From positions 1-64,000 of the forward strand of contig NZ_JAOBWS010000011.1 in assembly GCF_025245835.1 (NCBI RefSeq): DNA of 64,000 nucleotides. Reading direction: 5' to 3'. Origin of the DNA: Rheinheimera sp. 4Y26. Lineage in GTDB: Bacteria; Pseudomonadota; Gammaproteobacteria; Enterobacterales; Alteromonadaceae. The notes under the pieces were generated by a model. The model made no database searches. It saw only the letters and a program-made list of their open reading frames with translations, and had not been told where the DNA came from. Numbering within the stretch: the stretch's first letter is position 1; each line of letters begins with the position of its first letter. A program made the position numbers and the translations under genes. This document shows positions 1 to 64,000 of this stretch, piece by piece.

Positions 1-70
1 CAGAAGTGAAACGCAGCTGCGACGATGGTAGTGTGGCAGATGCCATGCGAGAGTAGTACACCGCCAGGCT
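1..70 (+). rRNA. rrf: 5S ribosomal RNA, 3' part
   Basis: The first 70 bases match the 3' portion of gammaproteobacterial 5S rRNA: AGAAGTGAAACGC, GATGGTAGTGTGG and CCATGCGAGAGTAGTACA in the usual order, closing with CGCCAGGC. The 5' half lies before the window, so an rRNA operon on the plus strand ends here. A strong intrinsic terminator follows at once. The exact 3' end of the mature RNA cannot be fixed from sequence alone. Confidence 0.93.
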
Positions 71-82
71 CCCAATACAAAA

Positions 83-110
83 GAACCCCGCTCAGTGAGC
101 GGGGTTTTTT
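83..110 (+). terminator. rRNA operon intrinsic terminator T1
   Basis: The stem CCCCGCTC/GAGCGGGG with a three-base loop is followed by TTTTTT. It lies 12 bases after the 5S end and fits a Rho-independent terminator for the rRNA operon. Confidence 0.92.
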
Positions 111-142
111 GTATTCTGAATCCGGCGGTTTACTCCGCGCAG

Positions 143-236
143 AGTAGTACAGTGACGCTGGGGTTTCGAAACGCAAACAGTTTTGCGTTTCGCCAGCGGA
201 GCAATCCCGATCTCTGCGAGGGATATGAAGGCTCCC
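143..236 (+). repeat. Structured 5S-tail-like repeat, unit 1
   Basis: The unit begins with AGTAGTACAGTGA, like the 5S tail GAGTAGTACA, and ends with GGCTCCC, like the 5S 3' end. Between these sits a long hairpin: outer arm CGCTGG/CCAGCG, a five-base 5' bulge, an 11-bp inner arm and a four-base loop. A second hairpin follows with outer pairing GGAGC/GCTCC and inner ATCCC/GGGAT. Compared with units 2-4 the arms change on both sides so that pairing is kept. Confidence 0.8.
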
Positions 237-246
237 AATAAAGCCA

Positions 247-275
247 AAGGGCCCAGTCTAACGACTGGGCCTTTT
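247..275 (+). terminator. Intrinsic terminator T2
   Basis: The stem GGGCCCAGTC/GACTGGGCC with loop TAAC is followed by TTTT. It directly follows repeat unit 1 and recurs at 660-688. Confidence 0.85.
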
Positions 276-278
276 GCA

Positions 279-341
279 TTTTACGTCCTGTAAAATGTCC
301 TTCGGACCGGCTACGCCGTCCAAATCCGCTCCTGCGGATTT
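279..341 (+). repeat. Run of short inverted repeats, copy 1
   Basis: Several small hairpins lie back to back: TTTTAC/GTAAAA (279-295), a GGACCGGC/GCCGTCC-like pair around 304-320, and AAATCCGC/GCGGATTT (322-341). The run is repeated exactly at 692-754. No reading frame or T-run explains it. Confidence 0.7.
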
Positions 342-393
342 AGTGCTTTATGTGGCCTAGCGGTCTATTGCCCGAGCAGGGCATTCCCATGCG

Positions 394-486
394 AGTAGTA
401 CAGTGAAGCCGGGAATTAAGAACGCAACCAATGTTGCGTTCTGCCGGCTGAACGCCCTGAGCTCTGCGAAGGGCATCAAGGCTCCC
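394..486 (+). repeat. Structured 5S-tail-like repeat, unit 2
   Basis: Same plan as unit 1: AGTAGTACAGTGA, outer arm AGCCGG/CCGGCT, bulge, inner arm AAGAACGCAAC with its near-complement, then GCCCT/AGGGC and GGCTCCC. The sequence just before it (CCCATGCGAGTAGTACA) matches 5S rRNA, and 352-393 may be a badly decayed 5S 5' part. Confidence 0.75.
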
Positions 487-495
487 AATACAAAA

Positions 496-523
496 GAACC
501 CCGCTCAGTGAGCGGGGTTTTTT
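496..523 (+). terminator. Second copy of terminator T1
   Basis: Identical to the rRNA terminator at 83-110: an eight-pair GC-rich stem followed by TTTTTT. Confidence 0.85.
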
Positions 524-555
524 GTATTCTGAATCCGGCGGTTTACTCCGCGTAG

Positions 556-649
556 AGTAGTACAGTGACGTCGGGATTTAAGAACGCAACCAATGTTGCG
601 TTCTTCCGACGGAACAATCCCGAGCTCTGCGAGGGATATCAAGGCTCCC
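556..649 (+). repeat. Structured 5S-tail-like repeat, unit 3
   Basis: Counterpart of unit 1 in the second duplication copy. The outer arm is CGTCGG/CCGACG and the inner arm is AAGAACGCAAC/GTTGCGTTCTT with loop CAAT. The second hairpin uses ATCCC/GGGAT. Length is 94 bases, as in unit 1, although the arms differ in sequence. Confidence 0.78.
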
Positions 650-659
650 AATACAGCCA

Positions 660-688
660 AAGGGCCCAGTCTAACGACTGGGCCTTTT
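660..688 (+). terminator. Second copy of terminator T2
   Basis: Exact repeat of the stem-loop and T-run at 247-275. Confidence 0.82.
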
Positions 689-691
689 GCA

Positions 692-754
692 TTTTACGTC
701 CTGTAAAATGTCCTTCGGACCGGCTACGCCGTCCAAATCCGCTCCTGCGGATTT
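692..754 (+). repeat. Run of short inverted repeats, copy 2
   Basis: Exact repeat of 279-341. It is followed at about 766-805 by sequence faintly like a decayed 5S 5' part (CTGGCGG, ATTGGTC, CCCATGCGA), then by further hairpins such as AAAAACGT/AACGTTTTT near 807-830. Confidence 0.65.
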
Positions 755-882
755 AGTGCTTTATGGCATTCTGGCGGAATATTGGTCGAACTTGGCATAC
801 CCATGCGACAAAAACGTCTGGAACGTTTTTGGACCGCTTCAGCGGGCCGCGAAGCGGCGAACCCCATGGGCGGGGTGAGCAA

Positions 883-1110
883 AGTAGTACAGTGAAGACC
901 GAAATAGAGAACACCAACAGTTTGGTGTTGTCCGGTCTGAACGCCCTGAGCTCTGCGAAGGGGACGGGATTTAAGAGCGCAACCAATGTTGCGTTCTTCC
1001 GGCTGAACGCCCCGAGCTCTGCGAAGGGCATCAAGGCTCCCTGATACCGCCACCAGTTGACTGCCTTCCGGCTGAACGCCCCGGGCTTTGCGAATGCCAT
1101 CAAAGCTCCC
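883..1110 (+). repeat. Structured 5S-tail-like repeats, unit 4 and two partial units
   Basis: Unit 4 begins at 883 with AGTAGTACAGTGA and has outer arm AGACCG/CGGTCT and inner arm AGAACACCAA with a near-complement. It runs at about 962 into a partial unit (963-1041) that keeps the GCGCAACCAATGTTGCG arm and the GGCTCCC end. A remnant at 1067-1110 keeps only CGGCTGAACGCC and a degenerate tail. The array decays away from the rRNA operon. Confidence 0.7.
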
Positions 1111-1415
1111 AGTTTGGTAAATAGCCGACTTAAATCCCTTACCAGAGGCATAAAAGTCACGTTCAACAAACAAGGAAATCCAGACCAAAAAATTTTATTA
1201 ATGAATAAGATAGATAGGCTTAAGAGGTTATAAAAATCCAAACAGGAAAGATAATGTTTTTATGGGCAGAGCCCAAGAAGAGACGTTAGCACTTTTTTGT
1301 TAGAAAACAGGCGTTCAACTGAAAAGCGAATCGCAATTTGGCGCAAAAAATACCTAAAGCCGGGCACAGCTTTGGGGATGTTTTGCGTAAAACCAACAGA
1401 TGAATGACTGTCTTG
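1111..1415. other. Non-coding stretch with no recognised feature
   Basis: AT-rich sequence between the repeat array and the stop codon of the PstS-like gene. No tRNA, clear terminator or convincing gene was found. A 60-codon minus-strand frame (1286-1468) has no homology I recognise and overlaps the downstream gene. Confidence 0.5.
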
Positions 1416-1853
1416 TTAAGGCATTGCCTGCCATTTGCCATTATGCAAATAACCAATGACGCGCACATTAACCGGCTCAGTTGAAGCTGAAATATAACCG
1501 ATAGCAGATTTATTATTGCTGACGGTTTTTAGCATCTCCGCATCGTTTTGTACAAAATGTGGCCGTGCTGCTGCTCCGGTAAAAATCAGTCTTGACCAAT
1601 AAGATTGATATTGTGCAGCGCTCAGATTAAGCAGGCTCAGACAGAATTGCTGATGCTGCTCTGAATCTCTGGCACTATGAAAAATAACAGCGGCTGAGCC
1701 ATCTGCAAAGGTACTGGTTTTGTTCAGGTATAACTGAATAAGGCTATGTTGTTCGAGTTTGTTGGTATTATTCGGATGTGCTATCAGCATCAGTTCTGTT
1801 GCATAAACAGAGCAACTCAGCAGCAGGGCGATGAAGAGCATAAACAATCTCAT
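1416..1853 (-). CDS. Small periplasmic PstS-like substrate-binding protein
   Basis: A 145-residue protein with a signal peptide (about residues 1-18, ending VYA). The body resembles the short phosphate-binding (PstS-like) proteins that carry only part of the binding-protein fold: LNKTSTFADG, an SYWSRLIFTG segment and SNNKSAIGYIS, a typical PstS-family element. It probably stays in the periplasm and binds an anion, but no ABC permease or ATPase is nearby, so a sensing role is as likely as transport. It is the last gene of an apparent kinase-porin-binding protein operon, nine bases after the porin stop. The ligand is not shown by sequence. Confidence 0.72.
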   Translation of the reverse strand: MRLFMLFIALLLSCSVYATELMLIAHPNNTNKLEQHSLIQLYLNKTSTFADGSAAVIFHSARDSEQHQQFCLSLLNLSAAQYQSYWSRLIFTGAAARPHFVQNDAEMLKTVSNNKSAIGYISASTEPVNVRVIGYLHNGKWQAMP

Positions 1854-1862
1854 CTGTGCACC

Positions 1863-3032
1863 CTAAAACACAAAATCTAGGCCAAAGGAAAAACCACGGA
1901 ACTCATCCACCTTGGGTTGACGATCCCGCCCCTGCATATAGTCAATTTTAAAACTAACCCCTGGCTGCAAATCATAACGCAGCGTTAATACATCCATTGA
2001 AAAACGGTTGGGTGTGGCCAGGCGCTGATATACCTGAGTACCTATTTGCCTTAATGCCGGATGGCTGATATCACGTAAAAACCCTAAATCATTGATATCC
2101 TGCATACTCCATTCATGGTGGTAAGTGAGGATAAAAGGATCGAACCTTCGGGAAACCGCCAGATAATGCGCGGTATTACGCGGGTCTGCACTGTTCAGAA
2201 TACCGTAATTGGTTTTCTCACCTTCAATTTTCCAGTCGCCAAACTGTAAACGTCCGCCAAAATAATAGTATCTGGCGCGTTTTGACATGCTCAGGGTATC
2301 CAGTAACTGTTGTTTTTCTGCAGGGCTGGCGTTTACATTCGCCAACGCAGGTAACACCACAGGAAAAATAAGTTGCTCATCAATAGCCGTACCATCGCCG
2401 TCAGCCTGCATTGCCCCGCCAAACACAGTCCAGTAATCTCGGGATAACTCAAGATAACCGTTGATAATATTGTGCATTTTGATGGGCACCCCTTCTGGGC
2501 GCACACTTTTAAAGGTTTTTCCGCTGAAATCACCGGTGATAAGCCGGTATTTCACGGCAAAATCTTTGACCGTGGCTTTGTGTTCAAACGACAAACCTTC
2601 AATAGTCTCAAAATCAAAATTCCAGTAAACCGCTTTAGGTAACCGCGCATAGTCATGGGCATAACGGACATACTGAAAATCTGACTGGGCAAACAATGGA
2701 TTGGCAATACGACCAAAGTTGATTTGCATGTCTGGGTTTAATTGATAACTCAAAAACGCCAGACTCATTTTGGCACTGAAGTCGTCGCTGCCTTTTGCCA
2801 TCATTTGCAGGGTCACACGAAGCGAATCCTGTAAATCAGTAGTGGTTTGCAGTGCAAACAAGGTTTCGTCACGCCAGATCAGCCCGTCACTGGCATACAT
2901 ATCAACCAGTTTCGGATTCTCGCCCTTAGGGAGCATTTTGCCGGCCCGTACTGAGCCAAAACCATGAATATCGGTTTGCGCTGCAACACCACAGGCCAGG
3001 AATAACAAAACACTAGTCAAATTGCGCAGCAT
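1863..3032 (-). CDS. Outer-membrane porin-like beta-barrel protein
   Basis: Starting at the ATG at 3032 gives 389 residues with a clean signal peptide (MLRNLTSVLLFLACGVAA). An upstream ATG at 3077 would bury it behind 15 polar residues. The mature protein is rich in alternating, aromatic-bearing strands (for example INFGRIANPLF, YYYFGGRLQF) and ends in phenylalanine (DFVF), as outer-membrane barrels do. It has no recognisable plug domain, so it is a porin or channel rather than a TonB receptor. Its start overlaps the kinase gene by 20 bp, implying co-expression. The closest family is uncertain; substrate unknown. Confidence 0.7.
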   Translation of the reverse strand: MLRNLTSVLLFLACGVAAQTDIHGFGSVRAGKMLPKGENPKLVDMYASDGLIWRDETLFALQTTTDLQDSLRVTLQMMAKGSDDFSAKMSLAFLSYQLNPDMQINFGRIANPLFAQSDFQYVRYAHDYARLPKAVYWNFDFETIEGLSFEHKATVKDFAVKYRLITGDFSGKTFKSVRPEGVPIKMHNIINGYLELSRDYWTVFGGAMQADGDGTAIDEQLIFPVVLPALANVNASPAEKQQLLDTLSMSKRARYYYFGGRLQFGDWKIEGEKTNYGILNSADPRNTAHYLAVSRRFDPFILTYHHEWSMQDINDLGFLRDISHPALRQIGTQVYQRLATPNRFSMDVLTLRYDLQPGVSFKIDYMQGRDRQPKVDEFRGFSFGLDFVF

Positions 3033-4545
3033 GATAGGGGATCCTGATATCAAAAGTTGTTCCTTGTTGTTCAACACTGTGCACCTGAATATCGCCTTGC
3101 AGGTTAAATTTAACGATCCGGTACGCTATTGCCATGCCTAAGCCACTGCTGCCGACCCCAAGTTTGGTGGTATAAAAGGGGTCAAATACCCGTTTTTGCA
3201 GCTCAGGTGCTATACCTATGCCCTGATCACTACAGCTGAGGCAAACTTCATTTTGCCTCAGCGCAAGACGCAATAAACAGTTACCGCCCTGGCCTTTGGG
3301 AAAGGCGTGTTCCATGACGTTTGATAATAATGAACTAACCAGCTGAGCATAAAGCCCTGGCATACTTGAAATAATAATGTCTGGTTCCAGTTGTAGCTGA
3401 AGCTTGATCTGATGTTCGTTCAGCTGCTCCTGCATACTGGTTACAACATCCTGAATATAATTGGAAAGATTAAACCAACGTTGTGCTTCACCATGTTGTT
3501 CCTGTGACAACAGTTTAAAGTTATTGATAAGTTGTGAGGCCCGGCTGGTGTTGCTGATAATCAGATGTGTCGCTTCATTCAGTTTATCCAGCTGACTCAC
3601 CAGCTGAGGTTTGGTCAGGGTGCCGGCTTCGGTATCCTGAAGAAGTTGCTGAATCATGTCATTAATACAAGTAATGCTGGTAATCACTACACCAAGCGGT
3701 GTATTCACTTCATGGGCTACGCCGGCCACCAGTGAGCCCAAAGACGCCTGTTTTTCGGACTGTAATAATGCATCCTGGGTTTGCTTCAGATTGTTCAGCG
3801 CCTGTTCGGTGCGCTCCTTTTCCTGCTGTAAATCGGCCTTGGCTTCAGAAATGGTTTTGATATCGCCGGATAAACGTCCCGATAAACCCGAGATACTGAC
3901 AGCCACTTCTTCAAATTCATCTTCCAGGCCAAGCAGAGGATTTTGCACTATGCCATCTTTGCTGTTCACTGCTGCAGTTAAAGCAGCATTGAGTTTGCGA
4001 AGTGGTTGTAACACCAGTTTTGATAAAGCCAGTGATAAACCCGCGGCCAGGATCAGGATTAATAACACCATTTCACCGGTCTGGCGCAGCATGATCTGTT
4101 TCAATTCATCAGCAATGTAGTCCGTGCTGCTGTAAATTCTGATTTGGCCAACGCTGGTTTGTTGACCACCCAGAGTGAGCTCGATGGCTTTTTCTATCAC
4201 GGCATCGTCCTGGCTACTGCCGGATAAAGTCTGATTTGGCAGTTCAAGCCGGTTGTCTGCAGCATCGGTGATTTCAATTTTGCGGATGCCGGGATCTGTC
4301 AGGTGAGGGCCAAGTAATACTTCCAGTGAACCCGGATTAAAGTTCCAGACATCAATGGCAATACTTTGCGCCAGTGTTTTGATGGTCGCATCCAGTCTTG
4401 CTTTGTGTTGTTTATTCAGTTGCAGATTGCTTTGATATAAATGTGTGGCGGACAGTAGTAACTGGCAAAAAATCAGAATAGCCGCCATTACCACCATTAA
4501 CTTGCCGGTCAGCTTTAGTCTGATCGTGCGACCGCGGTTATCCAT
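3013..4545 (-). CDS. Membrane sensor histidine kinase
   Basis: A 510-residue kinase. One membrane helix at about 14-36 and another at 157-178 bracket a periplasmic sensor of some 120 residues. A HAMP-like linker and coiled coil (about 180-265) follow. The phosphorylated histidine is H278 in the motif VAHEVNTPLG. The ATPase domain shows the N box (LLSNVMEHAF), G1 (DQGIGI), F box (FDPFYTTK) and G2 (GSSGLGMA). It heads an operon with a porin and a PstS-like protein. No response regulator lies beside it, so its partner is encoded elsewhere. A role in sensing an anion or nutrient is inferred from the neighbours. Confidence 0.9.
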   Translation of the reverse strand: MDNRGRTIRLKLTGKLMVVMAAILIFCQLLLSATHLYQSNLQLNKQHKARLDATIKTLAQSIAIDVWNFNPGSLEVLLGPHLTDPGIRKIEITDAADNRLELPNQTLSGSSQDDAVIEKAIELTLGGQQTSVGQIRIYSSTDYIADELKQIMLRQTGEMVLLILILAAGLSLALSKLVLQPLRKLNAALTAAVNSKDGIVQNPLLGLEDEFEEVAVSISGLSGRLSGDIKTISEAKADLQQEKERTEQALNNLKQTQDALLQSEKQASLGSLVAGVAHEVNTPLGVVITSITCINDMIQQLLQDTEAGTLTKPQLVSQLDKLNEATHLIISNTSRASQLINNFKLLSQEQHGEAQRWFNLSNYIQDVVTSMQEQLNEHQIKLQLQLEPDIIISSMPGLYAQLVSSLLSNVMEHAFPKGQGGNCLLRLALRQNEVCLSCSDQGIGIAPELQKRVFDPFYTTKLGVGSSGLGMAIAYRIVKFNLQGDIQVHSVEQQGTTFDIRIPYHAAQFD

Positions 4546-4710
4546 ACGCTCTTGCTACCTTGTAAAAGTGCAACTGTGTCGCCGGGCGAGTTGCAAAAAC
4601 AACAGAATGTAACATGGTTCCCTAATGCAACTAATGCTAGCTGCAGATTATTAATTTACAAATTAAACAGTGAATTAGCTACATTAACTTTGCGATTTAT
4701 TCAATGATTG

Positions 4711-5322
4711 TCACACCCGGCCGCTGTCTGAACGACAAAATGTCAGGCTGCGGGTAAAGTCTGCAATTGCGCGCAAATGACCGTGCTGAGGTCTTAAGGT
4801 TGACCAGTACCGGCTGGCACCTTTGTGGCTACGGGGTTTCTGGTGTTTGGCAATAATGCCGTCTGTCGCCACCCATTTTGACATGATTTTGACACCGCAA
4901 CTGAGGTTTACGGCCGGATCATGTAGCTTGGATGCCTCTTTGATGGCACAACCATAACGTTCCTGATTTGCGCTTTCGATGGAAATTTGCAGCAAACCCC
5001 GCGATATCACAGCCTGGCCTTTAGCGTCCCGGAACTTCTCCCGGTAATACCGCTGTGGTTTAAAGTTGCTTTCAGGTTTTGCCATCGCCGACAGTAAACC
5101 AACCCAGAATTTACGGCGCTCAGTTTTGGCAAGGCGGGGATAAGCCGGGCAGAAATACTGCACATCCTGCGGCACCAGTTCAACCAGGACCGAATTTGCT
5201 ACTGCTGACTCGGCAGTTCTGGTCCAGCTGCCATCTTTATTAGTTGCAGACCATGCTGCATAGTCGATGCTGGCATGACAGTTTGCACCGAAAAACGCCA
5301 GCAGCAGCCAGAAAAATCTCAT
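4711..5322 (-). CDS. Lytic transglycosylase (SLT-type) domain protein
   Basis: A 203-residue protein with a signal peptide (MRFFWLLLAFFGANCHA). It carries the lysozyme-like transglycosylase pattern: the likely catalytic glutamate E84 in KPESNFKP, the SRGLLQIS motif, and a downstream NLSCGVKIM segment. It would cleave peptidoglycan glycan strands in the periplasm. Four cysteines in the mature part could form disulfides. The C-terminal tail after about 165 is basic and short of known domains. It lies just downstream of a second putative wall enzyme gene on the same strand (about 37 bp gap). Confidence 0.8.
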   Translation of the reverse strand: MRFFWLLLAFFGANCHASIDYAAWSATNKDGSWTRTAESAVANSVLVELVPQDVQYFCPAYPRLAKTERRKFWVGLLSAMAKPESNFKPQRYYREKFRDAKGQAVISRGLLQISIESANQERYGCAIKEASKLHDPAVNLSCGVKIMSKWVATDGIIAKHQKPRSHKGASRYWSTLRPQHGHLRAIADFTRSLTFCRSDSGRV

Positions 5323-5359
5323 GCTGAATTCAAATCCTGTTGTTGGTTTTATGGATGTT

Positions 5360-6460
5360 TTATTGTTTTTTCAGCAGTATCCAGACCTGGCTGTAATCGC
5401 CGCGGTGTTTATTATCCTGATGATAGTCTGCCCAGTTCCGGTAATAACCACTTAACCAATCCAGTTGAAACTGGTTGTTGGCAAAGGCACCGCCCGTGTC
5501 TGCCAGCACAGTCAAACGATAATGTACTGTGCCGCGCTCAGGGGTGGCTAGCAAGATTAGCTTACCCAGTCCCAGATTGACAATATCACCAGCCACAGTC
5601 ACCTTTGGCGCGATCGGAATTTTATAGTCGGCGTCTTTACCGTAGCCCAATACACTTTTTACTTCTTTAAAGTACCAATAACGCTGTTGCTGCTCCGGCG
5701 TTAATAACCTGTTGTAGGGAATACCGTTGCTGCGGTGCACATTAAAATAACGATAGCTGTTGTTAGCGGCGGGGAACACCGCAGTGCCCTGCAGTAATGC
5801 ACCTTCTAAATCCTCACGGCTTAGCCACATCAGAGCCGGTGCCTTCAACGGCTTTTGTTCCAGCGCTCCTTTGATGATGTCTTGCTTGCCAAGCTGAAAT
5901 CGGGTGATTTTGTTGCCGAGTTTGTCAGCATCTTCAAGGCTTAGTTTTGCTTCGTCATAGGGCAGACCATATAAGGCTTGTGGATGGCTGGGTGACTTCG
6001 CATTTTTGCCATCGGCGATGCGTACATAATATTTGGTCTGCAAAATTTGATCACCAGGTAGCTTTTGCAGCAGCGGCTTGTCTTTGGCAATTTTTGCGGC
6101 GGTTTCTTTGTCCGGATACCAGCGCACAAATTCAAATTTATTCTGAATAAAAACAGGATCGCTTAGCCTTGACGGCCGGCCGGCTGCCTGGTCTTCTTTA
6201 CTGACAGTACATAAATATGCCAGGGTGTCTTTGACCCGCTGCAGTTCGGTACTGATGCCAGCAAGTTTACCGCCGTGAATAGCGGAGGGATCGTAATTTT
6301 CGCCTTTATTCAGATATTTCAGGGTTTCGTCGGCGACAAAACATAAATCCTGACTGTGGTCAGGCCACACCCCTTTGTTTAAAACAGGTTGTTCAGGAAA
6401 AAATTTAGGGGAAGCAAGGGCAGCACCAGACAACAACAAGCTTAGCAACAACAAACGCAC
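5360..6460 (-). CDS. MltA/3D-domain periplasmic protein, probable transglycosylase-like
   Basis: A 366-residue exported protein (signal peptide MRLLLLSLLLSGAALA). The start is a GTG at 6460, chosen because GGGAG sits six bases upstream and the signal peptide begins at once. Near the C-terminus, LADTGGAFANNQFQLDWLSG matches the 3D (Asp-Asp-Asp) double-psi barrel motif of MltA-type lytic transglycosylases. The preceding region contains a MltA-like insert (SNGIPYNRLLTPEQQQ). It is likely to cut peptidoglycan. The overall fit to MltA is loose, so a related 3D-domain protein is possible. It is upstream of the SLT gene and probably co-transcribed. Confidence 0.65.
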   Translation of the reverse strand: MRLLLLSLLLSGAALASPKFFPEQPVLNKGVWPDHSQDLCFVADETLKYLNKGENYDPSAIHGGKLAGISTELQRVKDTLAYLCTVSKEDQAAGRPSRLSDPVFIQNKFEFVRWYPDKETAAKIAKDKPLLQKLPGDQILQTKYYVRIADGKNAKSPSHPQALYGLPYDEAKLSLEDADKLGNKITRFQLGKQDIIKGALEQKPLKAPALMWLSREDLEGALLQGTAVFPAANNSYRYFNVHRSNGIPYNRLLTPEQQQRYWYFKEVKSVLGYGKDADYKIPIAPKVTVAGDIVNLGLGKLILLATPERGTVHYRLTVLADTGGAFANNQFQLDWLSGYYRNWADYHQDNKHRGDYSQVWILLKKQ

Positions 6461-6648
6461 AGCAAACTCCCTAAGGACAATTTATCCGTCAGCCTATAGT
6501 GAGCGCAGTGGCGCTGCAACTCTTTCAGCGTTAGCACCGTGCTGATTGCTGTTTTGTGCAGCAGCAGGGGAAGCAACTGTGCTTATTACTTGCGACATAG
6601 CACCGAACTGGTTAAGTTAAATCAGGTTTTTACAGTCAGGCGCCTACA

Positions 6649-7611
6649 ATGCCCCATGATCATCACCACCATTATCACAGTAGTGAAAGCAACAATATCG
6701 CAACAGCCTTCTGGTTAAATTTCAGTTTTACACTGATAGAGTTTATTGGTGGGTTTTTGACCAATAGTGTGGCCATTATGGCTGATGCGATGCATGACTT
6801 AGGAGACTGCCTGGCCATTGGCTTCGCATGGGTCGCCAGCAGGGTGGCGAAAAGGGAAGCGAATCTAAGGTACAGCTACGGTTACCGGCGCTGGTCTTTG
6901 TTAAGTGCGTTGGTCAACAGTGTTATTCTGGTGCTAGGGTCATTGTGGATCTTATCCGAGGCAATTCCCAGGTTATGGCAACCAGAGCAACCCATGGCCG
7001 AGGGCATGATTGTGTTGGCTGTGCTCGGTGTGCTGGTCAATGGGGCTGCCGTTTATAAATTACGTTTTGGTAAAACCCAAAACGAGCAGGTGCTGAGCTG
7101 GCATTTGCTTGAAGATGTACTGGGCTGGGTTGCAGTGCTTGTTGGTAGTATTGTGTTGTATCTGACCAGTTGGGCCTGGATTGACCCTGTGCTCAGTATT
7201 GGTTTTACCTGTTTTATTTTGCTGAACGTCTGGCGTAATTTACGCAAAACCCTGCAATTGTTTTTGCAGGTGAGCCCAAACCCGGCGCTTGCTGGTGAAC
7301 TTGCAGAAAAACTCACAGCTTTGCCTTTTGTTGCTGATTGTCACCATTTACATCTGTGGTCGCTTGATGGCGAGCAGCATGTGCTGACTGTACATCTGGT
7401 CCTCAAAGCCCAGGCTGATGGTCGCGAGCTGCCTTATTACAAAACTGAAGTCCGGCAGTTGCTGTTGCCTTATCAGCTTGCGCATACCACTGTTGAATTT
7501 GAAACCGCCGATGAAGCTTGTCGTGACAATAAAAACGCCACAGCCTCTTTGCATGACCATGACCATGACCACGGGAATTGCTCACACGCCGGGCAGCAGC
7601 ATCGGCATTAA
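6649..7611 (+). CDS. Cation diffusion facilitator metal efflux protein
   Basis: A 320-residue inner-membrane antiporter that expels divalent metal, most likely zinc, from the cytoplasm. The metal site is visible as ADAMHDLGD in helix 2 (H49, D53) and HLLEDVLGW in helix 5 (H-x3-D). This HxxxD/HxxxD pairing is that of zinc-type members such as ZitB. Histidine-rich ends (HDHHHHYH at the N-terminus; HDHDHDHG near the C-terminus) could bind metal. The cytoplasmic domain (about 205-290) has the usual CHHLHLWSLDG segment. It stands alone, divergent from the wall-enzyme genes. Confidence 0.93.
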   Translation: MPHDHHHHYHSSESNNIATAFWLNFSFTLIEFIGGFLTNSVAIMADAMHDLGDCLAIGFAWVASRVAKREANLRYSYGYRRWSLLSALVNSVILVLGSLWILSEAIPRLWQPEQPMAEGMIVLAVLGVLVNGAAVYKLRFGKTQNEQVLSWHLLEDVLGWVAVLVGSIVLYLTSWAWIDPVLSIGFTCFILLNVWRNLRKTLQLFLQVSPNPALAGELAEKLTALPFVADCHHLHLWSLDGEQHVLTVHLVLKAQADGRELPYYKTEVRQLLLPYQLAHTTVEFETADEACRDNKNATASLHDHDHDHGNCSHAGQQHRH

Positions 7612-7680
7612 ATTTTGATGAAAGTTTGGGCCTTAAAGGTGTTTTTTGGTTGAATCAGGCAGATGTAGCAACTGTCAGGT

Positions 7681-7707
7681 AAAAAACCACCTCCAGAGGA
7701 GGTGGTT
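7681..7707 (-). terminator. Terminator after yfbR
   Basis: The stem AACCACCTCC/GGAGGTGGTT with loop AGA is followed on the minus strand by TTTTTT. It may also slow transcription from the plus-strand efflux gene, but there is no T-run on that strand. Confidence 0.8.
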
Positions 7708-7749
7708 GTAAATTGACAAAAACTCGGTTTCTGACACCACCGTTTGAAT

Positions 7750-8352
7750 TTACAGCGGCTCGTCCAGACTGATTTCATCCAGCGTCAGTGAAAAACTTGC
7801 AGCAAAAGTATGCAGAAAATATTGCACTTCGGGCTCGGGATAACTTTGCAGCATTTTCTCAAGCCGCCTTTTGGCGATGGTAAATTCATGATTACCCGCA
7901 GAAATTTCTTCAATCGCCTTTAAATATGCACAAAGATGATCGGCCGCTTTGACCAGACGTTTTTCCGCTTCGTTATACTCGGCCGATAACAACAATGGCT
8001 GATAAACAGCTTGTAGTTCAGGCGGTAACATCGACAGCAGTTTTTGCTCGGCAATAGCTTCAATCTTTTTATATTCCACCGCAATTTGTGGATTAAAGTA
8101 TTTCACCGGCGTGGGTAAATCCCCGGTGATCACTTCGCTGGCGTCATGAAATAACGCCAGCGCGGCAACCCGCTCAGGGTTGATGGTGCCTTTAAAAAGT
8201 TGCTGACCAATCACAGCCAGCATATGCGCCACCATCGCCACCTGATGGCTGTGCTCCGCCACGTTTTCGATATTGACGTTGCGCATTAACGGCCAGCGGT
8301 TAATTAGTTTCATCCTGAACAGATGCGCAAAAAAGTGACTCTGTTGGCTCAT
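7750..8352 (-). CDS. yfbR: 5'-deoxynucleotidase YfbR
   Basis: A 200-residue HD-domain phosphohydrolase of the same length as the enterobacterial enzyme, which removes phosphate from deoxyribonucleoside 5'-monophosphates. The metal-binding residues are in NVAEHSHQ and [11 protein letters not shown]. The N-terminus ([20 protein letters not shown]) is typical of YfbR. It starts 11 bases after the stop of alaA, the same pairing seen for yfbQ(alaA)-yfbR in Escherichia coli, so the two genes are likely an operon. Confidence 0.95.
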
Positions 8353-8363
8353 ACCTTTATCCG

Positions 8364-9581
8364 TTATTGCTGGCGGTAACCAGGTAAAAACTGCGCAAGT
8401 TTACCAAGTGCCATTTCCAGCTGTTCTTTATGCGGCAAAAACACCACGCGGAAATGATCCGGCTCAGGCCAGTTAAAGGCGCGACCATGTACCAGCAGCA
8501 CTTTATGCTGACGCAAAAAATCCAGCACAAAAAGTTCGTCGTCTTTGATTGGGAATTTTTTCCGGTCAATTTTCGGGAATAAATACATGGCGCCTTTGGG
8601 CCGTACACAACTTAAACCGTCGATATCGTTGATAAGTTTATGAGCGAGATCCATTTGGTCATACAAACGGCCACCCGGGATAATCAGCTCGTTAATGCTC
8701 TGGTAACCGCCCAGTGCTGTTTGTACTGCATGCTGGCAAGGCACATTGGCACAAAGCCGCATCGACGCCAGAATATTCAGGCCTTCGATATAATGCCGGG
8801 CAGCCTGTTTGGCGCCGGAGATAAATAACCAGCCCACGCGGAATCCGGCAATACGGTAGTTTTTCGATAAACCACCAAAAGTCAGCAGCACTAAATCATC
8901 GGCCAGAGACGCTGTAGCAATATGTTCGGCGCCGTCATACAAAATTTTGTCGTAAATTTCGTCGCTCAGTACCACCAGGTTGTGCTCACGGGCGATGGCC
9001 AGTAAATCCAGCAACATGGTTTTGTCGTACACTGCGCCTGTCGGGTTATTTGGGTTAATCAGCACTAAGGCTTTGGTGCGACTGTTAATTTTACTGCGAA
9101 TATCTGCAGTGTCCGGATACCAGTCAGCTTCTTCATCACAGCGGTAATGCACAGCTTTACCACCGGCCAGGTTCACAGCAGCGGTCCAGAGTGGGTAGTC
9201 CGGTGATGGAATAAGCACTTCGTCGCCGTTATCCAAAAGTGCCTGTAACGACATTAAAATCAGCTCAGACACGCCGTTACCGATGTACACATCATCTGCA
9301 TCAGCGCCTAAAATGCCGCGGCTTTGGTAATACTGCGCCACAGCGACTCTGGCCGGATAAATGCCTTGTGAGTCGGTATAACCCTGGGCTGTTGGCAGAT
9401 TATGAATAACGTGTTTAAGAATTTCGTCCGGCGCTTCAAAACCAAAGGGGGCGGGATTACCAATATTGAGTTTTAAAATGCGATGGCCTTCTTCTTCCAT
9501 CTTTTTTGCTTCGCGCGCCACCGGGCCACGAATGTCATAACACACACCATCTAATTTTTTCGAGCGCTCAATTGGTTTCAT
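8364..9581 (-). CDS. alaA: Glutamate-pyruvate aminotransferase AlaA
   Basis: A 405-residue pyridoxal-phosphate enzyme that makes alanine from pyruvate and glutamate. The start at 9581 ([20 protein letters not shown]) matches E. coli AlaA and has TAAGG upstream; the frame is open to 9611 but those ten residues are not conserved. Family motifs include [32 protein letters not shown] and [15 protein letters not shown], where the lysine in LSKNYR is the cofactor-binding residue. First gene of a pair with yfbR. Confidence 0.96.
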
Positions 9582-9725
9582 ACCGCTTACCTTACAGCCT
9601 CCGCATTTCATTGAATTCAGATACCCATCCGGACATCTTGACGATTAAAATTTCCTTACACCTTTTTACACAGCCACAAAGCTTTTGCAATCATACTGAG
9701 TCAAATTCATCAAAAAAAATCAATC

Positions 9726-10142
9726 ATGCTGAAATTATCGGAAGTTCCACCCGGAGCTGTTGTGATCTGTGAGATTTTTCATCTGTTTGAACATAGTGGT
9801 ATTTATATTGGTGAAGGCCAGATTGTTGAGTTACAGGGCACAGGTTTGGTGCGCTCAGTGTCGATAAATCGTTTTTTTGATAACAGGACAGGTAACCATT
9901 TGCTGGTAGCCTGTGACGAAGCAGGAAGGGTTCAGGCCAGCGCCGATTGTGCAGAACGTGCAGTGCGGCAAATTTACACTTACCAGCGTTATGATTTACT
10001 CAGTAACAATTGCCACAGATTTACCCAGGCTTGTGTCAGTGGCCGTTCTCTACCCATCACCAGTTTTTTTGATTTAAAAACAGAGCTCAGTCATTACTGG
10101 CGCCGTCAAATCCAGTGGTTGCAGGTGGATTTAACCAAATAA
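9726..10142 (+). CDS. LRAT/NlpC-P60-like papain-fold protein
   Basis: A 138-residue protein without a signal peptide. It shows the permuted papain-like LRAT pattern: the histidine in FEHSGIYIGEGQIVEL and the catalytic-type cysteine in LLSNNCHRFTQ. Proteins of this fold act as acyltransferases or thiol hydrolases; the bacterial substrate is unknown. The tail (SFFDLKTELSHYWRRQIQWLQ) may be amphipathic. No good ribosome binding site precedes the ATG, so expression may be weak. It stands alone between divergent alaA and a convergent DUF4097 gene. Confidence 0.75.
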   Translation: MLKLSEVPPGAVVICEIFHLFEHSGIYIGEGQIVELQGTGLVRSVSINRFFDNRTGNHLLVACDEAGRVQASADCAERAVRQIYTYQRYDLLSNNCHRFTQACVSGRSLPITSFFDLKTELSHYWRRQIQWLQVDLTK

Positions 10143-10164
10143 AAAACCGGTGCAAACACCGGTA
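10141..10164 (-). terminator. Terminator after the DUF4097 gene
   Basis: The stem ACCGGTG/CACCGGT with a four-base loop has TTTTTT after it on the minus strand. It also closes the convergent LRAT-like gene. Confidence 0.75.
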
Positions 10165-10217
10165 ATTTGTATCAGAAGCTTCGATTTGGCTTGTCAGCTC
10201 CCGGCTATTTAGCCGTT

Positions 10218-10835
10218 TTAGTTTGCCAGGTCGCGCACCATAGCGTCACCCACACCCACGTCAACCGACAATTTTGCCTGACCATTGCCCTGATATTGCA
10301 ATTCACCACCCACCAGATGGCGGCTTTTATCAACATCACCTTTGGTTTTCAGGTTGACTTCACCGACTCCGGCACTCATGGCAACCGCGCCGTAGCGGGC
10401 AAGTTCAACATCAGCTTTGAATGAACCTACACCAATGTCAGCATCAATGTCGGATACATCACCCCGTACGTCAATTTCGCCGACACCCAGCTGCAGATCC
10501 AGCGCCATGCCTTTAGGGATTTTGACCAGCCATTTTTGTTCAGTGTCATCCATGGGGACGGACAGAGTTAAACGACCGTTGCTGATACCGGATTGCAGCG
10601 TTGCATCATCAACTTTTGCGCTGCTGAAAAACCACTTTTTCGCTGCTTTTACGTCAACTTCGATGCTGATATTGGCTACATCACTTTGTTCAATCTTCAC
10701 TTCGCCAACACCATTTTGAATTTCAAGTCGGGTCAGTTCATTGGCTGGAAACTCTGCGGTTAATTGTTTGGCATGGGTGATGGTTGAAATACAGCTCAAT
10801 GAAGCAATCAGGGTTAATGCTAATACTTTTTTCAT
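10218..10835 (-). CDS. DUF4097-type exported protein
   Basis: Using the ATG at 10835, which has AAGGAC before it and begins a clean signal peptide (MKKVLALTLIASLSCISTITHA), gives 205 residues. The mature protein is a set of short repeated strands with recurring GVGEV, GVGEID, GVGSF and GVGDA turns, as in the DUF4097/adhesin-like beta-solenoid family. It is probably periplasmic or surface-associated. No catalytic residues are evident and the function is unknown. A longer frame to 10910 is rejected because it would place 25 polar residues before the signal. Confidence 0.78.
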   Translation of the reverse strand: MKKVLALTLIASLSCISTITHAKQLTAEFPANELTRLEIQNGVGEVKIEQSDVANISIEVDVKAAKKWFFSSAKVDDATLQSGISNGRLTLSVPMDDTEQKWLVKIPKGMALDLQLGVGEIDVRGDVSDIDADIGVGSFKADVELARYGAVAMSAGVGEVNLKTKGDVDKSRHLVGGELQYQGNGQAKLSVDVGVGDAMVRDLAN

Positions 10836-11081
10836 GTTTTTTAGTCCTTGAGGGTTGTTTCCATTGAATTTAGCATAAAACAGGCCATTATTATTTTGCT
10901 TTATAATCAATAGGTTGAATTTTTACTCTTAGAACATTTTGGACTTAACACTAAGTTTTGGTCGAAAAAGCCGGTTACAGTGGTTAAAATGACCAACCCA
11001 GACAAAATGATGTCGGCAAACTTACATTCAGGGTTCGTCATACGAACAGCTGAAGGGTATTTGTACAGAGGAAAGTTGGTT

Positions 11082-11954
11082 ATGAAGTTATGGCTAAAAA
11101 CAACGGCGCAAGCGGGTGTCGCTTTTGTTGTGCTGCTCGCAGCTGCCTATCCGTTCTTACGCTCAGATCCTGTGGCGGATGCTCAAGAACTTGCCGGTTG
11201 GCAGATGCCAAGCCGGATCTCTGCGCTGGACAGCGCTGATCAGAAAAAATTGCTGGCGCGCCTGACTTACCCGCAGCATATGCCGGCTTTAACCGCAGTG
11301 CCGGATTTTGCCGCTATTAAAGATACCGCCAAACGCAAAAAGGCTTTTTTTGAATATCTGGAACCTTTTATCGAACGCGAAAACAGCCGTTTATTAAAGC
11401 TTCGCGCGCAAATTGTTGAATTACAACAAAAACGCAGCAAAAAACAAGAACTGACACTGGAAGAATACGCCTTTATCTACAGCCTGTTTGATGAATTTAA
11501 AGTAGATTACCCGGAAGCCGATGATGCCGGGATCAACGACTTATTAAGCCGGGTGGATGTGATCCCAAGCAGCCTGGTATTAACACAGGCGGCAAAAGAA
11601 TCAGGTTGGGGTTCCAGTCGTTTTGCCACCGACGGTTTTAACTTTTTTGGCCAGTGGTGTTTTAAAGCCGGTTGTGGTTTTGTGCCTGCCAAACGTCCCG
11701 CCGGCAAATATCATGAAGTGGCGATGTTTAAAGACATTGCTGCCAGCGTTAACGCCTACTTTTATAATCTGAATACCTTTTATGTCTATGACGATTTACG
11801 TGCTATCCGCGCTGAAATTCGTAAACAAGAAGGTAAAGTCACAGGTCAGAAGCTGGCACAAGGTTTGATCCGTTATTCAGAGCGCGGTGAATCTTATGTC
11901 AGCGAAATCCGCGATATGATTGCTGCGAATCACAAATTTATGGAAGAAAGCTAA
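11082..11954 (+). CDS. Bax-like glucosaminidase-domain protein
   Basis: A 290-residue protein starting at 11082, where AGAGGA lies nine bases upstream and a membrane anchor or uncleaved signal (residues about 5-23) begins. The frame is open to 10980 without a ribosome binding site. The C-terminal half matches the Bax/FlgJ-type glucosaminidase domain: TQAAKESGWGSSRFA with the likely catalytic glutamate, NFFGQWCF, and LIRYSERGESYVSEI. It should hydrolyse peptidoglycan at N-acetylglucosamine. The stop overlaps the next start by one base (TAATG), indicating an operon with the two following genes. Confidence 0.87.
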   Translation: MKLWLKTTAQAGVAFVVLLAAAYPFLRSDPVADAQELAGWQMPSRISALDSADQKKLLARLTYPQHMPALTAVPDFAAIKDTAKRKKAFFEYLEPFIERENSRLLKLRAQIVELQQKRSKKQELTLEEYAFIYSLFDEFKVDYPEADDAGINDLLSRVDVIPSSLVLTQAAKESGWGSSRFATDGFNFFGQWCFKAGCGFVPAKRPAGKYHEVAMFKDIAASVNAYFYNLNTFYVYDDLRAIRAEIRKQEGKVTGQKLAQGLIRYSERGESYVSEIRDMIAANHKFMEES

Positions 11955-12601
11955 TGCGGTTGTTGTGCAGCCTGCTGGCGTTGGTGCTGAGTGTACCAGC
12001 GCTGGCCAATACCCAGTTTAATTACGACGGTTTTTATGCCCGGCTGAAAAAAAGTGAAAAAGCCGAATACAGCGCTATTACGCTGGCTTTTATGTTGCAG
12101 CGTCAGGGCACACAACAGCCTTGTGAACTGACCGGCGCCAGGATCACCACCGACATCAGTGATGAGCCTTTAACAGTGGCTGCCAATGGCGAATTGATCT
12201 TGCCTTATTCAGAGCTACTCAATAACCGTAAGGCGCTGATTGTGCTGCAGCAGCCGGCAAATGCGGTACCTTGTGATCTGAATTTCCGTTTGCGCAGCCG
12301 GATGCCGCTGGATGCAACCATAAAACTTTCGCAGCTCAGGCAAATGCATCAGCAATTTGATGCTTTATTAAAAGAGCTGGCAGGTCTTGGTAAATATTTT
12401 TTACCGGAAATGACCGGGCTTAGCCTGCACTTTGACAAAGAAGCGGTGTTATTGTCATCAGGCTCTGAACTGGCTGCCAAAGTGCAATGTGCCTCCACAC
12501 AATGCACGCTGGATTTAACCGGCACAGCGCAATTGGCGGGTGAATTGCAACTTGAATTTAATCAGGCGCCACAGCTGGCACTGCCGCTGCTGCCAAGATA
12601 A
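11954..12601 (+). CDS. Exported protein resembling DUF2987
   Basis: A 215-residue protein with a signal peptide (MRLLCSLLALVLSVPALA). The mature sequence begins NTQFNYDGFYARLKKSEK and resembles, from memory, the DUF2987 family of marine gammaproteobacteria. Four cysteines (in QPCEL, VPCDLN, VQCASTQCT) could form two disulfides. It is translationally coupled on both sides: its ATG overlaps the Bax-like stop, and its stop overlaps the DTW gene start (TAATGG). Function unknown. Confidence 0.7.
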   Translation: MRLLCSLLALVLSVPALANTQFNYDGFYARLKKSEKAEYSAITLAFMLQRQGTQQPCELTGARITTDISDEPLTVAANGELILPYSELLNNRKALIVLQQPANAVPCDLNFRLRSRMPLDATIKLSQLRQMHQQFDALLKELAGLGKYFLPEMTGLSLHFDKEAVLLSSGSELAAKVQCASTQCTLDLTGTAQLAGELQLEFNQAPQLALPLLPR

Positions 12602-13182
12602 TGGACAACGCTGCAGCCGTATTGTCTCCTGCCGACTGGCGGGGCGGCCTTGATATAGTGTTGCTGACCCACAGCAGCGAATACCAAAAAAGCAGCAATA
12701 CCGGCGTGCTGGTGCAACAAGCCTTGATGACCGGAGCTATCAGGGTGCAAAGACTGCTGTGGTCCAGAGTGGCACCTGATGTATCTTTAATCAAAAGCTT
12801 GTCAGAGCAATATACTGTACTGGTTTACCCATCTGCCAAAGCGCAGCCACTTAATGTCGACCACTGGCAATTGCACTGGCGGCATGCTGAGCAACACCAA
12901 CAACAGTTGGATGGGCTGCAGGAGCGGCGTATTCAGTTGATTTTATTGGATGCAACCTGGCAGCTGGCCCGCAAAATGTATAACCAAAGCCCTTACCTGC
13001 AACATATTCCGGCGCTGCGGCTTGAGTCGGCCCGGCCTTCTGAATATGTGCTCAGACGTAACCAAACCAATGACGGCTGGTGCACCGCTGAGACTGTGGT
13101 TCTGCTGCTCAAGGCTTTTGGCCTGTCGTCGGAAGCTTTGCTGTTGCAAAGCTCGTTTGACAGCTTTAATCAGCGTCCCTGA
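12601..13182 (+). CDS. tapT: DTW-domain tRNA-uridine aminocarboxypropyltransferase
   Basis: A 193-residue protein of the DTW family, which adds the 3-amino-3-carboxypropyl group from S-adenosylmethionine to uridine 47 of tRNA. The signature region reads LLDATWQLARKMY; downstream are LRLESARPSEYVLRRN and WCTAETVVLLL, as in YfiP/TapT. It lacks the cysteine-rich N-terminal segment found in many family members and begins directly with the core domain. The start is fixed by overlap with the upstream stop. A specific tRNA substrate is inferred from the family. Confidence 0.83.
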   Translation: MDNAAAVLSPADWRGGLDIVLLTHSSEYQKSSNTGVLVQQALMTGAIRVQRLLWSRVAPDVSLIKSLSEQYTVLVYPSAKAQPLNVDHWQLHWRHAEQHQQQLDGLQERRIQLILLDATWQLARKMYNQSPYLQHIPALRLESARPSEYVLRRNQTNDGWCTAETVVLLLKAFGLSSEALLLQSSFDSFNQRP

Positions 13183-13219
13183 GCTGAGTCTGATATATCC
13201 GCTGTTTTAGCAAAGTGTA

Positions 13220-13245
13220 TATACCGTTTTTACCGGTTTTTTCTG
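13220..13245 (+). terminator. Weak terminator after the DTW gene
   Basis: A short ACCG/CGGT stem with a T-rich loop is followed by TTTTTT. The stem is short, so termination may be partial. Confidence 0.45.
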
Positions 13246-13357
13246 TGAAGTTTTTGCCTTATGACCGAAGCGGAAGTAGAGGGAAGTTAAAAACTTTTCT
13301 GCTATCATGCGGTTCCATAAGCAATTGTATTTTCCACTATGGAATGGGACCACTCAG

Positions 13358-14299
13358 ATGGATACTAAACATCCGCACACTTCGTTATTAAACCGCCCGG
13401 AAGATGATAAAAAAGTTACCCGTGCGGTGATCCCTGTGGCTGGCCTTGGCACCCGTATGTTGCCTGCCACCAAAGCCATGCCTAAAGAAATGCTGACCAT
13501 TGTTGATAAACCGCTGATCCAATACGTAGTGCAGGAAGCTGTTGCCGCCGGTATTACCGAAATTGTGCTGGTGACCCATTCTTCAAAAAACAGTATTGAA
13601 AACCATTTTGATACCAGTTTTGAATTAGAAGCAGCACTGGAAAAACGGGTGAAACGGCAGTTACTGGATGAAGTGCGCAATATCACACCAAAAAACGTCA
13701 CTGTGATTTCAGTACGTCAGCCACAAGCGCTGGGTCTTGGCCACGCAATTTTGTGCGCGCGTCCTGTTGTACGTAATCATCCTTTTGCGGTTTTATTGCC
13801 GGATGTGATTGTTGATCAATACCACAGCAATCTGAAAAAAGACAACCTGGCGGAAATGATCAAAAGATACCATGAAACCGGTCACAGCCAGATCATGGTG
13901 GAGCCTGTGCCACAGCACCTGGTCAATCAGTATGGGGTGGTCGATTTAGCCGGTGCACCTTTAAGCCAGGGCCAGAGTGTGCCGGTGGTGGATATGGTGG
14001 AAAAACCGGATCTGGATGAAGCGCCAAGCAATTTTGCCATTACCGGCCGTTATATTTTGTCTCCGACCATCTGGGACTTATTAGCCTTTACACCACCGGG
14101 CGCCGGTGATGAAATTCAGCTGACTGACGCGCTGCATCAGTTGCGCTTGCTGGAAGTGATTGAAGCTTATCATATTAAAGGCAAGTCACATGACTGCGGC
14201 AATAAGCTGGGTTATGCGCTGGCTAATGCCGAATATGCGCTGCGCTCCGCTTTTGGCGCCGAGTTTAAACAAAAGTTAGCTCAGCTGCTGGCGGATTAA
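13358..14299 (+). CDS. galU: UTP-glucose-1-phosphate uridylyltransferase GalU
   Basis: Makes UDP-glucose from UTP and glucose 1-phosphate. From the ATG at 13358 the protein has 313 residues, close to the family length; a further ATG at 13307 has no ribosome binding site. Motifs: the nucleotide-binding [18 protein letters not shown], the KPLIQY segment, and VDMVEKP near the substrate site. It is the first of a set of nucleotide-sugar genes on this strand and is followed by a terminator. Confidence 0.95.
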
Positions 14300-14314
14300 A
14301 CCGCTTGAGCCTGT

Positions 14315-14344
14315 GCCGTATCCGCCAGATGGAGACGGCTTTTT
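14315..14344 (+). terminator. Terminator after galU
   Basis: The imperfect stem GCCGTATCC/GGAGACGGC is followed by TTTTT, 16 bases after the stop codon. Confidence 0.75.
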
Positions 14345-14463
14345 AACTTCTGCCGGTTCAAATGGATTGAGCAGTACCAGCCAGAAGTAATGCAGCTCTT
14401 TGATGTGGTTTTTGCCACCGCTTAGTTCAATCACTGCTCAAATCTGACAATAACGGATGTTTT

Positions 14464-15477
14464 ATGAAGTTTTTAGTAACAGGCGCTGCTGGTTTTATCG
14501 GCAGTCAGGTGGCACAGCAACTTTGTGCCCTGGGCCATCAGGTGGTCGGGCTTGATAATCTGAATGACTATTATGATGTTGCACTGAAAGAGGCCAGACT
14601 GGCGCGTATTCAGGCTGCTTTACCTGCCGCTCAACAGCATCACTTTCGTTTTATACCACTGGATTTAAGCGATAGAGCCGGCATGGCCGCGCTTTTTGCC
14701 AGTGAAAAATTTCAGCGGGTGATCCACCTCGGTGCTCAGGCCGGTGTTCGTTATTCTATCGACAATCCAATGGCTTATGTCGATTCCAACCTGGTTGGTA
14801 TGATGACGGTTCTGGAAGGTTGTCGTCATCATAAGGTTGAACATCTGGTGTATGCCAGCTCAAGTTCGGTGTATGGCAATCAGCAAAAAGTGCCTTTTAG
14901 CGAAACTGATGCTGTGGATACCCCCATTTCGTTATATGCCGCCACCAAAAAATCCAACGAGCTGATGGCGCATACCTATAGCCATTTGTATCAGTTGCCC
15001 TGCACCGGGTTGCGCTTTTTTACTGTCTACGGCCCCTGGGGCAGACCAGACATGGCGCCCTGGAAATTTACCAAAGCCATTTTGGCCGGACAGCAGATTG
15101 ACGTGTACAACCATGGCAAGCTGATGCGGGACTTCACTTATATCGATGATATTGTTGAAGGTATTCTGCGGGTGCAGGATAAATTGCCTGGGAGTGCAGG
15201 TTACCCGCTGCAGAACCAAAACAATCCTTATTACGCCCTGTACAACATAGGTAATAACCAGCCGGTGGCGCTGGAGGATTTTATCAGTGCTATTGAAGCG
15301 GCGGCCGGTATCAAAGCCCGGAAAAATTACCTGCCAATGCAAGCAGGCGATGTGTATCAAACCTTTGCTGATGTCCATCAACTTGAGCAGTTGGTTGGTT
15401 TTAAGCCCCAAACGCCACTGTCTCTGGGTATACAACATTTTGTCGATTGGTTTAAAACCTATCATAACCACAACTGA
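14464..15477 (+). CDS. UDP-glucuronate 4-epimerase-type NAD-dependent sugar epimerase
   Basis: A 337-residue extended short-chain dehydrogenase. The NAD site is TGAAGFIGSQV at the N-terminus and the catalytic residues are S/YxxxK, seen as SSSSVYG and YAATKKSNE. The segments DNLNDYYDV and RFFTVYGPWGRPDMA match the UDP-glucuronate 4-epimerase (CapI/Gla) group, which makes UDP-galacturonate. No UDP-glucose dehydrogenase lies in this window to supply UDP-glucuronate. It follows galU but after a terminator, so it probably has its own promoter in 14345-14463. Confidence 0.87.
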   Translation: MKFLVTGAAGFIGSQVAQQLCALGHQVVGLDNLNDYYDVALKEARLARIQAALPAAQQHHFRFIPLDLSDRAGMAALFASEKFQRVIHLGAQAGVRYSIDNPMAYVDSNLVGMMTVLEGCRHHKVEHLVYASSSSVYGNQQKVPFSETDAVDTPISLYAATKKSNELMAHTYSHLYQLPCTGLRFFTVYGPWGRPDMAPWKFTKAILAGQQIDVYNHGKLMRDFTYIDDIVEGILRVQDKLPGSAGYPLQNQNNPYYALYNIGNNQPVALEDFISAIEAAAGIKARKNYLPMQAGDVYQTFADVHQLEQLVGFKPQTPLSLGIQHFVDWFKTYHNHN

Positions 15478-15549
15478 GGCGCGCTTGCTGCCGCTCTCTT
15501 AAAATACCGGGAATGCGCCTTGGCGCTTAATCAGATAAAAGAGGTCGGG

Positions 15550-16491
15550 ATGAATCGTTTATGCTGGGTGTTCGTGTTATTTCTGCTGGGGTGCAAAAGT
15601 ACTCCGGAACAGTTTGTTTATAGCTCCGGCGCACTAAAACAAAACAATGAAGTATTTTTGCAGCAGGTGAAGTCGCAACAGTTTAATAAAACTGAGCTTG
15701 CCGCTCTTGCTGAGCAAGTCTTTAGAAATGGCCGTTGTGATAAGGCGTTGCTGCTGGTCAAAGAGTTTCAGCTACCGGCGAATATCAGGTCGGATTATCA
15801 GACGCTGTTTCAGTGTCTGATGCAAAAACGTCAGTTTGATTTGGCAGAGCAGGCGCTTGCGCTCGGTGCTGAGCCGGCCTTTATTGCAGTGGCTGACGCT
15901 GAGCAGAATAACGCTTTGGTACAGGCCGCTGCTTATGGCCAGATAAGTCTGGTCAAAGCGCTGATGCGTCAGGGTCAGCTGCCGGGTAAAGCGGCTTTTT
16001 ATGCCGGCATTACAGCCGATATTCACCGCGATCCGGCAATGTCGCTGCAACTGCTGCAGCTGTTTAAGCCTTATGTCAACCGTGCTGTACTGCGTTATCG
16101 CAGTGGTGATGCGCCTGTGCTTTATCAGCTTCTGAGTAATCAGTTTTTGCCACAGGCTGTAACGCCATTAGTCCGCGAGCTGCTTCAGCTTGGCGCTTTG
16201 CCAGATGATGGTCAGCTGCGTAATGCGGTGCATCCTGTTGGTGCCACCTTTGAATTTAAAGACACGCCGTTGTTGTTGGTGCCTGAAGGCTCTGAGCTTG
16301 CGGCTATGTTACTCAAAGCGGGGGCAGATCCATCGGCCCGTGCCAAACGGCAAAGGGCAGAGCGTCTGGCGGCGCTTCGCACCGGTATGACTATTCCGCA
16401 GGGATTGATCACCGATATCAGACCCACAGGTGTGCAGCTGCAAAACAACAGCGGTAGCCATTGGCTGGACTGGCGCCATCTTGAAATTTAA
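15550..16491 (+). CDS. Ankyrin-like repeat lipoprotein
   Basis: A 313-residue predicted lipoprotein. Starting at 15550 (AGAGG seven bases before) the signal peptide ends in the lipobox LLGC, so the cysteine would be lipidated. The body contains helical pairs resembling ankyrin repeats, such as NNALVQAAAYGQISLVKALMR and TPLLLVPEGSELAAMLLKAGADP. Such repeats usually bind proteins. Function unknown; the nearby sugar-nucleotide genes may be coincidental. Confidence 0.65.
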   Translation: MNRLCWVFVLFLLGCKSTPEQFVYSSGALKQNNEVFLQQVKSQQFNKTELAALAEQVFRNGRCDKALLLVKEFQLPANIRSDYQTLFQCLMQKRQFDLAEQALALGAEPAFIAVADAEQNNALVQAAAYGQISLVKALMRQGQLPGKAAFYAGITADIHRDPAMSLQLLQLFKPYVNRAVLRYRSGDAPVLYQLLSNQFLPQAVTPLVRELLQLGALPDDGQLRNAVHPVGATFEFKDTPLLLVPEGSELAAMLLKAGADPSARAKRQRAERLAALRTGMTIPQGLITDIRPTGVQLQNNSGSHWLDWRHLEI

Positions 16492-16596
16492 CGGCGACTT
16501 CAGCTGAGCTTTTTAAAAGAGCTTAACGGGGCTATCAGCCAGACAAAAGCCTTTGGCAACAAACACTATTATTTGAAGCGGCTTAGATCATAAAAC

Positions 16597-16629
16597 TGTC
16601 AATTGACATTAAAAGGCGTCAGTTGACAC
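16597..16629 (+). promoter_or_regulatory. Two palindromic operator-like sites upstream of manC
   Basis: TGTCAATTGACA (16597-16608) is a perfect 12-bp palindrome. GTCAGTTGACAC (16618-16629) is a close relative. Their centres are 21 bp apart, two turns of the helix, as expected for cooperative binding of a dimeric regulator on one face. They end 57 bp before the manC start. The regulator is not identified. Confidence 0.6.
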
Positions 16630-16686
16630 TGCGCAGACTGCCAGACAGACTGAGCACAACACAGCTTATATTAAAAGGAAATCACC

Positions 16687-18105
16687 ATGTTTATGCCTGT
16701 TATCATGGCCGGCGGTTCAGGGACGCGTTTGTGGCCGCTGTCACGCGGCAACTATCCAAAACAATTTCTGGCGCTGACCGGCAGCCACACCATGTTGCAA
16801 CAAACCTTGTTAAGGTTGCAGGGCTTAGCTCACAGTGCACCTTTGCTCATCTGTAACGAAGAGCATCGTTTTATTGCAGCTGAGCAGCTGCGGCAGTTGT
16901 CCGTAACAGAAGGCACCATTTTGCTGGAGCCGGTTGGCCGTAATACCGCACCTGCTATTGCGCTGGCCGCGCTCAAAGCCTGTCAGCATGGCGAAGACCC
17001 ATTATTGCTGGTGCTGGCGGCTGATCATGTGATTTGCGACACCACAGCATTTCAGCGGGCTGTGGTGCAGGCGGAACAATTTGCCAGTGCCGGTAAACTG
17101 GTCACTTTTGGCATAGTGCCAGGCCATGCCGAAACAGGTTATGGTTACATCCGCCGTGGTGGTCCAGCTGAACAGGCTTATCTGGTGCAATCTTTTGTCG
17201 AAAAACCCGACTTGCCAACCGCAGAGCAATACCTTGCCAGCGGTGAATATTATTGGAACAGCGGCATGTTTATGTTCCGCGCTTCTGTGTATTTGCAGCA
17301 GCTGAAAAAATTCCGGCCAGATATTTATCAGGCCTGTCAGGCTGCGCTCAGTGAACAAACACCGGATCTGGATTTTATCCGCATTAATAAAGAGGCTTTT
17401 ATGGCCTGTCCGGAAGATTCGATTGATTACGCTATTATGGAGCCGCTGACGGCAACTCAGTCTGGCGAAGTGGTGGTGGTGCCGCTGGATGCCGGCTGGA
17501 ACGATGTGGGTGGTTTTGCTGCATTGTGGCAGGTGGCTGACAAAGACCAGGCTGGCAACGTGTTACAGGGCGATATTCTGACCGATCATACCCAAAATTG
17601 TTTTATCCGCAGCGAAGAGCAGTTGATTGCCACAGTGGGGGTTAGCGATCTTGTGGTGATCAGCACCAAAGATGCAGTACTGGTGGCGCATAAAGACAAG
17701 GCGCAGGATGTTAAAGCAATTGTGAATCAGCTCAAAGCGTCACAAAGGCCGGAGGCGACTTTCCACCGCGAAGTGTACCGACCCTGGGGCAAATATGACT
17801 CTATTGACCATGGCAGCCGTTTTCAGGTGAAGCGTATTACGGTAAAACCAGGCGCTAAGCTGTCGGTGCAAATGCATCATCACCGTGCCGAACACTGGAT
17901 AGTGGTGTCTGGCACCGCCAAGGTGACCATTGATGGTGTTGATAAGTTCCTGACCGAAAACCAGTCGGTGTATATTCCAATTACTGCAGTTCATGCCCTG
18001 GAAAATCCGGGCAAGGTGCCGCTGGAGCTGATTGAAGTGCAGTCTGGCTCTTATCTGGGAGAAGACGACATAGTGCGTTTTGAAGACCGTTATGGCAGGA
18101 CATAA
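16687..18105 (+). CDS. manC: Mannose-1-phosphate guanylyltransferase / mannose-6-phosphate isomerase
   Basis: A 472-residue bifunctional enzyme supplying GDP-mannose. The N-terminal nucleotidyltransferase has [12 protein letters not shown] and the FVEKPDLP segment. The C-terminal type II isomerase cupin (about 350-472) has [27 protein letters not shown] and the metal-binding histidines there. AAAGGA lies eight bases before the ATG. It is followed with a one-base gap by manB, which makes its substrate, so the two form an operon. Twin palindromes upstream suggest regulation. Confidence 0.95.
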
Positions 18106-18106
18106 G

Positions 18107-19477
18107 ATGTATCGCAAAATTGATTGTGTTAAAGCTTATGATATTCGCGGCAAGCTGGGTGAGCAGCTCGATACCGACGTTGCTTATCGTATTGGTCGTG
18201 CTTTTGGCCAGTATCAGCAAGCAAAAATAGTGGTGCTGGGCGGTGATGTACGCGCCACCTCTGAAGCGTTGAAACTGGCGCTGGCCGATGGTTTGATGGA
18301 TGCCGGTGTTGATGTGATTGACCTTGGCATGACCGGCACCGAAGAAGTGTATTTTGCTACTTTTCATTTAGGCGTTTGTGGTGGGATAGAAGTGACCGCC
18401 AGTCACAACCCGCTGGATTACAACGGCATGAAGCTGGTGCAACAAGGCGCCAGACCCATCAGCTCCGACAGCGGTTTACTCGAGATCAAACAACTGGCTG
18501 AGCAGGGTAACTTTGCAGAGGTCAGTCGCAGAGGCTGTTACCGTCAGCAGTCAATCCTCGCCGATTTTGTTGAACATTTGCTTGGTTACATCAAAGCGGA
18601 AAACTTCAAACCACTGAAAATCGTGGTGAATTCCGGCAATGGAGCTGCCGGCCATGTGGTGGATGCGCTTGAGCAGGCTTTTAGTCAACAGGGTATTCCT
18701 ATCGAGTTTGTCAAAGTGCATCACGAACCCGATGCAACTTTCCCCAACGGCATTCCAAATCCGTTATTGCCGGAAAACCGCGCTGATACTGCAGCGGCAG
18801 TGCTGGCGCATCAGGCCGATTTTGGTGTGGCCTGGGACGGTGATTTTGACCGCTGTTTTTTGTTTGATGAAACCGGCGCTTTTATCGAGGGTTATTACAT
18901 TGTTGGTTTGCTGGCGGAGGCGTTTTTACAAAAGAACCCGGGAGCGCGTATTATTCACGACCCGCGCCTCTGCTGGAGCACCATTGATTTAGTTGAGAAA
19001 GCTGGCGGTATTGCTGTGCAGTCCAAAACTGGGCATGCCTTTATTAAAGAGCGGATGCGCAAAGAAGATGCGGTTTATGGTGGTGAAATGAGTGCCCATC
19101 ATTATTTTCGCGATTTTGCCTATTGTGACAGCGGCATGATCCCATGGCTGTTGGTAGCTGAGCTTTTATGTGTAAAAAACACCAGCTTATCTGCCATGGT
19201 GCAACAGCGGATTGCCGCTTTTCCATCCTCAGGCGAGATTAACTTCACTATTGCTAATCCCGCAGCCAAACTGGCTGAAGTGTTGGCTTTGTATCAGTCG
19301 CAGGCGCTCAAGGTTGATCACACCGATGGTATTAGTGTGGAATTTGCTAACTGGCGTTTTAATTTAAGAAGTTCCAATACCGAACCTCTGGTGCGTCTCA
19401 ATGTAGAAAGCAGGGGGGATATTGCACTGATGCAGGCCAAAACGGCTGAGTTATCGGCTTTGTTGCAGCAGGGCTAA
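18107..19477 (+). CDS. manB: Phosphomannomutase
   Basis: A 456-residue enzyme of the alpha-D-phosphohexomutase family that interconverts mannose 6-phosphate and mannose 1-phosphate. The start at 18107 gives [15 protein letters not shown], matching E. coli CpsG; the frame upstream to 18080 overlaps manC and is not conserved. Key parts: the phosphoserine loop TASHNP, the metal loop DGDFDR, the GGEMSAHH sugar-binding loop and the C-terminal RSSNTEP phosphate-binding loop. Translation is probably coupled to manC (AGGA 11 bases upstream). Confidence 0.95.
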
Positions 19478-19536
19478 CCTGGCGAGGTCTGGCTGACAAT
19501 GGCAGACCGGTTATTCCTGAGCGAAAAGATGAAAAT

Positions 19537-19564
19537 AAAAAATCCGGCAAAGCCGGATTTTTTA
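19537..19564 (+). terminator. Bidirectional terminator between manB and ttcA
   Basis: The stem AAATCCGGC/GCCGGATTT with loop AAA is flanked by A-run and T-run, so it can serve both convergent genes. Confidence 0.88.
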
Positions 19565-19590
19565 TGAGCACAGTCAGAACAACAAGCGGA

Positions 19591-20520
19591 TTATGCCAGT
19601 TCAATCCGCTGAATTTGCACAGCGCTCGCTGTGTCCTGCTCATCATCGGCATCAATTAAACCTACAGGTACCTTGGGCACTTCGACTTTATCAAAAGCGG
19701 TATCCCCTTCAGCGACCACCACCCCATGGCGCACTGCGGTGAAATCAAACAGGTTTTTATCAATCATATGAGAAGGCACTATGTTCTGCATGGCCTGGAA
19801 CATAGTCTCAATGCGGCCAGGGAAACGTTTATCCCAATCCTGCAGCATTTCTTTGACTACCTGACGTTGCAGGCCATCCTGTGAGCCACAGAGGTTGCAT
19901 GGGATAATTGGAAAACCTTTGGCCACAGAGTACTTTTCAATGTCTTTTTCACGGCAATAGGCCAGCGGGCGAATCACAATATGTTCACCATTGTCGCTTT
20001 GCAGTTTTGGCGGCATTGATTTCATTTTTCCACCATAAAACATGTTTAAAAACATGGTTTCAATCATGTCGTCGCGGTGATGGCCCAGTGCAATTTTAGT
20101 GGCGCCCAGTTCTTTGGCGGTGCGGTATAAAATGCCACGGCGTAACCTTGAACAGAGCGAACAGGTGGTTTTGCCTTCCGGAATTTTGTCTTTGACGATG
20201 CTGTAGGTATCTTCGGTGACAATTTTAAAGTCAACACCAATCTGGCTTAAATAACCCGGCAATACGTCAGCAGGAAAGCCTGGCTGTTTTTGATCCAGAT
20301 TCACCGCCACTATCGAAAAATCAACAGGTGCAGATTGTTGCAGGTTCAGCAGAATATCCAGCAGGGTGTAGCTGTCTTTGCCACCGGACAAGCAGACCAT
20401 CACTTTGTCACCCGCTTCAATCATGCCAAAGTCGGCTATCGCCTGGCCGACACCACGGCGCAAACGTTTATGCAATTTATTCAGATTGTATTGGGCTTTG
20501 GCTTCTGCAGCATGTGACAT
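19591..20520 (-). CDS. ttcA: tRNA 2-thiocytidine(32) synthetase TtcA
   Basis: A 309-residue enzyme that thiolates cytidine 32 of certain tRNAs, using ATP and an iron-sulfur cluster. The PP-loop is SGGKDS; the cluster cysteines are in [10 protein letters not shown] (CxxC) and CNLCGSQ. The histidine-rich [10 protein letters not shown] element is also typical. It is the last gene of a minus-strand series after fnr and uspE, a layout common in gammaproteobacteria. Confidence 0.95.
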
Positions 20521-20610
20521 AACAACACCAGATCACGAAAAAATGGCGCACATTATAGCGGATTGGCGCCTTTTGCCAATCCGCAATACAAAGAATCAAA
20601 GGGAGTAACT

Positions 20611-21534
20611 TTAAGGAGCCAGCACATGAGCGTCCGGGCGAAGTGCCAGCACGTCACAATCGAGCCGGTCAATCACATGCTCTGCAGTATTGCCGATAAT
20701 AGCGGCTGATAAACCAGTGCGGCCTATGGTGCCAATCACCAGCATTTCGGCATCCAGGCTCTCGGCCACTCTCGGGATCACGTCTTCGGGCATGCCTTCA
20801 AGTACATGGGTCTGGCTGGTTGGGATGGCAAATTTAGCCGCCAGTTCAGCCACGGCCTGCTGATGGTGATGTTTCATGTTGTCATTGTATTCAGCCGGAT
20901 TAAATTCCGGAATTTCAATGGCGACATGCACAGGCGTGCCAGGATAAGCGTTCACCAGATGCACTTCGCCTTTAAGCATGGCGGCAATAGCCTGAGCCTG
21001 CAGGATAATACGTTTATTCAGTTCAATATGATGGGGCTGCTCGCTACCTGCATTCACTGCTGCCAGAATTTTACCCTGACTTGGCCAGGCGTGTTCTTTC
21101 ACCAGCAGTACAGGGCAGGGGCATTTACGCAGAATATGCCAGTCGGTTGGGGTAAAAATCATCGATTTGAGCACATCATGGTTGTGAGTGCCTTTGATCA
21201 CTAAATCGTATTGATGCTGATTCACAGCATTCACAATGGCTTCAAAAGGCCTGTTGTGCCAGACCACAGAAATGCTCACCGCCATGCCTTTCGCTCTTGC
21301 CGGAGCCACCAGTTCACTGATCCAGAGTTCGCGGTCGGAAATTACGGCCTGACGCATAGACTCTCGCTCTTCGCCTGAGAGCATGGTGGTCATTTCATAA
21401 GAAAAATCGTAAATGGATAAAAACGCAGTGAGGCGACAAGCAGTGTGTTCGGCCAGTTCCAGCGCGCGGGCCAGCGCTTTTTGTTCTTGTTGGCTGGGGT
21501 CGAGCACCACCAGCACATCCTGATAAGTTGCCAT
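20611..21534 (-). CDS. uspE: Universal stress protein UspE
   Basis: A 307-residue protein made of two tandem Usp domains, the arrangement of UspE. The first begins YQDVLVVLDPSQQEQKAL and the second contains a nucleotide-binding-like tail (VIGTIGRTGLSAAIIGNTAEHVI). UspE is linked to stress and growth-arrest responses. It lies between fnr and ttcA. An FNR-box-like sequence and a possible -10 upstream suggest induction at low oxygen. Confidence 0.93.
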   Translation of the reverse strand: MATYQDVLVVLDPSQQEQKALARALELAEHTACRLTAFLSIYDFSYEMTTMLSGEERESMRQAVISDRELWISELVAPARAKGMAVSISVVWHNRPFEAIVNAVNQHQYDLVIKGTHNHDVLKSMIFTPTDWHILRKCPCPVLLVKEHAWPSQGKILAAVNAGSEQPHHIELNKRIILQAQAIAAMLKGEVHLVNAYPGTPVHVAIEIPEFNPAEYNDNMKHHHQQAVAELAAKFAIPTSQTHVLEGMPEDVIPRVAESLDAEMLVIGTIGRTGLSAAIIGNTAEHVIDRLDCDVLALRPDAHVLAP

Positions 21535-21578
21535 GTCATTCTCCCGGTTGAATTTACACTTGTGGTTAAAGTGTAGCC

Positions 21579-21620
21579 AACATATCGGTTTTCTGGCAGG
21601 CGAACCTTAACCTGGATCAA
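21579..21620 (-). promoter_or_regulatory. Putative FNR-dependent uspE promoter
   Basis: On the minus strand, TTGATCCAGGTTAA (21620-21607) has one perfect FNR half-site (TTGAT) and a weaker second half. A -10-like TATGTT (21584-21579) would put the transcription start near 21572, about 41.5 bases from the box centre, the class II FNR spacing. The weak half-site limits confidence. Confidence 0.5.
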
Positions 21621-21628
21621 AATCGCCG

Positions 21629-22345
21629 TTAACTAGCGATTTTGGCCATACCTGCAACTTTACTCAGGGCTTCAAAGTTGGTGATCACAATGAGTTTACC
21701 ATCCACATGAATAAGCTCGTCTTTATGAAAACGGCCCAGCAAGCGGCTGATGGTTTCAACAGTTAAACCGAGATAATTGCCAATTTCACCGCGTGTCATG
21801 GTTAAACGGAACTCTTTTTTGGAAAAACCACGATTGCCAAAACGCTGCGCCAAATTGGTTAAAAAGGCGGCCAGTTTTTCTTCAGCGGTTTTGCGGTTTA
21901 ATAACAACATCATTTGTTGATCGCCGGAGATATCCTGGCTCATCAGCCGCATCAATTGCTGACGCAGTTTTGGCAGCTGATCTAATAAGGATTCCAGCGT
22001 ATGAAACGGAATTTCGCACACCATGGCCGTTTCCAGTGCCTGGGCATAACTTGGATGCTGCTGGCTGCCAATAGCGTCAAAACCAATCACATCGCCCGGT
22101 AAATGAAAGCCGGTAATTTGCTCTTCCCCTTGTTCGGTCAGGGTATAGGTTTTAAAGGAGCCGGTGCGCACTGCATAAAGTGCCTGTAGTGGTTTCCCAG
22201 CTTCAAACAGGTGGTCACCCTTATGAGACGGGCGTTTGCGCTGAATGATATCGTCAAGTTTATCAAGTTCGGCTTCGTTCAGTGAAAAAGGCAAACATAA
22301 CTGGCTAAAGCCACAATCCTGGCAATTAATAGACGAAGAGCTCAT
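21629..22345 (-). CDS. fnr: Oxygen-sensing transcription regulator FNR
   Basis: A 238-residue CRP/FNR-family regulator. Cluster ligands are visible as C8, C11 and C17 ([11 protein letters not shown]) with a fourth at C110 (MVCEIP), matching the [4Fe-4S] ligands of E. coli FNR. The helix-turn-helix ends in [14 protein letters not shown], whose E-x2-SR pattern reads TTGAT sites. The ATG at 22345 is preferred (GGAAA upstream); the frame is open to an ATG at 22360 with no evident ribosome site. It sits between the cbb3 oxidase assembly genes and uspE, both plausible targets. Confidence 0.95.
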
Positions 22346-22387
22346 TACAAAGGTTTCCATTTTAATGCCAAATAATACCTGACCAGC

Positions 22388-23080
22388 TTAAAAAACTAAG
22401 CGGCGAAGTGCAAGGTAAATTGTCTGCAAACCATAGGCGCCAAGCAGTATGGCTACCGCAAAACGTACCCAAATATGGTTTTTAAGTTGTTGCACCTTTG
22501 CGGCTGCTTGCCCTGCCAGCAGCAAAGCCGGCAAAGTGCCCAGACCAAAACCCAGCATCCACCAGGCCCCCATACTTGCAGAGCCGCTGGCAAGCGACCA
22601 TGCCAGGGCTGAATACACCAGACCACAAGGCAAATATCCCCAGCACAGGCCATAACCAAATGCCTTTACTGCTGAATCCAGTGGTAACAAACGTGCTGAC
22701 AGCGGCTGCACATAACGCCACAACTTTTTGCCCAGAGCTTCAAGCGCGGTGAGACCAGTCCAAAGTCTGCTGACATAAAGTGCCATCAACAGCAACATCA
22801 GGCCAGACAGCAGTTGCAGCACTGGTTTTCCGGTGCCAAGCAGCTGCATGCCTTGCATACCGAGCCAACCGGCAAAAGCGCCAAAAATGACATAGCTGCT
22901 GATGCGTCCGGCACTTAACGCCAGTTGCAGTTTGAGTTTTGCACTGTTGCTCTGGCCCGGCATCATCATTTGTAAGGCGCTTACAATACCGCCACACATC
23001 ACCAGACAATGACCACTGCCTAAAAAGCCAATCAGTAGCGCAGGTAACAGGGCTGACACTAGTTCAAAGGGGGTGATCAT
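22388..23080 (-). CDS. TauE/SafE-family membrane protein of the cco cluster
   Basis: A 230-residue protein with about six membrane helices. The start at 23080 (MITPFELVSALLPALLIGFLGSGHC) overlaps ccoS by 17 bp; a frame open to 23164 lies wholly inside ccoS. It carries GSGHCLVMCGGI and GLCWGYLPCGLVYSAL, cysteine-containing motifs of the subgroup found beside ccoIS genes. That subgroup is thought to act in copper handling for haem-copper oxidase assembly rather than sulfite export. The role here is inferred from position. Confidence 0.82.
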   Translation of the reverse strand: MITPFELVSALLPALLIGFLGSGHCLVMCGGIVSALQMMMPGQSNSAKLKLQLALSAGRISSYVIFGAFAGWLGMQGMQLLGTGKPVLQLLSGLMLLLMALYVSRLWTGLTALEALGKKLWRYVQPLSARLLPLDSAVKAFGYGLCWGYLPCGLVYSALAWSLASGSASMGAWWMLGFGLGTLPALLLAGQAAAKVQQLKNHIWVRFAVAILLGAYGLQTIYLALRRLVF

Positions 23081-23255
23081 CGTCTTTCTTTGGGCTTGCT
23101 GCCTCAGGCTTTTGCTGTTTTTCGTCAAACAAAATACTAAAAGCTTCTTTGTCGAGGTCATCAAACTGTTTAGATTTCACCGCCCAGAAAAAGACAGCCA
23201 GCCCCAGAATGACAAACAACACGGCAATTGGAATTAATACGGAGATAATACTCAT
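23064..23255 (-). CDS. ccoS: cbb3 oxidase maturation protein CcoS
   Basis: A 63-residue protein with one N-terminal membrane helix (about 4-26) followed by FFWAVKSKQFDDLD, the signature of CcoS/FixS, and a charged tail. It is needed for insertion of cofactors into CcoN in studied species. Its ATG overlaps the ccoI stop by four bases. Confidence 0.93.
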   Translation of the reverse strand: MSIISVLIPIAVLFVILGLAVFFWAVKSKQFDDLDKEAFSILFDEKQQKPEAASPKKDDDHPL

Positions 23256-25657
23256 TGTTTTAATAACCTGAGTGAATTGGAAACCACCAATAAGGAGCTG
23301 AACGACATACCAATCACAGCTACATAAGGTGAAACAAAACCGCAGACTGCCAAAGGTATAATCACCAGATTATAACCCACAGCCCAGAGCAAATTCTGCC
23401 GCACTACTTTTTTCGCCAGTTTTGCCCCGGCGATGAGTTCGGACAATAACGACAAATCGTTATGCAGCAGCACCACATCAGCCTGGTTTTTTGATAAATC
23501 GGTGCCTGAGTCCAGCGCAACAGAAACATGGGCCGCATGAAAGCTGGGGCTGTCGTTAATGCCGTCACCGACCATCAGGACAGTATCCCCTGCAGCAACA
23601 GCGTTTTGAATATGCTCAACTTTTTGCTCAGGTGTGCAGGATTTCCACAGCTGTTGTACACCAAGGCTGTTGGCGACTTCTTCTGCCTGCGCTGAGCTGT
23701 CACCGGTGATAATGCTGCTTTGAATATGAAGATTTTTTAAACTTTGCATCAGAGTGCCGGTTTCAGGGCGCAGCGCATCCGACAATTCAACAGAGGCTGC
23801 AAGCTTGTCATTGATAGTGCAATATACCTGAGCTTCTGTTTGCGCCTGCTGACAAAATGCTGCACTGCCCACTTTCACTCTGACAGGTGCCGCTGCCTGT
23901 GCAGGTAGCCATAGCGCCGATAAACCGGCACCAACCTGCAATTCAACTTCGCTCAGTTGGAGTTGTGAGCTCAGATGTCCGCTAAAAGCGCGGGCTATTG
24001 GATGTTCAGAATAAGCTTCGAGATTGGCAATCAGGTTTGTCAGCTCTTCGGCGCTGTATGGACTTTGATGCAGCCTGAAGTGACGCACACTAAAGCGGCC
24101 CTGCGTCAGGGTGCCGGTTTTATCAAAAAACACCCGGTTCAGTTTTGGCAATACTTCCAGCACCTGCTGGTTTTTAATCAGAATACCTTTGCGGTTCAGT
24201 CGTGCCAAAGCGCAGGTAATGGCGGTTGGGGTTGCCAGACTCAGGGCGCAGGGGCAGGTGGCAACCAGCACAGATAAAGTCACCCAGAAGGCACGATCGG
24301 GATCAATAAAAAAGTACCAGATGCCAAAGGTCAGGGTGGCGATGATCAATAATCGCTGCACAAAAAAACGGGCAATTTTATCCGTTTTTTCCAGCAGTTG
24401 CGGTTTTTGATGCAGGGTTTGTTGTTGCAGCAGAATAATCTGGCCAAGTCTGGACTCTGTCAGCGCTTTTTGCACCTGAACCACTAACACGCCGTCATGG
24501 TTCACACTACCGGCAAGCACAGTGTCACCTGGTTGTTTGGTAATAGCGCGGTATTCACCGGTCAACATCGATTCGTCGGTACTGCTTTGGCCGCTTTGAA
24601 TCATGCCATCTGCCGGTATGGTTTCGCCGGCTTTGACTAAAATCAGCGCTCCTGGCGTTAAGCGTCTTGCTGAAGTGGCAGTGGCCTGCTGACCATCCCA
24701 TAACCAGGCACTGACCGGCATCACTTTGAGCAGATTACTGGTGGCATCACGCGCTTGTTTACGGGCGCGGAATTCAAAAAACTTACCCAGCTGCAGTAAA
24801 AACACAAACATACAGACGGATTCAAAATACACTTCACCACTGTGACTGACGGTGGCGTAGACCGATGCTAAAAAGGTGTAATAGAGTGCCAGTACGATAG
24901 GCACGTCCATATTCAGCTCGCGCGCTTTGAGCGCACGCCAGGCACTCTGGCTAAATGGCGCTGCGGCAAACACCATCACGGGTAATGTCAGCAGCAGGCT
25001 TATCCAGCGCAGATAACCTTCGTATTGCTGCTCTATGCCGGTGTATTCGCCAAAATACAGACCAAAGGCCAGCATCATCACCTGCATCGACATAATGCCG
25101 GAAACGGCCAGACGCTTGAGGTAAGCCCGCATTTCCTGCTGATAATGCTGCTCTTCGTTGTCGGCAATAAAAGGGCTGGCCTGATAACCCAATTCAGCGA
25201 TACCTTTGAGTAAGGTACTCAGTGGTGTTTGGTTAGGATCAAAACGCAGTGCACAACGCGAAGTTGAAGAATTCACCGAAGCGCTGGCCACTGCCGGGTG
25301 CTGCTTCAGCTGTTTTTCTATCAGCCAGGCACAGGCAGCGCAGCTCATGCCGCTAATTGAAAGCTCAACCTGCTGCCACTGCCCATCTTTGGTGGTTAAG
25401 TCACCCAGTACATCGGCATTGTCATAACTTTGCAGTTGTTGCTGTAGTTTTTCCGGCAGCGGTGTGGCTTTATTGGCAGGTGCAGTGCGAAAACGGTAAT
25501 AATCGCCAAGACCCTGCGAGATAATACTCTGGGCGACGGCTTCACAGCCCGGGCAGCAAAAATGACGTTGCTGACCATCAAAGTCCAGCACAAAGTTACT
25601 GCGCTCTGGCACCGGGTCGTTACAGTGAAAACAGGGTTGCACCACAGCTTTTGTCAT
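23252..25657 (-). CDS. ccoI: Copper-translocating P1B-type ATPase CcoI
   Basis: An 801-residue ATPase that exports copper for cbb3 oxidase assembly. The N-terminus has a metal-binding region with PCFHC (C9, C12) and CCPGC (C34-C38), then a heavy-metal domain with GMSCAAC (C106, C109). The membrane CPC motif (ATCPCALSLATP), the phosphorylation site DKTGTL and the hinge GDGINDSP are all present. It lies between fixH and ccoS in the standard order, with a one-base gap to fixH and a four-base overlap with ccoS. Confidence 0.96.
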   Translation of the reverse strand: MTKAVVQPCFHCNDPVPERSNFVLDFDGQQRHFCCPGCEAVAQSIISQGLGDYYRFRTAPANKATPLPEKLQQQLQSYDNADVLGDLTTKDGQWQQVELSISGMSCAACAWLIEKQLKQHPAVASASVNSSTSRCALRFDPNQTPLSTLLKGIAELGYQASPFIADNEEQHYQQEMRAYLKRLAVSGIMSMQVMMLAFGLYFGEYTGIEQQYEGYLRWISLLLTLPVMVFAAAPFSQSAWRALKARELNMDVPIVLALYYTFLASVYATVSHSGEVYFESVCMFVFLLQLGKFFEFRARKQARDATSNLLKVMPVSAWLWDGQQATATSARRLTPGALILVKAGETIPADGMIQSGQSSTDESMLTGEYRAITKQPGDTVLAGSVNHDGVLVVQVQKALTESRLGQIILLQQQTLHQKPQLLEKTDKIARFFVQRLLIIATLTFGIWYFFIDPDRAFWVTLSVLVATCPCALSLATPTAITCALARLNRKGILIKNQQVLEVLPKLNRVFFDKTGTLTQGRFSVRHFRLHQSPYSAEELTNLIANLEAYSEHPIARAFSGHLSSQLQLSEVELQVGAGLSALWLPAQAAAPVRVKVGSAAFCQQAQTEAQVYCTINDKLAASVELSDALRPETGTLMQSLKNLHIQSSIITGDSSAQAEEVANSLGVQQLWKSCTPEQKVEHIQNAVAAGDTVLMVGDGINDSPSFHAAHVSVALDSGTDLSKNQADVVLLHNDLSLLSELIAGAKLAKKVVRQNLLWAVGYNLVIIPLAVCGFVSPYVAVIGMSFSSLLVVSNSLRLLKQ

Positions 25658-25658
25658 C

Positions 25659-26138
25659 TTAATAGGTCAGTTTGATTTCACCGTTGTGCGGTAGCGTTAA
25701 TTCAGCGCGCAGTTTCCACTGCTGGCTGTTGTCGGTCAGTACCAGCTTCCATTTGCCGGTTAAAGTGGCTGGCAGTTGGGTGATATATAAGTTTTCGCCA
25801 CTGCGCTCAGCTTTCACCACAAAGTCTTTGGCGGCCACAGTGTTATGCACAAATTGCAGGTCAAGGGTGTCGCCCAGCACCGGATTACTGGCAAAACGCA
25901 CCACGGCTTTGTCGGCGGCAATCAGAATATTGGCTTGTAAATTGCGAAGTGCAGCTTCGCGGTATTTCGCCAGATTCATATTGATGGCTTTGCCTTCAGC
26001 ATAATAGTCATCCACCACTAAATCCGGCTTTTGCAGGTTCATAATGTAAATAGTGTGGGCGGCTTTAAACATGGTTAGCAACGGCAGGGCGATCAGTGCC
26101 CAGGGCCAGAATTGTTTATACCAGGGTTTGCTTAACAT
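25659..26138 (-). CDS. ccoH: cbb3 oxidase assembly protein FixH/CcoH
   Basis: A 159-residue protein with one N-terminal membrane helix (about 8-27) and a periplasmic FixH domain containing DLVVDDYYAEGKAIN. The start at 26138 has AGAGGAAAA before it; the frame upstream to 26162 lacks support. It contributes to assembly or stability of the oxidase. A hairpin separates it from ccoP, so its expression may be reduced relative to ccoNOQP. Confidence 0.9.
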   Translation of the reverse strand: MLSKPWYKQFWPWALIALPLLTMFKAAHTIYIMNLQKPDLVVDDYYAEGKAINMNLAKYREAALRNLQANILIAADKAVVRFASNPVLGDTLDLQFVHNTVAAKDFVVKAERSGENLYITQLPATLTGKWKLVLTDNSQQWKLRAELTLPHNGEIKLTY

Positions 26139-26159
26139 CGGTTTTCCTCTGCTGCATAA

Positions 26160-26185
26160 CAATAAGCCCCGACAGCGGGGCTTAT
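26160..26185 (-). terminator. Hairpin between ccoP and fixH
   Basis: The ten-base stem AATAAGCCCC/GGGGCTTATT encloses a six-base loop. There is no clear T-run on the minus strand, so it may instead stabilise the ccoNOQP mRNA end or allow partial readthrough. Confidence 0.6.
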
Positions 26186-26219
26186 TGCAGCGGTTGAACG
26201 CTTATCCGGTCACAACCGG

Positions 26220-27194
26220 TTATTTGGTGTCGTCCGGACGTGACAACCGGTATACGTAAGCGGTGATCACGTGGATTTTATCTTCACCCAGCGTATCTTT
26301 AAAGGCTGGCATTACACCATTGCGGCCTTTAAGCAGCGTGGTTTCGATTGAACCGGCTGAACCACCATATAACCAGGTGTTGTCGGTCAGGTTTGGCGCC
26401 CCAAATGGCAGGTTGTGCGCCAGACTACCTTTACCGTCCGCACCGTGACAGGCAGCACACATACCAAACTTGGCTTTACCAGCGGCAGCGTCTTTGTCGT
26501 TCACTTTACGGCCAGACAAACTCAGTACGTAAGCGGTCATTTCTTTCACGCCCTGTTCACCCAAAGCTTCACCCCAGGCTGGCATGGCGGCTTTACGGCC
26601 ATACAGCAGGGTTTCTTTGATCTTGTCAACAGTACCGCCGTATAACCAGTCGTTGTCGGTCAGGTTCGGGAAACCACGCTGACCACGGGCATCAGAGCCG
26701 TGACATTGGGCGCAGTTTTGCAGGAACAAACGTTGACCTACTTTCAGCGCCTGAGTGTCGTACGCCAGTTCTTCAATTGGGCGGCTGGTATATTTAGCAA
26801 ACTCTTTGGCAAAAGTTTCGTCTGCTTTCATGTATTCGCGGTCCAGCTGAGAAGGTGTACCTGCAGCTTTTTGCGCTTCAATGGCGGCTTTTGATTCTGC
26901 TAAAGACTTTACGCCCTGGTTAGAGCTGGTCCAGCCTAAAAAGCCTTTGAAGTTACCAAGGCCAGGGTAGGCGGCAAAATAAAATACCGACCAGACGATG
27001 GTTGCGTAGAACATAATGGTCCACCACTTTGGCAGTGGGTTGTTAATTTCTTCGATACCATCAAACTCATGACCTGTGGTTTTGCCTTCTTCAACACCCA
27101 CATGGTTTTTTAAGTTCCATGTTAATAACACAGTACATAACACGATACATGCGATCGTTAAAATTGTGATCCAAGCACTCCAAAAGCTACTCAT
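26220..27194 (-). CDS. ccoP: cbb3 cytochrome oxidase subunit CcoP
   Basis: A 324-residue dihaem cytochrome c subunit. Two haem sites are visible, CAQCH and CAACH, each followed by methionine-ligand regions (AAMPAWGE and GVMPAFKD). Two membrane helices lie in the first 90 residues. The ATG at 27194 has CAGGAG upstream and overlaps the end of ccoQ; the frame upstream to 27260 is out of place inside ccoQ. It passes electrons into the oxidase. Confidence 0.96.
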   Translation of the reverse strand: MSSFWSAWITILTIACIVLCTVLLTWNLKNHVGVEEGKTTGHEFDGIEEINNPLPKWWTIMFYATIVWSVFYFAAYPGLGNFKGFLGWTSSNQGVKSLAESKAAIEAQKAAGTPSQLDREYMKADETFAKEFAKYTSRPIEELAYDTQALKVGQRLFLQNCAQCHGSDARGQRGFPNLTDNDWLYGGTVDKIKETLLYGRKAAMPAWGEALGEQGVKEMTAYVLSLSGRKVNDKDAAAGKAKFGMCAACHGADGKGSLAHNLPFGAPNLTDNTWLYGGSAGSIETTLLKGRNGVMPAFKDTLGEDKIHVITAYVYRLSRPDDTK

Positions 27195-27366
27195 GATCCG
27201 ACTCCTGTTGTTGTTTTTGTTGTGACTTTTGTTCGTCAGCAAAGATTGCGTTTGCTGCATCGTCGAAATCTGGTTTGCGCTTGATTAAAAACACCCAAAC
27301 CAGAAGTCCAACAAAGGCCACCAAAATAATCACGGTATAAAAGCTGTGAATGGTTGCGTAGTCCAT
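27187..27366 (-). CDS. ccoQ: cbb3 cytochrome oxidase subunit CcoQ
   Basis: A 59-residue protein read from the ATG at 27366 to a TAG that overlaps the ccoP start by eight bases. It has one membrane helix (about 9-28, TVIILVAFVGLLVWVFLI), then KRKPDFDDAANAIF and a glutamine-rich tail, as in CcoQ. Position between ccoO and ccoP confirms it. It stabilises the complex in studied species. Confidence 0.92.
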   Translation of the reverse strand: MDYATIHSFYTVIILVAFVGLLVWVFLIKRKPDFDDAANAIFADEQKSQQKQQQESDHE

Positions 27367-27371
27367 AAGGA

Positions 27372-27980
27372 TTACTTCAACGCTGTGCCCAGTGATTGCA
27401 GATAGGCAATCAGGGCTTCCATTTCTTTCTTGCCTTTTACCGCAGCTTCAGCACCAGCGATATCTTCGTCAGTGTAAGGCACGCCAAAAGAGCGGAAAGT
27501 CTCCAGCTTTTTCGCAGTCAGTTTGCCATCCAGCACGTTTTCATCGAGCCACGGATAAGCAGGCATGTTTGACTGTGGTACAACAGAACGTGGATCCATT
27601 AAGTGAGCATAATGCCAGTCATCGCTGTAACGACCACCAACACGGGCCAAATCTGGACCAGTACGTTTAGAACCCCACAGGAACGGATGTTCCCAGATAC
27701 TTTCGCCGGCAACAGAGTAGTGACCGTAACGTTCAACTTCATGACGGAACGGACGGATCATCTGGCTGTGGCAGTTGGTACAACCTTCACGAATAAAAAT
27801 ATCCCGGCCTTCCATTTGCAGCGCAGTATAGGGTTTTAAACCATCAACAGGCTCAGTGGTTTCTTTGATAAACATCAAAGGGGTAATTTCAACCAGAGTA
27901 CCAAAGCTGATGGCAACTACAGTTAAAATGGCCAGCCAGCCGGCGCTTTTTTCAACTTTTTCATGGTAATTCTTAGACAC
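27372..27980 (-). CDS. ccoO: cbb3 cytochrome oxidase subunit CcoO
   Basis: A 202-residue monohaem cytochrome c subunit with one N-terminal membrane anchor. The haem motif is CTNCH in [15 protein letters not shown]. Other conserved parts are [16 protein letters not shown] and the likely methionine ligand in SNMPAYPW. The start codon is GTG, preceded by AAGGAG at good spacing. It lies 10 bases after ccoN. Confidence 0.96.
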
Positions 27981-27990
27981 GATAAGCTCC

Positions 27991-29418
27991 TTACGCCGCT
28001 TCTGCTACTGGCTCTAACACGCCTTGTTTGGCACGGACTGTTTTAATCACGTTGTAGGCCATCACCAGCATACCTGTGACTACAAACACACCACCGATAA
28101 AACGCATCAGATAGAACGGATAAGAGGCTTCCAGCGACTGTACAAAGCTGTACGTCAGGGTGCCGTCAGTGTTCACTGCACGCCACATCATGCCCTGCAT
28201 AATACCGCTGATCCACATGGCAACGATGTACAGTACAACACCAGTGGTATGTAACCAGAAGTGGGTGTTCACCAGCTTGACGCTGTACATGCGACCCTGA
28301 CCAAATACGGCCGGAATTAAGTGGTACAGTGCACCGATAGACACCATGGCAACCCAGCCTAAAGCGCCTGAGTGTACGTGGCCAACTGTCCAGTCTGTGT
28401 AATGAGATAAAGCGTTTACTGATTTGATGGCCATCATCGGGCCTTCGAAGGTCGACATGCCGTAGAAAGACAAAGACACGATCAGGAAACGTAAGATTGG
28501 GTCTGTTTTCAGTTTATGCCAGGCACCTGATAAGGTCATGATACCGTTGATCATACCGCCCCAGCTTGGCACAAACAGAATCACTGACATCACCATACCC
28601 ACAGATTGAGTCCAGTCAGGCAGGGCAGTGTAATGTAAGTGGTGAGAACCGGCCCAGATATAAAGAGCGATTAAGGCCCAGAAGTGCACCACAGATAAAC
28701 GGTAAGAATACACCGGACGGCCGGCCTGTTTTGGTACGAAGTAGTACATCATACCCAGGAAGCCAGCTGTTAACAGGAAGCCTACTGCGTTGTGGCCATA
28801 CCACCATTGCACCATGGCATCCACAGCGCCGCCGTAGATAGAATAAGATTTAGTCAGAGAAACCGGGATCACCATGCTGTTGACAATGTGCAGCGCAGCA
28901 ACAGTGATAATAAAACCGCCGTAGAACCAGTTGGCTACATAAATATGGCTGGTGGTTCTTTTGATCATAGTGCCAAAAAACACGATGGCATAACTGACCC
29001 ATACCACAGCAATTAACAGGTCAATAGGCCATTCCAGCTCAGCGTATTCTTTACTCTGGCTGATGCCCATTGGCAACGTGATAGCCGCAGCAATAATAAC
29101 CACCTGCCAGCCAATAAAGGTAAACATGGCCAGTTTTTCCGCATAAAGCCGAACCTGACAGGTACGTTGCACCACGTAATAAGAGGTAGCGAACAAGGCG
29201 CTGGTACCAAAAGCGAAAATTACCGCATTGGTATGAAGAGGACGAAGTCGGCTGTAAGTCAACCAGGCTGTATCAAAGTTCAGTGCTGGCCAATATAATT
29301 GCGCCGCTAATAAAACACCTACTGTCATGCCGACTATACCCCACAACACTGTTGTGAGGGCAAAGAGGCGGACAACCGTGTAGTTGTAGTCAACATTTAA
29401 CGATTTGGTCTGGCTCAT
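27991..29418 (-). CDS. ccoN: cbb3 cytochrome oxidase catalytic subunit CcoN
   Basis: A 475-residue haem-copper oxidase subunit with about 12 membrane helices, the site where oxygen is reduced. Visible haem and copper ligands include histidines in [36 protein letters not shown] and [13 protein letters not shown]. First gene of ccoNOQP. cbb3 oxidases have high oxygen affinity and are typically induced at low oxygen; no good FNR box was found in the upstream 286 bp. Confidence 0.97.
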
Positions 29419-29450
29419 GTTGAGTTCCGCTGCAGTTTTTTGCTAGTTAT

Positions 29451-29472
29451 TAAAAAACACCCATGGGGGTGA
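29451..29472 (-). promoter_or_regulatory. Attenuator-like hairpin in the ccoN leader
   Basis: On the minus strand CACCC-CCAT-GGGTG is followed by TTTTTT, some 35 bases before the ccoN ATG. This looks like a short intrinsic terminator inside the leader. The five-pair stem is weak, so it may be incidental. Confidence 0.35.
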
Positions 29473-29707
29473 CCCTTCTTATAATAGACCGATAGTTTAG
29501 CAAGGTTTTTCTGACACAACCTTGTTTTGCCTGCCAATCTTTGGGCGCGATAATACGAGTTTTACCCCCAAAAAGATAGGCGGACTCGCCGGTTTTATGA
29601 TGTAGAACAATGTTGCTGTTCAGTTTTTGAGCGCAACAACGGATATTTCACAGTCGCGTGCTTAAAGCCTTACAATCCAAAGCACAAAATGAGGTAAAAA
29701 AGTTTTG

Positions 29708-30097
29708 ATGAAAAATTTATTTGGTTGTGTTTTGTTGATGTTAGCGGCCTGTACGCCTGACCAGCCAGCACGGCTAACCCCAGAACGCAAAGTACAGCTT
29801 GAACAATTTCAGCTGATTTATGCACCTGGTGATATGCCGGTGGAAACGCCTTTGGTACTGAGACTGAATACCGGCAATGAAGCTGTCACGGCAGTGCGCG
29901 GCCATATTGTAGGTAAAACTATGTATATGGGGAAAATTCCGCTGCAATTTAGCCTTAACGGCCAACATTGGCAGGCAGAGCTGATGCTCGGTGCCTGCAG
30001 TGAGCCGAAGATGCAGTGGCAGCTGACTATTGAAGTGACTTATGCCAGCGGGCAACAAGTCAGATTACAGGACTTGTTTTATTCGCGCTGGCCCTGA
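29708..30097 (+). CDS. Small lipoprotein next to ccoNOQP
   Basis: A 129-residue predicted lipoprotein (signal ending LMLAAC; lipobox cysteine). The mature part is a small beta-sheet domain, with TMYMGKIPLQF and LGACSEPKMQW, loosely like FixH/YtkA-type domains. Methionines and the cysteine in those two segments could bind copper. It is divergent from ccoN, which makes a link with oxidase assembly plausible but unproven. A TTG three bases upstream (29705) has slightly better spacing to GAGG and could be the true start. Confidence 0.6.
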   Translation: MKNLFGCVLLMLAACTPDQPARLTPERKVQLEQFQLIYAPGDMPVETPLVLRLNTGNEAVTAVRGHIVGKTMYMGKIPLQFSLNGQHWQAELMLGACSEPKMQWQLTIEVTYASGQQVRLQDLFYSRWP

Positions 30098-30141
30098 TGA
30101 ATGTTTTGTGAAAGGACTTTGTGTGGTCGGGTAGCACTCTG

Positions 30142-31005
30142 TTATCCGCAAATGATCTGACGTAAACACAAAGGTTCAGCACTGAGTTGAAGTTTTGCCG
30201 TCTCCACACAAACAAATTCATCCGACGCGCCCTGATGCATATCAACCATAGCTGACGATTTTTCAGCGCCCGGATTCCATAACACGCTGGCATCATGACC
30301 TTGCTGCTGCACTTTTATCACAGCTGCAGCTTCGTCAGCATGATGCTGCTCAGGCGCCTGCAGTGTTAATAGTTCTGTTGTGCCTTTGTAAACCCGGTCA
30401 ATTTCCCCCTGAAACACCAATGAAGTTGTTGGCAACTGTAATTGGCTGTTGCTGACTTTGTCGTAACAAGAGGGAGGGAGCGGGCTCACACTGGCGCCCT
30501 GAGATTGTGGCAGTTGAAAATAGCTGTGTAGCGCTGCCTGTTGCAGCAGAGGGCTTTTGCACTGAAGTTCCAGGCTTAGCTGGTCAGCGAGGCTGACCAA
30601 ATATTCCAGCCGCACCTGCTGTTCCAGCCAGGGTAAAGCCGGCAGTTCAATGGCAAACCGGATGGCTACCTCATCCTCTGTGATTCGCTGTTCTGTTACC
30701 TGCCACATTAAAGTACGAACCAGGCCATGATTGGGCATTGCTTCGGCTTTCGCGCCAAACTCAGCGGCCGCTTTGCCAAACCATGGCCAGCAAATGGGAA
30801 CGCCGCCGCGTATTGCTTTATTGCCCTGCCACAGCGCCGTTTTTGATAACCAGAATAATTCACGCCCTTTTGCATTCTGATAGGACAATACCTGAGCACC
30901 ATAAGGTGCAACCACCACAGTCGCGCCCTGGTAGTGAAGCTCAAAACAGGGTAAATCGGTTAAAGAGCCAAAACCTGAGCGCTGCACAATGGAGTTGTTT
31001 TGCAT
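30142..31005 (-). CDS. yeaD: D-hexose-6-phosphate mutarotase YeaD
   Basis: A 287-residue aldose-1-epimerase-family protein that interconverts the anomers of glucose 6-phosphate. Supporting segments: VAPYGAQVLSYQNAKGRELFWLS near the N-terminus, RGGVPICWPWFG, and the C-terminal VLWNPG and EFVCVETAK, where the glutamate is likely catalytic. It is upstream of ccoN and downstream of gap on the same strand, as yeaD neighbours gapA in Escherichia coli. Confidence 0.93.
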   Translation of the reverse strand: MQNNSIVQRSGFGSLTDLPCFELHYQGATVVVAPYGAQVLSYQNAKGRELFWLSKTALWQGNKAIRGGVPICWPWFGKAAAEFGAKAEAMPNHGLVRTLMWQVTEQRITEDEVAIRFAIELPALPWLEQQVRLEYLVSLADQLSLELQCKSPLLQQAALHSYFQLPQSQGASVSPLPPSCYDKVSNSQLQLPTTSLVFQGEIDRVYKGTTELLTLQAPEQHHADEAAAVIKVQQQGHDASVLWNPGAEKSSAMVDMHQGASDEFVCVETAKLQLSAEPLCLRQIICG

Positions 31006-31058
31006 GATTAAAACCGCTGTATCAAAAAGTTACGTTATAAATGATGGATATTATTAAT

Positions 31059-31087
31059 AAAAAAAGCGACCTGAGTCGCTTTTTTTG
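31059..31087 (-). terminator. Terminator after gap
   Basis: The stem AAAAAGCGAC/GTCGCTTTTT is near-symmetrical with A and T runs on both sides, and lies about 50 bases past the gap stop. Confidence 0.87.
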
Positions 31088-31136
31088 CTTTTGACTGCCA
31101 GTAGAGTTATCACCCGTCGGTCAATCGCAGGTCAGA

Positions 31137-32144
31137 TTAAGCTTTCATCAGCTCAACTGTATTATCAAGCATGCGGTTACTAAAACCCCATTCATTGTCA
31201 TACCACGCCATCACTTTCACCAGACGGTCGTTGACGCGGGTTTCAGTGGCATCAAAAATTGATGACATTGGGTTGTGGTTAAAATCAACCGATACCAGCG
31301 GTAAATCGTTAACAGCGAGCACCTGGTTCATCGGGAATTCGCCGGCGGCTTTGCGGATAATGTCGTTGACTTCTTCAACAGTGGTATTACGGCCGGCAAT
31401 AAAGGTTAAATCCACCAACGAAACGTTCAGCGTCGGTACCCGCACCGCTAAACCATCAAACTTACCTTTAAGTTCAGGTACCACTAAACCCACTGCAGCG
31501 GCAGCACCGGTTTTGGTTGGGATCATCGACATAGCGGCAGCGCGGGCGCGGCGCACGTCGGTGTGGTACACATCACTCAAGCGCTGATCGTTGGTGTAAG
31601 CGTGAATGGTTGTCATCAGACCGGATTCAATGCCAAGTACATCATTTAATGGTTTGGCAATAGGTGACAAACAGTTGGTGGTGCAGCTGGCGTTGGAAAT
31701 GATGGTCATGTCGGAGGTGATCACATTGTGGTTCACACCATAAACTACGGTAGCGTCTACATCTTTGGCAGGCGCTGAAATAATCACTTTTTTTGCGCCT
31801 GCGGTTAAATGAGCGCCGGCAGTTGTGCGGTCGGTAAACAGGCCGGTACATTCCAGCACCACATCAACTTTTAACTCGGCCCAGGGCAGGTTAGCGGGGT
31901 TACGCTCGCTCAGGGTCAGAATTTCGTCCTGATTGACATAAATAGCTTTATCAGAATGCTCCACATTGGCCTGGAAAATACCGTGTGCTGTGTCGTATTT
32001 CAGTAAGTGGGCATTAATAGCAGCATCACCCAGATCATTTATAGCCACGACTTTGATGTCGTACGCCTTCTTACTTTCATATAAAGCACGTAAAACATTA
32101 CGGCCGATACGGCCAAATCCATTAATTGCAACACGAATTGTCAT
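31137..32144 (-). CDS. gap: Glyceraldehyde-3-phosphate dehydrogenase, standard length
   Basis: A 335-residue dehydrogenase of glycolysis. The nucleotide-binding [14 protein letters not shown] is at the N-terminus; the active-site cysteine is in SNASCTTNC and its partner histidine in TTIHAYTND. The segment [22 protein letters not shown] is that of the Pseudomonas/cyanobacterial-type GapB lineage rather than E. coli GapA, which has HATTATQKTVDGPS there. A HexR-like palindrome overlaps the likely -10 region. One of two gap genes in the window. Confidence 0.95.
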
Positions 32145-32170
32145 GGCTCACCCCGAATTATTGTCAATTG

Positions 32171-32185
32171 TGTAGTAAAATTACA
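32171..32185. promoter_or_regulatory. HexR-like operator 1 at gap
   Basis: TGTAGTAAAATTACA differs by one base from the palindrome TGTAAT-N3-ATTACA, the form of HexR sites known in Shewanella and relatives. It overlaps a possible gap -10 (TAATTT on the minus strand), with TTGAAA 16 bases upstream, a position suited to repression. Confidence 0.68.
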
Positions 32186-32233
32186 TGTTTTTTGCCATTT
32201 TTCAAGCTCAAAAACGTTATGCAATCGTATTTA

Positions 32234-32248
32234 TGTAATTTAATGACA
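32234..32248. promoter_or_regulatory. HexR-like operator 2 between gap and malQ
   Basis: TGTAATTTAATGACA also differs by one base from TGTAAT-N3-ATTACA. It lies 63 bp from operator 1 and 130 bp before the malQ start, so one regulator could act on both divergent genes. Confidence 0.6.
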
Positions 32249-32377
32249 TAAAGCCGCATTTAGCCATCGAAAGTAATTTTTTACGTCGTATACTGCTCAG
32301 GCTAAGCCGGTCAGATGCATAAAAAAGCCAATGAAAACACCGGCACTTCCATCGCGACGCACTGATTTGGAGCCTTT

Positions 32378-34582
32378 ATGGACAAAAAACTTCTTGCTGA
32401 TTTAATCCGCTTTAACGGTATTGAAACAGCCTTCACCGACGCCTGGGGCAATGCCACCGAAGTAAAAGAGCAGGATCAGCTTAAATTACTGGCGGCTCTT
32501 GGTTTTGCCGTCGACAACGACACCCTGGCTGCGGAGCAGCTGGCAGAGCGGCAGAAGTTACATTGGTTAGAGCCGCTGGATCCGGTTTCAGTTCAGCAGC
32601 AAAGCGCAGAGCAACAATACCGCCTCCAGGTTAGATTGCCGATTGACGAAGTGCATCAGCAGCTGACCGTTACCCTGACCACAGAGCAGGGCCACACCCA
32701 TGCCTTTAGTTACAGTGCCATCGATGCCGAGTTATCCGGCGTCATGCTGCTTGATGACACTGAATATCAGCAATATGAACATTACTTTCACTTCGACCTG
32801 CCCTTAGGTTATCACCAGCTGAGGATTGCGATTGAGGGGGATGATGAGATTTATCAGCAGTCGCTCATTATCACACCGGAGCGTTGTTTCCAGCCGCAGC
32901 AATTTCAGGCGCAAAAGCAGTGGGGCGTTTCAGTGCAGCTGTATGGGTTAAAATCGGACAGCAACTGGGGTATTGGTGACTTTGCCGATTTAGGCCGTCT
33001 CGTCAGTTATTTAGCCAAGCAAGGTGCTGATTTTGTTGGCTTAAATCCTATTCATGCGCTATATCCGGCCATGCCGGAGTCAGCCAGCCCTTACAGCCCT
33101 TCGTCGCGCCGCTGGCTGAATATCATTTATTTAAGTGTGCCGCAAATGCCGGGTTTTGCTGAGTGTTTACAAACTGCAGCTTTGGTCAATGCCGCCCATT
33201 TTGTTGAAGCTGTACAAGCACAGCGCAACAAAGATTGGGTGGATTACGCTGGTGTGATGCAGCTGAAACTGCCGGCACTAAAAACGTTATTTCACTGGTT
33301 TACTGAACATCAGCAAGCAAATCCAAAGCTTGCGGCTGATTTTGCAGCCTTTAAGCAACAAGGTGGCGACAGCCTGCGTCAGCTGGCGCTGTATGATGCT
33401 TTGCATATGCATTTAATTGCCAAAGATCCCCATGCCTGGGGCTGGCCAAACTGGCCGGAGCAATATCGCGATGCCCACAGTGAAGCTGTGCAGCAGTTTG
33501 CGGCTGAACATGAAGACGACATCGAATTTTACGGTTATCTGCAATTTTGTGCCCAGCAGCAGCTGGCCACTGTGCAGCAGCAGGCCAAAGCCAGCGGCAT
33601 GTTGTTAGGTTTATACCGTGATTTAGCCGTAGGGGTCAGCGAAGCTTCTACCGAAATCTGGTCTAATCCGGATTTATATTGCCGTAATGCCAGTGTTGGT
33701 GCGCCACCGGATATTCTGGGTCCGAAAGGTCAGAACTGGGGTCTACCGCCTATGCTGCCTTATCAGCTGTTCCGTCAGGCTTACAAGCCGATGATTGAGC
33801 TGTTTCGCGCCAATATGCAGGACTCAGGTGCGTTGCGGATTGACCATGTGATGGCATTATTACGTTTATGGTGGGTGCCCAAAGGTGCACAGTCGGCCGG
33901 TGAAGGCGCTTATATTTATTATCCTATTATGGATTTACTCGGCATTCTGGCGCTGGAAAGTCAGCGTCAGCAGGCGGTGGTGATAGGCGAAGATTTAGGC
34001 ACAGTGCCGGATGGCATTTTTGAGCTGTTACAACAGTTTGGTATGTATTCATATCGTATCTTCTTTTTTGAACAAGCCGAAGATGGTGGTTATATTTCAA
34101 CGGCACATTATCCGGTACAGGCTATGTCGGCGTTAACCACCCACGATATGCCGACTTTAATTGGCTTCTGGCATTGCTCCGACTTAAAACTTGGTTTAAA
34201 ACTCGGGCTTTACACTGAAGAAATTCTGCCGGCTTTATACGCTGACAGGCACAAAGCCAAACAACGTATTCTGGATTCTTTGCATGGCCATCATGCCTTG
34301 CCGGCCGATTATCCGCGTTCAGTGGAAAATCTTGGCATGGACCGCACTCTAAACTATGCACTGCAACAACATCTGGCCAAAGGCAGTTGTCAGCTGTTAT
34401 GTCTGCAACTCGAAGACTGGATGGAAATGCTGGAGCCGGTGAACGTGCCGGGCACCAGTGATGAATACCCGAATTGGCGGCGCAAACTCAGTATTACCCT
34501 GGAGCAACTGGAATCTGCCGGTCATATCAGTGCCCATCTGCAAAATTTGACAGCAAATCGCCGTTCTGGCTTATATTCATAA
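32378..34582 (+). CDS. malQ: 4-alpha-glucanotransferase MalQ
   Basis: A 734-residue GH77 amylomaltase that transfers glucan chains between maltodextrins. Catalytic regions are visible: the nucleophile aspartate in RIDHVMALLRLWW, the acid/base glutamate in GEDLGTVP, and the third carboxylate in THDMPTLIGFW. The substrate segment SASPYSPSSRRWLN is also typical. An N-terminal extension of about 180 residues before WGVSVQLYGL matches the enterobacterial type. GGAG precedes the ATG. It heads malQ-glgB-glgX. Confidence 0.96.
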   Translation: MDKKLLADLIRFNGIETAFTDAWGNATEVKEQDQLKLLAALGFAVDNDTLAAEQLAERQKLHWLEPLDPVSVQQQSAEQQYRLQVRLPIDEVHQQLTVTLTTEQGHTHAFSYSAIDAELSGVMLLDDTEYQQYEHYFHFDLPLGYHQLRIAIEGDDEIYQQSLIITPERCFQPQQFQAQKQWGVSVQLYGLKSDSNWGIGDFADLGRLVSYLAKQGADFVGLNPIHALYPAMPESASPYSPSSRRWLNIIYLSVPQMPGFAECLQTAALVNAAHFVEAVQAQRNKDWVDYAGVMQLKLPALKTLFHWFTEHQQANPKLAADFAAFKQQGGDSLRQLALYDALHMHLIAKDPHAWGWPNWPEQYRDAHSEAVQQFAAEHEDDIEFYGYLQFCAQQQLATVQQQAKASGMLLGLYRDLAVGVSEASTEIWSNPDLYCRNASVGAPPDILGPKGQNWGLPPMLPYQLFRQAYKPMIELFRANMQDSGALRIDHVMALLRLWWVPKGAQSAGEGAYIYYPIMDLLGILALESQRQQAVVIGEDLGTVPDGIFELLQQFGMYSYRIFFFEQAEDGGYISTAHYPVQAMSALTTHDMPTLIGFWHCSDLKLGLKLGLYTEEILPALYADRHKAKQRILDSLHGHHALPADYPRSVENLGMDRTLNYALQQHLAKGSCQLLCLQLEDWMEMLEPVNVPGTSDEYPNWRRKLSITLEQLESAGHISAHLQNLTANRRSGLYS

Positions 34583-34589
34583 TTCAATA

Positions 34590-34620
34590 AAAAAACTCCG
34601 GTAACTTCTGTTGCCGGAGT
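34590..34620 (-). terminator. Terminator-like hairpin between malQ and glgB, minus orientation
   Basis: The stem ACTCCGGTAAC/GTTGCCGGAGT (one G-T pair) has a four-base loop. The T-run follows on the minus strand only, though no minus-strand gene ends here. On the plus strand it lacks a T-run and may only stabilise the malQ mRNA end. Confidence 0.55.
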
Positions 34621-34674
34621 ACTCTGCGTGTTGCGCCTGGTGAACAAGGCCCTGTCAATGTCAAAGGATATGTT

Positions 34675-36840
34675 ATGAGTCTTGCCTCGTTAGCTGAAGT
34701 TCGTTGTGCCCATCCATTTGCCTTATTGGGCTGGCAAAAAGCCGACAAAGGCTGGTTGATTCGGGTGTATTTGCCTAAAGCGCGAGCTGTTGAAGTATTA
34801 AGCTTTGACGATAGCAGCTGGGGGCTGATGGACGAAGATAAATCTGTCCCGGGCGTTTTTACCTTGCAGCTGCCGCGTAAACGCAAAACTGAGCTGTATA
34901 AGCTGAAGGTAACCCAGGGGCAGTATCAATACGAATTGCTTGATCCTTATCAGTTTAAGGATGAAGCATTTTATGCGGTGCATTATGTGCATATGCGGCC
35001 GGAAAACCTGTACAGCCAGCTGGGGGCTCAGATCATCAGCCTGCAGCTTGGCAAAAAAACACACAAAGCTACCCGTTTTGCTGTGTATGCCCCCCACGCC
35101 AGTGCGGTGAGTTTAATCGGCGATATGAATGACTGGGATGGGCGTTGCCATCCGATGGAACGCACCCAGTGTGGTCATTGGGTGTTGGTGTTACCACAGG
35201 TGGGAGAAGGGGTCCGCTACAAATACGAAATTAAAGATGCCAGCGGCCATTTGTTACCGCACAAAGCTGATCCTTTAGCTTTTGCCGCCGAGCAGTATCC
35301 GTCGCATGCGTCGCTGGTGTTTGATCACAGTAAATATCAGTGGCAGGACAGTGACTGGTTACAGCGTGAGCATCTGCCTTATCAAAGCCCGATGAGTATT
35401 TATGAAGTGCATCTGGGCTCCTGGCGCACCCATGCCGACGGCTCGCCACTGACTTATCCTGAACTGGCCACAAGCCTCATCCCTTATGTCAAAGATTTGG
35501 GGTACACCCATATTGAGCTGCTGCCGGTGATGGAACACCCGTATTCAGGCTCCTGGGGTTATCAGCCGCTCGGGCTTTTTGCTGCGACTTCACGTTTTGG
35601 CACCCCGGATCAATTTAAAGCTTTTGTCGACGCCTGCCATCAGGCCGGTATTGGCGTGATTTTAGACTGGGTGCCGGCGCATTTTCCGGAAGATGGCCAT
35701 GGTCTAGCCCGCTTTGATGGTGGTCATTTGTATGAATACGCCGATCCGCGCCGCGGCTGGCATCCGGACTGGAACTCCTGCATTTACGATTACGGCAAAG
35801 ATTATGTCAGGCAATTTTTAGTGGCGAGCGCCCTGTATTGGCTGGATCATTTCCATATCGACGGTTTGCGCGTAGATGCTGTTGCTTCCATGCTTTATTT
35901 GGATTATTCGCGCGAACACGGTGAGTGGATCCCGAATGTCGATGGTGGCAATCACAATTACGAAGCCATCAGCCTGTTAAAGTGGCTGAATCAGGAAGTG
36001 TATGCCCAGTTCCCGAAGGCTATCACAATTGCCGAAGAGTCCACTTCTTTTCATGGTGTGAGCCGGCCTGTTGACCTTGGTGGTCTTGGTTTTGGTTTTA
36101 AATGGAATATGGGCTGGATGAACGACAGCCTGAGGTATATCAGTAAAGACCCCGCTTACCGCAAGTTTCACCATAACGATCTGACTTTTTCCATGGTGTA
36201 CGCCTTTAGCGAAAACTTTATTCTGCCGCTGTCACACGACGAAGTGGTGCATGGCAAAGGCAGTATTCTGAATAAAATGCCGGGGGATGAGTGGCAACAA
36301 GCCGCCAACTTACGTGCTTATTACGCTTTTATGTTTGCCCATCCGGGCAAAAAACTAAATTTTATGGGCAATGAGTTTGGTCAGGGCACTGAGTGGAATC
36401 ACAATCAGGCCTTACCCTGGTTCCTGCTGGATTTTGAAAAACACCGTGGGGTACAGCAGCTGGTGCGGGATCTGAACTATACCTACCGCCGCTGTGCACC
36501 TTTGCATCAGCTCGACCATGAACCGGCCGGTTTTGCCTGGATAGAACATCAGGATGCCGACCACAGTACCTTGTCGTTTAAACGTTACAGCAAGGCAGGT
36601 GAAGTGTTGTATGTGGTGTGTAACTATACGCCTGTGCCAAGGCCAGCATATTTGCTGGATGTGGAGCAGCATGGTGATTATGAGGTGATCCTCAATTCCG
36701 ACAGCAGCTATTATTGGGGCAGCAATTATCCGGTGGGCAGTCATTTGTCGGCCAGCCAGGGTGTGTATAGTCCGGGCTGGCAGTTACAGCTGGATTTACC
36801 GCCGTTATCCACCTTATATCTACGCAGGCGGTTAAGCTGA
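34675..36840 (+). CDS. glgB: 1,4-alpha-glucan branching enzyme GlgB
   Basis: A 721-residue GH13 enzyme that makes alpha-1,6 branches in glycogen. Two N-terminal carbohydrate-binding (CBM48-like) regions precede the barrel (YEVHLGSWRTH onward). The four GH13 regions are present: DWVPAHFP, GLRVDAVASMLY (nucleophile D), IAEESTSF (acid/base E) and LPLSHDEVVHGK. AAGGAT sits eight bases before the ATG. The stop overlaps glgX by one base (TGATG), so the two are coupled. Confidence 0.96.
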   Translation: MSLASLAEVRCAHPFALLGWQKADKGWLIRVYLPKARAVEVLSFDDSSWGLMDEDKSVPGVFTLQLPRKRKTELYKLKVTQGQYQYELLDPYQFKDEAFYAVHYVHMRPENLYSQLGAQIISLQLGKKTHKATRFAVYAPHASAVSLIGDMNDWDGRCHPMERTQCGHWVLVLPQVGEGVRYKYEIKDASGHLLPHKADPLAFAAEQYPSHASLVFDHSKYQWQDSDWLQREHLPYQSPMSIYEVHLGSWRTHADGSPLTYPELATSLIPYVKDLGYTHIELLPVMEHPYSGSWGYQPLGLFAATSRFGTPDQFKAFVDACHQAGIGVILDWVPAHFPEDGHGLARFDGGHLYEYADPRRGWHPDWNSCIYDYGKDYVRQFLVASALYWLDHFHIDGLRVDAVASMLYLDYSREHGEWIPNVDGGNHNYEAISLLKWLNQEVYAQFPKAITIAEESTSFHGVSRPVDLGGLGFGFKWNMGWMNDSLRYISKDPAYRKFHHNDLTFSMVYAFSENFILPLSHDEVVHGKGSILNKMPGDEWQQAANLRAYYAFMFAHPGKKLNFMGNEFGQGTEWNHNQALPWFLLDFEKHRGVQQLVRDLNYTYRRCAPLHQLDHEPAGFAWIEHQDADHSTLSFKRYSKAGEVLYVVCNYTPVPRPAYLLDVEQHGDYEVILNSDSSYYWGSNYPVGSHLSASQGVYSPGWQLQLDLPPLSTLYLRRRLS

Positions 36841-38939
36841 TGAGCAGCGATTACCGGCCAGAGCCCGGCACTGTGCGCACCATGTTGGCAAAACGCAGCG
36901 AATTTGTTTGTGCTGTGGGCACACCTGCGCCACTGGGGCCAAGCCGGCAGGGCAACGATGACTGGAATTTTGCTGTTTTTGCCCCAGATGCCACAGCGCT
37001 GACGTTATGTTTGTATTGTGCTGATACCGAAGAGCCTTTGGCGGAATTGCCTTTTACCGCCCGTACCGGCGATATCTGGCATTTGGCTGTCTCAGGCCTT
37101 GCTACTGGCACTTTATATGGCCTGAAAGCCGCAGGCCCCATGCTGGTGGAACAGGGGCTTTGTTTTGATGCCGAGCGGTTATTAATAGACCCTTATGCCC
37201 GTCAGCTGAACCGGGCTTTGGTGTTTAATGACCGGCTCTATCAGGGGCGCAGTCATTATATGCTGGCCAAAGCCGTGCTTGGTCAGGTGGATTTTGACTG
37301 GCAAGGTGTAGCGAAGCCGCAAATCCCGCGCGAAAAAACCATTGTGTATGAAGCCCATGTCAAAGGCATGACTGCGTTGCATCCCGATGTGCCTGAAGAG
37401 CTGCGTGGCACCTATTTGGGCATGTGTCATCCGGCCGTGATGGCGCATTTAACTGAGCTTGGTATTACGTCGGTGCAGCTGTTGCCGGTGGCAGCTTTTA
37501 TGAGTGAGCCCAGACTGGAAAAGCTGAAACTCAGCAATTATTGGGGTTATAACCCGATTAACTTTTTTGCGCCCGATCCCCGTTATCAGCTGGAAGATGC
37601 GGTGACTGAGTTTAAAACGCTGGTGCGCACTTATCATCAGCATGGCATTGAGGTGATCCTTGATGTGGTGTTTAACCACAGTGCCGAAGCTGAAGGTTAC
37701 AGCTTAAGCTTCCGTGGTCTTGCCAATCGTCATTATTATCTGTTTGAAAGTCATGCCGATATTACCGACTACCAGCAATACGCCAATTACAGCGGCTGTG
37801 GCAATACACTGAACATTGCCAATCCGGCCACCCAAAAACTGGTGCTGGACGCCATGCGTTATTGGTTAACCGAGATGCAGGTGGATGGCTTTCGTTTTGA
37901 TTTGGCCGTCACGCTGGCACGCGAGCATAAAAGATTTAACCCTTATGCCGCCTTTTTACAAATAGTGGCGCAGGATCCGGTATTGTCGCAGGCCAAACTG
38001 ATTGCCGAACCCTGGGATGTTGGGCCTTATGGTTATCAGCTTGGACAATTTCCGGCCTTATGGTCTGAGCTGAACGATAAATTCCGTGACTCAGTACGTA
38101 GTTTCTGGCGCGGTGACAGCGGCACTCTGGCTGAATTTGCCACCAGGCTGCTCGGTTCACGCGATATTTTTCAGAAACATCACAGACCTGCCTGCTGCTC
38201 GGTGAACTATATCAGCTACCACGATGGTTTTACGCTGCAGGATTTAGTCAGTTATCAGCACAAACACAACTGGCTGAACGGCGAGCAAAACCGTGACGGA
38301 CACGACCATAACCTGAGTGTAAATTATGGCGTGGAAGGCCCTACCAGTAATGCCGAAGTACTGGCCAAACGTTTTTTACATAAACGTAATCTGGTGGCGA
38401 GTTTGCTATTTAGTCAGGGCATGGTGCACTGGTTGGGTGGGGATGAGCTCAGCCACAGTCAGCAAGGCAATAACAATGCTTATTGTCAGGACAACGACAT
38501 CAGCTGGCTGAACTGGCAGCTGGATTATCATGCCACGCAGTTTTTAAGTTTTGTCAAACAGATGATTGCCCTTCGCAAGCAGTACAGTTGCCTGCAGCAA
38601 TTGTCCTTGCTGGATGATCATTATCAGCTGCATGGCGATAAGCATCAGATCGACTGGTATATGAGCGATGGCCGGTTAAAAACCGAAAGCGACTGGTACG
38701 ACAGCAGTGTAAGTTACTGTGTTTTTATTATCCGAAATACCAGTACAGCGCATCAGCTGCTTATTTGCATCAACGCCGGCGCCACCGCCATTGAGGTGAC
38801 GCTGCCTTCTGCACAGTGGCACTGTGTGCTTGACACCGCTTTTGAGCAGGGGCTGAGCTCCTTATTAACTCAGGGTGCCAGCAGCTATCTGCAGCAGGGT
38901 AGTTCGCTGTCGATTTGGCTGGAGCAAGGTTGTTATTAG
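36840..38939 (+). CDS. glgX: Glycogen debranching enzyme GlgX
   Basis: A 699-residue GH13 isoamylase-type enzyme that removes short alpha-1,6 branches. GH13 regions: DVVFNHSAE, GFRFDLAVTLAR, LIAEPWDVG and ISYHDGFTLQD. It starts inside the glgB stop codon. With MalQ and GlgB it would reshape glycogen; no glgC, glgA or glgP lies in the window, so synthesis and phosphorolysis genes must be elsewhere. Confidence 0.95.
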   Translation: MSSDYRPEPGTVRTMLAKRSEFVCAVGTPAPLGPSRQGNDDWNFAVFAPDATALTLCLYCADTEEPLAELPFTARTGDIWHLAVSGLATGTLYGLKAAGPMLVEQGLCFDAERLLIDPYARQLNRALVFNDRLYQGRSHYMLAKAVLGQVDFDWQGVAKPQIPREKTIVYEAHVKGMTALHPDVPEELRGTYLGMCHPAVMAHLTELGITSVQLLPVAAFMSEPRLEKLKLSNYWGYNPINFFAPDPRYQLEDAVTEFKTLVRTYHQHGIEVILDVVFNHSAEAEGYSLSFRGLANRHYYLFESHADITDYQQYANYSGCGNTLNIANPATQKLVLDAMRYWLTEMQVDGFRFDLAVTLAREHKRFNPYAAFLQIVAQDPVLSQAKLIAEPWDVGPYGYQLGQFPALWSELNDKFRDSVRSFWRGDSGTLAEFATRLLGSRDIFQKHHRPACCSVNYISYHDGFTLQDLVSYQHKHNWLNGEQNRDGHDHNLSVNYGVEGPTSNAEVLAKRFLHKRNLVASLLFSQGMVHWLGGDELSHSQQGNNNAYCQDNDISWLNWQLDYHATQFLSFVKQMIALRKQYSCLQQLSLLDDHYQLHGDKHQIDWYMSDGRLKTESDWYDSSVSYCVFIIRNTSTAHQLLICINAGATAIEVTLPSAQWHCVLDTAFEQGLSSLLTQGASSYLQQGSSLSIWLEQGCY

Positions 38940-39029
38940 CCGGGCATGATGGCCGCTACAGTACAACTGCAATGGTCTGAACAGCATAATCTTTTTCCCT
39001 TTTCGCTGCTTCGTGGGCGGATTTTCCAG

Positions 39030-39035
39030 TATAAT
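39030..39035 (+). promoter_or_regulatory. Possible gnd promoter -10
   Basis: A consensus TATAAT stands 42 bases before the gnd start. No convincing -35 lies at the right distance, so an activator may be needed or the match may be chance. Confidence 0.4.
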
Positions 39036-39076
39036 CGCCGGCATTTTGCAGTGCCGGCAGTTCGGAGAATGCTTTG

Positions 39077-40606
39077 ATGACAGATACAACAGTACAGTGT
39101 GACATTGGTTTTGTAGGCGCGGGTGTGATGGGAAAAAACCTCATCCTGAATCTGGCCGATCATGGCTACCGTGTTGCCGCTTTTGACCTCGACCATAAAA
39201 AACTTGAATCTGTGATCCAGCAAGATGTGCAGGAAACCAATGGCCGTGGTGGCCGTGTAGTGGCCTGCAGTTCGTACACTGAGTTATTGGCCAGGTTAAG
39301 CCGTCCGCACCTGATTATTTTGTCGGTGCCGGCAGGTAAACCTGTTGATGATGTGTGTTCTAAGCTCATAGACGCCGGCATTCAGGCCGACGACATTATT
39401 GTTGATACCGGCAATAGCCTGTGGACAGACACAGTGCGGCGCGAAAAATGTTACGAAGGTAAGTTTATTTTCTTCAGTACTGCAGTGTCCGGTGGTGAAG
39501 TGGGCGCCCGTTTTGGCCCTTCATTAATGCCAAGTGGCGACCCATATGCCTGGACCCGGATTGAACCTGTCTGGCGTGCTATTGCTGCAAAAGTTGACCC
39601 GGCAACAGGTCGTCCTATTGAACGTTTTGAACCAGGTAATCCGGTGACTGAAGGCGAGCCATGTGCCACTTATATCGGCGCTGGCGGCTCTGGCCATTAT
39701 GTCAAAATGGTGCACAACGGCATTGAATATGCCGATATGCAGCTGATTTGTGAAGTGTATCAGGTGATGCGCGATGCCCTTGGCATGACAGCACAGGAAG
39801 TTGCCGCTGTATTTAAAGAGTGGAATCAGGGCATTCTGAACAGTTATCTGATGGAAATCAGTGCTGAAGTACTGGCCACCAAAGATTCTGAAACCGGCTT
39901 ACCGCTGGTAGATGTGATTCTGGATAAAGCAGGCCAGAAGGGCACAGGTTTATGGACAGCGGTCAGCAGCCTGGAGCTGGGTTGTCCGGCACCTACTATT
40001 GCCGAAGCTGTGTACGCCCGTTCAATTTCAACGTTAAAAGAGCAGCGTGTTGCCGCGTCCACTTTGCTGGCAGGCCCGGTGCAGGATAAACCGACCGAAG
40101 CGAAAAGGGCACAGGTCATTTCTCAGCTGCACGACGCTTTATACTGCGCCAAAATTTGTGTCTATGCGCAGGGTTTTGACTTAATGAAAACTGCTGGTCT
40201 TGAACACGGCTGGCAGCTGAATTTTGCCGAGATTGCCAAGATCTGGCGCGCCGGCTGTATTATCCGTGCGGTATTTTTGCAGTCTATTACCGATGCTTAT
40301 GAACGTAACGACGAGCTGGCCAATCTCTTGGTGGACCCGTTTTTTGCCAAACAGATTTCGGTATATCAGATGAACTGGCGCCGTGCTGTCGCCGATGCCA
40401 CTTTGCTGGGAGTGCCGGTGGCGGCATTAAGTTCGGCGCTCAGTTATTACGACTCTTACCGCACAGCGGTATTACCGGCCAATTTGTTACAGGGGCAACG
40501 CGATTATTTTGGTGCTCACACCTTTGAACGCACCGATAAGAGCAAAGGTAAGTTTTTCCATGTTGACTGGAGCGCAGCCGGTCGTCCTATGGTCAAAGTA
40601 AAATAA
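39077..40606 (+). CDS. gnd: 6-phosphogluconate dehydrogenase, decarboxylating
   Basis: A 509-residue enzyme of the oxidative pentose phosphate pathway, making ribulose 5-phosphate, CO2 and a reduced nicotinamide cofactor. The nucleotide site GAGVMGKNLILNLADHG is at the N-terminus; AVSGGEVGARFGPSLMPSGD, GSGHYVKMVHNGIEY (catalytic lysine) and LDKAGQKGTG follow. It is longer than the usual 470. The ATG at 39077 has CGGAG nine bases upstream; a TTG just before it is ignored. Confidence 0.95.
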   Translation: MTDTTVQCDIGFVGAGVMGKNLILNLADHGYRVAAFDLDHKKLESVIQQDVQETNGRGGRVVACSSYTELLARLSRPHLIILSVPAGKPVDDVCSKLIDAGIQADDIIVDTGNSLWTDTVRREKCYEGKFIFFSTAVSGGEVGARFGPSLMPSGDPYAWTRIEPVWRAIAAKVDPATGRPIERFEPGNPVTEGEPCATYIGAGGSGHYVKMVHNGIEYADMQLICEVYQVMRDALGMTAQEVAAVFKEWNQGILNSYLMEISAEVLATKDSETGLPLVDVILDKAGQKGTGLWTAVSSLELGCPAPTIAEAVYARSISTLKEQRVAASTLLAGPVQDKPTEAKRAQVISQLHDALYCAKICVYAQGFDLMKTAGLEHGWQLNFAEIAKIWRAGCIIRAVFLQSITDAYERNDELANLLVDPFFAKQISVYQMNWRRAVADATLLGVPVAALSSALSYYDSYRTAVLPANLLQGQRDYFGAHTFERTDKSKGKFFHVDWSAAGRPMVKVK

Positions 40607-40636
40607 AGCGGTGTTTTGCAACGTAACGGAGGCTCG

Positions 40637-41032
40637 ATGAAGCTGACAGAAGCGCAGTGGCGTGAACGCCTCAGTGACGAGCAATTTTATGTAACCCGAC
40701 AAAAAGGCACAGAATATCCTTATAGCGGTGCGTTGTTACATAACGAAAAAACCGGTCTTTATCATTGTGTTTGTTGCCATGCTGAGTTGTTTGACTCAGC
40801 TGCCAAGTTTGATTCCGGCTGTGGCTGGCCGTCATTTAGCCGTGCTTTGCCGGGCAAAGTGCGTTATCAACCCGATAACAGTCATGGCATGCAGCGTACT
40901 GAAATTTTGTGTGCAGCCTGTGATGCGCACCTGGGGCATGTGTTTGATGATGGCCCTTTACCTGAAGGGCAAAGATACTGCGTTAATTCGGTGTCGTTAA
41001 GTTTTGTCGACAGCAATAAAAAAGAATCTTAA
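40637..41032 (+). CDS. msrB: Methionine-R-sulfoxide reductase MsrB
   Basis: A 131-residue enzyme repairing methionine-R-sulfoxide. Zinc cysteines lie in CVCCHAELF and [12 protein letters not shown]; the catalytic cysteine is in [18 protein letters not shown] and HMQRTE-like elements are in place. CGGAGG precedes the ATG at 40637, so the alternative TTG at 40616 is not needed. It follows gnd by 30 bp and may be co-transcribed. Confidence 0.95.
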
Positions 41033-41171
41033 GGTTTTGCCAGTACAGTTCCGGATAGATGTTGTGCCGCCCGGTTGTTTCAGGCGAAGTTGTAATGGCA
41101 GCATAGGGCTTTGAGACTGTCATTACTGCAAAAGTCCGGCAATAGTGTTGCAAACACAAGTGATGCAAAAT

Positions 41172-41206
41172 AAAAAACCGCTGAATAATTTTCAGCGGTT
41201 TTTTTG
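41172..41206 (+). terminator. Terminator between msrB and the DUF2989-type gene
   Basis: The stem AACCGCTGAA/TTCAGCGGTT is flanked by an A-run and a long T-run and can act in both directions for the two convergent genes. Confidence 0.9.
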
Positions 41207-41276
41207 TCAGCACACTTTCAGGTGTAAAAGCTGCTTTAAAAGTCCGGCCGGCTTTTGGAGCTGCCAGACTGTAAAT

Positions 41277-42071
41277 TCAGAATGCAGGTACCTTAAACCG
41301 ACCTTGCTGGATACTGTCAATAGTGGCATCAGCAATATCTTCAATACTGTCTGTTTCAATTTTCTGTTGAGCTAATTCTGCTTTAATATTTTTAAATTCA
41401 ATACGTTGCACACCGGCATTTTCTGCCAATAAAGCCCAGTGATAAGACTGGGGAAATTTTTTCTGTTTGTAATAAATGGTGGTCAGGGCTGTGTATATTT
41501 CCGGATCCACTTCGGCATCTGCCGGATATAAACTCAGCGCATGATGCAGAATATCAATGGTTTTTTGTGGGTTGCGCTTCATGTAATAACTGGCAAGAGC
41601 TATTTGCAGCTCTGGGGTTTCCAGTTCTTTTTTCTGTTCAGCCTGTAAAAACTTGGCCAGATGAGATTCGCTCTGATTGCGCGACCAATGGTAATGCAAC
41701 AGGTTTGGATCCAAAGAGCTGACAGTTTCATCATTTAGTCTTTTAATTTCTTTCAGGCTGGTCAGGTAACCATTCACCCTGGTGGTCTTTTTCTCTTTGA
41801 GCTTAATATGTTCAATGCCGGAAGCGAGTTCGATACATTTGGAGTATTTTTCAAAATCAATCAACAGCTTGTATTTGTTTTTATCCGACGGCATTTTTTG
41901 CTCGTCATAGCGCCCCATAATGACGTGACGCCTCTCCAGCTTACAGTGGGAGTCGTCGTTTAAGTCGCTGCAAATTCCCGGTTTTTCTTCACAAACCTGA
42001 TTTACAGTTAATTCTTGTTCACCGCAGGCGACCAGGCTGAGCAGTAAAGGGCTTAACAACCAAAATTTCAT
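41277..42071 (-). CDS. DUF2989-type lipoprotein
   Basis: A 264-residue predicted lipoprotein starting at 42071: signal MKFWLLSPLLLSLVAC with the lipobox cysteine, and GGAG six bases before the ATG. The N-terminal mature part has four cysteines (VCEEKPGICSDLNDDSHC and one near KYSKC). The C-terminal half has helical TPR-like pairs (ASYYMKRNPQKTIDILHHAL, IYTALTTIYYKQKKF). It resembles the DUF2989 family from memory. Function unknown. Confidence 0.72.
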   Translation of the reverse strand: MKFWLLSPLLLSLVACGEQELTVNQVCEEKPGICSDLNDDSHCKLERRHVIMGRYDEQKMPSDKNKYKLLIDFEKYSKCIELASGIEHIKLKEKKTTRVNGYLTSLKEIKRLNDETVSSLDPNLLHYHWSRNQSESHLAKFLQAEQKKELETPELQIALASYYMKRNPQKTIDILHHALSLYPADAEVDPEIYTALTTIYYKQKKFPQSYHWALLAENAGVQRIEFKNIKAELAQQKIETDSIEDIADATIDSIQQGRFKVPAF

Positions 42072-42125
42072 AGGCATCTCCACAAAGGCGATTTTTATCA
42101 TAACCAATAGCACCGAAAAAATCTT

Positions 42126-42163
42126 TTGTAATTGTTGTTGTAGTATTACCAATTCAATTACAA
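42126..42163 (+). promoter_or_regulatory. Inverted repeat upstream of the long gap gene
   Basis: TTGTAATTG (42126-42134) and CAATTACAA (42155-42163) are exact inverted copies, centred 29 bp apart and about 85 bp before the gap start. Each arm contains a HexR-like half-site (TGTAAT or ATTACA), but they do not form the compact 15-bp site seen at 32171. Confidence 0.45.
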
Positions 42164-42229
42164 TAAGCCGCCTCGCGTCAGGCAACCCTACACTCAACTG
42201 ATTTAACTTACGAAGTAGAAGGCGACAGC

Positions 42230-43681
42230 ATGACCTTATCTCACGAAGAACAGTATCAACGCAGCTGGCAGGAACGCCAGGAAATTGCTGAAAACATGCA
42301 GCCGATCATCGGCCGGTTATACCGTAACAAAGCTGTTGAACTGGTGGTTTATGGCAAACCATTGGTGAATGCGACCACTATCGATATCATTAAATCTCAT
42401 AAAACGGTTGAGCGTTTTGAACAACAAAAACTGCGGTTGCGTGAGAGCTTCCCTGTGCTTGAAGCCATCAGCAAAATGAATCTGGCTCCGGGTCGTATCG
42501 ACCTTGGCAAGCTGGCTTTTGCTTATCACTACAAAAATGCGGCTGAAGGTTTAACGCTGGAACAATATTTACAGCGCGAGCTGGAAGATTTATTAGATCA
42601 CGACGACAACATCAAACCAACAGACGTAGTGCTGTATGGTTTTGGCCGGATTGGTCGTTTACTGGCCCGTCTGATGATTGAACGTGCTGGTCCAAGCGCC
42701 AAATTGCGTCTGCGTGCCATTGTGGTGCGTGGCGGTCGTAAAGGTGATTTGGAAAAACGTGCCAGTTTATTACGCCGCGATTCTATCCACGGCCCATTTA
42801 ACGGCAGCATCACTGTGGATCAGGAAAACGGTGGTATCAAAGCCAATGGTACCTTTATCAAAGTGATTTATGCCGACTCACCAGAGCAGGTGGATTACAA
42901 CGCTTATGACATTCATGATGCCTTAGTAGTTGATAACACAGGTATTTGGAAAGATGACGAGGAGTTGTCAATTCACTTTAAAGCCAAAGGCGCCGCCAAA
43001 GTGTTGTTAACTGCGCCGGCCAAAGGCAATGTGAAAAACGTGGTGTATGGTGTAAACCATAAAATGATCAGCAAAGACGATAAAATTGTTTCTGCTGCCA
43101 GCTGCACCACCAATGCCATTACGCCGGTGTTAAAAGCGTTAAATGACGAATATGGCATTCGTAATGGTCACGTTGAAACAGTGCACTCTTACACCAACGA
43201 TCAAAACCTGATTGATAACTATCACAAAGCTGAACGTCGTGGCCGTGCTGCACCATTGAACATGGTCATCACTTCGACTGGCGCAGCTTCTGCAGTTGCC
43301 AAAGCTTTACCTGAATTAAAAGGCAAGCTGACCGGCAATGCGATTCGGGTACCAACGCCAAACGTGTCTATGGCTATTTTGTCGTTAAACCTGAATAAAG
43401 AAACCAACCGCGACGAGCTGAATGCTTATCTGCAAAAAGTGTCGTTATTCTCTGAGCTGCAGGATCAAATCGATTACACCAGCTCAACTGAGATCGTATC
43501 GAGCGACTTAGTCGGCTCACGTTATGCCGGTGTGGTGGATTCTCAGGCCACTATCGTCGATGGCGACCGCTGTGTGTTGTACGTGTGGTATGACAACGAG
43601 TTTGGTTACAGCACTCAGGTGATCCGCGTGATGAACGAAATGGCAGGTATTTCTTACCCTACGCTGCCACTGGCTCGTTAA
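42230..43681 (+). CDS. gap: Glyceraldehyde-3-phosphate dehydrogenase, long form
   Basis: A 483-residue dehydrogenase. About 125 residues of mostly helical extension precede the nucleotide-binding YGFGRIGRLLARLM. The active cysteine is in AASCTTNAITP and the histidine in ETVHSYTND. This long type occurs alongside a standard Gap in several marine gammaproteobacteria. It shares AYTND/SYTND features with the gap at 31137 but is not a recent copy. Whether it acts in glycolysis or gluconeogenesis, and its cofactor, cannot be told from sequence. Confidence 0.92.
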   Translation: MTLSHEEQYQRSWQERQEIAENMQPIIGRLYRNKAVELVVYGKPLVNATTIDIIKSHKTVERFEQQKLRLRESFPVLEAISKMNLAPGRIDLGKLAFAYHYKNAAEGLTLEQYLQRELEDLLDHDDNIKPTDVVLYGFGRIGRLLARLMIERAGPSAKLRLRAIVVRGGRKGDLEKRASLLRRDSIHGPFNGSITVDQENGGIKANGTFIKVIYADSPEQVDYNAYDIHDALVVDNTGIWKDDEELSIHFKAKGAAKVLLTAPAKGNVKNVVYGVNHKMISKDDKIVSAASCTTNAITPVLKALNDEYGIRNGHVETVHSYTNDQNLIDNYHKAERRGRAAPLNMVITSTGAASAVAKALPELKGKLTGNAIRVPTPNVSMAILSLNLNKETNRDELNAYLQKVSLFSELQDQIDYTSSTEIVSSDLVGSRYAGVVDSQATIVDGDRCVLYVWYDNEFGYSTQVIRVMNEMAGISYPTLPLAR

Positions 43682-43696
43682 TCACATGACCTTTTG

Positions 43697-43723
43697 AATA
43701 AAGCCGCCTTGTGCGGCTTTATT
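43697..43723 (+). terminator. Terminator after the long gap gene
   Basis: The 11-base stem AATAAAGCCGC/GCGGCTTTATT with a five-base loop lies 16 bases past the stop. Confidence 0.82.
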
Positions 43724-43916
43724 ATTCGCGGCAAATGATGTCGGTGACCGCCAGCGATAAAATGGGCCGCACTGCCGCAGGATGGTGATTTACACCGGCA
43801 CCATATGCCTGGCTTTGCTGGACGCACCAGTGCCATCTGCTGGCGAAGTCGCATTTTCAGCGCAGCCAGACTGTGTTAACCTCAGCACCTTTTTTACATT
43901 GACGGAACCTTCACTT

Positions 43917-45041
43917 ATGAAAATTACCAGTAATTTTGACAGCGGTAATATCGAAGTCATTCAGGCCGACAGCGTTGATAATATTCAGCTGGCCATTCGC
44001 AAAGACCATAACTCAGATTTTTACCAGTGGTTCCACTTCCGCTTGCATTCAGAAAGTTTTGAGCCTCATACCATCAGGATTACCAACGCCGGTTCTTCTG
44101 CTTATCCTGGTGGCTGGGCTGACTATCAGGCCGTTGCTTCCTATGATCGCGAAACCTGGTTCCGTGTACCTACTGAATATGACGGCAAAGAGCTGACCAT
44201 TCATCATTACCCTGAAGCTGAGTCCGTGTATTTTGCTTATTTTGCGCCGTACAGCTACGAGCGTCATATGGACTTATTAAGCCAGGCGCAGGCAAGCGGT
44301 ATGTGTCAGCTGGTGGATTTGGGTAATACCCTGGATAACCGTGATATGAGTTTGCTGGTGGTGGGTGAGCCGGCTGAAGGCAAAAAGAAAATCTGGATCA
44401 CGGCGCGTCAGCACCCGGGCGAAACCATGGCGGAATGGTTTATTGAAGGTTTATTAGACCGTTTATTAGATGAAGATGACGGCGTGGCGCGTGAACTGCT
44501 GCAAAAAGCCGTATTTTATGTAGTACCGAATATGAACCCAGACGGCAGTGTGCGGGGTCATTTACGCACCAACGCGGCCGGCGTGAACCTGAACCGTGAA
44601 TGGCAAACGCCAAGCATGGAAAAAAGCCCGGAAGTGTATCTGGTGCGCCGGAAGATGCTGGAACTGGGCGTTGACATGTTCCTGGATATCCATGGTGATG
44701 AGAACCTGCCATACAACTTTGTCGCCGGTGCCGAAGGTGTACCATCCTACAACAGCAAAATGGCCGAGCTGGAAACCGCATTTAAACAAGCTTTGTTAAT
44801 GACAACTCCAGAGTTCCAGACCAAATTCGGTTATGAACTGGATGCACCTGGTCAGGCCAATCTGACCATTGCTTCAACCTGGGTTGCCGAGCAGTTTAAG
44901 TGTCTGGCCTACACTTTTGAAATGCCGTTTAAAGACAACGCTAATCTGCCGGACGAGCAATTTGGCTGGTCTGATGTACGTTCAATGAAACTGGGTCAGG
45001 ATACCCTGATTGCAGTGCGCGCTGTGGTTGACCAGTTATAA
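43917..45041 (+). CDS. M14 cytosolic-type zinc carboxypeptidase
   Basis: A 374-residue protein with no signal peptide from the ATG at 43917 (GGAA upstream); the frame is open to 43782 but those 45 residues look non-native. An N-terminal beta domain (about 1-120) precedes the peptidase. Zinc ligands are the histidine and glutamate in RQHPGETMAEW and the histidine in DIHGDEN; the catalytic glutamate is likely in YTFEMPF. This architecture is that of the cytosolic carboxypeptidase (CCP/Nna1-like) group. The bacterial substrate is unknown. Confidence 0.88.
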   Translation: MKITSNFDSGNIEVIQADSVDNIQLAIRKDHNSDFYQWFHFRLHSESFEPHTIRITNAGSSAYPGGWADYQAVASYDRETWFRVPTEYDGKELTIHHYPEAESVYFAYFAPYSYERHMDLLSQAQASGMCQLVDLGNTLDNRDMSLLVVGEPAEGKKKIWITARQHPGETMAEWFIEGLLDRLLDEDDGVARELLQKAVFYVVPNMNPDGSVRGHLRTNAAGVNLNREWQTPSMEKSPEVYLVRRKMLELGVDMFLDIHGDENLPYNFVAGAEGVPSYNSKMAELETAFKQALLMTTPEFQTKFGYELDAPGQANLTIASTWVAEQFKCLAYTFEMPFKDNANLPDEQFGWSDVRSMKLGQDTLIAVRAVVDQL

Positions 45042-45065
45042 AGTCAAAACCATATTGAGCTTTAT

Positions 45066-45094
45066 AAAATGGCACCTTCAAGGTGCCATTTTTT
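45066..45094 (+). terminator. Terminator after the carboxypeptidase gene
   Basis: The stem AAAATGGCACCTT/AAGGTGCCATTTT is followed by further T residues. Confidence 0.87.
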
Positions 45095-45181
45095 ATCGGC
45101 CAGAGCGTAAAACAAGCTGTGGCTATGGTTTGCAACAGCAGTCATTTGCTTTATAGTGCGCTGTCAAAAGAGGTGATGTAT

Positions 45182-45505
45182 ATGGCGATTATTGCTTGTC
45201 CTTATTGTGATAAACGAGTTTCAGATAAAGCTGCCAGCTGTAACCATTGCGGCAACAACCTGTCGGAAATTTCAGTTGAAACCCTTAAACGTATGCAGCG
45301 GGACAATCGTCTGGCCAAAGGACAACAGCTGAACAATCATGCCATGCTGGCATTGGTGCTGTTTCTGGGAAGTTTCACCTGGTTCTATTATCAATCACCC
45401 GAGCCGGATTCGTGGCAGCAAAAAGCACTGTACGCCGCTATGGTGGTGGGTTGTGTCTGGTACCTTGTGACCAAAGTCCGCATTGTGATGTACAAGAGAA
45501 AATAA
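45182..45505 (+). CDS. Zinc-ribbon membrane protein
   Basis: A 107-residue protein. The start at 45182 follows GAGGTG at proper spacing and begins MAIIACPYCDKRVSDKAASCNHCG, a four-cysteine zinc ribbon. Two membrane helices follow (about 52-68 and 81-98) and a basic tail. The function is unknown. It lies one base before yeaC and is probably the first gene of a three-gene operon with yeaC and the DUF349 gene. Confidence 0.72.
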   Translation: MAIIACPYCDKRVSDKAASCNHCGNNLSEISVETLKRMQRDNRLAKGQQLNNHAMLALVLFLGSFTWFYYQSPEPDSWQQKALYAAMVVGCVWYLVTKVRIVMYKRK

Positions 45506-45506
45506 G

Positions 45507-45812
45507 ATGGATTTCAACGCCTTGGTTGCAGCTATGTCTGCTGAAACCTACCAGAATCTGGTGGAATGTGTAGCTACAAAACGCTGGGCTGATGGTACTG
45601 TGATGAGCGACGCCCAACATGCACACAGTATGCAACTGGTGATGGCTTATCAGGCCAAAGTACTGCGCTCAGACGAACCCTTTACCGTGGGTGCTGACGG
45701 TCAGATGGTGGTCAAATCCAAATCCGAAATGAAAAAACAATTCGCCGGAGCCGCCGCACCGGCGCCTGCAACTATGGATGCTATTGCAAGGTTTTCGCAC
45801 GATGATCTTTAA
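45507..45812 (+). CDS. yeaC: DUF1315 family protein YeaC
   Basis: A 101-residue protein matching YeaC: an N-terminal SAETYQNLVECVATKRWADG, LVMAYQAKVL, and DGQMVVKSKSEMKKQF. Function unknown. Its end overlaps the next gene by 11 bp in another frame, so translation is probably coupled. Confidence 0.87.
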   Translation: MDFNALVAAMSAETYQNLVECVATKRWADGTVMSDAQHAHSMQLVMAYQAKVLRSDEPFTVGADGQMVVKSKSEMKKQFAGAAAPAPATMDAIARFSHDDL

Positions 45813-48516
45813 ACGTTGGTTTAAGCCAAAATGGCAGCACGAAAATGCTGCAATCCGTCAGTTGGCAATTGCCGAACTTGATCAAAAAACACCGGCGCAG
45901 AAAGAAATCCTGCACGAGCTCGCTTTTAATGATGGCGCCGAGGCTGTGCGCCGCACTGCGCTTGAGCGCTTAAACGAGTTTTCGTTATGGTGGCAAGCCA
46001 GCAAACATGAACCAGCGGAGCGGTTGAAACATTTTGCCGAACAACAGCTGGTGCAAATGCTGTTGGAAAATAAAGTATCGCCGCATTTAAAGGCGCAGTT
46101 TATTGCCGAATGTAATCGCAGCAGTATCCTGGAAAAACTGGCGCAAACAGAGCAGGATGCTGAGCTGAAATTCAGTCTGCTGCAACGTCTGGCGCGTCAG
46201 GATTTATTTCAGCAGGCAGTACTCGATAACAGCCTGAGCCTCGCGCATCGCCAGCAATTGCTGACCCAGCTTGACGATGACAAAACCCTGGAAAAATTAA
46301 GCCGCAGTTTAACCGGTGAGTTACGTCAGTTTGCTGACCAGCTGTTAGCCGCACACGCCGAACAAAAACAAAAACCGGAACGCATCCGCAAACAAGTGGT
46401 GTTGCTGCTGGCCAAACTCAATGCAGTGCGGGAAAAAACGGACCTTGCTGAACTGCAACAAAAGTATCAGGCCTATCAGCAGGAATGGCAGCAACTATCG
46501 TCAGAGCTTGATTGCCTGCCAGATGCCGCAGATTTTATTGAAAAATATAACAAAGTGGTCAGCCTGACCGAACGCTCGCTGGCCCCTAAGCTGGCGGAAT
46601 TTGCCAAAGCCCAGCAGCAGCTGGCGGCGCAATTAGCTGCACAACAGCGTTTTGAGCAGTTGCAGCAAGAAGTTACAGTGCTGGAGCAGGCGCTTGCCAC
46701 TGCGCTTGGTGAGGCTGAACTGACGCTGGCTGCGGGATATCAGCAGCAACTGGAGCAATTGGCTGCCAGAGTTCAGGCTGCAGAATTGCCTGCTTCTGCC
46801 CAAACACAGCTGAATCAGCAACTGCAGCATATAGCAAGGCAGCTGGAGCAATTACCAGCGCTGGCCGAAGCTATGGCGCAGGCCGCCCGCTTATTGGCCG
46901 AAGCCGCCACCTGGACCTTGCCACAACAGGGTGATGACGTGGATGCCGCCTATCAGGCCTTCAAACAATGGCAACAGCAGTGGCAACGTCATTATAAAGT
47001 GCTGAAACAGCTGATGCCGGAAAGTTTCAGCAGCAGTTATCAGCAGCTGGTGCAGCAGTGGCGTGAACACTGCGAACCACTGCTCGCGCAGCAGGATAAA
47101 ACATTACGCTTGTTAAAAAGCAAAATGGCCGAATTTAAACGCCTGCATCAGGCCGGCAAATTTAATGTGTTGTTTGGTCTTTTTAAGGGCATCAGCGCTG
47201 ATTATCAGCAGCTGGGTGCTGTACAGCAGCAAAGCATGCAAAAAGACTATCAGCAGCTGGAAGCGCAGGTGCAGGATCTGGCCGATTTACAGGCTTATAT
47301 CGCCACACCGCGCAAACAACAGCTGGTTGAAACTATGCAGCAGCTGGCTGTCGCCACTGATATCACACCAACCGAACGAGCCTCGGCAGTGAAAAACGCC
47401 AGAGCACAGTGGAATACTCTGGGCCGTGCTGATGCAGAGTTAGAGGCTCAGTTAAATGACGCATTTAACAGCGCCTGTGAGCTCGCTTTTGCGCCTTGCC
47501 GCGACTATTTTGCCAAACTGGATGCCGAACGCGCACAAAGTGCCGAGCGTAAAACGCAGCTGCTGGCAAAGATGCAGGAAGCTGTGGGGCAGAATGTCAG
47601 CGGAAAAACGCTGGATAGCCTGATCACTCAATTCAGTAAAGACTGGCAGCAAAGTGGTGTGGTGGAAAAAGAGCTGTATGTAAAGTTGCAACCGCAGTTC
47701 CAGCAGTTACTCAGCAGCCTGAAGCAGCAACAAAAAGCTCAGCAACAGCAAAATGCTGAGCATAAAGCTGCGTTGGTTCGTGCTGCAGAAGAGTTGGCCA
47801 GCAACCCTGATGAACAGGCCGGCAGCGAGCTTAAAATTCTGCAGCAACAGTGGAAGTTATTAGGTTATGCCGGTAAAACGCAGGACCAGCAATTGTGGCA
47901 ACAATTCAGAGCCGCATGTGATAGCTGGTTTGAAAGTCGCACCGCAGCTAAACAGGCACAGCAACAACAGTTGAATGCCGAGCGCGACGCTCAGGCGCAA
48001 GTGCTGGCCGCTCTCAGCGAAGCAGTTGAAACTGCCAAGGATGAAAAATCCATTCAGCAACAGTTACAGCAGCTGGCGCAATTTAAAGCAGTAGACGAGA
48101 CACAAGCGGGTGCTGTCAAAAACTTAAAACAGCAGTTACAGCAACGTTTGGCCGATTTACAACAAAACGCTGAGCTTGACAGTTATCGTCAGTTATTTGC
48201 TGCACTTGACAAAGAGCAGCCTGAACTTGCTGATTTTCCGCCGATTTATCGGTTGGTATTTAATCAGCAACAGGAAAAACAATTGTCGCGTGCTGACTTA
48301 ACACTGGCGCTGGAATGGCTGGCTAAAGTCTATTCCCCCTCAGAATTGCAGGCACGGCGTCAGCAGGTACAAATGCAGCTACTTAGTGACAAACACAACA
48401 GTGGTGAAGCAGTGACCCAACCTCAGTTATTGTCGCGCTGGCTGCAATATGGCGCTGTAACTCAGGCGGAAAAACCTTTGTTAGCCAGGGTTAAAGCGAT
48501 TTATCTGCCACAGTGA
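45802..48516 (+). CDS. Large DUF349 coiled-coil protein
   Basis: A 904-residue, glutamine-, alanine- and leucine-rich protein with no signal or membrane helix. It is almost wholly helical and carries several DUF349-like repeats (W-x-ELGxA/GxAD-type, seen around ARAQWNTLGRADAELEAQL, QWKLLGYAGKTQDQQLW and the KVLKQLMPESF region). The start at 45802 (MIFKRWFKPKWQHENAAIRQLA) overlaps yeaC. A cytosolic scaffold or RNA-associated role has been suggested for some DUF349 proteins, but nothing here fixes it. Glutamine tracts give the DNA a CAG/CAA-rich texture. Confidence 0.85.
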   Translation: MIFKRWFKPKWQHENAAIRQLAIAELDQKTPAQKEILHELAFNDGAEAVRRTALERLNEFSLWWQASKHEPAERLKHFAEQQLVQMLLENKVSPHLKAQFIAECNRSSILEKLAQTEQDAELKFSLLQRLARQDLFQQAVLDNSLSLAHRQQLLTQLDDDKTLEKLSRSLTGELRQFADQLLAAHAEQKQKPERIRKQVVLLLAKLNAVREKTDLAELQQKYQAYQQEWQQLSSELDCLPDAADFIEKYNKVVSLTERSLAPKLAEFAKAQQQLAAQLAAQQRFEQLQQEVTVLEQALATALGEAELTLAAGYQQQLEQLAARVQAAELPASAQTQLNQQLQHIARQLEQLPALAEAMAQAARLLAEAATWTLPQQGDDVDAAYQAFKQWQQQWQRHYKVLKQLMPESFSSSYQQLVQQWREHCEPLLAQQDKTLRLLKSKMAEFKRLHQAGKFNVLFGLFKGISADYQQLGAVQQQSMQKDYQQLEAQVQDLADLQAYIATPRKQQLVETMQQLAVATDITPTERASAVKNARAQWNTLGRADAELEAQLNDAFNSACELAFAPCRDYFAKLDAERAQSAERKTQLLAKMQEAVGQNVSGKTLDSLITQFSKDWQQSGVVEKELYVKLQPQFQQLLSSLKQQQKAQQQQNAEHKAALVRAAEELASNPDEQAGSELKILQQQWKLLGYAGKTQDQQLWQQFRAACDSWFESRTAAKQAQQQQLNAERDAQAQVLAALSEAVETAKDEKSIQQQLQQLAQFKAVDETQAGAVKNLKQQLQQRLADLQQNAELDSYRQLFAALDKEQPELADFPPIYRLVFNQQQEKQLSRADLTLALEWLAKVYSPSELQARRQQVQMQLLSDKHNSGEAVTQPQLLSRWLQYGAVTQAEKPLLARVKAIYLPQ

Positions 48517-48556
48517 TACAAGCGCAGAGATGAAAGTCGTAATAACGGCATCGGTA

Positions 48557-48591
48557 TAAAAAAAGCCCTGAACATGCTCAGGGCTTTTTTA
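48557..48591 (+). terminator. Terminator after the DUF349 gene
   Basis: The stem AAAAGCCCTGA/TCAGGGCTTTT with loop ACATGC is followed by T residues. Confidence 0.9.
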
Positions 48592-48691
48592 TGTCTGGTC
48601 AAAATAGCCACGTTATGGGCTGGCTGCGATTTGTTGCTGCATGCGCCCTTATTCAAACCGGAGTTTCGCCGGCAGGTGGCTACAGCTTGTT

Positions 48692-49708
48692 TTAGCCTGA
48701 GGTCAGCTCGCCTCTTAAACTGGTTTGCATCTGAGCGCGGATTTGCTCGGCGTTTAGTGGCTGACTGAGCAAATAATGTAGTTTGGTGAGGGTGGCTTCT
48801 AGCGTCATATCATAACCGCTGATCACCCCGGATAAACGCAGTGCATTGCCGGTGGCGTAACCCCCCATATTTACTTTTCCTTTAAAACACTGGGTGCAGT
48901 TGACAATAATAGTGCCGCGCTCTGAGGCTTCTTTGAGGGTGTTCAGCAGCGCAGGATCCTGAGGCGCATTGCCGACACCATAAGATTTGATGATCAGAGC
49001 CCGTACCGGTGCAGCCGCCATATTTTTAATCACATCCACGCTGATGCCGGGGTATAGCGTCACGACGCTGATAGGCTGCGGGGTAATTTGTGCCACTTTA
49101 AGCGGCGCGGCTGGTGCTGAGCTTGCCAGCTGACCAGCCAGCATTTCGATATGAATACCGGCCTGCAGCAGAGCCGGAAAGTTCGGCGAAGCAAAAGCAT
49201 TAAAACCATCCGCATCTGCTTTGGTGGCTCTGTTGCCGCGAAACAGCTGGTTATTAAAATACAAAGCCACTTCAGCAATAGGGTAATAAGCGGCCAGATA
49301 TAACGAATTGAGCAAATTTACCTGACCGTCTGAGCGCAGCTGCGCCAGCGGGATTTGCGAGCCGGTGATAATCACAGGTTTGGTCAGGTTTTCCAGCATA
49401 AAAGACAAAGCCGACGCTGTGTAGGCCATAGTGTCTGTGCCGTGTAACACCACAAAACCATCGTAATCGTCATAATGGGCGCGGATATCTTCAGCGATAT
49501 GTAACCAATGGGCCGGTGTCATATCCGAGGAGTCAATCACCGGATGATATTCATGAATATCAAACTGTGGCATCTCGGGGCGGTAAAATTCCGGCATGGC
49601 TTTGACAGTGTCTGACAAAAATCCGGGGACCGGAATATAACCGTTGGCTGATTTTTGCATACCAATGGTACCGCCGGTGTAAGCAACATAAATTCGTTTT
49701 TGTGACAT
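48692..49708 (-). CDS. ansA: Type I L-asparaginase AnsA
   Basis: A 338-residue cytoplasmic asparaginase converting asparagine to aspartate and ammonia. Both catalytic threonine motifs are clear: AYTGGTIGM near the N-terminus and VLHGTDTMAYTA near residue 90. No signal peptide is present from the start at 49708, in line with the type I enzyme; the frame open to 49819 is not conserved. Stands alone, convergent with the DUF349 gene. Confidence 0.93.
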   Translation of the reverse strand: MSQKRIYVAYTGGTIGMQKSANGYIPVPGFLSDTVKAMPEFYRPEMPQFDIHEYHPVIDSSDMTPAHWLHIAEDIRAHYDDYDGFVVLHGTDTMAYTASALSFMLENLTKPVIITGSQIPLAQLRSDGQVNLLNSLYLAAYYPIAEVALYFNNQLFRGNRATKADADGFNAFASPNFPALLQAGIHIEMLAGQLASSAPAAPLKVAQITPQPISVVTLYPGISVDVIKNMAAAPVRALIIKSYGVGNAPQDPALLNTLKEASERGTIIVNCTQCFKGKVNMGGYATGNALRLSGVISGYDMTLEATLTKLHYLLSQPLNAEQIRAQMQTSLRGELTSG

Positions 49709-49876
49709 AAGGGCAGGGCTCTGGTTTTTTTCGCTAGTGTAAACTTTTACTGCAGTGCTGTCAGTCTGGTCAGTGCTGCAGATTATTTTGTGGTGGCGGT
49801 CCGGTATTTTGATGCACAATAACGGCGGCTATTGGTGAAAAGCTGAGCAAACAGACAGTTTCATGAAAAAAACCAC

Positions 49877-49905
49877 TTTACAACTTTTGTCAGACTTTCT
49901 ATCAT
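49877..49905 (+). promoter_or_regulatory. Sigma-70-type promoter of tRNA-Ser
   Basis: TTTACA (49877-49882) and TATCAT (49900-49905) are separated by 17 bases, followed by a GC-rich discriminator, as in stable-RNA promoters. Confidence 0.8.
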
Positions 49906-49917
49906 GCCGTCCATCGC

Positions 49918-50008
49918 GGAGAGATGGCAGAGTGGTTTAATGCACCGGTCTTGAAAACCGGCGAGGGTTAGTAGCCCTTCAAGAGTTCGAATCTCTTTCT
50001 CTCCGCCA
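49918..50008 (+). tRNA. tRNA-Ser (UGA)
   Basis: A 91-base tRNA with encoded CCA. The acceptor arms GGAGAGA/TCTCTCC pair fully, the anticodon stem CCGGT/ACCGG encloses CTTGAAA with anticodon TGA at 49952-49954, and a long variable arm (class II) is present. Confidence 0.97.
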
Positions 50009-50017
50009 CTTCTTCTA

Positions 50018-50041
50018 AACCACCTGACAGGTGGTTTTTTT
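50018..50041 (+). terminator. Terminator after tRNA-Ser
   Basis: The stem AACCACCTG/CAGGTGGTT is followed by seven T residues. Confidence 0.9.
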
Positions 50042-50192
50042 GTTTTTGCGCCTGCCATTTTTATTGCCGCCACGCTCTGCGCTGACCTCTGAAAGCCCCT
50101 GTTTTTACCGTAGCAAATTCAGTTGCGCTCAGCTATGCTAGCGAACATTAACACCCTCATTTGGGTCAGGTTTTTATTCTGCGGAGCCACAA

Positions 50193-50846
50193 TTGATTAA
50201 CGTGTTGTTGGTTGATGATCATGAACTGGTCAGAACCGGGATCAGCCGGATCCTGAATGATGAGCGTGGCATCAAGGTGGTGGCACAAGCCAGCTCGGGT
50301 GAACAGGCAATAAGCTACTGCCGCAATGAATCAGCTGATGTGATCACCCCCGATGTTGTGCTGATGGATATGAATATGCCCGGCATCGGTGGTATGGCGG
50401 CCACTAAACGTATTTTGCATTATTGTCCTGATATCAAAGTGCTGGCGCTGTCGGTTTCTTTTGAAGAGCCGGTGCCCACCAAAGTGATGCAAATGGGCGC
50501 TGCCGGTTTTATTTCTAAAAATGCGGCGCCTAAAGAAATGATTGAAGCCATTCGCAAAGTGGCGGCGGGGCAAAGGTATATTTCTGATGAAGTGGCGCAA
50601 AAAATGGCACTGAGTAAAATACAGTCCAACAGTGCCAACCCTTTTGATGAGCTGTCTGAACGTGAGCTGCAAATTATGCTGATGATCACCAAAGGACAAA
50701 AGGTCAACGACATTGCTGAGCAGCTGAATGTCAGTGCCAAAACAGTGAATTCTTATCGTTACCGGATGTTTGAAAAACTGGCGATCAGCGGGGACGTGGA
50801 GCTGACCCACCTGGCGCTGCGTCACGGTATGATTGACATCGTCTGA
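50193..50846 (+). CDS. uvrY: Response regulator UvrY/GacA
   Basis: A 217-residue LuxR-type response regulator. It pairs with the BarA/GacS kinase in relatives and drives the small RNAs that sequester CsrA. The receiver has VDDHE and the phosphoacceptor D59 in LMDMNMPG. The DNA-binding domain reads LSERELQIMLMITKG and VSAKTVNSYRYRMFEKL. Start is TTG at 50193 with GCGGAG upstream. Compared with E. coli UvrY it has about five extra residues just before the phosphorylated strand (ADVITPDVV). It directly precedes uvrC, the conserved gene order. Confidence 0.94.
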   Translation: MINVLLVDDHELVRTGISRILNDERGIKVVAQASSGEQAISYCRNESADVITPDVVLMDMNMPGIGGMAATKRILHYCPDIKVLALSVSFEEPVPTKVMQMGAAGFISKNAAPKEMIEAIRKVAAGQRYISDEVAQKMALSKIQSNSANPFDELSERELQIMLMITKGQKVNDIAEQLNVSAKTVNSYRYRMFEKLAISGDVELTHLALRHGMIDIV

Positions 50847-50856
50847 GCCGCTGATT

Positions 50857-52692
50857 TTGCCGTCTTCCCAACCTATATTTGATGCCAAAGCATTTCTGGC
50901 AACTGTGCCGCAGTTGCCTGGCGTGTATCGTATGCTCAATGCCGACGAGACAGTGATTTACGTTGGCAAAGCCAAAGATCTAAAAAAACGCCTGTCGAGT
51001 TATTTTCGAACCAATGTGCCTGGTGTCAAAACCCGCGCGTTGGTCAGCCAGATTCAGCATGTGGAAATTATTGTTACCCACAGTGAAACCGAAGCGCTGA
51101 TTTTAGAGAATAACCTCATCAAGCAGTTTATGCCCAAATACAATGTGCTGCTGCGTGACGATAAATCTTATCCTTATATTTTGCTGACCGATCATAAACA
51201 TCCACGCTTAACGTCTCATCGTGGACCGCGTAAAGTGCCTGGTCAGTATTTTGGCCCTTATCCCAGTGCCGGTGCTGTCTGGGAAAGTTTAAAACTCTTG
51301 CAGAAAATCTTTCCGGTGCGCCAGTGTGAAGATGGTTTTTACCGTGCCCGCACCAGACCCTGTTTGCAATATCAGCTGAAACTCTGCTCTGCGCCTTGTG
51401 TCGGCAAAATTTCCGACAGCGCTTATGCCGAACAGGTGCGGTTAACCAAGTTGTTTTTATCCGGTAAAAATCAGCTGGTGATCGACGATTTAGTGCAGCT
51501 GATGGACCAGGCCAGTCAGAATCTGGAGTTTGAGCAGGCGGCTCAGCTCAGGGATCAAATTGCTGCACTGCGTACAGTGCAGGAGCAACAAAGTGTCAGT
51601 GGCGAACACAGCGAAATGGATGTGATTGGTTTTCACTATTCACATGGCTTGGCTGCAGTGCATGTACTTTTTGTGCGCGATCAGAAAATTCTTGGTAGCA
51701 AAACCTATCATCCCAAAGTGCCACATCAGACGGACCCGGGCGAAATTTTGCCGGCCTTTTTGCTGCAGTTTTATTTAAATAATATCAGTGGGCAGAAGGT
51801 GCCGCGTGAGGTGGTGCTTGGTGCTGAACTTGAAGATGTCGACGCCATCAGCGCTGCGATTAGTGCGCAGGTGGGGTATAAAGTCAGCCTGCTGGCAGCC
51901 AAACGTGGTGAAAAAGCCCGGTATTTAAGTCTGGCGGAAAAAAATGCCGAGACAGCCTGCAACAGTAAACTCAGTGTCAAAGAGCAAATGGCGGTGCGCT
52001 ACCGTGAGCTCAAAGCTTTGTTGAAGCTTAGTGAACTCAAAAGGATGGAATGTTTTGATATCAGCCATACCATGGGGCAGCAAACCATCGCTTCTTGTGT
52101 GGTATTTAATGGCGAAGGGCCGGATAAAGGTGAATACCGCCGTTTTAATGTGGAAGGTATAACCCCGGGAGATGATTATGCCGCCATGTTGTTTGCGCTG
52201 AATAAAAGATACGGCAAGTTGCAGGATGAAAGCAGAGTGCCGGATTTAGTGTTGATTGACGGTGGTTTGGGCCAGTTAAATCAGGCCATCCACTTTTTCA
52301 GTGACTGGCATTTAGTAAAAAAACCGCTGCTGCTTGGGGTTGCCAAAGGCACCAGCCGTAAACCGGGTTTAGAGACCTTAATACTGGCCGGCACCGATAA
52401 AGAAATGAGTTTACCGCCGGATGCGCCGGCGCTGCATTTAATTCAGCAAATCCGCGATGAAGCCCACAGATACGCCATTACCGGCCACAGAGCCAAAAGG
52501 GGTAAAAAAATGGTGCAAAGTCCGCTGGAAAATATCGCCGGAATAGGTGAGAAACGCCGGCAAGCTTTGTTACAATATCTCGGTGGTTTACAGGGCGTGA
52601 TGAAAGCGTCGGTACAGGAACTGGCAACAGTGCCTGGTATATCCAAAACGCAGGCCGAACTGATTTATCAGGCTTGTCATAATAAAAACTAA
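50857..52692 (+). CDS. uvrC: Excinuclease ABC subunit C
   Basis: About 611 residues; makes both incisions around DNA lesions with UvrB. Order: GIY-YIG nuclease (GVYRMLN, VIYVGKAKDL), a cysteine-rich stretch (CLQYQLKLCSAPCVG), UVR motif (NLEFEQAAQLRDQI), RNase H-like 5' nuclease (CFDISHTMGQQ, LIDGG) and a C-terminal helix-hairpin-helix pair (NIAGIGEKR, TVPGISKTQ). No ATG or GTG is available: TTG at 50857 is chosen, while TTG at 50833 inside uvrY is also possible. Neither has a strong ribosome site, suggesting coupling to uvrY. Confidence 0.95.
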   Translation: MPSSQPIFDAKAFLATVPQLPGVYRMLNADETVIYVGKAKDLKKRLSSYFRTNVPGVKTRALVSQIQHVEIIVTHSETEALILENNLIKQFMPKYNVLLRDDKSYPYILLTDHKHPRLTSHRGPRKVPGQYFGPYPSAGAVWESLKLLQKIFPVRQCEDGFYRARTRPCLQYQLKLCSAPCVGKISDSAYAEQVRLTKLFLSGKNQLVIDDLVQLMDQASQNLEFEQAAQLRDQIAALRTVQEQQSVSGEHSEMDVIGFHYSHGLAAVHVLFVRDQKILGSKTYHPKVPHQTDPGEILPAFLLQFYLNNISGQKVPREVVLGAELEDVDAISAAISAQVGYKVSLLAAKRGEKARYLSLAEKNAETACNSKLSVKEQMAVRYRELKALLKLSELKRMECFDISHTMGQQTIASCVVFNGEGPDKGEYRRFNVEGITPGDDYAAMLFALNKRYGKLQDESRVPDLVLIDGGLGQLNQAIHFFSDWHLVKKPLLLGVAKGTSRKPGLETLILAGTDKEMSLPPDAPALHLIQQIRDEAHRYAITGHRAKRGKKMVQSPLENIAGIGEKRRQALLQYLGGLQGVMKASVQELATVPGISKTQAELIYQACHNKN

Positions 52693-52714
52693 AGACGTAT
52701 TTGAGATCCCATTG

Positions 52715-53257
52715 ATGTGGAATATTCCTAATCTGCTGACTTTGTTTAGAATTTTCTTAATTCCGGTATTTGTGTTCTGCTTTTATTCCACTCATGAGCA
52801 TGCCCGTTTTCTGGCCGCTTTTGTGTTCTGGCTGGCCGCTATTACAGACGCGCTGGATGGTTATCTGGCGCGTAAGTTACAACAGTCCACCGCCTTTGGT
52901 GCTTTTTTAGACCCTGTTGCCGATAAAGCTATGGTGGCAGCTGCTTTAGTGTTGATAGCTGTGGATATGCAAACCCTGTGGGTTACTATTCCGGCTTTTT
53001 TAATGATCAGCCGCGAAATTATTATCTCGGGTTTGCGGGAATGGATGGCTGGTGTTGGCCGCGGCGCCCAGGTGAAAGTGTCGGATATGGGCAAATGGAA
53101 AACTGCAGTACAGATGTTGGCGCTGATTGGTTTAATCTGGCAACCCATTGATTGGATCACGCAACTCGGCATGCTGTTATTGTATCTGGCCACCTTATTA
53201 ACGGTCTGGTCTATGGTGGCTTATTTGCAGGCGGCGTGGCAGGATTTAAAGCAATAA
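52715..53257 (+). CDS. pgsA: Phosphatidylglycerophosphate synthase PgsA
   Basis: A 180-residue membrane enzyme of the CDP-alcohol phosphatidyltransferase family, joining CDP-diacylglycerol and glycerol 3-phosphate. The signature D-G-x2-A-R-x8-G-x3-D-x3-D is visible as DALDGYLARKL followed by FGAFLDPVADK. Four to five membrane helices. It follows uvrC by 22 bp, the common uvrY-uvrC-pgsA order. The ATG at 52715 is used; a TTG just before it is possible. Confidence 0.95.
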   Translation: MWNIPNLLTLFRIFLIPVFVFCFYSTHEHARFLAAFVFWLAAITDALDGYLARKLQQSTAFGAFLDPVADKAMVAAALVLIAVDMQTLWVTIPAFLMISREIIISGLREWMAGVGRGAQVKVSDMGKWKTAVQMLALIGLIWQPIDWITQLGMLLLYLATLLTVWSMVAYLQAAWQDLKQ

Positions 53258-53330
53258 TCAACAACTTGCTGCTTTATTCAGCAGGAAAGTTAAAATTTGA
53301 GCAAACGATTTGCAATCTGCAAGTTTCTGG

Positions 53331-53358
53331 TTGACGGAATTATTAAACTCAGTAGAAT
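53331..53358 (+). promoter_or_regulatory. Promoter of the tRNA cluster
   Basis: TTGACG and TAGAAT are separated by 16 bases, with GCGTCTCG after the -10, a GC-rich discriminator typical of stringently controlled tRNA promoters. Confidence 0.8.
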
Positions 53359-53391
53359 GCGTCTCGTGTTGAGGCAATAGCCTTATCGGAT

Positions 53392-53467
53392 GCGGGCATA
53401 GCTCAGTTGGTAGAGCGCTACCTTGCCAAGGTCGAGGTCACGAGTTCGAATCTCGTTGCCCGCTCCA
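53392..53467 (+). tRNA. tRNA-Gly (GCC), copy 1
   Basis: A 76-base tRNA with CCA. Acceptor GCGGGCA/TGCCCGC; anticodon loop TTGCCAA (GCC); normal T arm GTTCGAATC. Confidence 0.97.
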
Positions 53468-53488
53468 AATCACAAAATGAAGACAGAT

Positions 53489-53562
53489 GGCGGGTTGGCA
53501 GAGTGGCCATGCAGCGGATTGCAAATCCGTCCACCTCGGTTCGACTCCGGGACCCGCCTCCA
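53489..53562 (+). tRNA. tRNA-Cys (GCA)
   Basis: A 74-base tRNA with CCA. Acceptor GGCGGGT/ACCCGCC; anticodon GCA at 53521-53523 within CGGATTGCAAATCCG. Confidence 0.97.
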
Positions 53563-53589
53563 TTTAGTGAGCACAAAAGAAAGTTGTCT

Positions 53590-53676
53590 GCCCGGGTGGT
53601 GAAATCGGTAGACACAAGGGATTTAAAATCCCTCGCTCGAAAGGGCGTGCCGGTTCAAGTCCGGCCCCGGGCACCA
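53590..53676 (+). tRNA. tRNA-Leu (UAA)
   Basis: An 87-base class II tRNA with CCA. Acceptor GCCCGGG/CCCGGGC; anticodon loop TTTAAAA (TAA); long variable arm. Confidence 0.97.
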
Positions 53677-53721
53677 TTTACTGACCTGCATAGCAGAAGT
53701 AAAAGTGACAAATCAGAATTT

Positions 53722-53797
53722 GCGGGCATAGCTCAGTTGGTAGAGCGCTACCTTGCCAAGGTCGAGGTCACGAGTTCGAATCTCGTTGCCCGCTCCA
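53722..53797 (+). tRNA. tRNA-Gly (GCC), copy 2
   Basis: Identical over all 76 bases to the copy at 53392, pointing to a recent duplication or gene conversion within the cluster. Confidence 0.97.
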
Positions 53798-53848
53798 AAA
53801 TGGCTTTGTAAGACTGTTAAATACAACAAATCTTGCAAACAGAAATAA

Positions 53849-53877
53849 ACAAAACGCCGCTTTTAGCGGCGTTTTGT
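53849..53877 (+). terminator. Terminator of the tRNA cluster
   Basis: The stem CAAAACGCCGC/GCGGCGTTTTG is followed by TTTTTG. Confidence 0.88.
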
Positions 53878-54001
53878 TTTTGTGTCTGCAGCCGGATGGC
53901 CGCACAGACAACCAAGCTGTCTCATGGAATTGAGAACCGTCCTTCCCATGGAAAGGGCCAGCCTGTTTTGGACGACTTCAGCTTGTTCTGAGATTTTTAT
54001 C

Positions 54002-54262
54002 ATGCTTAATTTAATTGCCGATATTGTTGGTATGGCCGGTACTTGCCTGGTGGTAGGTGCGTTCTTTTTATTACAACTAAACAAAGCCAATCCCAAAGGT
54101 TTGTTATACAACCTGATGAATCTGTGTGGTGCGCTGTTTTTGTTATTTAGTTTGTGTATTAACTTTAACCTCGCCAGTTTTGTTATCGAAATTTTCTGGA
54201 TAGCCGCTTCTTTGATTGGGCTTTACAGTTATATAAAAAATAATAAACAGCAGCCGCAATAA
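54002..54262 (+). CDS. Small membrane protein, CBU_0592-like
   Basis: An 86-residue protein with three predicted membrane helices. The start at 54002 (MLNLIADIVGMAGTCLVVGAF) is chosen because the frame upstream to 53882 reads through the tRNA terminator region. The pattern LLQLNKANPKGLLYNLMNLCGA matches, from memory, the CBU_0592 small membrane domain. Function unknown. A terminator follows. Confidence 0.75.
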   Translation: MLNLIADIVGMAGTCLVVGAFFLLQLNKANPKGLLYNLMNLCGALFLLFSLCINFNLASFVIEIFWIAASLIGLYSYIKNNKQQPQ

Positions 54263-54305
54263 AGCTGTGTTACAACGTTCAGCCTTGTCGCACGCAGTAA
54301 ATCCT

Positions 54306-54339
54306 TAATAAAAAAGCAGCCGGAGCTGCTTTTTTATTA
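54306..54339. terminator. Bidirectional terminator
   Basis: AAAAAAGCAGC/GCTGCTTTTTT with loop CGGA is symmetrical with A and T runs, closing both the small membrane protein gene and the convergent transporter gene. Confidence 0.88.
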
Positions 54340-54357
54340 AGGCTGAGTGTCAGCTGT

Positions 54358-55773
54358 TTAGCTTAACAACAGTGGCACCAGCAGTTCCGCCAGTAAAACC
54401 ACCAGCATGACACCCACCAGATTCATCACAAAACCGGCTTTGATCATATCTTTTATTTTTAAGTGACCACTGCCAAACACTATGGCATTGGGTGGTGTTG
54501 CCACAGGTAGCATAAAACCAAGGCTAGCGGCCAGAGCGGCAGGAACCATCAGATACAAAGGCGATAACTGCATTGACATGGCAACAGGCCCCAGCAAGGG
54601 TAAAAAGGCGGCAGCTGTGGCGGTATTGCTGTTCACTTCGCTTAATAACAAAATCAGCACAACAACCGCCAGCATCACCAGCACAGGTTCAATGCCTTGC
54701 AGGACCTGCAGCTGCTCTGCCAGTACCTGAGCGACGCCAGTTTTCTGAATTTGTTCGGCCATGGTTAAACCACCGCCAAACAACAATAAAATGCCCCAGG
54801 GCAGTTTTTCACTGTCTTTCCAGGCTAATACCGGTGTTTTGGCGTTTCCCGGCAGAACAAACAGCAGCAGTGCCGCTGTCATCGCAACCAGGGTGTCGCT
54901 GATGGCAAGACCTGTCCAGCGTGCCAGCCATTGTTGGCCTATCCAGCCGGTCGCGGCCAGGATAAACACCAGCAACACGGTTTTTTCCGCTTTTGATAAC
55001 CCCCCCAGTGCCTGTAGTTGCTGCGCCAGCTGGTTGTGATTGCCGGTACTGCTTTGCGCTGGCAGCTGAAATTGCACTTTACATAACCAGAACCAACAAC
55101 AAATCAGCATTAACATAGCAAGCGGCACACCGAGCAGCATCCAGCGGGCAAAACTGAGCTCTATCTGATAGTTATCCGCAAGAAAAGCCGCCAGTAAGGC
55201 GTTAGGTGGTGTGCCAATTAAAGTGGCGATGCCGCCGATACTGGCGCTGTAGGCGATGGCCAATAACACGGCTTTACTAAAATCGTCATCATCATTGGCT
55301 TTTGCCATGGCAATAATCGACAGGCCGATCGGCAGCATCATCACAGCTGTTGCCGTATTGGACATCCACATTGATAAAAAAGCGGTAACGGCCATCAGAC
55401 TGGCAATTTGCGCTGCAGGTCTGTGGCCTGCCAATAACAAAGCCCTTAGTGCCAGCCGCCGGTGCAGGCCGGTTTTTTCCATGGCGATGGATAAGGTAAA
55501 ACCACCCATAAATAAAAATATCAGCGGATGCGCATAAGGGGCTGTGGTAGCGTCCATGCTGGCAACCCCCAGCAGTGGCACCAGCACCATAGGCAGTAAA
55601 GACGTGACTGCAATAGGCACAGTTTCGCTGACCCACCAGAGGATCATCCAGGCCATCAGGCCACACAGATGCCAGGCGTTGTCAGTCAGATCAGCCAAGG
55701 GTGGTGCTGTTAATAAGGTCATGACTAACAGTGCTGGTCCTGCGCCCAGCAGGCTGATCAATTTGATATTCAT
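54358..55773 (-). CDS. DASS-family sodium:anion symporter
   Basis: A 471-residue transporter with about 11-12 membrane helices. Both SNT signature motifs of the divalent anion:sodium symporters are present: MWMSNTATAVMM and EVNSNTATAAAF, with TPPNAL and TPPNAI nearby. It probably imports dicarboxylates such as succinate or malate; sulfate is the other family option. The ATG at 55773 follows GGAAC; an ATG at 55785 is also possible. Stands alone. Confidence 0.9.
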   Translation of the reverse strand: MNIKLISLLGAGPALLVMTLLTAPPLADLTDNAWHLCGLMAWMILWWVSETVPIAVTSLLPMVLVPLLGVASMDATTAPYAHPLIFLFMGGFTLSIAMEKTGLHRRLALRALLLAGHRPAAQIASLMAVTAFLSMWMSNTATAVMMLPIGLSIIAMAKANDDDDFSKAVLLAIAYSASIGGIATLIGTPPNALLAAFLADNYQIELSFARWMLLGVPLAMLMLICCWFWLCKVQFQLPAQSSTGNHNQLAQQLQALGGLSKAEKTVLLVFILAATGWIGQQWLARWTGLAISDTLVAMTAALLLFVLPGNAKTPVLAWKDSEKLPWGILLLFGGGLTMAEQIQKTGVAQVLAEQLQVLQGIEPVLVMLAVVVLILLLSEVNSNTATAAAFLPLLGPVAMSMQLSPLYLMVPAALAASLGFMLPVATPPNAIVFGSGHLKIKDMIKAGFVMNLVGVMLVVLLAELLVPLLLS

Positions 55774-56002
55774 ATTAAGTTCCATCCGGAATGCAGCCAG
55801 TAAAAACCAGGCTTATAACGCGACCATTGGGTTTTACTTTACCGTAATATCTATTGCAGGGTGATGATTTGTTTCAGTATTTATCTCTGAACTCGCGCTT
55901 AGGCTGTTTTTCGAAACCAGGGCACCAGCCTGATAAAAAACTGGGTACAACAATTTATTTTGGCTACACTGCGCCAACAGCAACTTTAACGCGGACCTTT
56001 AT

Positions 56003-56965
56003 ATGCAACCTATTTTGCAAACTTACCCGGATGCCGGAGCTTTGGTGTTTGGTTGTATGGGCCTTGGTGGTGAATGGAACGCCGCCGAGATCAGCTCTGA
56101 AGCCAGAAGGCAGTCTTACAGTGCACTTGATGCAGCCATAGAGCAGGGATTTGTGCTGTTTGACCATGCCGATATTTATGGCCGTGGCAAAGCAGAGCAG
56201 GTGTTTGGCGATTATCTAACCCTGCAACCTCATCTGCGCGAGCAAATACTGATCCAGACCAAATGCGCCATCCGTGTTGCCAGTGATGATGCGGTGGGAC
56301 GATATGATTTTTCCGCCAATTATATCCGCCGGCAGGTTGAACTGAGCTTAAGACAGTTGCAATCCGGTTATATTGATATTCTGTTGTTGCACAGGCCAGA
56401 TCCATTAATGCAGGCCGAAGAAGTGGCTGCAGTGCTGCTTGAGCTGCAGCAACAAGGTAAGGTGAAACACTTTGGCGTCTCGAATTTTGGCTGGCCGCAG
56501 CTGCAGTTATTACAGTCGCATCTGGCACAACCTTTAATGGTGAATCAGCTGGAAATGAGCCTGAGTCGCATAGATTGGCTGGAGCAGAATGTATTCACCG
56601 GTATGCCACAAGGCGCAAACCATTTTTTCAGTTATGGCACAGTTGAATATTGCCAGCTGCATAAAGTCCAGATTCAGGCCTGGGGTAGTCTGGCGCAGGG
56701 GCTTTTTAGTGGCGGCAAAAAACCTGCAACGCCGGCTCAGCAAAAAACGGCTGATTTGGTAGCGCAGCTTGCTGCCGAATATCAAACCACAGCAGAAGCC
56801 ATTGTGCTGGGCTGGCTGATGAAACATCCGGCCGGTATTCAGCCGGTGATAGGAACCACACAACCACAACGTATCACCGCCTGTGCCAAAGCCAGAGGAC
56901 TGAGTTTAAGCCGCGAGCATTGGTATGCGTTATACGTGGCAAGCCGGGGCGCTCCTCTGCCCTGA
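56003..56965 (+). CDS. Aldo/keto reductase
   Basis: A 320-residue NADPH-type oxidoreductase with the AKR barrel. Catalytic residues: aspartate and tyrosine in FDHADIYGRG, lysine in IQTKCAIR and histidine in LLLHRPDPL. The sequence most resembles the YdhF group. The natural substrate cannot be inferred. GCGGA precedes the ATG. Confidence 0.9.
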   Translation: MQPILQTYPDAGALVFGCMGLGGEWNAAEISSEARRQSYSALDAAIEQGFVLFDHADIYGRGKAEQVFGDYLTLQPHLREQILIQTKCAIRVASDDAVGRYDFSANYIRRQVELSLRQLQSGYIDILLLHRPDPLMQAEEVAAVLLELQQQGKVKHFGVSNFGWPQLQLLQSHLAQPLMVNQLEMSLSRIDWLEQNVFTGMPQGANHFFSYGTVEYCQLHKVQIQAWGSLAQGLFSGGKKPATPAQQKTADLVAQLAAEYQTTAEAIVLGWLMKHPAGIQPVIGTTQPQRITACAKARGLSLSREHWYALYVASRGAPLP

Positions 56966-56974
56966 GCCGTTATG

Positions 56975-57010
56975 AAATAAAAAAGCTGCCGTAGCAGCTT
57001 TTTTATTTTT
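56975..57010. terminator. Bidirectional terminator
   Basis: AAATAAAAAAGCTGC/GCAGCTTTTTTATTT with loop CGTA is nearly perfectly symmetrical and lies between two convergent genes. Confidence 0.9.
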
Positions 57011-57026
57011 CAACGCAGAGCTGTGG

Positions 57027-57893
57027 TTAAAAGCCGCGTAAATATTGTTGTTTTGGCTGCGCCAGAATAGTTTCCCATGAACCATAGGTTGGGTTTGGCA
57101 GCATAAACCATTTGGTACCCCACAGCGCCTGATGCTGATCCACCAAAGCAGCACGCTGTGCCGGCGTGATGTCTTTTTTCACATTAGGCAGGAAGTCGCC
57201 AAAATCGTCGCCCACCGACATAATCACACGGTATTGCTGCATGGCAAGTTCACGGCGGCTTTGTTTTTCGCTGCTCCAGTCCGGCTGCTCACCTTTGATC
57301 CATACCTGAGCTTCATCTGCTTTGTGAATACCAACGGCAAGCAGGTTGCGGATGGTGTCGGTTTTTTGTGGGCAGCTGTTGTTGTTATCACGTGCCTTAC
57401 ATGCTCTGTTGCTGATATACAGCACTTTAATACCCATGGCTTCTGCAGCATTTACAAAAGCTACAGCGCCCGGTACCGCCTGAGCTTTGGCTGCCGCGAC
57501 CCAGTTGTCCCATTGTTTATCGTCAAAACCTTGCTGGTTGTTCAGTACGTCTCGCGCAGCAGAAGGGGAGTTATCCAGAATAGTTTCGTCGATATCAACA
57601 ATAATGGCCGGCGGCAATTGTGCAGCAGCGTCGTTTTGTGGCCAGGCGGTCCAGCTGCGGTCGGCTTTGGCCGCTGTTAATAATGCCCGCGCCTGATTGT
57701 AGGTCTGAATACTGTTGGCACGAAATTCTGCAGAGGTCTGATACCAAAGCACACTGTTCAGGTTCGGGTGTGAAGAGGTTGCTGGGGTATCTGCAACAGC
57801 TGTGACGCCAGGTGTCGCAGTCTGACAGGCGGTTAATACCAATAAAACAGCCAGAGTAGTTGCCGGCTTTACCAAAGAAGACATCAAAGACAT
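57027..57893 (-). CDS. e(P4)-type acid phosphatase / 5'-nucleotidase lipoprotein
   Basis: A 288-residue outer-membrane-type lipoprotein of the class C acid phosphatase family, which releases phosphate from nucleotides and in Haemophilus aids NAD uptake. From the ATG at 57893 (GAGG upstream) the signal ends LLVLTAC, with the lipobox cysteine. HAD motifs: IIVDIDETILDNS (nucleophile aspartates), YISNRA, and SVGDDFGDF. The frame open to 58007 is not used. Stands just downstream of cydC. Confidence 0.93.
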   Translation of the reverse strand: MSLMSSLVKPATTLAVLLVLTACQTATPGVTAVADTPATSSHPNLNSVLWYQTSAEFRANSIQTYNQARALLTAAKADRSWTAWPQNDAAAQLPPAIIVDIDETILDNSPSAARDVLNNQQGFDDKQWDNWVAAAKAQAVPGAVAFVNAAEAMGIKVLYISNRACKARDNNNSCPQKTDTIRNLLAVGIHKADEAQVWIKGEQPDWSSEKQSRRELAMQQYRVIMSVGDDFGDFLPNVKKDITPAQRAALVDQHQALWGTKWFMLPNPTYGSWETILAQPKQQYLRGF

Positions 57894-58011
57894 AACAACC
57901 TCAAAGAAAACAAAAACGCGATCATAAAGCGAAATCTGTAAATTACAACCTTTAACAGTCCGGTGATTGACAGACAAGCTGCTTTTTCGCGCTCTGTTAA
58001 ACGGCAATCAA

Positions 58012-59766
58012 TTATTGTGAAAGCGGTGCCAGCTGCCAATGCCGGTTAAAAGCCGGGTGTTGTAATTGTTGGTGACTGGCGATGATTAAAATACCTTGTT
58101 GCTGAAACTCAGCTAACCGCTGCAGTAGTCTGGCGGCAAGCTCTTGCTCCAGACCGGCAAAAGGCTCATCCAGTAATAAAAGTCTGGGTTTTTGCAGCAG
58201 CAGCCGTGCCAGGGCAAAACGTCGGCTTTCGCCACCGGACAAACCACAACCATATTGGCCAAGCACAGTTGCAAGCCCTTGCGGTTGTTTATCAAGCCAG
58301 GCTTTGAGCTCAACCAGGTGAAGTACTGCCAGTAGTTCGTCGTCGCTGGCTGCGGGGCATGCCAGTCGCAAATTGGCTGCTACTGTCAGATTAAAGATGT
58401 GAGGACGCTGTGCGCCATAACCAATCTGTTGATATTTTTGTTGGCTGCAGAGCTGATGCAAAGGTTGTTTTTGCCACAGCAGTTCACCGCCAAAAATAGT
58501 CAGATCGCCCGCCAGAGTTTGCAGCAAACAGCTTTTACCGCAGCCGGAAGGTCCGTGCAATAACACGACATCACCTGCTTTAAAACTTGCCGTCAATGGC
58601 GGCAGTTGTGGCAAGGCCGCTGTAAAACCTATGTGCAGCCTGTTCAGTTCAATGGTCACTTCAACAGTGCTGTCAGTGGTTTGTTTGGGTTCTAAGGCTG
58701 GCGGTGGTACAGCGTCAACTGACGGAGCGCTCAGTAATTCGTTATATCTTTTTTGCGCTGTCAGGCTATAACCCAGCGCCAGGTGAAATTGCGCCAGTGG
58801 CGTGAAAATCTCCGACAAACCCAGCCAGCCCAAAGCCAAAGCGACCACAAGTGCCGGCGCCAACTGTTGTTGTTGCGATTGCGCCCACAATAAGCATAAA
58901 AAACCTGATAACAATAACAGCTGCTGTATGCTTTGCTGCAAAACCACCGAACGCTGCAAAGCGCGCTGCAGCAGGCTAAGCTGCTGGTCGGTGTCGGCCA
59001 GCATTTGAGCTTTCTGTGGCCAGTGCCCCAACATTAAGCTGGTGGTGAGCAGTTGTAACTGATGCAATTGCTGTTGGCGGCGGGTGCCCGCTTGCACATT
59101 TACCTGATGACAGACTCTTTTGCCATAAAGGTGCAGCCAAAGTGGCTGGAGCAGCAAAAGCAGCAACAGCAATGCAAAACCCGGCAGGCTTTGCGGCAAT
59201 AAATAGCCCGCCGCGGCCAGATAGCAGAGCGCAATGGCTCCTGCCCACAGCCAGGGTAACCACACCTTTAGCGGAAATTGATCCAGTAAATCGATATCGG
59301 CAATCAGGCGCTGTAGCTGATCAGCATGGTTGGGGTCAGTCAGATAATTCAATTGCTGATTGGGTTTACGACATAACGCAGCAAAGCTATTGAGCCTGAG
59401 TGTTTTCAGAAGTTGCAGCACAGCATAGTGCGATTGCAGTTTTTCAGCATAACGTCCTGCGGTGCGGCTGATGGCAAGCAAACGGATCATGGCGCCCGGG
59501 CGCATATAGTTAAATGTTCCGGCCTGAATGGCGGCAATGCCAGCCACTGCTGCCGTACTGATAAACCAGCCGGAGTAAGCCAGCAGCAGCACTGTGGCTG
59601 CTAAAGTCATAAAACCCAGCAGCATGGCCAGACGCCAGCTCCAGCGCTGTGGCCTGAGTAAGTCAAATAATCTGAGCTTTGCAGGCACAGTGGTTGCAGC
59701 TGAGAGCTGCGGCGATGCTTTTGCTGCAGCTGGTGTTTGAGTGTGAGATTTGCTGAATTCAGGCAT
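58012..59766 (-). CDS. cydC: Heterodimeric ABC exporter subunit CydC
   Basis: A 584-residue half-transporter: six membrane helices then an ATPase with Walker A GPSGCGKS, signature LSGGESRR and Walker B RLLLLDEP. CydDC exports cysteine and glutathione and is needed to assemble cytochrome bd. The ATG at 59766 follows GGAG by six bases and overlaps the cydD stop by eight bases; a TTG at 59772 is less likely. Last gene of cydABXDC. Confidence 0.94.
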   Translation of the reverse strand: MPEFSKSHTQTPAAAKASPQLSAATTVPAKLRLFDLLRPQRWSWRLAMLLGFMTLAATVLLLAYSGWFISTAAVAGIAAIQAGTFNYMRPGAMIRLLAISRTAGRYAEKLQSHYAVLQLLKTLRLNSFAALCRKPNQQLNYLTDPNHADQLQRLIADIDLLDQFPLKVWLPWLWAGAIALCYLAAAGYLLPQSLPGFALLLLLLLLQPLWLHLYGKRVCHQVNVQAGTRRQQQLHQLQLLTTSLMLGHWPQKAQMLADTDQQLSLLQRALQRSVVLQQSIQQLLLLSGFLCLLWAQSQQQQLAPALVVALALGWLGLSEIFTPLAQFHLALGYSLTAQKRYNELLSAPSVDAVPPPALEPKQTTDSTVEVTIELNRLHIGFTAALPQLPPLTASFKAGDVVLLHGPSGCGKSCLLQTLAGDLTIFGGELLWQKQPLHQLCSQQKYQQIGYGAQRPHIFNLTVAANLRLACPAASDDELLAVLHLVELKAWLDKQPQGLATVLGQYGCGLSGGESRRFALARLLLQKPRLLLLDEPFAGLEQELAARLLQRLAEFQQQGILIIASHQQLQHPAFNRHWQLAPLSQ

Positions 59767-61606
59767 CTGCAACTCCGGAGGTTTTGTTTTGCGCTAAAGC
59801 CGCCAGAGTGGTGTTGTCCTTGTTGTGTTGACTAATGTGGTCGGTTGCCAAAAGCTTGCCCTGCTCAAATCTGAGTGAACGATTGAGCCAGCCAAGCTGT
59901 GAAAACTGGTGGCTGACCAATAACAAGGTTTTACCCTGACTGATGCGCCGCAGCAGCGCTGATAAACGCTGGCTGGTGTCTTCATCCAGCTCGGAAAAAG
60001 GTTCATCCAGCAACCAGATAGGTTTTTGCTGTAACAATAATCTGGCAAGGGCCAGCCGTTGTTGTTGCCCTCCTGATAAGCCCGCGCCAAAATCGCCGAT
60101 GCGATAATCAAGGCCTTCGGGCTGCCGGCTCAGAAAATCCCACAGTTCCACCTGTGTCAGAACCTGTTGCATTTCTTCACTGGTTGCGTCGGTTTTGGCC
60201 AGTTTCAGATTGTCAGCAATGGTGCCGGGCAGTAGTTCAGCTTGCTGTTGCAGGTAACCAAGCTGATGACGAAGCTGATAAACCGAGCTGCTGTCAAAGT
60301 GCTGCTCACCCACCATCAGGTCGCCCGCAAAGGGTACAAAACCGGCAATCAGCTGCAGGAAGGTGGATTTGCCGCTGCCGCTCGGGCCACAGATCAGCAG
60401 CTGTTCACCCGCCTTGATGCTGAGATCTTCGATACTGAGCCTTGGTGCTGATACATCACCCACCAGGATATGATGAAAATTCAGCCCGGCAGGTTGCACT
60501 GGACAGGTAACCAAAGAGACTTGGGTTGCAGCCTTTTGTGGAGAATTATGTTCTGCCTGATATAAAGCCCGAAACTCAGCGCAGGCCGCTATTGCTTGTG
60601 CTCTGGCATGATAATCTGCGCCAAGCTGGCGCAACGGCTGATAAAACTCCGGACACAACAACAGGATAAAAAGAGCGCTTTGATAAGGTAACAACAGTTG
60701 CGCTTTGTGCCATGGCAGCTCGCCCAATAAACCAAGGCCGAGATAAAGGGCGACTAAAGCAATCGCCACTGAGCTAAAGAGTTCAAGCACTGCGGTAGAT
60801 AAAAATGCCAGACGCAATACTTTCATTGAACCTTGTTGATATTGACCTGCAGCATGCTCCAGATGTGCTGCCGCTATATCTGTTGCGTTCAGCCGTTTAA
60901 GCAGGGGCAGTCCTTGCAGAAAGTCATATAAACGTCCACCCATCCTGCTTAATAACTGCAGTTGCTGCTGACTGGCTCTGCTGGCTTCCCGGCCGACCAA
61001 CACCATAAAGAGTGGCACCAGCGGCGCAGTGAGTAACAACAGCATGGCGGCAAAAATGCTGTGAAAGGCCACAGCGACCAGGATAAACAATGGTGCCGCC
61101 AACACCAGAATTTGTTGCGGCGCATAACGGCTGATATAACCATCCAGCGCGTCAACCTGCTCTGTAAGCAGGGTCGACAGAGCACCGTCCGAACCAAAAC
61201 GACTGCGCAAAGGGCCTAAAGCTGCCAGTTGCGCCAGCAAGTGTTGCCGCACACTTAGCCGCAGTGTCCTGCTCAGATGTTGTGCAATTTCATCTTTTGC
61301 CAGCAATAAGGCAGTGCGGCCAAGCCAGCATAAAGACAACAAAAACACATCTGCGCCGGCGAATGGCGTTTTTGCCAGCAGGGCCGCAGCTATTTTTGCC
61401 AGGTACCACATTTGCGCTATCAGCAAAGGCACACTGAAGATGCCTGCCAGGGCGACAAGCAGCACCGCGGCGCGGTAAGGCCTGAGCAGTTGTTTAAGTA
61501 AATCCGTTGCTGTGCCACCGGGCTCAGCCTGCGCCTGAGCTTTATGAGCTTCAGGTAAAACAGCGCCCTTTGCCTGGGCGCTGTTGGTTAACTCAGGATT
61601 TATCAG
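59759..61606 (-). CDS. cydD: Heterodimeric ABC exporter subunit CydD (start unusual)
   Basis: Partner of CydC. ATPase motifs GPSGSGKS, LSGGQQQR and IWLLDEPF follow a six-helix membrane domain. The first ordinary start is a GTG at 61465, giving 568 residues that begin inside the first membrane helix. The frame is open further and encodes DLLKQLLRPYRAAVLL, which fits the cytoplasmic N-terminus of relatives. Between the upstream stop (just before 61618) and 61465 there is no in-frame ATG, GTG or TTG. A CTG at 61606, six bases after GGAG inside cydX, is the best candidate and gives 615 residues. The C-terminal part is certain; the start is not. Confidence 0.9.
   Translation of the reverse strand: MINPELTNSAQAKGAVLPEAHKAQAQAEPGGTATDLLKQLLRPYRAAVLLVALAGIFSVPLLIAQMWYLAKIAAALLAKTPFAGADVFLLSLCWLGRTALLLAKDEIAQHLSRTLRLSVRQHLLAQLAALGPLRSRFGSDGALSTLLTEQVDALDGYISRYAPQQILVLAAPLFILVAVAFHSIFAAMLLLLTAPLVPLFMVLVGREASRASQQQLQLLSRMGGRLYDFLQGLPLLKRLNATDIAAAHLEHAAGQYQQGSMKVLRLAFLSTAVLELFSSVAIALVALYLGLGLLGELPWHKAQLLLPYQSALFILLLCPEFYQPLRQLGADYHARAQAIAACAEFRALYQAEHNSPQKAATQVSLVTCPVQPAGLNFHHILVGDVSAPRLSIEDLSIKAGEQLLICGPSGSGKSTFLQLIAGFVPFAGDLMVGEQHFDSSSVYQLRHQLGYLQQQAELLPGTIADNLKLAKTDATSEEMQQVLTQVELWDFLSRQPEGLDYRIGDFGAGLSGGQQQRLALARLLLQQKPIWLLDEPFSELDEDTSQRLSALLRRISQGKTLLLVSHQFSQLGWLNRSLRFEQGKLLATDHISQHNKDNTTLAALAQNKTSGVADA
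61558..61585 (-). terminator. Attenuator-like hairpin between cydX and the cydD core
   Basis: On the minus strand AACAGCGCCC/GGGCGCTGTT forms a ten-pair stem with a seven-base loop and three T residues after it counting the stem end. It starts eight bases past the cydX stop. It could cut transcription between cydABX and cydDC, unless ribosomes translating an extended cydD cross it. Confidence 0.5.
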
Positions 61607-61706
61607 ACTCTTCTCCGGGATAACCGTTTAATTCCAGCCACATGGCGTTAATAATGCCAAAAGAGCAGGCCAGTAACACCCCTAGGATCCAGGCGAAATA
61701 CCACAT
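61593..61706 (-). CDS. cydX: Cytochrome bd oxidase small subunit CydX
   Basis: A 37-residue membrane peptide: MWYFAWILGVLLACSFGIIN, then AMWLELNGYPGEES. The WYFAWILG start and single helix match CydX/YbgT. It follows cydB by ten bases and is needed for full bd oxidase activity in studied species. Confidence 0.93.
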   Translation of the reverse strand: MWYFAWILGVLLACSFGIINAMWLELNGYPGEESDKS

Positions 61707-61716
61707 AATAAGCTCC

Positions 61717-62853
61717 TTAATATAATGAATGCGGGTTGTCACGGATGGTTTGCGTATTGATACGGCCAGCCATCTTGATGTAACTCCAGATGGTGTAAGC
61801 CAGAATCAAAGGCACAAACACACAGGCAACGCCAAACATAATGGTGAGTGTCAACTGGCTTGAGGTGGCATCCCATAGGGTCAGGCTGTGAGCTGGCATG
61901 CTGCTTGACGGCATAATAAACGGAAACATCGACACTCCACAGGTCAGGATCACGCCAGCCTGCCCCAGGGATGACATCACAAAAGCCAGAGCGCCACGTC
62001 CAAGTTTGCTGAAAAATGCGGCAAACACAAAAGCCAGAATACCAAGTGCAGGGCACAGCCATAACAACGGATATTCGCCGTAGTTTTTCAGCCAGGCACC
62101 AGCTTGCAGTTCAGCAGTCTTACTGACCGCGTTGTTAATGGCGTTGTGATCAATGGCACTGGTCAGCACAAAACCTTCAATGCCGGCACTTAACCAGAAA
62201 CCACAAAGCACAAAGATAATAGCGGCTGCCATGCCACTGTAACTGGCAACTGTACGGCTGCGATTTAATAACACACCGTCCGTTTTCAGTTGCAGATAGC
62301 TGGCGCCCTGACAGACAAACATCAACAGACTCAGTACACCAACCAGCAAAGCAAAGGGATTCAGCAGGGCAAAAAACGAACCTGTATAGTGAATACGCAG
62401 CAGTTCGTCAAAATGAAAGGGCACGCCTTGCAGCAGATTGCCATAAGCCACACCAAAAATAACAGGCGGAATGGCAGAGCCTGCCGTTAAAGCCCAATCC
62501 CAATTGCTGCGCCAGGCTCGGTTCTCCAGTTTGGAGCGGTAATCAAAGCCAATAGGGCGTAAAAACAAGGCAAATAACGTCAGCATCATCGCCAGATAAA
62601 AACCGCTGAAGGCCGTGGCGTAGACCGGCGGCCAGGCGGCAAATAAAGCACCGCCTGCGGTAATCAGCCACACCTGATTGCCATCCCAGTGCGGCGCCAC
62701 AGCGTTGATCAGCACACGCCGCTCTTCGTCGTTGCGGCCTATCACTTTGAGCAGCGCACCCACGCCCATATCAAAACCGTCGGTGATGGCAAAACCAATA
62801 AACAGAATGCCAATTAATAACCACCAGATAAAACGATAAAATTCATAATCCAT
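61717..62853 (-). CDS. cydB: Cytochrome bd ubiquinol oxidase subunit II
   Basis: A 378-residue membrane subunit with about eight to nine helices. The start at 62853 (MDYEFYRFIWWLLIGILFIGFAITDGFDMGVG) matches CydB; the frame open to 62928 lies inside cydA. HWDGNQVWLITAGGALFAAWP is a family signature. One base separates it from the cydA stop. Confidence 0.97.
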   Translation of the reverse strand: MDYEFYRFIWWLLIGILFIGFAITDGFDMGVGALLKVIGRNDEERRVLINAVAPHWDGNQVWLITAGGALFAAWPPVYATAFSGFYLAMMLTLFALFLRPIGFDYRSKLENRAWRSNWDWALTAGSAIPPVIFGVAYGNLLQGVPFHFDELLRIHYTGSFFALLNPFALLVGVLSLLMFVCQGASYLQLKTDGVLLNRSRTVASYSGMAAAIIFVLCGFWLSAGIEGFVLTSAIDHNAINNAVSKTAELQAGAWLKNYGEYPLLWLCPALGILAFVFAAFFSKLGRGALAFVMSSLGQAGVILTCGVSMFPFIMPSSSMPAHSLTLWDATSSQLTLTIMFGVACVFVPLILAYTIWSYIKMAGRINTQTIRDNPHSLY

Positions 62854-62854
62854 G

Positions 62855-64000
62855 TTACACCTCTTTAACCAGACCGGTTTCCAGATCATATTTGCCGGTA
62901 TGCAAAGCCGACGGGCCTTTGCGGGCAAAATGCTGCATCAGATAAACTTCAATCACCAAAAACACGGTATAAAGCACGGTAATGGCTGCCAGACTGGTCC
63001 AGATCTCGGTGACGGTCAGGTTAGATGCCGCCAGATGGGTGGGTAATATTTCACCCACAGCCCAGGGCTGCCGGCCATATTCGGCAACAAACCAGCCGGC
63101 TTCACAAGCTATCCAGGGCAGTGGCAAGCTAAACAGGGCGGCTTTTAATAACCAGCGCGGTTTTTCCGGATTACGTTTGGCGCTGTGCCAGAAGCTCAGG
63201 GCAAATACCAGCAGCATAATAAAACCTGCAGCAACCATAATACGGAAGGCCCAGAACATCGGCGCCACCTTAGGAATACTGCCATCAACCGCCTGCTGGA
63301 TATGCTCGGCAGTTGCATTGGCTGGATTATCGGTATAAGCGGTCAGCAATAAACCATAACCCAGGTCTTTTTTCACCGCTTCAAAAGCGGCGATAGTTGC
63401 CGCGGATTGATCGCCAGCCCTAAGCTGCTGCAGCAAACGATAAGCTTCTTTGCCGTTGATAATTCTATTGCGGTGCTGCTCTTTTAAGTCGCTGAGTCCC
63501 AAAACCGGTTTATCCAGCGAGCGGGTGGCAATCAGGCCAAGCGCATAAGGAATTTTTACCGCATATTCGGTTTGCTGGCTCTGTTCGTTTGGAAAGCCAA
63601 ATAGCGTAAAGGATGCAGGTGCCGGGTGGGTTTGCCACTCCGCCTCAACTGCTGCCAGTTTTACTTTTTGCACATCACCCAGCTCATAGCCGGATTCATC
63701 GCCAAGGACGATCACAGACAAAGCACTGGCCAGACCAAAAGCAGAAGCAATGGCAAAACTACGCCGGGCAAAAGGCAGGTCGCGGTTTTTCAGCATATAC
63801 CAGGCGGATATAGCCAACACAAACATGGCACCCGTGACATAACCTGCTGACACTGTATGCACAAACTTCACCTGAGCTACAGGGTTAAAGATAACTTCGG
63901 TAAAACTGGTCATCTCCATCCGCATGGTGGTGTAGTTAAACTCGCTGCCCACCGGATTTTGCATCCAGCCGTTGGCGATTAAAATCCACAAGGCTGACAG
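62855..64000 (-). CDS. cydA: Cytochrome bd ubiquinol oxidase subunit I (5' end missing)
   Basis: The last 381 residues of CydA; the N-terminal 140 or so lie beyond the window. Visible features: WILIANGWMQNPVG, the haem and quinol region VKFVHTVSAGYVTGAMF, the long quinol (Q) loop with GDESGYELGDVQKVKL through KKDLGYGLLLTAYT, and WFVAEYGRQPWAVGEILPT. The extended Q-loop places it with the E. coli-type (long) CydA. bd oxidase reduces oxygen with high affinity and resists several inhibitors. Confidence 0.97.
   Translation of the reverse strand: MSALWILIANGWMQNPVGSEFNYTTMRMEMTSFTEVIFNPVAQVKFVHTVSAGYVTGAMFVLAISAWYMLKNRDLPFARRSFAIASAFGLASALSVIVLGDESGYELGDVQKVKLAAVEAEWQTHPAPASFTLFGFPNEQSQQTEYAVKIPYALGLIATRSLDKPVLGLSDLKEQHRNRIINGKEAYRLLQQLRAGDQSAATIAAFEAVKKDLGYGLLLTAYTDNPANATAEHIQQAVDGSIPKVAPMFWAFRIMVAAGFIMLLVFALSFWHSAKRNPEKPRWLLKAALFSLPLPWIACEAGWFVAEYGRQPWAVGEILPTHLAASNLTVTEIWTSLAAITVLYTVFLVIEVYLMQHFARKGPSALHTGKYDLETGLVKEV

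Follow-up and report, generated by a model that had tools for sequence, protein, structure and literature searches.

The window analyzed here comprises bases 1-64,000 of contig C2 of Rheinheimera sp. 4Y26 (G000; a draft of 4.08 Mb in 33 contigs) and begins within a 5S rRNA gene, behind which lies a chain of hairpin-forming units whose stems differ from copy to copy and still pair. This raises the question of what these units are, RNA kept by selection, decaying 5S copies, or mobile DNA, and of how a palindrome can change and remain self-complementary. In what follows, other G-numbers denote further genomes, C-numbers contigs, and L-numbers loci.

Organization of the tract behind the 5S gene

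The rrn operons of this genome are collapsed onto other contigs of the draft. Because the 5S gene in the window is cut by the contig start, its match scores under the Rfam gathering threshold (Table 1); the remaining part is identical to the 3' part of the 5S gene on C23, the only one of this genome over the cut-off. In the tract, the RF00001 match is confined to bases 1-69, and the Rfam scan at gathering gives no match there. A sub-threshold match to Trp_leader on terminator T1 and its spacer, from a permissive Rfam scan, was taken as chance.

Table 1 Features of the tract at the start of the window, in window coordinates.
Feature	Position	Strand	Basis or detail
Intact 5S rRNA gene, 3' part (model positions 47-120)	1..69	+	Rfam scan 27.8 bits; gathering 38
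Terminator T1 behind 5S, AACCCCGCTCA/TGAGCGGGGTTTTTT	80..110; copy 493-523	+	Inverted repeats
5S fragment (5S 93-106), left of unit 1	137..151	+	Local alignment to own 5S
Unit 1	152..224	+	GTGA 152-155; hairpin 1 156-198; GAGC 199-202; hairpin 2 204-224
5S 3' tail AGGCTCCCAATA (5S 112-115 + flank), right of unit 1	229..240; copies 479-490, 642-653	+	
Terminator T2, GGCCCAGTC/GACTGGGCC	245..276; copy 658-689	+	Terminator scan
Three-hairpin cassette, T2 to next 5S fragment	278..352; copy 691-765	+	Fold z -3.98
5S-like leader without the middle of 5S	358..402; related leader 770-808	+	Gapped alignment to own 5S
5S fragments left of units 2, 3, 4	387-402, 550-564, 883-891	+	0, 2, 22 of 500 shuffles as good
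Unit 2	403..474	+	GTGA 403-406; hairpin 1 407-449; GAAC 450-453; hairpin 2 454-474
Unit 3	565..637	+	GTGA 565-568; hairpin 1 569-611; GAAC 612-615; hairpin 2 617-637
Second hairpin-cassette type, between 5S-like CCCATGCGA and AGTAGTACA	805..880	+	Read directly
Unit 4	892..963	+	GTGA 892-895; hairpin 1 896-938; GAAC 939-942; imperfect hairpin 2 943-963
Unit 5, partial, without GTGA, fused to unit 4	962..1041	+	GGCTCCC at its end (1035)
Unit 6, worn remnant, right half of a unit	1042..1110	+	Direct-repeat copy 1034-1110, 61%

Direct reading and a repeat search place four full and two partial units at 139-1110, in agreement with a sequence-only reading of this DNA that had counted at least four. 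A full unit begins with a GYGA tag and continues with hairpin 1, whose 43 nt in the window units include a 5-nt bulge (162-166 in unit 1, on the 5' side), then with a GAAC or GAGC linker and a hairpin 2 with a TCT loop, together about 70-75 bases. The common start described earlier, AGTAGTACAGTGA, is found at 143-155, 394-406, 556-568, and 883-895, while the GGCTCCC described for the far end comes directly after units 1-3 (230, 480, and 643) but not after unit 4, which runs into unit 5 instead. The outer arms CGCTGG/CCAGCG, AGCCGG/CCGGCT, CGTCGG/CCGACG, and AGACCG/CGGTCT read as given there, with pairing kept; the alternative second hairpins, ATCCC/GGGAT and GCCCT/AGGGC, do so as well, except that unit 4 is imperfect on the 3' side (AGGGG). 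GTGA/GAAC and GA/GA look, from their letters, like tandem G-A pairs. For searches we built a covariance model of the unit, R1, and because all four full window units belong to its training alignment, their matches (147-226, 93.8 bits; 398-476, 98.1 bits; 560-639, 104.7 bits; 887-965, 83.8 bits; window E values 4e-20 to 1e-25) are not independent evidence. Unit 5, also seen as a direct repeat, matches R1 at 962-1031 with 56.4 bits (model 6-80); unit 6 ends in AGCTCCC near 1110 and is not matched by R1 even with E allowed up to 1.

The proposal that the units resemble a 5S 3' tail with about 65 bases of hairpin inserted is borne out, with an insert of about 70 bases. Units 1-3 are flanked by 5S sequence on both sides and replace 5S bases 107-111: the left flank corresponds to 5S 93-106 or 89-106 and the right flank to 5S 112-115 plus the 8 bases behind, and only 0-2 of 500 shuffles score as well (1 of 500 for the fragment left of unit 1). 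Unit 4 has a 5S flank on the left only. The tract follows the order 5S fragment, unit, 5S tail, terminator, and units 1-3 each end in a terminator; in 1-1400, there are 10 terminator-like sites against 2.1 expected.

Several further features of the tract can be described. T1 (60-120), T2 (245-276), and their copies look usable in both directions; for T1, the terminator scan places its sites on the minus strand (106-84 and 519-497). The cassette at 278-352 holds three short consecutive hairpins, and 225-352 is identical to its copy at 126 of 128 bases. The cassette at 805-880 has a fold z of only -1.81, with 10 of 200 shuffles equally good; modules like it, with a conserved loop (C-T/C/G-GGA type) and variable stems (AAAACGT, AAATCGT, AAATTGC, AATTGGC, and others), occur at rrn ends and elsewhere (L024, L025, L021, L163, L170). 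A tRNA cluster, Gly-Cys-Leu-Gly, lies at 53392-53797, with no unit nearby by R1.

Paired stem changes and exchange of hairpin 1

Units 1-4 fold as RNA with z scores of -3.23, -4.72, -5.06, and -4.01, and none of 200 dinucleotide shuffles is as good for any of them; both DNA strands of the unit fold. In an alignment of 29 copies from the own and related genomes (A1), with a consensus structure of 26 pairs, two-sided changes are observed at 19 pairs and 95.1% of cells are paired, compared with 31.3-44.0% when the partners are slid by 1-3 columns, so that the paired stem changes noticed in the window are real. Sliding the partners lowers the covariation score from 0.519 to 0.061-0.099, and shuffling lowers it to 0.187. 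All five measures on A1 beat 500 of 500 shuffles, a soft control because the copies are related; some are less extreme, such as the number of pairs with two-sided change, where 19 stands against a shuffle mean of 13.9 and none of the 500 shuffles reaches 19. The 147 distinct copies contain 23 different perfectly paired forms of stem 1, 24 of stem 2, and 19 of stem 3. The conserved parts are the GYGA tag (119 of 141 gap-free aligned copies; 6 further copies are gapped there), the loop of hairpin 1, and the hairpin 2 apex GC-TCT-GC.

How such changes arise can be followed within the window itself, in a 413-base tandem duplication whose 287-base copies, 66-352 and 479-765, are 93% identical by the repeat search. 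Between the copies, 15 of 56 bases differ in hairpin 1 with its tags and 4 of 231 in the remainder, which comprises hairpin 2 and the flanks (Fisher p 8.8e-9). Twelve of the 15 changes form six fully compensated pairs and the other three fall at unpaired or basal positions, leaving no broken pair. Moreover, C30 carries the hairpin 1 of unit 1 unchanged and C19 the hairpin 1 of unit 3; the inner hairpin of unit 2 recurs at C10, and C6 holds a chimaera of the unit 2 left arm and the unit 3 right arm with two broken pairs. Exchange of hairpins as whole blocks among rrn ends explains the stem changes, which slow compensation does not. Because hairpin 1 is replaced as a block between near-identical flanks, covariation alone does not point to RNA selection here. 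Of the two causes offered by the sequence-only reading, selection on RNA structure is not implied, and repeated gene conversion of structured DNA fits best.

Distribution across genomes and loci

The earlier reading had held that hits at this locus only would count against it. Instead, matches to R1 occur outside the locus in all 22 genus genomes, at least 1 to at least 25 per genome, with at most 150 candidates scored in each. A pattern scan of GTDB species genomes (own genome possibly excluded) returned 21 stretches in Rheinheimera, Alishewanella, Alkalimonas, Arsukibacterium, and two Gammaproteobacteria MAGs, and by DNA similarity the unit was recovered from 13 of 40 genomes, each belonging to Rheinheimera, and from none of 18 genomes of other genera. 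In the own genome there are 13 R1 matches. Nine lie in 5S-tail tracts at rrn ends, five of them on C2 and the others on C30, C6, C19, and C10, with two cut by contig ends; two more are on C32 near tRNA-Arg and two on C8. In other genomes of the genus, many copies lie in intergenic DNA of protein genes, often behind terminators. Since these dispersed copies exist, the element is not rrn-linked only, and of the earlier suggestion of an rrn-linked mobile hairpin, the mobile hairpin fits best and the restriction to rrn is refuted. By a crude scan, a same-strand terminator stands within 150 bases upstream of 33 of 89 dispersed copies and downstream of 12 of 89; the upstream count rules out that units always lie behind terminators. 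Among 75 distinct left flanks, selected for GYGA, 43 end in GG and 16 in ACA.

At two orthologous protein-gene loci, the core is found in some species and lacking in others. At the 3' end of rpoH it directly follows the terminator in G003, G010, and G019, whose RpoH proteins are 98-100% identical to one another, while the other 19 of 22 genomes show no core in the first 330 bases. Hairpin 2 of these cores reads CATTCG.. in G003 and G010, whose cores contain mispairs, and CATTTG../CAAATG in G019, a compensated change. The second locus, with TonB-receptor and ZIP genes, was matched in 12 genomes and readable in 11, of which four hold the core (G013, G017, G001, and G011) and seven do not. Here, the core sits in the loop of an outer hairpin, GTCGCAAC..GTTGCGAC; G004 has this hairpin with an empty loop where G017 holds the core, G011 has one empty and one filled outer hairpin, and six other genomes are without a filled one. 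On reading the two loci, no short target duplication shared by both was noticed, nor was a clean target-site duplication found across sites. We infer that presence and absence reflect insertion, and part of the pattern could be due to loss.

Beyond the genus, at E up to 0.001 per genome, with less than one false genome expected in each sample, R1 matches 8 further genomes of 295 in an order sample (10 including the own and G003) and 3 further genomes of 274 in a class sample (4 including the own). Because few candidates were scored per genome (at most 150 in the genus, 15 in the order, and 17 in the class), misses in these searches are not absences. Copies lie near a 5S or tRNA gene in 9 of the 11 matching genomes outside the genus: a 5S gene or 5S 3' part is in the locus in 6 of the 8 order genomes (L094, L095, L097, L098, L100, and L101; L096 and L099 have no 5S in the same fetched locus) and a tRNA in all three class genomes (tRNA-Ser, tRNA-Met, and tRNA-Pro). 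Five of the six 5S loci have, to the left of the unit, a piece of 5S that breaks off 12 bases short of the 5S end and, to its right, the 5S 3' tail; these matches are short and of modest score, and in 3 of 10 flank tests on five loci at least one of 200 shuffles does as well. At L227, the score of the tRNA-Ser tail equals that of its best shuffle (22 to 22). The unit of L094 has the opposite orientation, and relative to tRNA both orientations occur; L094, L227, L229, and L235 thereby rule out a constant orientation toward the stable RNA gene. G333 (L235, 2394-3700) carries seven tandem units, each after a tRNA-Met 5' half (bases 1-30), and beyond the intact tRNA-Met, reversed units precede tRNA-Met 3' tails. 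In G550 (L229), the unit lies between the copies of a 69-base repeat (97%) made up of a tRNA-Pro tail and a terminator; this repeat could be a tandem duplication just as well as a target-site duplication.

Origin of the units and relation to known elements

The reading that we favor, at a probability of about 0.55, is that the units are copies of a non-autonomous, REP-like miniature mobile DNA hairpin that has been shuffled among rrn ends by gene conversion. Such an element would enter DNA beside or inside other hairpin-forming sequence, namely 5S and tRNA gene ends, the loops of hairpin modules, and the stretch behind terminators, most often placing its GYGA end after GG. The chain of shortened 5S copies with units in the window would have expanded via tandem duplication, and recombination among rrn ends would swap hairpin 1 as a block, yielding stems that are different yet self-complementary. 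Folded single-stranded DNA is probably what is recognized.

Less supported than a mobile DNA hairpin, and on our estimate rather unlikely, is a possible functional noncoding RNA or RNA domain, transcribed by rrn readthrough or from its own start, in which selection keeps the hairpins, loops, and tandem G-A pairs (GTGA/GAAC, and GA..GA around GC-TCT-GC) and the stem letters drift. Strong covariation and the terminator at the end of each of the rrn units 1-3 speak for it, as does the fact that other families (L098, for example) keep both the TCT loop and the tandem GA. However, the units stand behind strong terminators, and no sigma-70-like promoter is found in 1-1400, where 0.9 would be expected by chance, a weak test. 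The block swap of hairpin 1 also argues against it, as do the gain-or-loss pattern at orthologous loci and the number of matches per genome, which are unlike one conserved RNA gene. Mispairs help little. Selection on the sense RNA should leave more G-T than A-C among them, and G-T does exceed A-C by 67 to 35 over all cells, with a weak excess among isolated mismatches (21 to 9, p 0.043 uncorrected), but by haplotype the counts are closer, 42 to 30 (three stems summed, no isolation filter). We dropped this excess as a test of strand or RNA selection, since the counts are too weak and not independent.

We give still less credit to an origin without any mobile element, in which tandem 5S copies decay, replication slippage and template switching at hairpins create and correct palindromes, and gene conversion then spreads these among rrn ends. 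The 5S remnants, the tandem duplication, the block swaps, and the chimaeras agree with such decay, and template switching is known to perfect quasi-palindromes. The flanks of the window units are indeed 5S pieces, as in 5S rRNA pseudogenes behind rrn operons, but the core itself is not 5S and is also present without 5S. Local 5S decay cannot give the dispersed copies, because these sit behind protein-gene terminators, with the same GYGA tag, loop, and hairpin 2, and in tRNA contexts of other families.

Least probable is that the host produces the units as a by-product when stable-RNA genes duplicate, as in the tyrT/RtT case, with repeated duplication of a tRNA or 5S tail along with a structured stretch that has a function of its own: the repeated tRNA-Tyr tail behind structured RtT stretches in E. 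coli K-12 and the bracketing 69-base repeat of G550 resemble it, but copies away from stable RNA genes are left unexplained and R1 does not detect RtT (6.3 bits and E 0.53 as the best on tyrT). We therefore rejected RtT as a homologue and kept it as an analogue. RtT and the present unit have an architecture in common, a structured unit between repeated stable-RNA tails (5S and tRNA tails here), but RtT is tied to tRNA-Tyr at the tyrT locus examined, whereas our unit is also dispersed and matches it neither in sequence nor in structure; RF00391 has no match in the window at gathering, nor up to E 1 in 1-1300. In the E. coli K-12 tyrT locus (L237), each RtT stretch starts with GGGGAAGGAT and closes with a repeat of the tRNA-Tyr tail, AATCCTTCCCCCACCACCA; the two can pair as an outer stem around inner hairpins.

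For the favored mobile DNA hairpin, the closest parallels are REPs, which, as far as the available parts of two papers describe them, carry a 5' GTAG, form palindromes with bulges, mosaics, and alternative complementary stems, and lie mostly behind genes (PMC8266576, PMC3733652). The likeness to these REP, BIME, and REPtron descriptions extends to the short extragenic palindrome, 5' tetranucleotide, stem bulge, stem sub-families, and mosaics, and hairpin 1 matches a REP palindrome (20-50 nt, often bulged). The differences are that here two unlike palindromes stand in fixed order and the same orientation, that the core lies within 5S and tRNA ends and hairpin loops, and that no RAYT was found in the own genome, G003, or G010. 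The tag is also another one, since REPs carry GTAG or a variant (GYAG, GYRG, GTRG, GTMG) at the palindrome foot: among the 12 commonest tag types in the aligned copies, GTAG does not occur, with GYGA instead. IS200/IS605 elements have a guide tetranucleotide 5' of the left and right palindromes, according to the part of the source available (PMC8266576). Miniature elements derived from them, which have a palindrome near either end and a fixed target motif 5' of the left end, may resemble the unit in the two palindromes and possible guide tetranucleotides, and insertion 3' of GG (GG|GYGA) is possible, with GYGA standing at the foot of the first palindrome; they differ in that three carrier genomes here have no Y1 transposase, and in the unit the stems vary freely and the ends are putative. 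The unit thus cannot be assigned to REP or IS200/IS605 because it lacks GTAG, because no Y1 is present in the own genome, G003, or G010, and because no copies occur at seven RAYT-like loci.

As to candidate mobilizers, PF01797 (Y1 transposase) is present in 19 of 22 genus genomes and missing from the carriers G000, G003, and G010, which may have had it in the past; its absence there led us to reject RAYT/IS200, and R1 finds no copy in the seven RAYT-like loci L132-L138 of other genomes. PF00078 (RVT_1) is present in 10 of 22 and absent in 12 of 22, including G000 and G003, so that a reverse transcriptase, whether of a group IIC intron or another RT-mobilized element, was rejected as well. In G006:C5 (L130), one unit has a Y1 fragment next to it, which was taken as chance, with no such pair at the similar unit of G006:C23 as far as read. 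Separately, the RAYT-like Y1 proteins of L132-L138 (about 250-310 aa, from other Rheinheimera genomes) have at their flanks, by eye, another repeat marked by GGGGTCAGGTCTTGCC / GGGGTCAGATC.. motifs, which also occurs behind rpoH in G004 and G008.

Other two-ended or hairpin systems can be compared as well. A classical MITE has terminal inverted repeats and a short target duplication; in the sequence of the unit, the two ends are not inverted repeats of each other. Integron attC sites are characterized by an IntI integrase and R'/R'' boxes, RYYYAAC/GTTRRRY; on reading the unit base, no such boxes were noticed. CIR of Caulobacter and Brucella, in the available part of its description, has two hairpin arms with a linker, conserved across genera (PMC2229807); the joined hairpin arms are alike, but the GANTC motif and the sequence are unlike the unit, by reading only. 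In the literature searched, outside of which most subscription papers lay, no published description of the element was found.

More tentatively, and to our mind doubtful, the mobile DNA hairpin may represent a hairpin-targeting class that enters folded single-stranded DNA where stem and loop meet (in 5S close to the 3' end, in the tRNA T-arm or anticodon arm in either orientation, and in module loops). It would be recognized by its shape and its GYGA foot, irrespective of stem sequence, and a putative enzyme would move it; modules nested in one another's loops would then build branched hairpin mosaics across Gammaproteobacteria, and RtT-like repeats behind stable RNA genes may stem from the same process. 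If true, this would point to a mobilizing enzyme still to be found and would bring the odd repeats that follow rRNA and tRNA genes under one explanation, the long-puzzling RtT of E. coli among them. Independently of that class, the 413-base duplication provides a precise internal control for how palindromes change yet stay self-complementary, and the loci of gain and loss are natural material for the same question. The window also holds a warning: textbook covariation, even at 19 of 26 pairs, can come from whole-hairpin swapping in repeats and is therefore no proof of a functional RNA.
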